Assembly: GCA_023382455.1 (NCBI GenBank)
Contig: JAHDVX010000027.1
Coordinates: 9,776-46,886, forward strand
Length of the DNA stretch: 37,111 bases
Direction: 5' to 3'
Source: Flavobacteriales bacterium
Lineage (GTDB): Bacteria > Bacteroidota > Bacteroidia > Flavobacteriales_F > PHOS-HE28
Shown here: positions 1-37,111 of the stretch, in pieces
Numbering within the stretch: the first letter of the stretch is position 1
Layout of the letters: every line of letters begins with the position of its first letter
Notes under the pieces: generated by a model
Databases searched by the model: none
Told to the model about the DNA's origin: nothing
The model's input: the letters and a program-made list of their open reading frames with translations, nothing else
Made by a program: the position numbers and the translations under genes

Positions 1-95
1 TGTCAGTCCGAGCGCAGCCGGGTGTTTTGCAAGCCTGTCAGTCCGAGCGCAGCCGAGTGTTTTGCAAGCCTGTCAGTCCGAGCGCAGCCGAGGAC
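1..95 (+). repeat. Tandem 35-bp direct repeats, two full copies and one partial
   Basis: The unit starts TGTCAGTCCGAGCGCAGCCG and continues with (g/a)GTGTTTTGCAAGCC. It occurs at 1-35 and 36-70, and its first 22 bases recur from 71. The third copy then diverges into GGAC plus a reverse-complement echo of GCAAGCCTGT at 96-105. An inverted copy of the core lies at 473-497 and a 13-base partial direct copy at 528-540. The array may extend leftward beyond the window. It is non-coding and looks like a dispersed genomic repeat family. It is not a CRISPR array, because no unique spacers separate the copies. Confidence 0.9.
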
Positions 96-110
96 ACAGG
101 CTTGCACACC

Positions 111-430
111 TTAATCCTCTCTTTCCGAACGGTCGTGCCGAGATGAGTTCCTGCACTTGGCCAATTCATGCAGCACTGCTTCATCGTTCATGATGAGCGC
201 ACGCTTTTCGCAGGTGACCAACCCTTCAATTGCTTTTCGCGCCGGATGGCATGCTGGATCCACTGATAGGATTCCACATACACCAGCTTCAATGGGCGTC
301 GCTTGGCAGTATAGGAAGTTGGCTGGAGACCATCACAGTGCTCTTGAAACCGGCGACCTACATCGTTGGTGACACCGGTATAGTACGTGCCGTCACTGCA
401 CAGGATCATGTACGTGTAGTAGACATGCAT
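111..430 (-). pseudogene. GIY-YIG single-domain nuclease, frameshifted near the C-terminus
   Basis: From the ATG at 430 the product has the GIY-YIG core: YYTYMILCSDGTYYTGVTND, then RRFQEH, a YT/KRRP segment and the REKQLKGWSPAK helix. These match the small UPF0213/YhbQ-like nucleases of about 80-110 residues. After the lysine of SPAK the frame reads SVRSS and stops at 188. Adding one A to the A4 run (TTTT at 205-208 on the plus strand) restores the usual continuation KKRALIMNDEAVLHELAKC, ending at a TAA at 111-113. That continuation is family-like, so a one-base deletion is the best reading. It could also be a sequencing error or a tolerated truncation. A GTG at 457 would extend the N-terminus, but that start lies inside the 451-470 hairpin stem and the core begins at the ATG. 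The partner or target is unknown. Confidence 0.8.
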
Positions 431-450
431 AGCGGGAAGGTACCGTTGGG

Positions 451-516
451 CGATCACATGCGAACAAGTTTGGTCCTCGGCTTCGCTCGGACTGACAACT
501 TGTTCGCATGTGATCG
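451..516. repeat. Perfect 20-bp inverted repeat (hairpin) with repeat core in loop
   Basis: Arms 451-470 (CGATCACATGCGAACAAGTT) and 497-516 are perfect reverse complements around a 26-base loop. The loop holds an inverted copy of the repeat core found at 71-95. An alternative pairing exists: 485-497 (GCTCGGACTGACA) can instead pair with 528-540. The two stems cannot form fully together, so the structure could switch. It lies immediately upstream of the GIY-YIG start and could form in RNA or single-stranded DNA. Confidence 0.85.
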
Positions 517-554
517 CGCCATGGGCCTGTCAGTCCGAGCATTAGCGTAGCGGT

Positions 555-584
555 GCTCCGCAGGATGCGCAGCATCCGAGGAGC
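555..584 (-). terminator. Hairpin just downstream of the radical SAM gene, possible terminator
   Basis: GCTCC (555-559) pairs with GGAGC (580-584), and GGATGC (563-568) pairs with GCATCC (572-577), around a 3-base loop with a small internal loop. It begins a few bases past the stop codon of the minus-strand radical SAM gene. There is no clear T-run after it, so intrinsic termination is only possible. Confidence 0.35.
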
Positions 585-591
585 CGCGGCC

Positions 592-1614
592 TCAGGCCCA
601 CACCGGGCAGCCTTCGCTGCAATTCCGGCACATGTCGATGCTTCCGCGGTCGTGCAGCACACGGCTGCGGAAGGCGTTGTAGCGCGGCCCGTGCCAGATC
701 TCCCGGAAGCTTTGCCGCGTAAGGTCGCCCATCACCCACTTGGCATCCTTGTCGAAACAGCAGGGCACCACCTTGCCATCCCATGTCACCACGCAGCTGT
801 GCCACATCTTCCAGCAGTGGTTGCCCATCTTGCCCTTGAACTCCCACACGCCGTCCTTGTTGCGGCGGTAGCGTGCGTATTTGTCCTGCGTGGGGATCAG
901 CGGATGGTCGTCGTGCGGGTCGTAGATCTGGGCCGTCTTCAGCCACAGGTCGTCCACGCCGATTTTCTTGGCCAGTTTCCGCGCTTCGGGGATCTGGTGT
1001 TCGTTGGGCTTCACCACCAGGAACTGGAAGACGATGTGGGGTGTAAGGCTCTTCAGCTTCTTCTTCCAGGCCACCACGCGTTCGGCGCCTTCGATCACGG
1101 TGCTCAGCGTGCCTTCACGCCGGTAGGCGGAATACGTTTCCTGGTCCGTGCCGTCGATGCTGATGATCAGCCGCGACAGCCCGCTGCGCACGGTCTCCTC
1201 CGCCTTGGCCTCGGTGAGGAAGTGCCCGTTGGTGCTGGTGTTAGTATAGATGCCCTTTTCGTGCGCATAGTTCACCATCTCCAAGAACTTCGGGTTGATG
1301 AACGGCTCCCCCTGGAAGTAGAAGGTGAGCGCCCACAGATCATCGGCCAGCTCGTCGATCACCTGCCGGAACAGGTCTTGCTTCAGGTTGCCCGTGGGGC
1401 GGGTGAAGGCGCGCAGGCCGCTGGGGCATTCGGGGCAGCGCAGGTTGCACGCCGTGGTGGGCTCCATGCTGATGCTGAAGGGCATGCCCTCGATCACCGG
1501 CTTCCTGGTGTGCTTCGCCTGGCGGAAGCTGCGCCAGATGCGGTAGGCGTTGCGTGCCCGGCGCGCCGTCAGCGGGCCGGCCCAGATCCGGGCATCGCGA
1601 AGCGCGGCAAGCAT
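592..1614 (-). CDS. Radical SAM protein with SPASM-type C-terminal domain
   Basis: This 340-residue protein has the radical SAM signature CNLRCPEC, with cysteines at about 56, 60 and 63 to bind the SAM-cleaving [4Fe-4S] cluster. The GEP-like motif (QGEPFINP, about 101-108) and the STNG and SIDG motifs of the TIM barrel follow. The C-terminal part carries further cysteines at about 267, 274, 285-286, 329, 332 and 336. This is a SPASM/twitch pattern that binds one or two auxiliary clusters. Family members modify peptides or act as anaerobic maturases; the substrate cannot be read here. No small precursor peptide gene is evident beside it, which argues against a ribosomal-peptide role but does not exclude it. 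It diverges from the DUF5686 gene, with 77 bp between the starts. Confidence 0.9.
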   Translation of the reverse strand: MLAALRDARIWAGPLTARRARNAYRIWRSFRQAKHTRKPVIEGMPFSISMEPTTACNLRCPECPSGLRAFTRPTGNLKQDLFRQVIDELADDLWALTFYFQGEPFINPKFLEMVNYAHEKGIYTNTSTNGHFLTEAKAEETVRSGLSRLIISIDGTDQETYSAYRREGTLSTVIEGAERVVAWKKKLKSLTPHIVFQFLVVKPNEHQIPEARKLAKKIGVDDLWLKTAQIYDPHDDHPLIPTQDKYARYRRNKDGVWEFKGKMGNHCWKMWHSCVVTWDGKVVPCCFDKDAKWVMGDLTRQSFREIWHGPRYNAFRSRVLHDRGSIDMCRNCSEGCPVWA

Positions 1615-1691
1615 GGGCGCAAGGTACCGGTGAACGGTTTCAACCCATCCTGTTACTTTTCTGCACCTTCACCGTCCCACGGATAAGACGC

Positions 1692-4157
1692 ATGCGCGAC
1701 CTGTTGGCCTGGCTGGCTATGGCCCTCACCTTCCCGTCCATGGCCCAGCAGGCCATTACGGGCCGTGTGCTGGATGCCGCCACCAAGGAACCCTTGGCCT
1801 TCGTGCCGTTTGTGATCGAGGGCACACGCACCGGCACCACGTCGGACATCGACGGGCGCTTCACCCTGCACGTGCCGCAGTTGCCGGTGACGCTGAAGGC
1901 CAGCTACGTGGGCTACGAGCCGCTGTTGATCACCGTGTCGGATGCACGGCCGTTGTCGGTGCTGCTCACCGCCAGCAACACCGAGCTGCAGCCCGTGGTG
2001 ATCGGCCACACGGAGAACCCGGCGCACCGCATCATCCGCCGCGCCTACGCCAACCGGAAGGAGAACGACGGCCTGCGACGGCACAGCTACCGCTACACCA
2101 GCTACAGCAAGACCGTATTCGACCTGGAGGCGGACAGCACCGCCCGGAAGGACGCCTCCGCTGCGGAACCGGATACCACCGTGCAGGCCGCCGCCGATAC
2201 CGGCCGCGTGGACAGCGCCGAGGCGGAGTTTCGGAAGTTCCTTGAAACGCAGCACCTCTTCCTGATCGAAAGCGCCACGAAGAAGAGCTTCATCCCACCG
2301 GCGGCGGAGAAGGAGGAGGTGCTGGCCATGCGCGTCAGCGGGCTGAAGGACCCGGGCTTCATGACGCTGGTGGCCCAGACCAAGACCTTCAGCATCTACG
2401 CCCCGCAGATCGACATCGGCGACAAGAGCTACCTCGGCCCCATCGGCCCCGCCAGCACCTCCAAGTACCTCTTCGTGCTGGAGGACACGCTCTACCAGGG
2501 CCGCGACAGCGTGTATGTGATCAGCTACCGGCCGCGCCGCAGCACCAAGTTCGACGGGCTGGAGGGCCTGCTCTACATCAACACGGACGGCTATGCGGTG
2601 CAGAACGTCACCGCAGAGCCGGTGCAGCGCAGCGGCATGAGCATCCGCTTCCAACAGCAGCACCGCCTGCTGCCCACGGCCACCGGCGACAGCGCCTGGT
2701 TCCCGGTGCAGCTCAATTCGTTCATCTACCTCAACAGCGTCAGCATCAACGGCCTGTCCGTGTACGGCGAGGGCAAGACCTACTTGAAGCACATCGAACT
2801 GGACCCCGACATCCCGCGCAAGGAGGTGCGCGGCCCCGAGCTGGTGGTGGCCAAGCAGGGCCTGCAGCGCGATGATGCGTACTGGGCCGGGCTGCGCGAG
2901 GATACCCTGGGCGCCAAGGACCTGCGTACCTACGAAATGATGGACAGCCTGGGCCAGGCGGAGCACTTCGACCGCAAGCTGAAGTTCCTTGCCGCCCTCA
3001 CCACCGGCCGGCTCCCCGTGGGCCCGGTGGACCTGCGGCTGGACCAGGTCATGGCCTACAACGATTACGAGGGCTTCCGCCTCGGTGCCGGCCTGGTGAC
3101 CAACGACAAGGTGAGCCGCCATGCCTCCCTGGGCGGCTACTTCGCCTACGGCTTCGGCGACAAGCACTGGAAGTACGGCGGCGACCTCACCATCAAGCCG
3201 CTGTACGGCCGCGACCTGCACCTGAAGCTGGCCTACGCCAACGACGTGGCGGAGATCGGCGGCGTGGCCTTCGAGGGCCGGCACGGGCCCCTGCTCAGCC
3301 AGGAGAGCTACCGCATGCTCTACGTGGACCGCATGGACCGGATCGAGCGCTTCTCCGCACAGGTGATGCTGCGTGCGGGCAGTTCGCTGAAGCTCTGGCT
3401 CGGCACCGAGCGGGCGTTGCGCGTGAACGACATCGGCCATGCCTATGTGGAACCGGTAAGTGACGGGGTCACGCTCCAGCGGAGCGACTTTCTCACCGGT
3501 GCCTACACCCTCGACCTGCGCTGGGCCTTCCGCGAGCAGCTGGCCCGGCTGCCCGGCCAGGAGCTCTCGCTGGGCACCAAGTTCCCCATCGTGTACGTGC
3601 ATGCCATGAAGGCCCGGAAGGGTTTGTGGGAAGGGGAGTGGGACACCTGGCGCGTGGATGCGATGGTGGAGAAGACCTTCAAAGTGCGGCTGCTCGGCGA
3701 CCTCTCGCTGCGCCTGATGGGCGGCGTGGCCGATACCGATGCGCCGATGGCCTTTCTCTACAACCTGCGGGGCACACTCAGCCGTCGCTTCCCCGTGGCC
3801 GGCACCAACGTGTTCGAGACCATGCGGCCCAACGAATTCTTGGCGGACCGCTACGCCGCCTTCCACCTGAAGCACAGCTTCGGCAAGCTGTTGATCGACA
3901 CCAAGCACTTCAAGCCGCGGCCGGCCATCGTGACCAGCGTGGCCTTCGGTGGGCTGTCCCGGCCGGAAAACCACCAGGGGCTCGCCTTCAACGCGCTGGG
4001 GAACGGTTACTATGAAAGCGGCCTGCTGATCGAGAACCTGCTGCGCTCCGGGTTTTCCAGCCTGGGCGTGGGCGGCTTCTACCGCTACGGCCCGTACGCC
4101 CTTCCGGACCAAGGGGACAACTTCGCCGTGAAGGTCACCGCCGGTTACGCCTTCTGA
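1692..4157 (+). CDS. DUF5686 / carboxypeptidase-regulatory-like outer-membrane protein
   Basis: The 821-residue product begins with a signal peptide (MRDLLAWLAMALTFPSMAQQ). A carboxypeptidase regulatory-like beta-sandwich follows (about 20-105: ITGRVLDAATKEPLAFVPF, then a GTTSDIDGRF turn). A long beta-rich region comes next, ending in an aromatic residue (GYAF) as expected for an outer-membrane barrel. This is the layout of the Bacteroidota DUF5686 family, whose function is not established. The reading frame is open further upstream, but only the ATG at 1692 gives a signal peptide. A TActTTTc sequence at 1654-1661 resembles a -7 box about 30 nt before the start. Confidence 0.85.
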   Translation: MRDLLAWLAMALTFPSMAQQAITGRVLDAATKEPLAFVPFVIEGTRTGTTSDIDGRFTLHVPQLPVTLKASYVGYEPLLITVSDARPLSVLLTASNTELQPVVIGHTENPAHRIIRRAYANRKENDGLRRHSYRYTSYSKTVFDLEADSTARKDASAAEPDTTVQAAADTGRVDSAEAEFRKFLETQHLFLIESATKKSFIPPAAEKEEVLAMRVSGLKDPGFMTLVAQTKTFSIYAPQIDIGDKSYLGPIGPASTSKYLFVLEDTLYQGRDSVYVISYRPRRSTKFDGLEGLLYINTDGYAVQNVTAEPVQRSGMSIRFQQQHRLLPTATGDSAWFPVQLNSFIYLNSVSINGLSVYGEGKTYLKHIELDPDIPRKEVRGPELVVAKQGLQRDDAYWAGLREDTLGAKDLRTYEMMDSLGQAEHFDRKLKFLAALTTGRLPVGPVDLRLDQVMAYNDYEGFRLGAGLVTNDKVSRHASLGGYFAYGFGDKHWKYGGDLTIKPLYGRDLHLKLAYANDVAEIGGVAFEGRHGPLLSQESYRMLYVDRMDRIERFSAQVMLRAGSSLKLWLGTERALRVNDIGHAYVEPVSDGVTLQRSDFLTGAYTLDLRWAFREQLARLPGQELSLGTKFPIVYVHAMKARKGLWEGEWDTWRVDAMVEKTFKVRLLGDLSLRLMGGVADTDAPMAFLYNLRGTLSRRFPVAGTNVFETMRPNEFLADRYAAFHLKHSFGKLLIDTKHFKPRPAIVTSVAFGGLSRPENHQGLAFNALGNGYYESGLLIENLLRSGFSSLGVGGFYRYGPYALPDQGDNFAVKVTAGYAF

Positions 4158-4209
4158 CACGCCCCCCGGAACGGCGCATTTTTCCGGCAGCCGCTCACCT
4201 GCTTTTTCG

Positions 4210-4217
4210 CACCTTTG
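4210..4217 (+). promoter_or_regulatory. Candidate -7 box (CACCTTTG) for the RND exporter gene
   Basis: This matches the Bacteroidota TAnnTTTG -7 consensus at all but the first base and lies 42 nt before the ATG at 4260. No clear -33 TTG is placed at the right distance. Confidence 0.4.
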
Positions 4218-4259
4218 CGCGCCTTTGCCGCCCTGGAAACCTGCGGTCGGGCAAATGGA

Positions 4260-6674
4260 ATGTGGGCTTGGCTGGCCGGACGCGTGCTGCGCAATCGCAT
4301 CGGGATCCTGATCGTGATCGGGATCATCACGGCCTTCATGGCCGTGGAGGCCACCCAGGTGCGCATGAACTACAACCACGGCGGCCTGCTTCCCAAGAGC
4401 GACCCCGCCTTTGCGGAGTATGAATCCTTCCTGAAGACCTTCGGCTCCGACGGGAACGTGATCGTGGTGGGCACCTTGGGCAAGGAGCTGTACACCCCGG
4501 CGAACTTCAAGGCGTGGTACCACCTGGGCCGGCAGGCGCGGGCCATCGACGGCATCGACAGCGTGTTCAGCGAGGCCGACCTCTTCACCCTGGTGCGCAA
4601 CGACAGCCTGCAGAAGTTCGAGTTGGCGAAGCTGATGGGCGCACCGCCCACCACGCAGCCCGAAATGGACTCGCTCAAGGCGCGGATCCGGGCGCTGCCG
4701 TTCTACAGCGGCCTGCTTTACAACGACAGCACCGGCGCCAGCCTGATGATGGTCTTCGTGAACGCGAAGCTCTTCAACACCGATGCCCGCGACCAGGTGA
4801 TCGATTCTCTGGAGGCACGCATCCAGGCGTTCTCCGCCGCCACGGGCCTGGAGGTCCACGCGAGCGGCCTGCCCTGGGTGCGGGTGAAGAACACCCGGCT
4901 GGTGAAGGGGGAGATGCCGCTGTTCATGGCCTTGAGCGTGGGCATCTGCGCCTTGCTGCTGCTGCTCTTCTTCCGGTCCGTGCGCGTGATGCTGATCTGT
5001 CTGGGCGTGGTGGCCATCAGCGTGGTGTGGGCCTTTGGCAGCATGGCCCTGCTGGGCTACGGCATCACCATCCTGCAATCGGTGATCGCGCCCCTGTTGG
5101 TGGTGGTGGGCGTGCCCAACTGCGTCTTCCTGGTCAATGCCTACCACCACGACTACGTGCACCACGGCAACAAGATCAAGGCGCTGCAGCGCATGATCAG
5201 CCGGGTGGGGTCGGCCAGCTTCATCACCAACGCCACCAAGGCTGCCGGCTTCGCCGCGTTCTGCATCACGTACAGCGACATGCTCAAGCAGTTCGGCCTG
5301 ATCGCCACCATCGGCATCATGGTCACCTTCGCCTTGGGCCTCACCCTGGTGCCCATCATCCTCAGCTGGATGCCGGAGCCCCGGGCCCGCCACCTGAGCC
5401 ACCTGGAGCGCGGATGGCTGGACCGCGCGCTGGAACTGATCGTCAATTCCTCACGCAACAGGCGGCCCGCCATTTACCTCATCACGGTGGTGGTCACGTT
5501 GGTGGCCTGTGCGGGCCTGCTGCGGCTGAAGGATGAAAGCCGTATCGTGGACGACCTGCCCTCGGACAACCCCGTGATCACCGACCTGCGCTTCTTCGAG
5601 CGCAACTTCAGCGGCGTGATGCCCCTGGAGGTGATCGTGGGCACCGGGAAGAAGGGCGGGGTGCTGAAGGATGCCACCCTGAAGCGCATCGACCGCTTTT
5701 CGGACACCTTGGCGGCCTACCCGGAGCTGAGCCGCCCGCTGAGCGTGGTGGATGCCGTGAAGTTCATGCGCCAGGGATTCTACGGCGGCGATCCCGGGCG
5801 GTACGGCCTGCTCACCGGCACCGACAAGCGCTTCATGCTGCCCTATCTGCAGCACCTGGACGGCGGTTCGGGCGGGGCGGGAATGGGCAAGGCATTCATC
5901 GACAGCACGCGGGCCACCACGCGCATCACCGTGCAGATGGCCGACGTGGGCACCACGCGCATGGACGCCCTGCTGCAGAAGTTGCGGGCCCAGGCCGACA
6001 GCATCTTCCCGGCGGACCGCTATGACGTGCTTTTCACCGGCACCAGCGTGGTCTTCCTCAAGGGCAGCAGCTACTTGGTGAGCAACCTCATCTCCAGCCT
6101 CTTTTGGGCCATCGTCATCATCGTGGTGCTCATGGCACTGCTGTTCAACTCCGTCCGCATCCTGGTGGTGGCGCTCATCCCCAACGTGGTGCCGCTGATC
6201 CTTACGGCGGGCATCATGGGCTTCGTGCACATCCCCATCAAGCCCAGCACCATGCTGGTCTTCGGCATCGCCCTGGGCATCGCCGTGGACAACGCCATCT
6301 TCTTCCTGGCCCGCTACCGGTTGGAGCTCAAGCTTACCGGCGGCGACCTCTCGCGCAGCGTGGACAATGCCGTGCGCCAGGTGAGCGTGGGCATCATTTA
6401 CACCAGTGCGGTGCTGGTGGCCGGCTTCAGCATGTTCGCCTTCTCGCGTTTCGGCGGTATCCAGGCGCTGGGGCTGCTCACCACCATCACCCTGCTCATC
6501 GCCATGCTCACCAACCTGCTGGTGCTGCCCGCCATGGTGCTCTCCCTGAACAAGCGGATCATGTCCAAGGCGTTCAATGAACCCATGCTGGAGATCTACG
6601 ACGAGGAGGAGGACATCGAGCTGGAGGCGTTGACCGTGGAAACGCAGAAGGCACCCAAACCAGACGGAGCATGA
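4260..6674 (+). CDS. RND/MMPL-family exporter
   Basis: This is an 804-residue inner-membrane protein with the duplicated RND layout. It has an N-terminal membrane helix (about 8-28), a periplasmic loop, and a first permease block (about 215-375). A second helix with a second periplasmic loop follows, then a final permease block (about 610-775). Motifs include [16 protein letters not shown] and [19 protein letters not shown], typical of MMPL/Patched/HpnN-like transporters that move hydrophobic or lipid-like substrates by proton motive force. The C-terminus is a short acidic tail ([14 protein letters not shown]). The ATG at 4260 is chosen because the first helix follows directly. The stop overlaps the next start as ATGA, which implies translational coupling to rmlA. 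The substrate is unknown. Confidence 0.88.
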
Positions 6675-7537
6675 AAGGCATCATTCTCGCCGGCGGCAGC
6701 GGCACCCGCCTGCACCCGCTCACCCTCGCCGTGAGCAAACAGCTGATGCCGGTGTACGACAAGCCGATGATCTACTACCCGCTGAGCACGCTCATGGCGG
6801 CGGGCATCCGCGAGGTGCTCATCATCAGCACCCCGCACGACATGCCGCAGTTCCAGAAGCTGCTGGGCGATGGGAAGAACCTCGGCTGCTCCTTCCGCTA
6901 CGCCGTGCAGGAAGTGCCCAACGGCCTGGCGCAGGCTTTCGTCATCGGGCGGGAGTTCATCGGCAACGACAGCGTGGCGCTGATCCTGGGCGACAACATC
7001 TTCTACGGCGCCGGCCTGGGCCGCAAGCTGGGCGCGCACACCGAGGTGGACGGAGGCCTGGTCTTCGCCTACCACGTCAGCGACCCCGAGCGCTACGGTG
7101 TGGTGGAATTCGATGCGGACAACCGCGTGGTAAGCATCGAGGAAAAGCCCGCCAAGCCCAAGAGCAACTTCGCCGTGCCCGGCCTCTATTTCTATGACAA
7201 CAGCGTGGTGGAGGTGGCGGCAGCCCTGAAGCCCAGTGCGCGCGGCGAGTACGAGATCACCGACGTGAACAAGGAATACCTGCGGCGCGGCAAGTTGAGG
7301 GTGGAAGTGCTGGACCGCGGCACCGCGTGGCTGGATACCGGCACCTTCGGCTCGTTGATGCAGGCCGGTCAGTTCGTGCAGGTCATCGAGGCGCGGCAGG
7401 GGCTGCGCATCGGCTGTATCGAGGAAGTGGCCTTCAAGCGCGGATTCATTGATGCGGTGCAGTTGAGGAAACTGGCGGAGCCGCTGGTGAAGAGCGGGTA
7501 TGGGGAGTACTTGATGAAATTGGTGGGGGAGGAGTAG
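6671..7537 (+). CDS. rmlA: Glucose-1-phosphate thymidylyltransferase
   Basis: The 288-residue enzyme makes dTDP-glucose from dTTP and glucose-1-phosphate, the first step of dTDP-L-rhamnose and related sugar synthesis in the cytoplasm. The nucleotide-binding signature [13 protein letters not shown] is at about 6-18. It is followed by [20 protein letters not shown] (about 108-115), [20 protein letters not shown] and [10 protein letters not shown]. Length and motifs match the RmlA/RfbA family throughout. The ATG overlaps the stop of the exporter gene by four bases. No rmlB, rmlC or rmlD follows, so the rest of the pathway must be encoded elsewhere. Confidence 0.97.
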
Positions 7538-7582
7538 GGCGACGCAGTACGTGAGGCATAGGCCTTAGGATACAGGACGTCG

Positions 7583-7629
7583 TTGTCGGTTGTTAGTTGT
7601 TAGTTGCCAGTTGTCAGTTGTCAGTTGTC
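7583..7629 (+). repeat. Heptanucleotide tandem repeat (TTGTYAG)n, nearly seven copies
   Basis: The run reads TTGTCGG, TTGTTAG, TTGTTAG, TTGCCAG, TTGTCAG, TTGTCAG, TTGTC with no interruption. It lies in the 151-bp gap between rmlA and the polyprenyl synthase gene. Simple heptad repeats of this kind can vary in copy number by replication slippage. It is about 60 bp before the next start codon, so it could affect that gene's promoter spacing, but this is inference. Confidence 0.9.
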
Positions 7630-7688
7630 CGGGGTGCTGCGATTAGATCATGGGCTTCTTGGCGAATTGGTAAATTGAAGATCCTTCC

Positions 7689-8633
7689 ATGCCCGACCAC
7701 CGCAGCTTGATCGATCAGCGCATTGCAGCTTGGGCCAAGGCCTTGCCTTCGGATGGCCTCTACGCGCCGATGGCCTATCTGATGGGCTTGCCCGCAAAGC
7801 GCATCCGGCCGTTGCTGGTGCTGATGGCCTGTGAACTTTTTGGCGGAAAGCCGGAGGACGCCCTGGACGAGGCCCTGGGCATCGAGCTCTTTCACAACTT
7901 CACCTTGATGCACGACGACATCATGGATGCCGCGCCCCTGCGCCGCGGGCAGCCTACTGTGCATGCGAAGTGGAACGTGAACACGGCCATCCTCAGCGGC
8001 GACGCCATGCTGGTGAAGGCCTACCAGCTGATGGCCCGGCGACCGGCCGTGGCGGCCATCTTCAGCGAACATGCCTTGGGTGTGTGCGAGGGCCAGCAGC
8101 TGGACATGGACTTCGAGCAGCGCGAACATGTGTCCGTGGCGGACTACCGGGAGATGATTCGCCTGAAGACCGCCGTGCTGGTGAGCGGCGCCCTGCGCAT
8201 CGGTGCCACCATCGCAGGTGCGGCTACGGACGACGTGCGGCTCATCGGCGCCTTCGGCGAGCACCTCGGCCTGGCCTTCCAGCTGCGCGACGACCTGCTG
8301 GACGCCTTCGGCGACCCCACCAAGACCGGCAAGCAGCAGGGCGGCGACCTCCTGGCCGGCAAGAAGACCTTCCTGCTGATCCGCGGCCTGGAGTTGAGCG
8401 CCGAGCAAGGGCGCGATGCCTTGCCGGCGGAACTGGCCAAGCCCTCCGCTCGGCGCGATGTGCCGCGCATGCTGGCCGAACTGGAAACCTTGGGCGTGCG
8501 CCACGAAGCCGAGCGCGCCGTGCAAAGGGAGGAACAACAGGCCGCAGCATCCTTGGACGCCATTGCCGTGGACGAAGCCCGCAAGGCCTCGCTCCGCACG
8601 CTTTCGGCGCAGCTGATGGGGAGGAGCTACTGA
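7689..8633 (+). CDS. Polyprenyl synthetase family protein (isoprenyl diphosphate synthase)
   Basis: The 314-residue cytoplasmic prenyltransferase condenses isopentenyl diphosphate with allylic diphosphates. The first aspartate-rich motif is DDIMD at about 76-80 (LMHDDIMDAAPLRRGQPTVH). The second is DDLLD at about 201-205 (FQLRDDLLDAFGD). The KRIRP segment near 38-41 supplies basic residues for diphosphate binding. Product chain length (farnesyl, geranylgeranyl or longer) cannot be settled by reading. F71, five residues before the first aspartate, is at the position that often limits chain length. The gene stands alone and converges with the epimerase gene downstream. Confidence 0.92.
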   Translation: MPDHRSLIDQRIAAWAKALPSDGLYAPMAYLMGLPAKRIRPLLVLMACELFGGKPEDALDEALGIELFHNFTLMHDDIMDAAPLRRGQPTVHAKWNVNTAILSGDAMLVKAYQLMARRPAVAAIFSEHALGVCEGQQLDMDFEQREHVSVADYREMIRLKTAVLVSGALRIGATIAGAATDDVRLIGAFGEHLGLAFQLRDDLLDAFGDPTKTGKQQGGDLLAGKKTFLLIRGLELSAEQGRDALPAELAKPSARRDVPRMLAELETLGVRHEAERAVQREEQQAAASLDAIAVDEARKASLRTLSAQLMGRSY

Positions 8634-8749
8634 GGAAAGGGTTGCTGTTGCCGGATTGAAGTGCGACCTTCACCGGGGAGGTGCTCAAGCACACGAGCGG
8701 GCTGTCGCAAAGCCCCCACGTGACGCGCGCGCGATCCAGGGGAATGGAC

Positions 8750-9652
8750 TCAAGACAACAGATCCTTCAACGCTCCCTCCAACCTCGCATACCGGAACGC
8801 AAATCCACTGCCCACCAGCTTGGCGTTGGATGCCCGTGCGCCTTCCAGCAGCAGGCTGCTCATTTCGCCCAAGGCGGCGCGGAGCAGGAACCTCGGTAAG
8901 GCGGGTAGAAAGGCGGGCCGGTGCAGGGCCATGGCCAGTACGCGGGTGAAGGCTCGGTTGTCGGGTTGCTCCGGGGCCGCCACGTTGTAGGCGCCGTGCA
9001 GGTCGGCATGGCGGAGGGCGTGCAGGTAGGCTTGGGTGATGTCCGCGATGTGGACCCAGGGCATCCATTGGGTGCCGTTACCGAGCGGGGCGGCGAGGCC
9101 CCAGCGGGCGGGCAGGGCCAGCTTCGGCAATGCGCCGCCATCGCGGGCCAGCACGATGGGCGTGCGCAGCTTCACCACGCGGCAGTGCGGCGCCCACGCA
9201 TCGGCGGCGGCTTCCCAGGCTTGGGTCAGGCGGCCGATGGCATCGCTCCCGGGCCCATCACTTTCGGTGAAGACATGCTGCGTGGTCACCGCGCCATAGT
9301 AGTTGATCCCGCTGGCGCTGATGAAGCTCTTGGGAAAGGTGCCCGTCTGCTCCGCGGCTTTTCGCAACAGGTCGGCTGCGCCGCTGCGGCTGGCATGGAG
9401 CTCGCGCATGCGTCCGGCGGTCCAGCGTTTTTGCGCGATGCTGGCCCCGCTGAGGTGGATCACATGGTCCACGCCCTGCAACGCGGCGGGGTCCACGGTG
9501 CCTCGGGCGATGTCCCAGGCAAACCGGGGCACGGGTGCTCCAAGCCGGGGCGTGCGGCTGAGGTGCCGCACCTGGAAGCCCTCGGCCAGCAAGAGTTGCG
9601 TGAGGTGCGTGCCGATCAAGCCGCTGCCACCGGTAATCAGCACCGTGGCCAT
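8750..9652 (-). CDS. TIGR01777-family NAD(P)-binding epimerase
   Basis: The 300-residue extended-SDR protein opens with a Rossmann signature (MATVLITGGSGLIG, GxxGxxG at 8-14). It continues with the family pattern VDHVIHLSGASIAQKRWT, SASGINYYG and WEAAADAW. PWVHIADITQAYLHAL follows, and a C-terminal DUF1731-type tail (PRFLLRAALGEMSSLLLEGA). The family is typified by E. coli YfcH and human SDR39U1; its substrate is unknown. The start at 9652 is chosen because the Rossmann strand begins there. It lies 7 nt after the stop of the secreted-protein gene at 9660, so the two are probably co-transcribed. Confidence 0.92.
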   Translation of the reverse strand: MATVLITGGSGLIGTHLTQLLLAEGFQVRHLSRTPRLGAPVPRFAWDIARGTVDPAALQGVDHVIHLSGASIAQKRWTAGRMRELHASRSGAADLLRKAAEQTGTFPKSFISASGINYYGAVTTQHVFTESDGPGSDAIGRLTQAWEAAADAWAPHCRVVKLRTPIVLARDGGALPKLALPARWGLAAPLGNGTQWMPWVHIADITQAYLHALRHADLHGAYNVAAPEQPDNRAFTRVLAMALHRPAFLPALPRFLLRAALGEMSSLLLEGARASNAKLVGSGFAFRYARLEGALKDLLS

Positions 9653-9659
9653 GATCGGC

Positions 9660-10532
9660 TCAGCGCGATTGCTCCAGCACGCGGAAGTCGTCCTGGATGA
9701 AGCCCATCTTTTTGTCGTAGAGGGCGGCCTCATCGCGCTGGTACATCAGCTCGCCGGTGCTGGCGTTGAACACGCGGCGGAAGCACCACTTCGTCTTGTA
9801 TTCGCCGGTGATCACCACGTCGGCCACGCACACGCCGGGCTGGCCCTTGCTGGCGGCGGCCATCAGTTGCGAGAGGTCCATGAGCTTCACCTCGTGGGTG
9901 TAGGTGGCCTTGATTGCGGCCAGGTCCGGCAGGCTCTTGTCCAACTGGTCCTTGGCCACCCACAGCTCCATGTCCTTGATCAGGCGGTTGCGGCCGGCGT
10001 AGAGGCGGTCGGCTGTGGCCTTGTCGGTGATCTTCCCGGTCTCCACCTGCTTCAGGTAGTCCTGCAGGTTCTTCACGTACACGTTGAGCATGGCGCTGCC
10101 ACCGTTGTCCAGCAGCTTGGCGTCTATCATGATGGAGGCGAGCTCCTGTTCGGGCGGCAGGTTGGTGAGGGCGTTGTCCTCCACGGTGAGCTGCTCGCCC
10201 TTCTTCATCTTCCAGCCTTGCACCAGGGCCAGGAAGGTGGCGGCATGCTTCTCCGCATCGGTCTTGCGTACCTTCACCAGGTAGGTCTTCGTGGGGTCCA
10301 GGGGCGCGGTCACCAGGTCGGTGATGCTGCCGAAGTCCGTGCTGGAGGTGAATTTCCAGTTGGCCTTCACGGCGTTCATCAGTTCGCTGTTGAAGGGGCT
10401 GTCGCCGGCATCGCGGAGCACGATGGTGGAGGATCCCTTGGCGGCGGCGATGGCCTTTTTGTCGAAGGTGCCGTATTGGGCATTGGCGGCGATGGCCACG
10501 GAGAGGGCGGAGAGAACAAGGAACTTGCGCAT
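9660..10532 (-). CDS. Secreted protein of unknown function
   Basis: The 290-residue product has a clear signal peptide (MRKFLVLSALSVAIAANAQ, cleavage near residue 19). The mature part is mixed alpha/beta. It has a lysine-rich first half (STIVLRDAGDSPFNSELMNA, then AVKANWKFTSS) and a repeated NVYVKNLQDYLKQVE-type helix region. A C-terminal segment has VADVVITGEYKTKWCFRRVF and ASTGELMYQRDEA. I do not recognise a named family. It is probably periplasmic or surface-exposed. It leads a two-gene unit with the epimerase. The start at 10532 gives the signal peptide; the longer open frame upstream is shadow. Confidence 0.8.
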   Translation of the reverse strand: MRKFLVLSALSVAIAANAQYGTFDKKAIAAAKGSSTIVLRDAGDSPFNSELMNAVKANWKFTSSTDFGSITDLVTAPLDPTKTYLVKVRKTDAEKHAATFLALVQGWKMKKGEQLTVEDNALTNLPPEQELASIMIDAKLLDNGGSAMLNVYVKNLQDYLKQVETGKITDKATADRLYAGRNRLIKDMELWVAKDQLDKSLPDLAAIKATYTHEVKLMDLSQLMAAASKGQPGVCVADVVITGEYKTKWCFRRVFNASTGELMYQRDEAALYDKKMGFIQDDFRVLEQSR

Positions 10533-10609
10533 CAGGTCTGTTGGCGGGTTGAAGGATGGGGCCGGGGCCGGATGCGGGCATCCGTTGCCGGGCGTTCGGC
10601 TGTCGCCTG

Positions 10610-10617
10610 CGAAAATA
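10610..10617 (-). promoter_or_regulatory. Candidate -7 box (TATTTTCG) for the secreted-protein gene
   Basis: Read on the minus strand this matches TAnnTTTG at all but one base. It sits 77 nt before the ATG at 10532. It lies back to back with a plus-strand -7-like box at 10633-10640. No well-placed -33 TTG was seen. Confidence 0.3.
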
Positions 10618-10632
10618 GTGCCGCACCTGTCC

Positions 10633-10640
10633 CACCTTTG
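10633..10640 (+). promoter_or_regulatory. Candidate -7 box (CACCTTTG) for the small unknown gene
   Basis: One base differs from TAnnTTTG. It ends 17 nt before the ATG at 10658, which would give a very short leader. The same CACCTTTG sequence occurs before the RND exporter gene. Confidence 0.35.
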
Positions 10641-10657
10641 GCAGCCGGGGGCATGCG

Positions 10658-11020
10658 ATGAACGGTGAACTGTCGAAAACGGATGACGGCGCAGGCCTGC
10701 GGAAGCGGCTGGACGAGGCCGTGGTGCTGGCCCGCACGGTGGAGCAGCTGCGCAAGGACCTGCGCGAGGATGGCCTGCAATTGCCCGTGGTGGGCGAGGG
10801 GGCCTTTGAGGAATTGCGTGCCCAGGTGTCGGCCGTGGTGGCGGAGCGCGAGCGGGAAGGTGCACATGCCTTCGGCCTGGTGGTGAACCGCGTGGACCTC
10901 ACCGAGGCCCAGGTGCAAGGGGCCATGGCCGCCGAAGGGCTTCACGGCCTGGCCGGCGCCATCGTGCTGCGCTGCCTGCAGAAGGTGCTGAGCCGGATGC
11001 GCTATGCCGGGCTGGCCTAG
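10658..11020 (+). CDS. Small conserved-looking protein of unknown function
   Basis: This 120-residue soluble protein has no signal peptide or membrane segment. The first half is a charged, coiled-coil-like helix (LRKRLDEAVVLARTVEQLRK). The second half has an EGAFEELRAQVSAVVAEREREG helix pair and ends in a helix rich in aliphatic and basic residues (LRCLQKVLSRMRYAG). The composition is protein-like and the gene occupies the only open space between two well-supported genes. I do not recognise a family. It could be a small regulatory or structural factor, but nothing in the sequence shows that. Confidence 0.6.
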   Translation: MNGELSKTDDGAGLRKRLDEAVVLARTVEQLRKDLREDGLQLPVVGEGAFEELRAQVSAVVAEREREGAHAFGLVVNRVDLTEAQVQGAMAAEGLHGLAGAIVLRCLQKVLSRMRYAGLA

Positions 11021-11155
11021 CGGGGCGATCCGCCGGAAGGTGCGGTAACGGCTTGAAGGGCAAGGTGCAACAGCGGACGTGGAGCTGACAAGGATCAGCT
11101 TGTGGATGGGGAACACCACAGGGGTTTCGTCCGTAGCAAAGCCGGGATCGGTGGC

Positions 11156-11163
11156 TACCTTTG
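11156..11163 (+). promoter_or_regulatory. -7 box (TACCTTTG) of the sucA promoter
   Basis: Exact match to the Bacteroidota primary sigma -7 consensus TAnnTTTG, ending 24 nt before the sucA ATG at 11188. A -33 element at the usual 19-22 nt distance is not obvious, although TTTCG lies at 11125-11129. Confidence 0.6.
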
Positions 11164-11187
11164 TGCCCCGGTTTCCCACGCCCGGCC

Positions 11188-13995
11188 ATGGACCAGAACA
11201 AGTTCCTAAGCAACCTCGATCCCGGCGCGCTAGACGGGATCTACCAGCAGTATCAATCCGACCCCTCCTCGGTTTCCCCGGACTGGGCCCGTTTTTTTGA
11301 GGGGTTCGACCTGGCCCGCACGCACTATCCCGAGCTGCCGGGTCGGCCGTTGGCGGGGGGCGGAGCGGGCAGCGAGCAGTTGGCCAAGGAGTTCAAGGTG
11401 ATCGCCTTGATCAACGGCTACCGGGAGCGCGGGCACCTGTTCACCCAGACCAACCCGGTGCGCAACCGCCGCACCTATGAGCCCACGCTGGACCTGGAGA
11501 ACTTCGGCCTTTCGGCCGCGGACCTGGGGACGGAGTTCGATGCGGGGGCCGAGATCGGCATCGGGCGGGCCACCTTGGCGGCCATCGTGGACCATTTGAA
11601 GACCACGTACTGCCGCAGCATCGGTGCGGAATACCGCTTCATCCGCGATGTGGAGCGCACCCAATGGCTGCAGCAACGCATGGAGCGGGACCGCAACATG
11701 CCGTCCTTCACACTGGAGGAGAAAAAGGGCATCCTGCGGAAACTGGGGCAGGCCGTGGCCTTTGAGCGCTTCCTGGGCAAGAAGTTCATCGGCCAGAAAC
11801 GCTTCAGCCTGGAAGGCGGCGAAACGCTGATCCCCGCATTGGACACCGTGATCGAGCACGGGGCCGGCGAGCACGGCGTCACGGACATCGTGATCGGCAT
11901 GGCGCACCGCGGCCGCCTGAACGTGCTGGCCAACACCTTCAACAAGACGTACGAGTCCATCTTCGCCGACTTCGAGGGCCGGGACTACGAGGATGCCTTC
12001 GTGGAGGGCGACGTGAAGTACCACATGGGCTTCAACAGCTGTGTGATCACGCGCAAGGGCAAGGGGGTGAACTTGATCCTGTGCCCTAACCCCAGCCACC
12101 TGGAAAGCGTGGGTCCGGTGATGCAGGGCATTTCCCGTGCCTTGATCGAGCAGGACAAGGGCTTCGACCCCAAGGGCCTGTGCCCAGTGATCATCCACGG
12201 CGACGCGGCCATCGCAGGCCAGGGCGTGGTGTACGAACTGGTGCAGATGGCGCGCCTGAAGCCCTATTCCACCGGCGGCACGCTGCACGTGGTGGTAAAC
12301 AACCAGGTGGGCTTCACCACCAACTACATCGACGGGCGCAGCAGCACCTATTGCACGGACGTGGCCAAGGTGACGCAGTGCCCGGTGTTCCATGTGAACG
12401 GGGACGACGCCGAGGCCGTGTGCCACGTGATGAAGCTGGCGCTCGACTTCCGCCAACGCTTCCAAAGCGATGTCTTCATCGACCTGCTGGGCTACCGCAA
12501 GCACGGCCACAACGAGGGCGACGAGCCCAAGTTCACCCAGCCCCTGCTTTACAAGGCCATCGCCACGCACAAGGACCCCCGGGCCATCTACAGCGAGAAA
12601 CTGCTGGCCAGCGGGGCCATCGAAGCCAGCCTGGCCGAGGAGATGGAGGAGCGCTTCAACCAGCTGCTGCAGGACCGCCTGGCGGAATCCAAGGAGCTGC
12701 CCAAGGCCGTGATCACGTCCTTCCTGGCCGACCGTTGGATGGGCATGAAGCGGGCTTCCGACGAAGACCTGCTGCGCAGCCCCGCCACCGGGGTGAAGAG
12801 GGAATTGCTGCTGAAGATCGCCGCCAAGCTGGCCGAGGTGCCTGCGGGGAAGAAGTTCTTCAACAAGCTGGAACGCATCCTGCACGAACGTGCCACGATG
12901 GTGGCGGAGGACCGCCTGGACTGGGGCATGGGCGAACTGCTCGCATACGGAACCCTGCTCTGCGAGGGCCATCCGGTGCGCCTCACCGGCCAGGACGTGG
13001 AGCGCGGCACCTTCAGCCACCGCCACGCCGTGGTGAAGGTGGAGGACAGCGAGGAGGAATACATCCACCTCAAGCACCTGCAACCAGGCCAGGCCTTGAT
13101 GCAGATCTACAACTCACCGCTGAACGAGTATGCGGTGCTCGGCTTTGAATACGGCTATGCCTTCGCCACGCCCCGCGGGCTCACCCTCTGGGAGGCTCAG
13201 TTCGGCGACTTCGCCAACGGTGCGCAGATCATCATGGACCAGTACCTCAGCGCGGCCGAGGAGAAGTGGAACACGATGAACGGCCTTGTGCTCCTGCTGC
13301 CGCACGGCTACGAAGGGCAGGGGGCCGAGCACAGCAGCGCACGCCTGGAGCGCTTCCTGCAGCAATGCGCGGAAGGCAACATGGTGGTGGCCAACGCCAC
13401 CACGCCCGCCAACTTCTTCCACCTGCTTCGCCGGCAGGTGGCGTGGCCGTTCCGCAAGCCCCTGGTGGTGTTCAGCCCCAAGAGCCTGCTGCGGCACCCG
13501 CGCTGCATCAGCCGATTGGACGAACTGGCCCAGGGATGCTTCCAGGAGCTGCTGGACGACCCGACGGCCGATCCGGCCAAGGTGGGCACGCTGATCCTGT
13601 GCCAGGGCAAGGTGTATTACGAGCTGCTGGAGCGCAAGGAGGAGCTGGGTGCGGAGGACGTGGCCTTGGTCCGCATCGAGCAGCTGCATCCGTTGCCGTT
13701 GCCGCAATTGGAGGCGCTCTTCAAGCGCTATGCCGGCGCGGAAGTGCGTTGGGTCCAGGAGGAGCCGGAGAACATGGGCGCGGCCGCCTACATGCAGCTG
13801 CACCTGTCCACCGTGCCGGGCGCACCCGCCCCGGGGACCCTGCGCGTGGTGGCCCGCTATGCCAGCGGCGCCCCGGCCACGGGCAGTGGCATCCGCAGCG
13901 CCGCGCAGCAGCAACGGGTCATGGAGGAGGCCTTCGCGGACCGCAAGGTGCCCGCCGCCGCCACCAAGCGTACCAAAACCAAGGTGCGGGCCTGA
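11188..13995 (+). CDS. sucA: 2-oxoglutarate dehydrogenase E1 component
   Basis: The 935-residue thiamin-diphosphate enzyme decarboxylates 2-oxoglutarate in the TCA cycle and passes the succinyl group to the E2 lipoyl arm. The N-terminal E1o segment is present (FLSNLDPGALDGIYQQYQSD, then WARFFEGF). Active-site signatures are GMAHRGRLNVLAN (about 238-250), VVVNNQVGFTTNYIDGRSS and GYRKHGHNEGDEPKFTQP. A DRLDWGMGELLAYGTLL segment opens the pyrimidine-binding domain, and the C-terminal E1 domain ends in a lysine-rich tail. Length is normal for the family. The frame is open upstream, but the ATG at 11188 matches the conserved N-terminus. sucB follows 81 nt downstream; no E3 (lpd) gene is in the window. 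Confidence 0.97.
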   Translation: MDQNKFLSNLDPGALDGIYQQYQSDPSSVSPDWARFFEGFDLARTHYPELPGRPLAGGGAGSEQLAKEFKVIALINGYRERGHLFTQTNPVRNRRTYEPTLDLENFGLSAADLGTEFDAGAEIGIGRATLAAIVDHLKTTYCRSIGAEYRFIRDVERTQWLQQRMERDRNMPSFTLEEKKGILRKLGQAVAFERFLGKKFIGQKRFSLEGGETLIPALDTVIEHGAGEHGVTDIVIGMAHRGRLNVLANTFNKTYESIFADFEGRDYEDAFVEGDVKYHMGFNSCVITRKGKGVNLILCPNPSHLESVGPVMQGISRALIEQDKGFDPKGLCPVIIHGDAAIAGQGVVYELVQMARLKPYSTGGTLHVVVNNQVGFTTNYIDGRSSTYCTDVAKVTQCPVFHVNGDDAEAVCHVMKLALDFRQRFQSDVFIDLLGYRKHGHNEGDEPKFTQPLLYKAIATHKDPRAIYSEKLLASGAIEASLAEEMEERFNQLLQDRLAESKELPKAVITSFLADRWMGMKRASDEDLLRSPATGVKRELLLKIAAKLAEVPAGKKFFNKLERILHERATMVAEDRLDWGMGELLAYGTLLCEGHPVRLTGQDVERGTFSHRHAVVKVEDSEEEYIHLKHLQPGQALMQIYNSPLNEYAVLGFEYGYAFATPRGLTLWEAQFGDFANGAQIIMDQYLSAAEEKWNTMNGLVLLLPHGYEGQGAEHSSARLERFLQQCAEGNMVVANATTPANFFHLLRRQVAWPFRKPLVVFSPKSLLRHPRCISRLDELAQGCFQELLDDPTADPAKVGTLILCQGKVYYELLERKEELGAEDVALVRIEQLHPLPLPQLEALFKRYAGAEVRWVQEEPENMGAAAYMQLHLSTVPGAPAPGTLRVVARYASGAPATGSGIRSAAQQQRVMEEAFADRKVPAAATKRTKTKVRA

Positions 13996-14076
13996 TGACG
14001 GCCCATGGTGGCGCAGGAAGTGCCGCCCGGGAGCCACGGAACCTTATGCCGACAAGCAAATACAACTCATTTCCAC

Positions 14077-15351
14077 ATGGCCGAGCTTGAAGTGAAAGTG
14101 CCCAGTCCCGGGGAAAGCATCAGTGAAGTGCGCATTGCGCAATGGCTGGTGGCCGACGGCGACGTAGTGAAGCGGGACCAGGTGATCGCGGAGGTGGACA
14201 GCGACAAGGCCACCTTGGAGATCAGTGCGGAGGAAGGTGGGAAGATCACCCTCCTGGCCAAGGCCGACGACACGGTGAACGTGGGCGACGTAGTGGCCAA
14301 GATCGATACGAGCGTCAAGCCGGCGAAGGACGCCCCGCGTAGCGTCGAGCCAACGGATCGGCCCGCTGCCGCAGCAGCCAAACCTGCGCCCACCCCGGCG
14401 CCTGTACCCGCACCATCGCCTGCACCTGCATCCAAGGCCCCGGCCCCTGCCCCTGCGGCCCACGCCACCCCGGTGGCCAAGGCCGTGATGGCGGACAAGG
14501 GCATCGCCGGCGACCAGGTGAAGGGCACCGGGCCCAACGGCCGCATCACCCGCAGCGACGTGGAGGCGTACATCGCGGGCGGCATGGCCGTTCCCGTGCA
14601 GATGAACGGATGGGGCGGCACGCGCAATTCCACCAGCACCAAGATGAGCACCTTGCGCAAGAAGGTGGCCGAGCGGCTGGTGAGCGTGAAGAACGAGACC
14701 GCCATGCTCACCACCTTCAACGAGGTGGACATGAGCGCGGTGATGGCCGTGCGCGACAAGTACAAGGACAAGTTCAAGGAGAAGTACGGCGTGAGCCTGG
14801 GCTTCATGTCCTTCTTCACCAAGGCCGTCACCGAGGCGCTGCGGCTGTACCCCAACATCAACGCGCAACTGGACGGTGAGAACATCGTCACCTTCGACTA
14901 CGCCGACATCGGCATCGCCGTGAGCTCACCCAAGGGCCTGATGGTACCGGTGGTGCGCAATGCGGAACGCATGGGCCTGGCGGAGATCGAGAAGGCGATC
15001 AAGGACCTGGCCATCAAGGCACGCGACGGAAAGCTCAGCCTGGCCGAGATGAGCGGGGGCACCTTCACCATCACCAACGGCGGCGTGTTCGGCAGCATGC
15101 TCAGCACGCCGATCATCAACCCGCCGCAAAGCGCAATCCTGGGCATGCACAACATTGTGGAGCGGCCCGTGGCCGTGAACGGCCAGGTGGTGGTGCGCCC
15201 GGTGATGTACGTGGCCTTGAGCTACGACCACCGCATCGTGGACGGTAAGGAAAGCGTGGGCTTCCTGTACAAGGTGAAGGAGATGCTGGAGGACCCCGCG
15301 AAGCTGGTGCTCGGCGGCAAGGACCCCGGCGCCGTGCTGGCGGGGCTGTAG
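14077..15351 (+). CDS. sucB: Dihydrolipoyllysine succinyltransferase (E2 of 2-oxoglutarate dehydrogenase)
   Basis: The 424-residue E2 core enzyme transfers the succinyl group from its lipoyl arm to CoA. The lipoyl domain is at 1-77, with the lipoylated lysine in DSDKATLE at K44. A long Ala/Pro linker (about 85-135) leads to an E3-binding domain (about 138-170: [20 protein letters not shown], then [10 protein letters not shown]). The catalytic domain ends with [20 protein letters not shown], giving H385 and D389 of the HxxxDG active site. The ATG at 14077 starts the lipoyl domain directly. It is expected to be co-expressed with sucA. Confidence 0.97.
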
Positions 15352-15767
15352 GCGAGGTGGGCCGTCTTGGATCGAATGGAGGAAGCACCGCCGGTGATGT
15401 ACCGGCCGGTGCCTCTTCACATGTACCGGTCGCTACACTGATCGGAGCGCGACCTGTTTGCGCTTTTTAGCGGTTCCCCGTGCCAGGATCCGTGAAGAAT
15501 GGAAATCCTGCGGGGTGGATTTCAAGAGGACATCGCGTGGCAGGCCAACATGATCCTGTTGACAAGTGCCAGCCCACGCGGGAAGGGCGGGGGAAGCCAC
15601 GCGGCTATGTTTGGCGTGGCGGTTTACATCCTCGGAATGCAACGGCAGCCCGGCACGGGCGGATCGGGGATGATCGGTCCCGCGCCGGGCAAGGGCTACA
15701 GCCTTGGATCAAGGCAGTCCTGCCGTTCAAGACCCGGGATGCAAGCTTCCGAATACATAGCAGCTAC
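15352..15767 (+). other. 416-bp intergenic region before the adhesin operon
   Basis: The adhesin reading frame is open through most of this region, but it encodes low-complexity, shadow-like sequence and no signal peptide until 15768, so I treat it as untranslated. Just after sucB a bulged 11-bp hairpin at 15385-15412 (GCACCGCCGGT pairing with ACCGGCCGGTGC) could end sucB transcription, but it has no T-run. A TATGTTTG at 15606-15613 matches the TAnnTTTG -7 box exactly and would give a leader of about 150 nt. No -33 element at a normal distance was found. Nothing else is recognised. Confidence 0.5.
15606..15613 (+). promoter_or_regulatory. Candidate -7 box (TATGTTTG) of the adhesin operon
   Basis: Exact match to TAnnTTTG in the gap before the giant adhesin. 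It is 154 nt from the ATG at 15768. The lack of a -33 TTG at 19-22 nt lowers confidence. Confidence 0.35.
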
Positions 15768-18700
15768 ATGGTTGAGCAACGCTACCCGCACCCTGTTTCC
15801 GGCCAAACGAACCGGCAATCCCTGCCGAAGGCACTGGCCCTTGTCCGCAACTTGGTACTGGCCGTGTTCGCCGTGCTCTTCTGGCAGGGGCAGGCGTTCG
15901 CCACCCATGCCATGGGCGGCGAGCTCACCTACACTTGCCTGGGCAACAACCAATGGCTGGTGACCCTGAACTTCTACCGGGATTGCAACGGTGTGGCCGC
16001 ACCCACCAATTGCAACAACGGCCTCGAGTTCCGGGTGCGTTCCTCCTCATGCGGCGCCAATTTCACCCAGTGCTTCAACAACAACCCCACGGTGCAGGTG
16101 ATCACCCCCATCTGCCCCTCGGAGACCGACCGTTGCGTGAGCGCCTCGGGCACCTATGGCGTGGAGAAGTACACCTACACGAAGATCGTGGACCTCAGCG
16201 GCTATTCGGGCTGCAACACGAATGACTGGTTCTTCAGCTGGTCGCTCTGCTGCCGGAACAACGCCATCACCTCGCTGAACAACCCCGGCAACCGGGAGCT
16301 GTACCTGGATGCGCGGCTGAACAAGACCGCCGGCCTGTGCAACAGCTCACCGGTGTTCACCAATTCCCCGGCAGCGTTCTACTGCCTGGGCCAGTCCATC
16401 AGCTACAACCCGGGTGCCGTGGATGCCGATGGCGATTCGCTGGCCTACTCCCTGATCCCGGCCCGGGGGGCCAACGGCGCGAACATCCCGTACAACGCGA
16501 ACTACAGTGCCACGCAGCCGATCCGCAACACGGGCGGTGCCAATGCCGTGGTGCTGGACCCGCAGACCGGCACGATGACCGTGACCCCCAGCGTGCTGCA
16601 GGTGGCCGTGGTCTCCTACCAGGTCAGTGAGTATCGCAACGGCGTACTGGTGGGCACCATCACGCGCGATGTGCAGTTCGTCATCCGCGCCTGCTCGGGC
16701 AATTCGGCCCCCGCGGTGAGCGGCATCAACGGCACGTCCAACTACACCATGCAGGTGTGCGCCGGCACGCCGGTCTCCTTCACGGTGAACTCCAGTGATC
16801 CCGATGCCGGCCAGACGTTGACCATGAGCTGGAACGGCGGTATCCCCGGGGCCACCTTCACCACCAGCGGTTCGCCCTTCCCCACGGGCACATTCACCTG
16901 GACCCCCACGGTGGCGAACATCGGCAACAACACCTTCACCGTGCATGTGGAGGACAACGGCTGCCCACTGAAGGCCGTGAACGACTACGGCTTCACCGTA
17001 CAGGTGACCCCGCCGGCCACGGACATCAGCGCCGGCAGCGATTTCTCCGTTTGCGGCACCTCGGCCACCATGGCCGCGCCGCCGTTGCCCTATCCGGGGG
17101 TGCAGGGTACATGGACCGTGGTGAGCGGCAGCGGCAGCTTCGCCAATGCCAATTCGCCCACCACCAACGTCACCGGCCTTTCACCCGGCGCGAACGTGTT
17201 CCAGTGGACCGCGGACTACCTGACCTGCGGCACCCGATCGGACCAGGTGACCGTGACCAGTTACAGCGCCGCACAAGCCGCCGCCGCGGCAGGACCCGAC
17301 CAGCAGATCTGTGCACCGCCCAACTCGGTGACCCTGTCCGGCAATGCGGCCACCGCACCGGCCACCGGCACCTGGACGTTGGTGAGCGGCACCGGCACCA
17401 TCACCAGCCCCGGTTCACCGAACACCACGGTCACGGGCCTGGGCATCGGCGTGAACCGGTTCCGCTGGACCATCAACAACGGGCCTTGCGGGACCACGCA
17501 GGATGAAGTGGACATCACCGTATTCAATAGTGCGCAACCGGCGGCCAATGCCGGGCCGGACATCACCGTGTGCACCCCCACCAGTTCGGTGAACATGAAC
17601 GCGAACGCCGCAACGGCACCGGCCACGGGTCTGTGGACCTTGGTGAGCGGAAGCGGCACCATTACCAACCCGGCCTCGCGCACCACCTCCATCACCGGCC
17701 TCACCGTGGGTGTGCACGTGTTCCGCTGGACCATCTCCAACGGCCCTTGCACACCGGGCAGCACATCCGATGATGTGACGGTGACCGTCTACTCGGGAAG
17801 CAGCCCCAATGCGGACGCCGGGGCGGACCAGTCCGTTTGCACCCCGAGCGGCGCCACCTTGACGGGCAGCATGCCCATCTTCCCGGCCACCGGTACCTGG
17901 ACGCTGGTGAGCGGCAGCGGCACCATCGCCTCGCCGAACAGCCCGTCCACGGCGGTGTCCGGCCTGGGCATCGGGCCCAACGTATTCCAATGGACGGTGC
18001 ACAACGGGCCTTGCGCCAACGACCTCACCAGCGACCAGGTGACCGTGACCGCCTACGACCAATCGGTGAGCGGCTCCGATGCGGGCCCCGATCAATCGCT
18101 CTGCCTGCCCACGAGCACGGCCACCATGGCCGCCAATGCACCCGCTTCACCGGCACAGGGCACCTGGACCTTGGTGAGCGGAACGGGCAGCATCACCAAC
18201 ATACACAGCGCCACCACCACCATCACGGGGCTTTCCGTGGGTGAGAACGTGTTCCGCTGGTCCATTGCCAACGGCCCCTGCCCGGTGAACCCGCCGAATG
18301 ACCTGGTCTCCATCTTCGTGTACGACCCCAACGCAGCGGTGGCCAATGCCGGCCCCGACCAACAGCTCTGCACGCCATCCACCTCCACCACCATGGCCGG
18401 AAGCACGCCGCTCTTCCCGGCCACCGGCCAGTGGATGCTCGTTTCGGGATCGGGCACCTTGGCCGACCCCACCGACCCGGCCACCGCGGTGAGCGGCCTG
18501 GCCCAGGGCGTAAACACCTTCCGCTGGACGGTGACCAACGGCCCCTGCGCCAACCCGGTGACCCAGGATGTGGTCTCCATCACGGTGTACAGTTCAGCCA
18601 ACGCCGTGGCGAACGCCGGCCCGGACCAGGACCTGTGCACGCCTACCAACAGCACCACCCTGGCCGGCAGCAGTGTGATCGCACCGGCCACCGGCACTTG

Positions 18701-21700
18701 GACGCTGGTGAGCGGCGCCGGCACCATCGTATCGCCCAACAGCCCCAACACGCAGGTGACGGGCCTGGGCGTGGGCGACAACATCTTCCGCTGGACGGTG
18801 CTCAACGGCCCCTGCGCCAACCCGGTGACCAGCGATGACGTGCGGATCCGCGTGTACGACAGCGCCAACCCGGTGGCCAATGCGGGGCCGGACCAAGAGT
18901 TGTGCTCCAATGCCAACTCCACGGTGCTCACCGGCAGCAACATCATCGTTCCGGCCTCGGGCACCTGGACCGTGATCAGCGGCGGTGGCACCATCGTGAC
19001 ACCCAACAGCCCCACCACGGCGGTGAACAACCTACCGGTGGGCGTGAACGTGTTCCGCTGGACGGTGCTCAACGGCACCTGCGCCAACGGCCTGACCTTC
19101 GATGATGTGACCGTGACGGTGTATTCCAGCGCCCACCCCGCCGTGACCGCGGGACCGGACCAGGACATCTGCGTGCCCACCTCACCCAATGAGGTGACGG
19201 TGACCGGAAGCACGCCGGTGGCGCCTGCCACGGGCCAGTGGACCCTGATCAGCGGCAGCGGCACCATCACTTCGCCGGGCAGCCCCACCACCACCATCAC
19301 CGGTATGGGCTACGGGGTCAATGTATTCCAATGGACGGTGAGCAACGGCCCGTGCACCTTCCCGGGGAACAGCGCCCAGGTGACGATCTCGGTGTACAAC
19401 GCGGCGATGCTCACCGCCAATGCGGGTCCGGACCAGAGCCTGTGCACGCCGATCACGGGCACCACCTTGGCGGGCAGTCCATTGATCGCCCCAGGCACCG
19501 GCCAGTGGACGCTGGTGAGCGGCACAGGCGTGTTCGCCGACCCGGCCGATCCGGCCACCACGGTTTCCGGGCTTTCGCTCGGCGCCAACGTCTTCCGCTG
19601 GAGCGTGCAGAACGGCCCGTGTGCCGCGGTGAGCTCGGACCTGGTCACCGTTTCGGTGTTCAACGGCAATGCGCAGCAGGCGAATGCCGGTCCTGACCAG
19701 GAGCTGTGCGACAATGCGGCCACCACGGTGATGGCGGCCAACGCGGCGATCGCCCCGGCCGTCGGCTCCTGGAGCGTGCAGCAGGGTACGGCCGTGTTAG
19801 GTAACGCTTCCTCGGCCACCACCACCGTGTCCGGCCTCTCGCTGGGCGTGAACATCCTGGTATGGTCGCTGGACAACGGCGCCTGTGGCACCAGCACGGA
19901 TGCGGTTTCCATCACCGTGTACGACGATGCGAACCCCGTGGCCGACGCGGGCCCGGACCAGCAACTGTGCACGCCTTCCACCGCCACCACATTGGCCGGC
20001 AGCAGCCTGATCGCCCCGGCCACCGGCACGTGGACCCTGGTGAGCGGCACCGGCAACATCGTTTCACCCAACAGCCCGAACAGCCAGGTGAACGGCCTCG
20101 GACTGGGCAACAATGTGTTCCGCTGGACGGTGTACAACGGCACCTGCGCCTCCGGCACCACCACCGATGAGGTGACCATCAGCGTCTTCAGCGGCACCGC
20201 GCAAGCGGCCAATGCCGGCCCCGACCAGGAGCTGTGCACGCCCGCCTCCAGCACCGCGCTCGCAGCCAACATCGCCGTGCCTCCCGGCCAAGGGACATGG
20301 ACGGCCGGAGCAGGCATCACCTTCTCCGACATCCACGCGGCCAACGCCACGGTGAGCGGGCTGCAGGTGGGCGACAACATTCTAACCTGGACCATTGCCA
20401 ACGGTCCGTGCGGCACCACCTCGGACCAGGTGATCATCCGCGTGTACGATGCCTCCAATCCGGTAGCCTCCGCCGGCGGGGACCAGCAGCTCTGCAGCCC
20501 GACGGACAACACGCAGATGGCGGGCAGCAGTCTGATCTATCCGGCCACCGGGCAATGGATCCTGGTGAGCGGCACGGGCACGATCACCGATCCGGCCTCG
20601 CCCACCACCACCATCACGGGGTTGGCCATCGGGCCGAACGTGTTCCGCTGGACGGTGAACAACGGACCCTGCGGGACCAGCACGAGCGATGAAGTCACCA
20701 TCACCATCTACGACAACACCGTGAGCGGCTCCGATGCGGGCCCGGACCAGCAGATCTGCACACCTTCCAGCTCGGTGACCATGGCGGCCAGTGCGGCGCC
20801 CATGCCCGCGATCGGCACTTGGACCCTGGTATCGGGCGGCGGCACCATCACCTCGGTGAACGACCCCAACACCACCATCACGAACCTGCCGGTGGGCGAG
20901 AACATCTTCCGCTGGTCGGTGAGCAACGGGGCCTGCCCGGTGAACCCGCCGAACGACCTGGTCTCCATCTTCGTGTTCGATGCGAACAACCCCGTGGCCA
21001 ACGCAGGTCCGGACCAGCAGCTGTGCACGCCTTCCTCCGCCACGGTGTTCGCCGGCAGCAGCGTGACCTTCCCGGCGCAGGGTACATGGACACTGGTGAG
21101 CGGCAGCGGCACGATCGCGGACATCCACGATCCCGCCTCGGCGGTGAGCGGCCTGGCCGTGGGCGAGAACATCTTCGAATGGACCGTGGTGAACGGGCCG
21201 TGTGCGGCTCCCGTGACCACGGACCGGGTGAGCATCTTCGTGTATGACCAGGCCAATGCCGATGCCGATGCGGGCGCGGACCAGCAACTGTGCACACCGG
21301 CTGAAAGCACCACCTTGGCGGGCAATGCGCCGACCTTCCCCGCCACGGGAACATGGACGCTGGTGAGCGGCACGGGCACCATCACCGACCCGGGCAACCC
21401 GGCCACCACCGTCACGGGCCTGGCCGTGGGCGAGAACATCTTCCGCTGGACGGTGGACAATGGCCCCTGCGCGAACGGCATCACCACGGACGAGGTGAGC
21501 ATCTTCGTCTTCGACACCAGCACGCCAAATGCGGATGCGGGCCCCGACCAGAACCTCTGCCTGCCCGCCACCTCCACCAACCTGGCCGGCAGCGCGGCCA
21601 TCTTCCCGGCCACCGGCACCTGGACCGTGGTGGCCGGCACGGGTACGTTCGCCGATGCGAGCTCGCCGACCACTTCCGTGACGGGGCTTTCCGTGGGCGA

Positions 21701-24700
21701 GAACATCTTCCGCTGGATCGTGAGCAACGGCCTGTGCAGCAGCACCGGCGATGAAGTGAGCATCTTCCTCTTCAGCGACCAGAACCCCGATGCCGATGCC
21801 GGTCCGGACTTGCAGATCTGCACCCCGGCCAGCACGGTCACCATGGCCGGCAGCGCCGTCACCTTCCCGGCGCAAGGAACCTGGACCTTGGTGAGCGGAA
21901 CAGGCGTCATCAGCAACCCGAACGCGCCCAACACGGGCATCATCGACCTGGCGGTGGGTACCAGCGTTTTCGCCTGGACCGTGGACAACGGCCCTTGCGC
22001 CAACGGGATTACTTCGGACACCGTGGTGGTGGAGGTGTTCGACATGAACCAGCCGTCCGCCAATGCAGGACCGGACCAGCAGTTGTGCACGCCGGGCACC
22101 ACGGCCGTACTGGCCGGTAACGCGGTGATCGCACCCGCCACCGGGCAATGGACCGTGGTGCAAGGTGCGGGCACCTTCACCGACCCGGACCAGCCGGGCA
22201 CCACCGTCACCGGCCTGGCCGTGGGCGTGAACATCTTCCGCTGGACGATCTCCAACGGGCCATGCGAGGGCAGCCTCAGCTTCGATGAGGTGTCCATCGC
22301 CCTCTACGATGGGAACAATCCCGTGGCGAATGCCGGCCCCGACCAGCAGCTCTGCACCCCGAACACGGCCACGACCATGGCCGGCAGCGCGCTGGTCTTC
22401 CCGGCCACAGGGATGTGGACGCTGGTGAGCGGCACCGGCACCATCGCCGATCCCGCCTCGCCCACCACGGCCATCACCGGCTTGTCCATCGGGGAGAACA
22501 TCTTCGAATGGACCGTGGAGAACGGTCCTTGCGGAAGCCCCACCACGGACCAAGTGAGCATCATCGTCTTCGACGCGAACGTGCCGGTGGCCAATGCCGG
22601 TGCGGACCAGCAGGTGTGCACACCGGTCACCGGGGCCACGCTGTCGGGCAGCCCGGTCTCCTTCCCGGCCACGGGCACGTGGGTGCTGGTCAGCGGGCAG
22701 GGCACCTTTGCCGACCCCTCCGACCCGGGCACGGCCGTCAGCGGCCTTGGCGTGGGTGTCAACGTATTTGAATGGCAGGTGAACAATGGCCCCTGCGGTG
22801 CCGGGATCACCACGGACCAGGTCACCATCACCCTGTTCGACCTGAACGCCCCGCCAGCGGCGGCCGGTCCTGACCAGAGCTTCTGCACCCCCACGGACAA
22901 TGCGGTGCTGGCCGCCAACATCCCCACGCCGCCGGCCGTGGGCGCGTGGTCCCTGACGCAGGGCACAGCGGTGTTCGCCGACCCGAACGACCCGGCCACC
23001 ACCGTGAGCGGGCTTTCCGTGGGCGAGAACATCCTCACCTGGAGCTTCAACAACGGTGTCTGCGGATTCACCACGGACAACGTGAGCATCTTCATCTTCG
23101 ATGCGAGCAATCCGCCCGCCGATGCCGGTCCCGACCAAGCTTACTGCACCCCGCAGGACAGCACCTGGCTGCAAGGCAACACGCCCATCTTCCCGGCTTC
23201 CGGCACGTGGACGGTGATCAATGGCGCAGGCCTGTTCGAGGATGCCGCCAACCCGGCCACCAAGGTGGTGGGCATGGCCATTGGTGCCAACACCTTCGTA
23301 TGGACCACCAACAACGGCCCATGTCCCGGGGCGATCACCTCGGACACGGTGACCGTTACCGTGTACAGCGACAGCACGGCGGCGGCCTTTGCGGGGGATG
23401 ACTTCGAGCTGTGCCTGCCCTTCAACTCGGCGCAACTGCAAGCTTCCGTGCCCCAGCCGCCCGCCACCGGCACCTGGTCCATCCTCAGCGGACCGGGCAC
23501 CTTGGTGGACCCGACCGACCCGCACACCACCATCAACAACCTCGGCCTGGGCATCACCCAGCTGCTGTGGAGCCTGGACAATGGACCCTGCCCGAACAAC
23601 GGTATCCTGACCGACACGCTGACCATCACCGTCTATGATCCCTTCGGCCCCGTGGCCGATGCCGGACCGGACATCAGCATGTGCACCCCGCAGGACAGCA
23701 CGGTGATGGCTGCCGTTGAACCGCTCTTCCCCGCCGCAGGCACGTGGCACCTGGTGAGCGGCACCGGCACCCTGGCAGATACCACGTACCATGCCACCGC
23801 GGTCAGCGGCCTGGCCGTGGGCATCAACGTGTTCACCTGGACGGTGTACAACGGCAACTGCGGTTTCGGCCCGCCCACCGTGGACACGGTGGCCGTGCTG
23901 GTGTACGACCACACCGCACCGGCGGCCGATGCCGGCCCGGACCGCGACCTGTGCGGAACCGATACCGTGCCCACCATGCTGGCCAACGCGGCGGTCTTCC
24001 CCGGCACGGGTGCCTGGACGGTGCTTTCCGGCGGGGCCTCCTTGGATGACCCCTCCAACCCGCAATCAGCTGTCAACGGGCTCACCGTCGGGGACAACCT
24101 CTTCGTGTGGACCATCGATAACGGGCCTTGCCAGGTCACCGCGGACACCGTGCTGATCCGGATCTTCGATGCCAACCTGCCTGCGCCCGATGCCGGTGCG
24201 GACCAGGACCTCTGCACCCCGGCCAGCTCCACCACCATGTCCGCCACCGCAGCACCCTATCCGGCCGGGGGCCAATGGACCGTGGTGAGCGGCAGCGGAA
24301 CCTTCGCGGATGCCACCGACCCCATGACCCAGGTGAGCAACATCGGGCCCGGGGCCAACGTGTATGCGTGGACCGTGGACAACGGCCCCTGCGGCATGGC
24401 AGCCGATGAAGTGACGGTGACACTGTTCGACGGCAGCATCACCGCCGCGAACGCGGGCCCCGACCAGGACCTCTGCGGACCGGTGGCCAGCACCGACCTG
24501 GCCGCCACCGCCGTGGCTGCACCGGCCACCGGGGCATGGACCGTGGTCAGCGGGGCAGGTACGGTCACCGACCCGGCCAACCCGGTTTCCCAACTCACGA
24601 ACCTCGCGCCCGGTGTTACCGTGCTTGCCTGGACCATCAGCAACGGGCCATGCACCACGGGCATCCTGAGCGACACCGTGGTGGTCACCGTGTATGACGG

Positions 24701-25505
24701 TGCCCAGGCCAATGCCAGCGCCGGCCCTGACCAGCAGCTGTGCGAGGCCGGGCCGGCCACGGTGGACATGTTCGCCAACAGCGCGGTGTTCCCCGCCACC
24801 GGGTTCTGGAGCATCGCGGGCAGCGGTACTATCACCGATCCGGCGAACCCCTCCACCCAGGTGACGGGCGTAGGCTTCGGCAGCACCACCCTCACGTGGA
24901 CCATCGACAACGGGGCGTGCGGCAGCAGCAGCGATGACATGGTGGTCAGCGTGTTCGACCTGAACGCGGCCTTGGCCCAGGGCGGCCCCGATCAGCGCCT
25001 CTGCCACGACACCACGTGGACCGCCATGGCCGCAGTACCCGCCAACAGCACGGCCAGCGGCCACTGGGAACTGCTGGAGGGACATGGCCAGATCGCGCAA
25101 CCGGGTGAGCCCGATGCCGGCATCACCGGCCTGCAGCTGGGCACCAACGTGTTCCAGTGGGTGGTGGAGAACGGTGCCTGCGGCAGCTCCTCGGACACAG
25201 TGCTGATCACCCTGCGTGATTGCAGCATCCTGGTGGTGCCCGACGCCTTCTCGCCCAACGGCGACGGGGTGAATGACAACTATGTGGTGCAGGGCCTGGA
25301 GTACTATCCGGGCAACAAGTTCCAAGTGTTCAACCGCTGGGGTTCCAAGGTGTATGAGCGCAATCCCTACCGCAACGACTGGGACGGCAAGGGTGAAGGG
25401 AAGCCCAACATGGGCACCGACCTGCCGGAAAGCACCTACTACTTCATCCTTGACCCGGGCAACGGCAAGGAAGTCATCACGGGTTACATCTATCTGCGCC
25501 GCTGA
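15768..25505 (+). CDS. Giant T9SS-secreted repeat adhesin with gliding-motility-type C-terminal domain
   Basis: The 3245-residue protein starts with a signal peptide (about 1-45, ending GQAFA|THAMGG). A cysteine-containing N-terminal domain follows (about 46-320, opening THAMGGELTYTCLG), then a PKD/cadherin-like domain (about 325-415). About 31 tandem repeats of 86-91 residues come next (419-3151). The last 94 residues are a CHU_C/TIGR04131-type domain (VVPDAFSPNGDGVNDNYVV, then FNRWGSKVYE and STYYFILDPG). That domain is the type B sorting signal of the type IX secretion system. It is probably a surface adhesin of SprB type, for adhesion or gliding. The PorP/SprF gene 2 nt downstream fits the known pairing of type B cargo with a SprF-like partner. 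The ATG at 15768 is chosen because it gives the signal peptide. Confidence 0.92.
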   Translation: MVEQRYPHPVSGQTNRQSLPKALALVRNLVLAVFAVLFWQGQAFATHAMGGELTYTCLGNNQWLVTLNFYRDCNGVAAPTNCNNGLEFRVRSSSCGANFTQCFNNNPTVQVITPICPSETDRCVSASGTYGVEKYTYTKIVDLSGYSGCNTNDWFFSWSLCCRNNAITSLNNPGNRELYLDARLNKTAGLCNSSPVFTNSPAAFYCLGQSISYNPGAVDADGDSLAYSLIPARGANGANIPYNANYSATQPIRNTGGANAVVLDPQTGTMTVTPSVLQVAVVSYQVSEYRNGVLVGTITRDVQFVIRACSGNSAPAVSGINGTSNYTMQVCAGTPVSFTVNSSDPDAGQTLTMSWNGGIPGATFTTSGSPFPTGTFTWTPTVANIGNNTFTVHVEDNGCPLKAVNDYGFTVQVTPPATDISAGSDFSVCGTSATMAAPPLPYPGVQGTWTVVSGSGSFANANSPTTNVTGLSPGANVFQWTADYLTCGTRSDQVTVTSYSAAQAAAAAGPDQQICAPPNSVTLSGNAATAPATGTWTLVSGTGTITSPGSPNTTVTGLGIGVNRFRWTINNGPCGTTQDEVDITVFNSAQPAANAGPDITVCTPTSSVNMNANAATAPATGLWTLVSGSGTITNPASRTTSITGLTVGVHVFRWTISNGPCTPGSTSDDVTVTVYSGSSPNADAGADQSVCTPSGATLTGSMPIFPATGTWTLVSGSGTIASPNSPSTAVSGLGIGPNVFQWTVHNGPCANDLTSDQVTVTAYDQSVSGSDAGPDQSLCLPTSTATMAANAPASPAQGTWTLVSGTGSITNIHSATTTITGLSVGENVFRWSIANGPCPVNPPNDLVSIFVYDPNAAVANAGPDQQLCTPSTSTTMAGSTPLFPATGQWMLVSGSGTLADPTDPATAVSGLAQGVNTFRWTVTNGPCANPVTQDVVSITVYSSANAVANAGPDQDLCTPTNSTTLAGSSVIAPATGTWTLVSGAGTIVSPNSPNTQVTGLGVGDNIFRWTVLNGPCANPVTSDDVRIRVYDSANPVANAGPDQELCSNANSTVLTGSNIIVPASGTWTVISGGGTIVTPNSPTTAVNNLPVGVNVFRWTVLNGTCANGLTFDDVTVTVYSSAHPAVTAGPDQDICVPTSPNEVTVTGSTPVAPATGQWTLISGSGTITSPGSPTTTITGMGYGVNVFQWTVSNGPCTFPGNSAQVTISVYNAAMLTANAGPDQSLCTPITGTTLAGSPLIAPGTGQWTLVSGTGVFADPADPATTVSGLSLGANVFRWSVQNGPCAAVSSDLVTVSVFNGNAQQANAGPDQELCDNAATTVMAANAAIAPAVGSWSVQQGTAVLGNASSATTTVSGLSLGVNILVWSLDNGACGTSTDAVSITVYDDANPVADAGPDQQLCTPSTATTLAGSSLIAPATGTWTLVSGTGNIVSPNSPNSQVNGLGLGNNVFRWTVYNGTCASGTTTDEVTISVFSGTAQAANAGPDQELCTPASSTALAANIAVPPGQGTWTAGAGITFSDIHAANATVSGLQVGDNILTWTIANGPCGTTSDQVIIRVYDASNPVASAGGDQQLCSPTDNTQMAGSSLIYPATGQWILVSGTGTITDPASPTTTITGLAIGPNVFRWTVNNGPCGTSTSDEVTITIYDNTVSGSDAGPDQQICTPSSSVTMAASAAPMPAIGTWTLVSGGGTITSVNDPNTTITNLPVGENIFRWSVSNGACPVNPPNDLVSIFVFDANNPVANAGPDQQLCTPSSATVFAGSSVTFPAQGTWTLVSGSGTIADIHDPASAVSGLAVGENIFEWTVVNGPCAAPVTTDRVSIFVYDQANADADAGADQQLCTPAESTTLAGNAPTFPATGTWTLVSGTGTITDPGNPATTVTGLAVGENIFRWTVDNGPCANGITTDEVSIFVFDTSTPNADAGPDQNLCLPATSTNLAGSAAIFPATGTWTVVAGTGTFADASSPTTSVTGLSVGENIFRWIVSNGLCSSTGDEVSIFLFSDQNPDADAGPDLQICTPASTVTMAGSAVTFPAQGTWTLVSGTGVISNPNAPNTGIIDLAVGTSVFAWTVDNGPCANGITSDTVVVEVFDMNQPSANAGPDQQLCTPGTTAVLAGNAVIAPATGQWTVVQGAGTFTDPDQPGTTVTGLAVGVNIFRWTISNGPCEGSLSFDEVSIALYDGNNPVANAGPDQQLCTPNTATTMAGSALVFPATGMWTLVSGTGTIADPASPTTAITGLSIGENIFEWTVENGPCGSPTTDQVSIIVFDANVPVANAGADQQVCTPVTGATLSGSPVSFPATGTWVLVSGQGTFADPSDPGTAVSGLGVGVNVFEWQVNNGPCGAGITTDQVTITLFDLNAPPAAAGPDQSFCTPTDNAVLAANIPTPPAVGAWSLTQGTAVFADPNDPATTVSGLSVGENILTWSFNNGVCGFTTDNVSIFIFDASNPPADAGPDQAYCTPQDSTWLQGNTPIFPASGTWTVINGAGLFEDAANPATKVVGMAIGANTFVWTTNNGPCPGAITSDTVTVTVYSDSTAAAFAGDDFELCLPFNSAQLQASVPQPPATGTWSILSGPGTLVDPTDPHTTINNLGLGITQLLWSLDNGPCPNNGILTDTLTITVYDPFGPVADAGPDISMCTPQDSTVMAAVEPLFPAAGTWHLVSGTGTLADTTYHATAVSGLAVGINVFTWTVYNGNCGFGPPTVDTVAVLVYDHTAPAADAGPDRDLCGTDTVPTMLANAAVFPGTGAWTVLSGGASLDDPSNPQSAVNGLTVGDNLFVWTIDNGPCQVTADTVLIRIFDANLPAPDAGADQDLCTPASSTTMSATAAPYPAGGQWTVVSGSGTFADATDPMTQVSNIGPGANVYAWTVDNGPCGMAADEVTVTLFDGSITAANAGPDQDLCGPVASTDLAATAVAAPATGAWTVVSGAGTVTDPANPVSQLTNLAPGVTVLAWTISNGPCTTGILSDTVVVTVYDGAQANASAGPDQQLCEAGPATVDMFANSAVFPATGFWSIAGSGTITDPANPSTQVTGVGFGSTTLTWTIDNGACGSSSDDMVVSVFDLNAALAQGGPDQRLCHDTTWTAMAAVPANSTASGHWELLEGHGQIAQPGEPDAGITGLQLGTNVFQWVVENGACGSSSDTVLITLRDCSILVVPDAFSPNGDGVNDNYVVQGLEYYPGNKFQVFNRWGSKVYERNPYRNDWDGKGEGKPNMGTDLPESTYYFILDPGNGKEVITGYIYLRR
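17022..25220 (+). repeat. Coding tandem repeats: about 31 Ig/PKD-like units of about 264 bp
   Basis: Each unit follows the pattern A(N/D)AGPDQxLCTP, then a TxxxAGS strand, PATGTWTLVSGTGTI, a short P-rich turn, T-VTGLxxGxNxFRW, T-V-NGPC, and a D-V-I-VYD strand leading into the next unit. Two cysteines per unit (LC and NGPC) are almost invariant, so an intramolecular disulfide is likely after export. By eye I count 31 units. The first (ISAGSDFSVC) and last (AQGGPDQRLC) are the most divergent. The units differ enough in DNA to be read separately. Confidence 0.9.
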
Positions 25506-25507
25506 AC

Positions 25508-26491
25508 ATGAAAGCCATCACGAAAACGATCCTGCCCATGGCATCCGGAGCCTCCCGATGGAAATCAGCCCTGCTGGCGCTGCTGCTGGCCCCTGCCGTG
25601 TTGCTGCCCGAACGGGCCGCCGCCCAGCAGGACCCGCAGTACACGCAGTACATGTTCAACCTGCTTGCGCTGAACCCGGCCTATGCCGGAAGTGCCGAGC
25701 GGCTCAGCCTGAAGGCGCTCAGCCGCCACCAGTGGGTGGGCTTCGAAGGTGCACCAACCACGCAGACGCTCACGGCCCACAGCCCCTTCCTGGTGGAAAG
25801 CCTGGGCTTGGGCGGCACGGTATCGCGCGACCAGCACGGCCCGGTGACGCAGTACGGCATCATCCTCGACGTGGCCTACCGCATGTTCCTGGGCAATGAC
25901 CAGAAGCTCGCCTTCGGGATCAAGGGCGGCCTCAACCTGTTCCAAGGCGAGTTCGCGTCGCTGCATCCCTTGGAGGCCAACGACCAGGTGTTCCAACAGG
26001 ATGTCAGCACCAAGTCCGACCCGCAGTTCGGCTTCGGCATGATGTGGTACAGCGACCGCTTCTACCTGGGTCTGAGCTCGCCAAAGGTGTTGCGCACGGA
26101 CTTCTTCGAGACCGACTCCCTGGCGTTGGTCAGCGATCCGGGCCAGCGGCCGCACTACTTCCTCACCGGCGGCTACGTGTTCGACCTGGGCACCTACACC
26201 AAGTTCAAGCCCACTTTCATGGTGAAGGCCGTGGAGGGCGCACCGCTCAGCTTCGACCTCGGCGCCAACTTCCTGCTCTACGAGAAATTGTGGCTGGGCG
26301 CCATGTACCGCCACACCGATGCCGTGGGCGCCCTGGTGCAGTACAACCTGACGGACGGCCTTTCCGTGGGCTACGCCTACGACTACCCGCTTTCGCCTTT
26401 GCGCAACTACAGCGGCGGCTCGCATGAGTTCATGCTCGGCCTCGACCTGGGCAAGGCACCGGCCGGCATCCGCTCACCCCGTTACTTCTGA
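25508..26491 (+). CDS. PorP/SprF family type IX secretion outer-membrane protein
   Basis: The 327-residue protein has a signal peptide (cleavage near ERAAAQQDPQYTQYMFN, about residue 39). It then has the family opening QDPQYTQYMFNLLALNPAYAG, SAERLSLKALSRHQWVGFEG and HSPF. The rest is a beta-barrel pattern ending RSPRYF. PorP/SprF proteins help secrete or tether partner T9SS cargo; SprF is required for SprB in Flavobacterium. The gene starts 2 nt after the adhesin stop and is followed 23 nt later by the OmpA gene, so it is a dedicated partner within the operon. This is inferred from context. Confidence 0.93.
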   Translation: MKAITKTILPMASGASRWKSALLALLLAPAVLLPERAAAQQDPQYTQYMFNLLALNPAYAGSAERLSLKALSRHQWVGFEGAPTTQTLTAHSPFLVESLGLGGTVSRDQHGPVTQYGIILDVAYRMFLGNDQKLAFGIKGGLNLFQGEFASLHPLEANDQVFQQDVSTKSDPQFGFGMMWYSDRFYLGLSSPKVLRTDFFETDSLALVSDPGQRPHYFLTGGYVFDLGTYTKFKPTFMVKAVEGAPLSFDLGANFLLYEKLWLGAMYRHTDAVGALVQYNLTDGLSVGYAYDYPLSPLRNYSGGSHEFMLGLDLGKAPAGIRSPRYF

Positions 26492-26514
26492 TCCCCAAGC
26501 CCCGATCCACGACC

Positions 26515-28689
26515 ATGCATATCCGGCACACCCTTCCCGCCATCGCCTCGCTGTTGCTGGCCTCCACGGCGGTGCAGGCGCAGCAGCTCAAGCACCGGAT
26601 GGCCGAGCGCTACGCCGCGGTATTCGATTACCGCAACATGGCCAAGGTGTATGAGGACATCGTTGCCGGCGGAAAGGCCGTGCCGGCCGACTACCGCCAG
26701 CTGGCTTTCGCCTACAAGAAGCTCGGCAGCCCGGCACAGGCGGCGGACACCTACAAGCGCCTGATCGACCTCGGAAACCCGGCCCCGGACGACCTGTTGG
26801 CCTATGCCGACCAATTGCGCACCCAGGGCAAGTACGAGGATGCCTTGGCCTGGTACCGCACGTATTCCGAAAAAGCCCCCGACGATGAGCGGGTGAAGGC
26901 CTACCTGAAGAGCGGTGATTTCTTCGAAAGACTCGAGCGGGACAGCACCCGCGATGCCGTGCGCCCCCTCGACATCAATTCAGCCCAGGCGGACATGGCA
27001 CCGGCCGTGATGGAGGACCTGCTGCTTTTCAGCAGCGCCCGGGGCGAAGGTGCCGGTGGCCGAGCGAAGTACAAATGGGACCGCGAACCTTTCCTCAACC
27101 TGTACTCCGCCCTGCTCAAGGGAGAGACGGCCACGGAACCCATGGTGATGCGCCGGGAGATCAACAGCCGCATGCATGATGCCACGGCCACCTTTGATTC
27201 CACGCGGCAACGGCTCTACTTCACGCGGGACAACCTCTACTACGGCAAGCTGCTCAAGGCCTCAAACGGCGAGGTGAAGCTGGGCATCTACTACTCGAAC
27301 ATCATCAAAGGGGAGTTCGGCCAGCCGGAATGGGGGCCTCTGGTTCCCTTTGAGCACAACGACCCGGAATTCAACGTGGGCCAGCCCAGCCTTTCGCCGG
27401 ACGGGAAGCGCCTCTACTTCGTGAGCGACAGACCTGGCGGGAGCGGCGGCACCGACATCTGGTATTGCGAGGGTGCCGACGGAGAATGGGGGGTGCCGAT
27501 CAATCTCGGTTCCAAGGTCAATACCCCGGGCAGCGAGATGTACCCGTTCCAATCCACGGACGGTACGCTCTACTTCAGCAGCACCGGCCATGCCGGCCTG
27601 GGGGGGTACGACATCTTCTCCGTGCGCCTCACGCCGAACGGGCCCGGGCGCGTGTTCAACCTCGGCTACCCGATGAACACCAGCTATAATGACCAAAGCC
27701 TGATCCTGTTAGCGGACGACAGCACGGGCTTCTTCGCCAGCGACCGGCCCGGCGGCAAGGGAAGCCTGGATATTTACGGATGCACGGTCCATCCCCCGCG
27801 CATCCGGATCTCCGGCGTGGTGCTGGACAAACTGGCGCAAACGCCCGTGGACGGTGCCTTGCTGGACGTCAAGGATGCCGGCGGAGCCTTCATCAACGGG
27901 GCCAAGGTGGAACAACTCGAAGGAGGCCGCTTCATCATGGAGCTGCCGTACAGCGAGAAGTACGCCATATCTGCCACCCGTGCGGGCTACAGGCAAGGAA
28001 ACGTGGCGCTGGACAGCGAGGCGGATGACCTGGACCATGTGGTGGTGTTGCTGGAGAAGTACGACTACGGTGCCGAAGGCATCGTCCGGCACGGGGAGAC
28101 CAAGGCTCCGGTGGACAGCGCCATCGTGCGGCTGGTCCGTCCGGATGGCAGCCTGGTGGAGCAGCTGGTCACCGGCCCGGATGGCCACTACCAATTCGCA
28201 CTTCAGGGAGAGACTGACTACAAGGTGGAGGTGGATCGCGACGGTTTCTTCAAGCAGAGCCAACGCATCAGCACCAAAGGCAAGACCAATACCGTGATCC
28301 ACACCGACTTCAACCTCTTCCCCTTGCAGGTGGACCAGGTGGTGCGCCTGGACAACATCTATTACGACCTGGCCAAGTGGAACATCCGCCCGGATGCCGC
28401 CGTGGAGCTGGACAAGCTGGTGCAGACCTTGCAGGACAACCCCTCGGTGAAGATCGAGCTCAGCTCGCATACCGATTGCCGCGGCAAGGATGCGTACAAC
28501 CTCAGCCTCTCGGAGAAGCGGGCCAAGAGCGCCGTGGAGTACCTGATCAAGCAAGGCATCGCCAAGGACCGGCTGACGGCCAAGGGCTATGGGGAGACCA
28601 AGCCGGTGGAGGCCTGCGAATGCACCAAGTGCACCGACGAGCAGCACCAGGCCAACCGCCGGACGGAGTTCAAAGTATTGTCCAAGTAG
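26515..28689 (+). CDS. OmpA-family protein with TPR, beta-propeller and carboxypeptidase-regulatory domains (PorE-like)
   Basis: The 724-residue product has a signal peptide (about 1-22) and a TPR region (about 25-135: YRQLAFAYKKLGSPAQAADT). PD40/WD40-like propeller blades follow (about 180-430: PSLSPDGKRLYFVSDRPGGSGG and GTLYFSSTGHAGLGGYDIF). Two carboxypeptidase regulatory-like folds lie at about 430-590. The C-terminal OmpA domain (about 615-724) has DNIYYDLAKWNIRPDA and the peptidoglycan-binding stretch NLSLSEKRAKSAVEYL. This order is that of PorE of the T9SS. Several paralogues with this layout accompany adhesin/SprF genes in Flavobacteriales, so it is more likely an operon-specific anchor than the core PorE. 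It ends just before a strong terminator. Confidence 0.9.
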   Translation: MHIRHTLPAIASLLLASTAVQAQQLKHRMAERYAAVFDYRNMAKVYEDIVAGGKAVPADYRQLAFAYKKLGSPAQAADTYKRLIDLGNPAPDDLLAYADQLRTQGKYEDALAWYRTYSEKAPDDERVKAYLKSGDFFERLERDSTRDAVRPLDINSAQADMAPAVMEDLLLFSSARGEGAGGRAKYKWDREPFLNLYSALLKGETATEPMVMRREINSRMHDATATFDSTRQRLYFTRDNLYYGKLLKASNGEVKLGIYYSNIIKGEFGQPEWGPLVPFEHNDPEFNVGQPSLSPDGKRLYFVSDRPGGSGGTDIWYCEGADGEWGVPINLGSKVNTPGSEMYPFQSTDGTLYFSSTGHAGLGGYDIFSVRLTPNGPGRVFNLGYPMNTSYNDQSLILLADDSTGFFASDRPGGKGSLDIYGCTVHPPRIRISGVVLDKLAQTPVDGALLDVKDAGGAFINGAKVEQLEGGRFIMELPYSEKYAISATRAGYRQGNVALDSEADDLDHVVVLLEKYDYGAEGIVRHGETKAPVDSAIVRLVRPDGSLVEQLVTGPDGHYQFALQGETDYKVEVDRDGFFKQSQRISTKGKTNTVIHTDFNLFPLQVDQVVRLDNIYYDLAKWNIRPDAAVELDKLVQTLQDNPSVKIELSSHTDCRGKDAYNLSLSEKRAKSAVEYLIKQGIAKDRLTAKGYGETKPVEACECTKCTDEQHQANRRTEFKVLSK

Positions 28690-28709
28690 GGGTTAGGATG
28701 GGTAGAGGG

Positions 28710-28740
28710 GGCGCGCCCCGGCATGTTGCCGGGGTGCGTC
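28710..28740 (+). terminator. Intrinsic-type terminator of the adhesin operon
   Basis: GCGCCCCGGCA (28713-28723) pairs with TGCCGGGGTGC (28727-28737) across a TGT loop. The stem is 11 bp with one G-T wobble and extends to 28710/28740. It is followed by the AT-rich ATTTAT. It begins about 20 nt after the OmpA stop codon. Confidence 0.65.
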
Positions 28741-28768
28741 ATTTATGGGCCAACCTGACGCCGATCAG

Positions 28769-28798
28769 TTGTGCACCTGTCTTGGGGCAGTACTCTTG
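28769..28798 (+). promoter_or_regulatory. Promoter of the methyltransferase gene (TTG-N19-TACTCTTG)
   Basis: TTG at 28769-28771 is followed after 19 nt by TACTCTTG at 28791-28798, one base from TAnnTTTG. Spacing fits the Bacteroidota -33/-7 arrangement. The predicted transcription start, about 28804-28806, falls inside the palindrome at 28799-28815. Confidence 0.55.
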
Positions 28799-28815
28799 TT
28801 TGGAATTATTCCAAA
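28799..28815. promoter_or_regulatory. Perfect 17-bp palindrome at the transcription start, Fur/PerR-like operator
   Basis: TTTGGAATTATTCCAAA is a perfect inverted repeat of 8-bp arms around one T. It contains a TTGGAAT-T-ATTCCAA core of 7-1-7 geometry. That spacing is characteristic of Fur-superfamily boxes such as PerR (TTATAATNATTATAA). It is notably AT-rich in a GC-rich neighbourhood. It abuts the -7 box and ends 7 nt before the ATG at 28823, the typical place for a repressor. The identity of the regulator is inference. Confidence 0.6.
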
Positions 28816-28822
28816 TAAGGCA

Positions 28823-29665
28823 ATGCGAGAACAGGAACTCATTGAGCGCGAAGCGGTGGCGCATAAAGCCCCGGCCCCGCGCCATTCCACGGCGAACGAA
28901 AAGCTGAACACCGAACAAGGCCATTGGCTGCTGGCCAAGATGGGCAAGAAAGTGCTCCGGCCCGGCGGCAAGGAGCTTACCCTGCAGTTGATGGGGAAGC
29001 TGGCCATCAATCCCCAGGATGACGTGGTGGAATTCGCTCCCGGCCTGGGTTACACGGCGGGCATCACTTTGGCCAAGAAGCCGCGAAGCTACACGGGGGT
29101 GGAGCTGAATGAAGAAGCAGCGGGCATCCTCCGACGGAAGATCAACGGCCCGAAGCAACGGATCGTGATCGGCAATGCCTGCTGTGCGCCGTTGGAGACC
29201 GCTACGGCCGACAAACTCTATGCGGAGGCCATGCTCACCATGCAGGCGGACCACCGCAAGGCGGAGATCATGGGCGAGGCCCACCGCATTTTGAGGCCGG
29301 GCGGGCTGTATGGCATCCACGAGATCGCCCTGGTGCCGGATGACATGCCCGATGAGGGCAAGAAGAAGATCCAGGGTGAGCTGGCCCGGACCATCAAGGT
29401 GAATGCCCGGCCGCTGACGCGCAGTGAGTGGACGCACATGCTGGAGGCCGCCGGCTTCGAGGTGCAAAGCGTGATGACCAACCCCATGCACTTGCTGGAG
29501 ACCAGGCGCCTGATCGATGATGAGGGCTTCTTCCGCTTCCTGAAGATCGGCTTCAACATCCTCACACACCCCAAGGCCTGCCGCCGCATCCTGGAAATGC
29601 GCAAGGTGTTCCGCCGCTACGACAAGTCCATGGAGGCCATCGCCATCGTGGCGAGGAAGAAGTAG
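28823..29665 (+). CDS. SAM-dependent methyltransferase, class I, substrate unknown
   Basis: The 280-residue protein has a class I methyltransferase fold. Motif I is VVEFAPGLGYTAG (about 68-80). An acidic residue follows in TGVELNEEAAG (about 91-101), then IGNACCAPLE (about 116-125, with an adjacent Cys pair) and ADKLYAEAMLTMQ. The HRILRPGGLYGIHEIALVPD post-motif comes next. The N-terminal part (TANEKLNTEQGHWLLAKM) is charged. I cannot name the substrate. The ATG at 28823 is chosen because the upstream open frame crosses the promoter and palindrome. The operator at its promoter suggests control by metal, peroxide or a related signal. Confidence 0.85.
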   Translation: MREQELIEREAVAHKAPAPRHSTANEKLNTEQGHWLLAKMGKKVLRPGGKELTLQLMGKLAINPQDDVVEFAPGLGYTAGITLAKKPRSYTGVELNEEAAGILRRKINGPKQRIVIGNACCAPLETATADKLYAEAMLTMQADHRKAEIMGEAHRILRPGGLYGIHEIALVPDDMPDEGKKKIQGELARTIKVNARPLTRSEWTHMLEAAGFEVQSVMTNPMHLLETRRLIDDEGFFRFLKIGFNILTHPKACRRILEMRKVFRRYDKSMEAIAIVARKK

Positions 29666-29697
29666 GCACAGTCTGCCACGCGCGGCAAGCAAAAAAA

Positions 29698-29723
29698 GAA
29701 GGGCCACCGGTCGGTGGCCCTTC
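29698..29723. terminator. Bidirectional terminator between convergent genes
   Basis: GAAGGGCCACC (29698-29708) pairs with GGTGGCCCTTC (29713-29723) around GGTC. On the minus strand the stem is followed by a T7 run (AAAAAAA at 29691-29697 on the plus strand), ideal for the T9SS protein gene. On the plus strand it is followed by CTCTTGT and can end the methyltransferase transcript. Confidence 0.8.
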
Positions 29724-29741
29724 CTCTTGTGTACGATCGGT

Positions 29742-31097
29742 TCAGCGCACCACCTGCACGGCGAAGGTCTTGGTGCCCTCGGGGGTACGGAGGGTGAGGT
29801 GGTACAGGCCGGCCGGCATGCTGGTCACATCGATCCGGTTGGTGGCGGCGGCCATCTGCCCGTTCAGCACGGTGCGGCCTTGCAAGTCGGTGATCTGGAA
29901 GTTCACCGGTTGGCCGGCCACATCGCCCAATTGGATGGTCAGCAGTTCGTTGGCAGGGTTGGGACCCACGGCCACCGTGGCCAGTTTCCCGGCCTCGGCC
30001 ACTGCGGTGCTGGTCTCCACATCGGAGGCCATGCGGGGCTGGATGTTGTACTCGCCGAAGTCGTAGAAATTGATGCCCGTGATGTTGAACACTTGGCCAA
30101 GCTGGGGGTCGGGCGTGGTGGTGTAGATGGCTTTGCCGATCACGCACTCACCCGTGCCGTCATCCACGTTGTACTTGCCGAAGGTGGCGCCGCTGGGCAC
30201 CACGGTGCAGGCCGCGTTCACCACGCGCACCAGCACGCTTTCCAGGGGCTCCAGGGATACATCGCCGGTGGCCACATCGAACGGGGTCACGGTGTTGCCG
30301 CTGGACACCACGGTAAAGTTGGACACGCCGGACAGCTCGGTGATCCCGAAGTATTCGCTCACGGCGGCGGTGAAGGTCACGCTGTCACCGATGGCCGGGG
30401 CGTGGTCCGAGTCATAGACATAGATGCCGGTCCAAGGTCCGGTGCCGCTCTGGATGAAGTAGCCGTCACCCGTATCGGGAAGGTCACCGGTCACGATGCC
30501 GCCGGTGGACACGGTCTGCCCGGCCAAGGGGGAGTTGCCGCTGCCGTCCGTGGTGTACTGGATGGCGTAGATGCTCACCTGGTCGGGGGCGCCGGCCTCG
30601 GAGATGGTCACATCGTCCACCACCAGGTTGTCCGGAGCCGCGGTGTTGCGCACGGAGAGGATGAATTCGGCATCGGTGGTGTCGTTGCCGGCCACCACGG
30701 TCTGGGTGACCTGCACCCAGTCGGAAGTGGCGGTGGTGTATGCGGAATACGTGGCATAGCCGGAGCTTCCGCCCGGCCGGCCATCATAAAGGCCCACGCG
30801 GATCTCGCCGGCCCCGCGCACCCAGAAGCTCACTTCATAGCTCTGGCCATCCACCACGGTCATGGGCTGGGTGGTGAAACGCTTGTGGCTGGAGGTGGCA
30901 TTGGTCAGGCTCACCGCATAGGTGCCGCCATGCACGTTGGTGGACACTTGGGCAACGGCGCTGGCATCGATGCTGGATTTGGAACCCATCCAACCATCAG
31001 GGGTGGGGCCGCTCCAGTCCTCGAAGCCGCTTTGGAAGATCTGTGCGCTGGCCATGCCGGCAAGGGCAAGGGAGCTGAGCAGTAGTGCTGTTCTCAT
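29742..31097 (-). CDS. T9SS type A sorted protein with OB-fold-like domain
   Basis: The 451-residue protein has a signal peptide (MRTALLLSSLALAGMASAQ) and a carbohydrate-binding-like jelly roll (about 20-170: FEDWSGPTPDGWM, then SYEVSFWVRGAG and LVVDDVTISE). An OB-fold-like domain follows (about 175-360: VSIYAIQYTTDGSGNSPLAG, QTVSTGGIVTG, GPWTGIYVYD, IGDSVTFTAAVSEYFGITEL). This domain resembles the one that precedes the catalytic part of ExeM/NucH-type extracellular nucleases; no nuclease catalytic domain is present here. The C-terminal 75 residues are a type A sorting domain (VGPNPANELLTIQLG, LQGRTVLNGQ, MPAGLYHLTLRTPEGTKTFA). It is the third gene of the minus-strand unit, 35 nt after the DUF5689 stop. 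Confidence 0.88.
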   Translation of the reverse strand: MRTALLLSSLALAGMASAQIFQSGFEDWSGPTPDGWMGSKSSIDASAVAQVSTNVHGGTYAVSLTNATSSHKRFTTQPMTVVDGQSYEVSFWVRGAGEIRVGLYDGRPGGSSGYATYSAYTTATSDWVQVTQTVVAGNDTTDAEFILSVRNTAAPDNLVVDDVTISEAGAPDQVSIYAIQYTTDGSGNSPLAGQTVSTGGIVTGDLPDTGDGYFIQSGTGPWTGIYVYDSDHAPAIGDSVTFTAAVSEYFGITELSGVSNFTVVSSGNTVTPFDVATGDVSLEPLESVLVRVVNAACTVVPSGATFGKYNVDDGTGECVIGKAIYTTTPDPQLGQVFNITGINFYDFGEYNIQPRMASDVETSTAVAEAGKLATVAVGPNPANELLTIQLGDVAGQPVNFQITDLQGRTVLNGQMAAATNRIDVTSMPAGLYHLTLRTPEGTKTFAVQVVR

Positions 31098-31118
31098 CGG
31101 GTCTGTTGATTATTGGTT

Positions 31119-31126
31119 CAAAGGTC
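31119..31126 (-). promoter_or_regulatory. Weak -7-like box (GACCTTTG) before the T9SS protein gene
   Basis: Read on the minus strand it differs from TAnnTTTG by one base. It lies in the 35-nt gap after the DUF5689 gene, 21 nt before the ATG. It could give a secondary internal start within the operon. Confidence 0.25.
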
Positions 31127-31132
31127 GTGGGG

Positions 31133-32428
31133 TCAGTTTACCTGGATGTTATCCACGCGGAAAGTGGTGGCGTTAGCGGCGTCGCCCTGGTACTTGAAGG
31201 CGATCACGAAGTTACCGCTATATCCCGGAGGGAGGAAGTTGGCCAAGGCGATGGAGCCGGAGGCGATCCAGGCATCATCGGCATCGGCCTGGCCCGCAAT
31301 GGTGGCGCCGGTGACCTGGGTCCAGGTGGCGGTGGCGGCATCACCGGTGAAATCGGTGCTCACCCATACGGTGAGGCCGTCGTGGACCCAGTTCACCTTG
31401 GCCGAGGAGAAGGAGAGATGCTGGGCACCGTTGGAGGCGATTTCCGGGGTGACCAGCCACATGGTGCTGGCCTGGCCCAGGGAGATCCTGGCCTCTGCGC
31501 TGCGGTCGGCACCGGCCACCTTTCCGCGCCACGCCACGCTGCCCTCGGTGAAGGTGTTGTCCCAGCATTCCAGCGTCACGGTGCTGTTGTTGGTCACCGT
31601 GGAGAAGTCCTCGCTCAGGGTGGCCATGGGGTCGCACGTGTTCTGCCCGCAGCGGGGACCGTTCAGCTGCACCTCGTTGATGTTGCGGATGTACAGCTGT
31701 GCCGCGCTGCCGAACCAGCTGGCGATGCCGGTGAAATCACCCTTCCCATTGGGGAGGTTCTGCCCGGCGAAGTTGGCGTAGCCGCTGTTGCGCACGATGG
31801 TGGTGTTGCCGTTGCAGTCCTCCAGGGTGCGGTTCAGGGTCTGCTGCGTCACCGGGTCGGCGTAGGTAAGCCCGGTGTCCGAGGCGGCGAACTGCACGCC
31901 GCTGATCTTCACCAGCATGCTCTGATAGGGGCCGAGCAGGCCGAAGTTGGCGGCGGTGAGCTCGCTGATGAGCGTGGGCCTGGGGGTGATGGTGACGCCA
32001 GTGGCCTGCTTCACCACGTTGTTGTCCACGTCCACGCTGTCGATCTGCATCAGGCCGTTGTAGGGGCTGAGCACCGTGCCGGGCAGGTGGATACGGATGG
32101 AATCGCCTTGGTAGAGGCCGCCGGAGTTCAGCAGGCGGATGGCGATGGCCCCGGTGTGGTCCTGGATGTAGAGGTTCTTGTACAGGTTGCCGTTCTGCTC
32201 GTCGGCGGTCACCACGCCGTACACGGTGTTCACCGCGCCAGCGGTGTCGCTGAAGTGCACGGGGGTGCCTTGGTAGAGGGCCTTCAGCTGGGCGATGGTG
32301 ACCACGCTTCCACTGGCGATGGTGCGCTCCGGGGGCGTGTCGAATTCCTTTTTGCAGCCGGTGGCGAGGGCCAGCAGCAGGGGCAGGGCCAACAGTGCTC
32401 TGCGGGGGGGGAAGGGGATGCGTTGCAT
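31133..32428 (-). CDS. DUF5689 lipoprotein with C-terminal jelly-roll-like domain
   Basis: The 431-residue product has a lipobox (LLALATG|C at about residue 25), so it is lipid-anchored, probably at the outer membrane or surface. The DUF5689 region (about 38-270) shows an OB-fold-like pattern: YGVVTADEQNGNLYKNLYIQ, DHTGAIAIRL, YQGDSIRIHLPGTVLSPYNG. A C-terminal choice-of-anchor-like domain (about 280-431) has ATLSEDFSTVTNNSTV, ASTMWLVTPEIASNG and FVIAFKYQGDAANATTFRVD. It lies 10 nt after the TonB-dependent receptor stop. Families of this type sit next to such receptors in Bacteroidota. The ligand is unknown. Confidence 0.88.
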   Translation of the reverse strand: MQRIPFPPRRALLALPLLLALATGCKKEFDTPPERTIASGSVVTIAQLKALYQGTPVHFSDTAGAVNTVYGVVTADEQNGNLYKNLYIQDHTGAIAIRLLNSGGLYQGDSIRIHLPGTVLSPYNGLMQIDSVDVDNNVVKQATGVTITPRPTLISELTAANFGLLGPYQSMLVKISGVQFAASDTGLTYADPVTQQTLNRTLEDCNGNTTIVRNSGYANFAGQNLPNGKGDFTGIASWFGSAAQLYIRNINEVQLNGPRCGQNTCDPMATLSEDFSTVTNNSTVTLECWDNTFTEGSVAWRGKVAGADRSAEARISLGQASTMWLVTPEIASNGAQHLSFSSAKVNWVHDGLTVWVSTDFTGDAATATWTQVTGATIAGQADADDAWIASGSIALANFLPPGYSGNFVIAFKYQGDAANATTFRVDNIQVN

Positions 32429-32438
32429 GTGCGAGTTG

Positions 32439-35042
32439 TCAGAAACTGAGGGTGACCATGGCGTAATAGGTGCGGCCGTACATGTAGCTGAGCTTGGGCG
32501 GGAACTTGTCGATCTCCATGGGCACGTAGCGCAGTTGCTCGTATCCGCCCGTCACCAGGTCCGTATTGTCCAGCACATTGCTCACCGAGAGGTTGAGGCC
32601 GATGCGGTACTTGTGCTTCAGGCGCCAGCTCTTGGTGAAGAACAGGTCCACGGTGAAGCCGTCATCCAGCTTGGTCTGCTCCAGCAGGGCGTTCCACTGG
32701 GGGTCTTCCACCACCAGGTTGCCCAGGGCCTCGGCGGTGCGCCGGTCGGGGTTGGGGTCCAGGTAGATGTTGCCGAAGTAGTTGGCGTTCGCACCGATGG
32801 ACCAGTACTTGGGGGCGTTGTAACGCAGGCCCGCGGAGGCGGCACGCTGGGGCATGCCGCCCACGCGGTAGTTCTTCCAGTACACCGTGCGGCCGATGGC
32901 CAAGGCGGTATCGCTGTTGTCGCGGGTCACCGTGGCGGTGGAACGCGAGCTGTAGACGTACTGGCCTTCGGCGTAGGCCACGGTGGCCTCCAGGGTGGGG
33001 GAGACCTTGATCTGTGCCCCGAGCTCCAGGCCGAGATGGTCCTCCGATACGCCGGTCATGGAGTAGTTGACGAAGGTGCGGTAAACGTCGTGGTAGAAGC
33101 TGCGTGACCAGATGCCGTCGCTGGTGTGCACATAGTAGAGTGTGGCACGGCCTTTCACGCGGCGCATGCGGGCCTCGTAGCTGATGTCGCCGCTGAGCGC
33201 CTTTTCGGTGGTGAGGCCGTCCACCACGGCATCGCGGGTGCGCGGGCTCAGGTAGGCGGTGCGAGCGGTGGGGGCGTTGGAAAGGAAGGCGGCATTGGCC
33301 GTGATGTACTCGCGTCCGGAGATCTTGTACACCGCGCCGGCCTTCACCCCGCCGTGCAGGAAGGACTGCTTCTCGCTCTTGCCGAATGAATTGTCCGGGA
33401 AGAGGGCTTTTTGGAAATGGCCGTCGCGCCAGAAGGCGGTGCTGGTGACGGTGGCTCCGAAATAGCCTTCCACCTTTCTCCATTTCCGCTCCACTTGGCC
33501 GAAGAGGTTGGCTTGGTTGGTGCGGATGTCGTAGTCGTAGCCAAACTCGTCACCGACCCGCACGATGTGGTTCGGGGTGTTCAGGTCGTTCTGGGCGGCG
33601 TTCGGGTCATCGCTGTCCCGCGCGGCGAACTGGTCCAGGTCCACCCAGAATTCACCGCCCAGCAGGTCGTCGATCACCTTGAAGTAACGCGTCTTCTGGC
33701 TGTTGTAGCTGCCGCCCACGGTGATGGCCAACTCGTCGGTGATGTTACGGCTCCAAACGCTGTTGGCCGCGATGCGCGTGGGATCGGCGCGGCGGTCCTC
33801 CACGATGTACTTGCTGCGCATGCCGGTCACATCATTTCCCGCGATGCCCTCCGCATCCTTCACCGTATAGAGGTTCTTGCGGTTGGCGAAGTAGAGGTGT
33901 TCCCAGTTGATCTGGCTGGTGTTGGGGTCGTTCTGCCAGGCCTGGGTGAGGTCCGCCGCCACCGACGGGGCCGTCTCCTGGTAGTAGCTGGGCAGGTACC
34001 GGTAGTAGTCCGGCCGGGGGTCGGGGGCGTCGTACCAGTTGAGCGCGGTATAGCCGTCGCGGCCGAAGGTGTACAGTACACTCGTGTTCCACATGGTGCG
34101 TTCATCCGGCTTGAAATAGTGGCTGAGGATGAACACGGGCTTGTGGTCGTTGCTCACGTTGGCATTGCGCTTCTTGCCTTCCTGCCAGCCCCAGTTCGGG
34201 TTATAGTAGTGGTCGTCGGTGAGGGCCTGGGCCTCGGCCACGGCCAGGCCTTGGCGGCCGGAGACGATGGGTGAACCAAAGCCGATGAAGCCGATGCTGT
34301 GCTTGTCGTTGATCTTCTTTTCGGCGGAGAGGAAATAGGCGCCTGCATTGTAGAAGGTGCCCGGCACGTAGCCCTCGTCGCTCCAGCGCAGCGAACCGCT
34401 CAGGCTGAAGGCCCAGCCATTGGCCATCAGCCCCGTGTTGTACGTGGCCATGGCCCGGTTGCGGTAGGTTCGGTTGGTGGCGGCATAGGAGAGGCGCGTT
34501 CCCTTGCGCAGGCTCGAGGCACGCAGGTTGATATTGGACCACCCGCCGATGCTGCCGAAGCCATAGGGCGATGCACTTACGCCGGTGCGGCTTTCCGCCC
34601 AGCGGGTCACATCGTTCAGTCCGCCCCAGAGGGACCAGGAGGCATAGCCGTTCTCCAGGTCGTTCATCACGATCCCGTTGATGCTCACCGGGCTGTAGTC
34701 CCCGCCGAGCCCGCGCACCCGGAAACGTGCCGCACCGAAGTTGTACCCGGCGGTGGCATCGAACACATCGCGTGAGGAGCGCAGGATGCCGGAAACATCC
34801 TGGCCGGTGATCTCCGCGTCCAGGTCACTGGCACTCACGGTAAAGGAACCCGCACGGATGTCCTGGTTCACGGTGGACGTGTCAGGTGTGACCTTCAGCA
34901 AGGAACTGTCCCGGTGCAAGGCTCCTGTGGTGTCGGTTTGGGCCAGTGAGCAAAGCGGCAATGCGGAAAGCAGGGTAAAGGCAGGGAGAAGTATGGTTGC
35001 CCGGACGAACGGGCGGTCATGGGGATTAATAAGTCTCCGCAT
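32439..35042 (-). CDS. TonB-dependent outer-membrane receptor
   Basis: The 867-residue protein starts with a signal peptide ending [12 protein letters not shown] plug domain follows (about 55-180: [49 protein letters not shown]). A long 22-strand-type barrel ends [12 protein letters not shown] with terminal phenylalanine. It lacks the N-terminal carboxypeptidase-regulatory domain of SusC proteins, and no SusD gene is present, so it is not a classic Sus pair. The substrate is unknown. It heads a likely operon with the DUF5689 and T9SS proteins. The start at 35042 gives the signal peptide; the frame upstream is non-coding. Confidence 0.92.
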
Positions 35043-35090
35043 ATGCCTTGGTCGTTGATGGTCGGCCGGACCGAACACGTGGAAAGGTGC

Positions 35091-35098
35091 CAAAAGTA
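35091..35098 (-). promoter_or_regulatory. -7 box (TACTTTTG) of the TonB-dependent receptor operon
   Basis: On the minus strand this is an exact TAnnTTTG match, 48 nt before the ATG at 35042. No -33 TTG at the usual spacing is apparent. Confidence 0.5.
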
Positions 35099-35195
35099 AG
35101 TGCCGGAGCTGTTCGCGTTCCAGGATCGGGGTTTGGGCCTCCGACCCGGGGGCGTGGGGCGGCTTGCGGAGGAGGGGATGCGTTGGAAAATTGAA

Positions 35196-35228
35196 TTGCC
35201 AGATGAGGGGCGTGTTATCATACCTTTG
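35196..35228 (+). promoter_or_regulatory. Promoter of the second adhesin (TTG-N22-TACCTTTG)
   Basis: TTG at 35196-35198 is followed after 22 nt by an exact TACCTTTG at 35221-35228, 40 nt before the GTG start at 35269. It diverges from the receptor promoter at 35091-35098, so both surface systems share one control region. Confidence 0.6.
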
Positions 35229-35268
35229 AAGGTTACATCCCATAGTGGGTCACCCAAATCCGGACAAC

Positions 35269-37111
35269 GTGGATCGACTTCGCTTTTCTCCCGGGTGGCC
35301 GCCATGGCGGGTGGTGCTTTTCGTGCTGTTGGGCCTTGCATGCGCTCGGGTGAATGCGGCACACGTCCTCGGGGGGGACATCACCTACCAATGCCTTGGG
35401 GGGAACAATTACCAGGTGACCCTGGATCTGTTCTATGACTGCACGGGAGTGGCGGCGCTGCCCCAGGATATTACCTATGCCAGTGCATGTGGTTCGGGCA
35501 CGGTCACGGTGGCCCCCCCCGTCCCGGCGGAGGTGAGCCAGATCTGTGCGAGCCAGATCGCGAACAGTACGTGCAATGGTGGGGGGCTGCAGGGTGTGCA
35601 CCATTATAGTTTCCAGACCATTCTCAATCTGCCACCCTGCCCGGGCGGGTGGACATTGAGCTGGGTGACCTGTTGCAGGGCCGCTACCCTCAATCTCGTC
35701 GGTTCTCCGGGTACCTACTTGGAGGCCACCTTGCGCAACGACCTGGTCCCTTGCGGGGATTCGCCCCAATTCTCGGACTTCTCAGTCCCATACGTGTGTG
35801 TGGGCCAGCAGTTTGACATGAACTTCGGTGTGTCCGTGCCTACAGGCCAATACACCACCTGCACGTTGGTCGGCGCCTTGGGGTTCATGAACGGCCCCAA
35901 CCCGATAGCCTACAAGCCCGGGTTCAGCCCCGCCCAACCGGTACCGGGAACCATGCTCAACGCCACCACCGGCCAATTGACCTTCACGCCACCGGCGATC
36001 GGCAAGTATGTGTTCGTGGTGCAAGTTGACCAGTATGACGCCAATGGCGTGCTCATCGGTTCGGTCATGCGGGACATCATGTTGGTTTCCATGGCGTGTA
36101 CCGGTTCCGCTCCCGCACCACAAGGACCTGCACAGCTTACGGGACCAGCCGGCCCGGGTGACCCGCCGGGGCCCAACGTCCTGCTTACAGGCGTCAATGC
36201 CATAGAGGTGTGTGACGGTATGCCGGTCTGTTTCAGCATCGGCTTCGAGGACCAGGACGCGGCGGATGTGCTTGCCATTTCTTCCCAAGCTGCCACCCTG
36301 ATGCCGGGGTCCACCGTCAGCATCACGGGTACAAACCCGTCCATGGTCACCGTTTGTTGGACCGGCGACATCAACTACAGTCCGGTGAATCTGCTGTTCC
36401 AGGTGAACGATGGTGCTTGCCCGATCATGAACACGGCATCGGTCGGTATCAACATCACCTCGGTGTCGCCGCTGCCGGGCATTCCCGATCCCGGGACCAA
36501 CTCAAGTGCACAGATCTGCCCGACTGCTGCCCCGTTCGACTTGATTGATTACTTGGGCGGCAATCCGAACACCACCGGATCCTGGACCGGACCAGGTGGG
36601 AATCCGCATGGGCCCCAGTTCGACCCGGCCTTGGACCCGGTAGGTACATACACCTACACCGTCGGGAATGCCTGTGCCAGCGCAAGCGCCACCTTGACCA
36701 TCAGTTTCACTTCCGGTACGCCCGATGCGGGAACGGATGGCACACTGAACGTATGTGGCAATGGGTCGGCTGTTGCGTTGATCTCGGGTCTGGGCGGCAC
36801 ACCGGACCTGACCGGCACTTGGAGCGGCCCCAGTGTAGTGGTTGGTGGCCTGTTTGATCCGGTCACAATGGATCCGGGGGCGTACAGTTACACGGTGCCG
36901 GCCGGAGGGGGGTGTGCTGCTGCCTCCGCCACGGTGACGGTCACCGAGCAGGCCGCGCCCGACGCGGGCGTTGACGGCACGCTGGACCTCTGCGGGAATG
37001 GGGCCTCGGCCTCGCTGTTCGCCGCGCTAGGCGGCACGCCCGACGCGGGCGGCACGTGGAGCGGCCCGAGCGTGGTTGCGGGCGGCATGTACGATCCCGC
37101 CGCGATGGATC
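35269..37111 (+). CDS. Second large secreted adhesin, 3' end beyond the window
   Basis: An open frame runs from 35230 to the window end without a stop. The GTG at 35269 (MDRLRFSPGWPPWRVV, then a LFVLLGLACARVNA|A signal peptide) is the best start. A GTG at 35245 is possible but would leave about 10 nt of leader. The N-terminal domain opens HVLGGDITYQCLGGNNYQVT and is paralogous to that of the giant adhesin. Later parts hold Ig/PKD-like units of a different type: CGNGxxxxL, LGGTPDxxGTWSGPSVV, a GG(L/M)(F/Y)DP turn, MDPGAYSYTV. Units from 36721 and 36958 repeat with a 237-bp (79-residue) period. 614 residues are visible. A T9SS sorting domain is expected past the edge. Confidence 0.88.
   Translation, partial: MDRLRFSPGWPPWRVVLFVLLGLACARVNAAHVLGGDITYQCLGGNNYQVTLDLFYDCTGVAALPQDITYASACGSGTVTVAPPVPAEVSQICASQIANSTCNGGGLQGVHHYSFQTILNLPPCPGGWTLSWVTCCRAATLNLVGSPGTYLEATLRNDLVPCGDSPQFSDFSVPYVCVGQQFDMNFGVSVPTGQYTTCTLVGALGFMNGPNPIAYKPGFSPAQPVPGTMLNATTGQLTFTPPAIGKYVFVVQVDQYDANGVLIGSVMRDIMLVSMACTGSAPAPQGPAQLTGPAGPGDPPGPNVLLTGVNAIEVCDGMPVCFSIGFEDQDAADVLAISSQAATLMPGSTVSITGTNPSMVTVCWTGDINYSPVNLLFQVNDGACPIMNTASVGINITSVSPLPGIPDPGTNSSAQICPTAAPFDLIDYLGGNPNTTGSWTGPGGNPHGPQFDPALDPVGTYTYTVGNACASASATLTISFTSGTPDAGTDGTLNVCGNGSAVALISGLGGTPDLTGTWSGPSVVVGGLFDPVTMDPGAYSYTVPAGGGCAAASATVTVTEQAAPDAGVDGTLDLCGNGASASLFAALGGTPDAGGTWSGPSVVAGGMYDPAAMD

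Follow-up and report, generated by a model that had tools for sequence, protein, structure and literature searches.

Tagged palindromic repeats marked by GTAG have a known partner enzyme, the HUH/Y1 transposase (TnpA-REP) of the REP/RAYT arrangement. Another set of such repeats carries the tag CGTC. According to the part of the survey by Di Nocera et al. (2013, PMC3733652) available to us, CGTC-tagged REPs are defined in five phyla, their tag is often TGTC or CCTC, and the superfamily includes Neisseria CGTC-1, which is dRS3, as well as RPE-4 and RPE-6 of Rickettsia conorii. The same part describes an 8-9 bp stem with A-T at the first two positions, an unpaired tail that is mostly CCA, and an occurrence mostly as HH dimers, and it reports no dedicated enzyme found for these repeats by 2013.

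Here we describe a Flavobacteriales genome (G000) in which a short GIY-YIG nuclease gene lies between two inverted tagged hairpins. A preliminary description of this DNA had read the locus as a REP/RAYT-like arrangement with a GIY-YIG enzyme in place of the Y1 transposase, and had left the choice between a non-classical mobile element and a domesticated nuclease acting on its own repeat. We hold it to be probable that the locus is a REPtron-like mobile element, that is, a stand-alone GIY-YIG gene bounded by its own tagged hairpins and accompanied by gene-less copies. We observe the association of gene and repeat, an orientation bias, a match between protein clade and repeat type, stem covariation, and a difference between occupied and empty sites. 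On the best reading, CGTC/TGTC-tagged REPs have their cognate enzymes in short GIY-YIG nucleases, with the cleavage and the copying route inferred.

We know of no reported link between UPF0213 GIY-YIG proteins and repeats. A literature search that did not extend to subscription journals or preprints gave, among the matches listed and in the text accessible for them, no link between GIY-YIG proteins and REP-like bacterial repeats. The word "GIY" is absent from the accessible text of PMC12306157 and PMC6006769, both of which mention the 2013 survey by title, and a word search of what is accessible of the GIY-YIG superfamily survey (PMC1564403) returned neither "palindrome" nor "inverted repeat" nor "UPF0213". 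One article, as far as its text is available, lists a RAYT gene together with a GIY-YIG gene but draws no connection between the two (PMC9465073).

The GIY-YIG gene and its tagged hairpins

The unit is located between the convergent stop codons of frr (C27:8908-9468), which lies just beyond the left end of the window (the whole stretch of 37,111 nucleotides that was analysed), and a radical SAM/SPASM gene, the right-hand host gene (592-1614, minus strand). Between them, an open reading frame at 188-457 on the minus strand encodes a short, UPF0213-like GIY-YIG nuclease whose sole Pfam match is GIY-YIG (PF01541, E 7e-17); the nearest solved structures to the family profile are the UPF0213 proteins 1zg2 and 1ywl. 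The protein keeps the conserved residues Y16, Y26, G28, R36 and E74. Compared with the proteins of two congeners (G015 and G008), the frame is shifted near the C-terminus, which is cut off; the remnant of the C-terminus lies out of frame on the same strand at approximately 111-206. The gene is single in its genome, the one other match being weak (E 3e-4). NCBIfam gave no match to the window protein, PADLOC gave no defence-protein match for two GIY-YIG proteins, and a search of RNA families gave a single match, far under the gathering score (mir-341, E 0.23).

The gene is flanked by a 25-nt inverted repeat (71-95 and 473-497; 24 of 25 identical, 96% complementary), as the preliminary description had stated. 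The left copy, TGTCAGTCCGAGCGCAGCCGAGGAC, reads TGTCA-GTCC-GAGCGCAGCCGA-GGAC on the plus strand and is the core of a first full tagged hairpin (64-105) with outer arms at 64-73 and 96-105. The right copy is the core of a second full hairpin on the minus strand (451-516), with a GAA triloop, an outward tag and outer arms at 451-470 and 497-516. The outer arms are locus-specific and differ between the copies, pairing over 10 bp on the left and 20 bp on the right. When folded as single-stranded DNA, the segments around the two hairpins (61-110, z -5.1; 446-521, z -8.4) each beat 200 of 200 shuffles. Both outer stems are present as first described, each with a core in its loop, but that picture needs two corrections: the core can itself form a hairpin, and 71-95 shares 3 nt with its own outer arm, 64-73.

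Of the further copies that had been noted, those on the left are real: window base 1 falls inside a tandem array with a 35-bp unit, and positions 1-57 hold two incomplete tagged hairpins of that array on the plus strand (cores 1-20 and 36-57). Immediately to the left, still inside the array, are 100 N (G000:C27:9676-9775), probably an assembly gap, and the array resumes on the far side. The copy claimed at 528-540 is only partial (13 bp). It belongs to a feature on the plus strand (525-591) that also comprises a longer hairpin belonging to a second type of repeat and abuts the radical-SAM stop codon; related sequences lie at C1:236082, C17:11056 and C1:116387 of the same genome. Copies of this second, longer type (525-591; L005, L008, L016) mostly start with a TGTCA-like tag, and the one in the window contains a nested GGATGC..GCATCC hairpin.

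The layout of the core is TGTCA, one side of a 4-bp stem that is variable yet paired, and GAGC-loop-GYCGA. In DNA folding, three of four cores form the 4-bp stem, followed by an internal mismatch (GA/CGA), a GC/GC step and a loop of three bases, and the fourth (GTTC stem) adopts a slightly different fold. As the bare 25-mers of the four cores fold hardly better than their shuffles (z -0.04 to -0.56), the support for this hairpin comes from covariation rather than energy. Stems in the window's genome are GTCC/GGAC, CTCC/GGAG, GTTC/GAAC and GGCC/GGCC, and the loop is GNA with C, A, T or G as its second base. Mini-hairpins of the form d(GCGNAGC) are known for their stability. The 4-bp stem is fully paired in 38 of 49 copies at the fetched loci (shuffled mean 5.0, maximum 11 in 500), and in 69 of 88 distinct genome-string rows, representing 24 stem types, among the matches listed in a hairpin search of 198 genomes (shuffled mean 4.7, maximum 13). 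A reversed-pattern control matched once in each of 3 of the 198 genomes and nowhere in a search of 39 genomes. In the search pattern the tag and the bases next to the loop are prescribed, and a copy with a terminal T is missed; the repeats detected de novo next to GIY-YIG genes, which are free of this bias, carry the same tag. The window copies are followed by ACA or CAA, and many clade-B flanks by CCA.

Occupied sites, empty sites and dispersed copies

We examined 27 frr loci of the genus, excluding two partial matches. The radical-SAM gene is visible at 15 of these, and the other 12 have no match to it in the stretch examined. In ten congeners the stop codons of frr and the radical-SAM gene are -4 to 75 nt apart and the slot is empty, while in G000, G015 and G008 it holds a clade-A GIY-YIG gene (898 nt including N, 500 nt and 491 nt, respectively). 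In the occupied genomes everything between the two stop codons is extra, so that a unit at 64-516, as first proposed, can be seen but its ends are not established as the boundaries of a mobile unit. Other genomes differ in the content of the slot: G006 has a different GIY-YIG (37.5% identical over the match) on the other strand with other repeats, and G004 has about 1.3 kb between frr and the radical-SAM gene without a GIY-YIG match. As judged by eye, the slot of G040 contains a single hairpin of another type. In G047, a member of another family, a second-clade GIY-YIG gene lies between homologues of both neighbours (60% each by tblastn).

In G015 the GIY-YIG gene (73%) and its neighbour (75%) have diverged to a similar extent, which, together with the shared slot in G000, G015 and G008, fits long vertical descent rather than frequent hops. 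Conserved synteny without terminal repeats had been named as an outcome that would refute the initial interpretation; it is half met, since the gene of G015 and G008 does sit in conserved synteny, yet with repeats at its ends.

A second slot is found in Azospirillum lipoferum 4B, where a GIY-YIG gene between two REPs separates sufB from sufC. These two genes are adjacent in A. ramasamyi, A. oryzae, Azospirillum sp. B510, A. thermophilum and A. argentinense, and by eye none of the five empty sites has a CGTC/TGTC hairpin; the B510 site has another palindrome. The sufB-sufC slot of Shinella sp. PSBB067 is occupied by a different GIY-YIG gene and a different REP pair than in A. lipoferum. Orthologous loci without the unit, a point raised in the preliminary description, are thus present as ten congeners and five Azospirillum genomes, and by eye the empty relatives at both slots have no resident REP pair of that type.

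The core is dispersed in its genome, as had been supposed: allowing up to 3 mismatches, it occurs at 22 places including the window copies, and the reversed pattern at none. Inverted pairs no more than 1.5 kb apart are confined to the window or adjoin it, and the remaining copies are single or tandem. Clustering in inverted pairs, which had also been suggested, therefore fails for the rest of G000 but holds at GIY-YIG genes of other genomes. Several copies lie in frame within long open reading frames of unrelated coding genes, which we compared with orthologues in up to seven congeners. The inserts in what we take from the translations to be urocanase (net difference 69 nt), HsdM (18 nt) and a type-IIG enzyme at a first site (69 nt) are absent in 5 of 5, 3 of 3 and 3 of 3 orthologues. 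Those at a second presumed type-IIG site (36 nt) and in a macroglobulin-like protein (12 nt), likewise named from their translations, are absent in 3 of 4 and 6 of 7, with another hairpin in G017 and in G003, respectively. All five net differences are divisible by three. Because the gain at the 18- and 12-nt sites is smaller than the core, native sequence must there have been replaced or have diverged.

At three coding positions, in dapD (C7:56934), the macroglobulin-like gene (C17:31242) and a type-IIG gene (C5:179499), the hairpin family differs by species. By eye, dapD carries a GTCA-palindrome of another family in three of six relatives (G012, G044, G003), a remnant resembling the core in G019, and neither in G017 and G022. 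Does this reflect a permissive loop in the protein, or a shared target rule? Six copies of a longer repeat (C5:38263, C14:25688, C21:3763, C22:43076, C28:29528 and C44:1820; loci L031, L014, L032, L033, L034 and L037) bear the tagged core at the apex, which looks as though the core had inserted into the tip of a different palindromic element. Recent copies of the whole unit are represented, in the eight genomes examined, by one fair case only (G152, 488 bp at 86%).

Locus-specific outer arms (score at least 7) accompany 22 of the 49 copies (shuffled mean 1.8, maximum 5 of 50). At the frr slot, the arm next to the inserted hairpin repeats, in inverted orientation, the 3' coding end of the same species' own frr, over 16 bp in G008, 8 bp in G000 and 12 net pairs in G015, and empty frr sites have no such arm. 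We infer that outer arms arise by fold-back synthesis at or after insertion. The arms are inverted, and six coding-site alignments inspected by eye gave no clear direct target-site duplication. The limited share of copies with clear arms, the lack of a visible direct duplication and the small net gains at two coding sites count against the mobile-element reading. A rule that the new arm is always on the tag side fits frr, the radical-SAM gene and the window, and fails for a type-IIG insertion.

The location of the hairpins immediately 3' of the frr and radical-SAM stop codons, the conserved synteny in three species, and the persistence of stem pairing in a genome without a small GIY-YIG gene (G067, below) would also suit a domesticated or policing nuclease that cuts or resolves REP hairpins, the REPs being host 3' hairpins or terminators and any mobility lying in the past. 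We regard this as quite unlikely, as the gene in the window carries a frameshift, close relatives have an empty slot, the sufB-sufC slot holds two different GIY-YIG genes in two genera, and copies lie in frame inside unrelated coding genes. Of the two possibilities left by the preliminary description, a mobile element fits better than a domesticated nuclease, although neither activity has been observed.

Pairing of GIY-YIG genes and repeats across bacteria

We scanned for clade-A genes with an alignment of eight proteins and analysed the best 80 of 549 confirmed candidates. These 80 are mostly from Bacteroidota, many of them metagenome-assembled genomes, and the other record titles among them name Nitrospirae, Nitrospinota, Spirochaetes, Chlorobiota, Deltaproteobacteria and Patescibacteria. 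A flanking pair was defined as an inverted repeat within 350 bp on both sides. By this definition, 46 of the 80 GIY-YIG loci are flanked, compared with 12 of 1,649 control positions taken from these loci. For the second clade the figures are 10 of 29 loci and 0 of 267 control positions (five of the 29 are genes also found in another search), and for plasmid records, 11 of 15 and 17 of 375. The plasmid tblastn search returned 31 records, of which 15 were analysed and 16 of genera already taken were excluded; two of the 11 flanked plasmid loci, from Sphingobium, are near-identical. A GIY-YIG gene between inverted repeats, first described from the window, thus recurs in all three sets.

In ten of the 11 flanked plasmid loci the repeat is CGTC-tagged, and at the S. 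meliloti plasmid locus it is a CCTC-tagged palindrome on the other strand. CGTC-tagged REPs flank the sister clade in Azospirillum, Sphingobium, Shinella, Rhizobium, Aeromonas and Neisseria; they are identified as CGTC REPs by the published description (tag, lengths of stem and loop, tail) and not by a consensus figure. Taken together, the 150 GIY-YIG loci divide into 73 with a pair (57 typed, 16 untyped) and 77 without one by our definition, the latter counting against the GIY-YIG reading. The tag of the nearest upstream copy points outward at 53 of the 57 typed loci and inward at 4. A tree of the 57 proteins splits into two clades (SH-aLRT 100), on which repeat type changes 16 times, compared with 32.4 times after shuffling, and none of 200 shuffles was as low. 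This tree is built on few columns, has many unresolved forks and includes near-copies that inflate clustering, and two clade-A rows (L079, L107) carry a label intended for clade B. Active-site residues are kept in nearly all of the 73 flanked proteins (Y16 in 71, Y26 in 73, G28 in 72, R36 in 70, E74 in 73).

Among six proteins from the same genomes, assigned by eye to another small GIY-YIG type, five (L030, L069, L072, L074, L076) have no flanking pair and one (L075) has a palindromic pair. At L368 (G107:C25), seven tandem hairpin units of 74-75 bp lie beside the GIY-YIG gene, echoing the 35-bp tandem array of the window. On a Planktothrix plasmid (L283), a GIY-YIG gene lies between genes annotated as type IIL MmeI and DISARM drmA; no flanking pair was found for it.

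Strong palindromes are common downstream of genes, and the locus might in principle be an ordinary one, in which a conserved housekeeping gene is accompanied by terminator-like palindromes of chance similarity. This is hardly credible given the 22 genomic places against none for the control, the enrichment of flanking pairs over control positions, and the empty orthologous sites; chance or a simple terminator is ruled out by the genome counts and controls. Mobilisation in trans by a RAYT or other transposase, with the GIY-YIG gene irrelevant, was left open by Di Nocera et al. (2013). According to the available part of that survey, many CGTC-positive species have tyrosine transposases, and none of those genes is flanked by CGTC units (PMC3733652), whereas the GIY-YIG genes are flanked, and we consider such mobilisation very unlikely.

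Gene and repeat also co-occur at the level of whole genomes. Hairpin counts in 198 genomes of this class show four or more copies in 26 of the 37 genomes whose clade-A gene is strong (E up to 3e-35), compared with 25 of the remaining 161; by family, the figures are 15 of 21 and 6 of 45 (within-family permutation p 0.007). There are exceptions on both sides, and they count against the GIY-YIG reading. Of 53 genomes carrying a clade-A gene at 94 bits or more, 15 have no hairpin copy, and of 145 without such a gene, 16 have at least 10 copies, although all 16 have some GIY-YIG match. G067, the richest in repeats among the genomes seen (247 copies), lacks a small GIY-YIG gene, its GIY-YIG matches being confined to frames of 609 and 460 aa, and G074 (13 copies) has its sole match in a 613-aa frame. 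A requirement of the repeats for a resident small GIY-YIG gene fails for these two genomes. By eye, the stems of G067 are paired in all but 3 of 100 copies listed, and at 25 of 30 loci they form inverted pairs with the tags outward and the starts 48-53 bp apart, which is the layout of the gene flanks minus the gene. The inverted pairs of G067 are often nested in another repeat (CGTCATTGCGAGGAACGAAGCAATC).

Some insertion sequences insert into REP pairs as safe havens. Small GIY-YIG genes could likewise be passengers that enter REP pairs spread by another agent, as the lack of such a gene in G067 and the many genomes with REPs but without a strong gene would suggest. We think this unlikely, though not to be dismissed. 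The empty sufB-sufC and frr/radical-SAM relatives have, by eye, no REP pair of that type, so that repeats and gene appear together; repeat type tracks the protein tree; and the orientation bias is 53 to 4. The reading of the GIY-YIG genes as cognate enzymes of the repeats is in our view the better one, and the REP/RAYT-like arrangement originally proposed is borne out by the dispersed copies, the flanking pairs, the tag-outward bias, the tree-repeat match and the empty sites.

A proposed route and comparison with known systems

How could a GIY-YIG nuclease spread a hairpin? We propose that the enzyme recognises the hairpin through its tag (TGTCA or CGTCA) and the loop-proximal bases, and would read the stem by shape, since stem sequence drifts while pairing stays. 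It may then nick at the tag or close to it, with the repeat in single-stranded or extruded form, although no cleavage has been observed. The nick is inferred to leave a free 3' end that could prime repair synthesis, and a new copy would arise by strand switching without a covalent transposase intermediate; transposition, too, has not been observed. Locus-specific inverted outer arms, such as the copy of the frr 3' coding end, are the scar to be expected of fold-back synthesis. Enzymes of this family would also act on the proteobacterial CGTC-tagged REPs, dRS3 among them.

More tentatively, and somewhat short of what we would call probable, stand-alone GIY-YIG nucleases may drive a separate class of mobile element behind the whole CGTC/TGTC REP superfamily in several phyla. 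Such a class would be defined by hydrolytic nicking of a tagged hairpin, fold-back strand-switching synthesis that needs no covalent transposase step, and a target duplication that is inverted, not direct, and would cover dRS3 and the CGTC-matching Rickettsia palindromic elements. The recurrence of the GIY-YIG/REP pairing in several phyla suggests that it would supply the unknown mover of a large repeat class, and a small nuclease between its own repeats makes the missing-enzyme question for CGTC REPs directly testable. If the reading is correct, the partnership of REP and enzyme arose at least twice, with unrelated enzymes, and repeats at gene ends, in frame within proteins and, as where the window starts, coinciding with assembly gaps would have an origin.

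Among solved structures, the family profile comes closest to the UPF0213 proteins mentioned above (1zg2, 1ywl). Homing endonuclease genes and Penelope-like elements likewise employ a GIY-YIG nuclease for gene mobility, according to the accessible part of the superfamily survey (PMC1564403). Unlike these, the unit described here has no visible intron, intein or reverse transcriptase, and it has its own repeats at both ends and many gene-less copies.

The CGTC superfamily is closer: it shares with our repeats a CGTC or TGTC tag, a palindrome and insertions within coding genes. The flanking repeats of most plasmid clade-B GIY-YIG genes fit the superfamily's description, and stems of at least 8 bp occur at clade-B flanks, e.g., in A. 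lipoferum. The window type, on the other hand, combines a short stem of 4 bp with a GA/CGA mismatch and a GNA triloop where the superfamily has an 8-9 bp stem. As its tag matches and its stem length does not, we file it as CGTC-like, outside the four families.

The REP/RAYT system differs in having an HUH/Y1 enzyme and a GTAG tag; the present unit has a GIY-YIG nuclease with no Y1 match and a TGTCA or CGTCA tag, and since neither the Y1 enzyme nor the GTAG tag is present, we place it outside the RAYT family. In organisation the two are alike: both combine a tagged imperfect hairpin, scattered copies, a gene bounded by inverted copies, inverted pairs without a gene, and a repeat type tied to the lineage of the enzyme.
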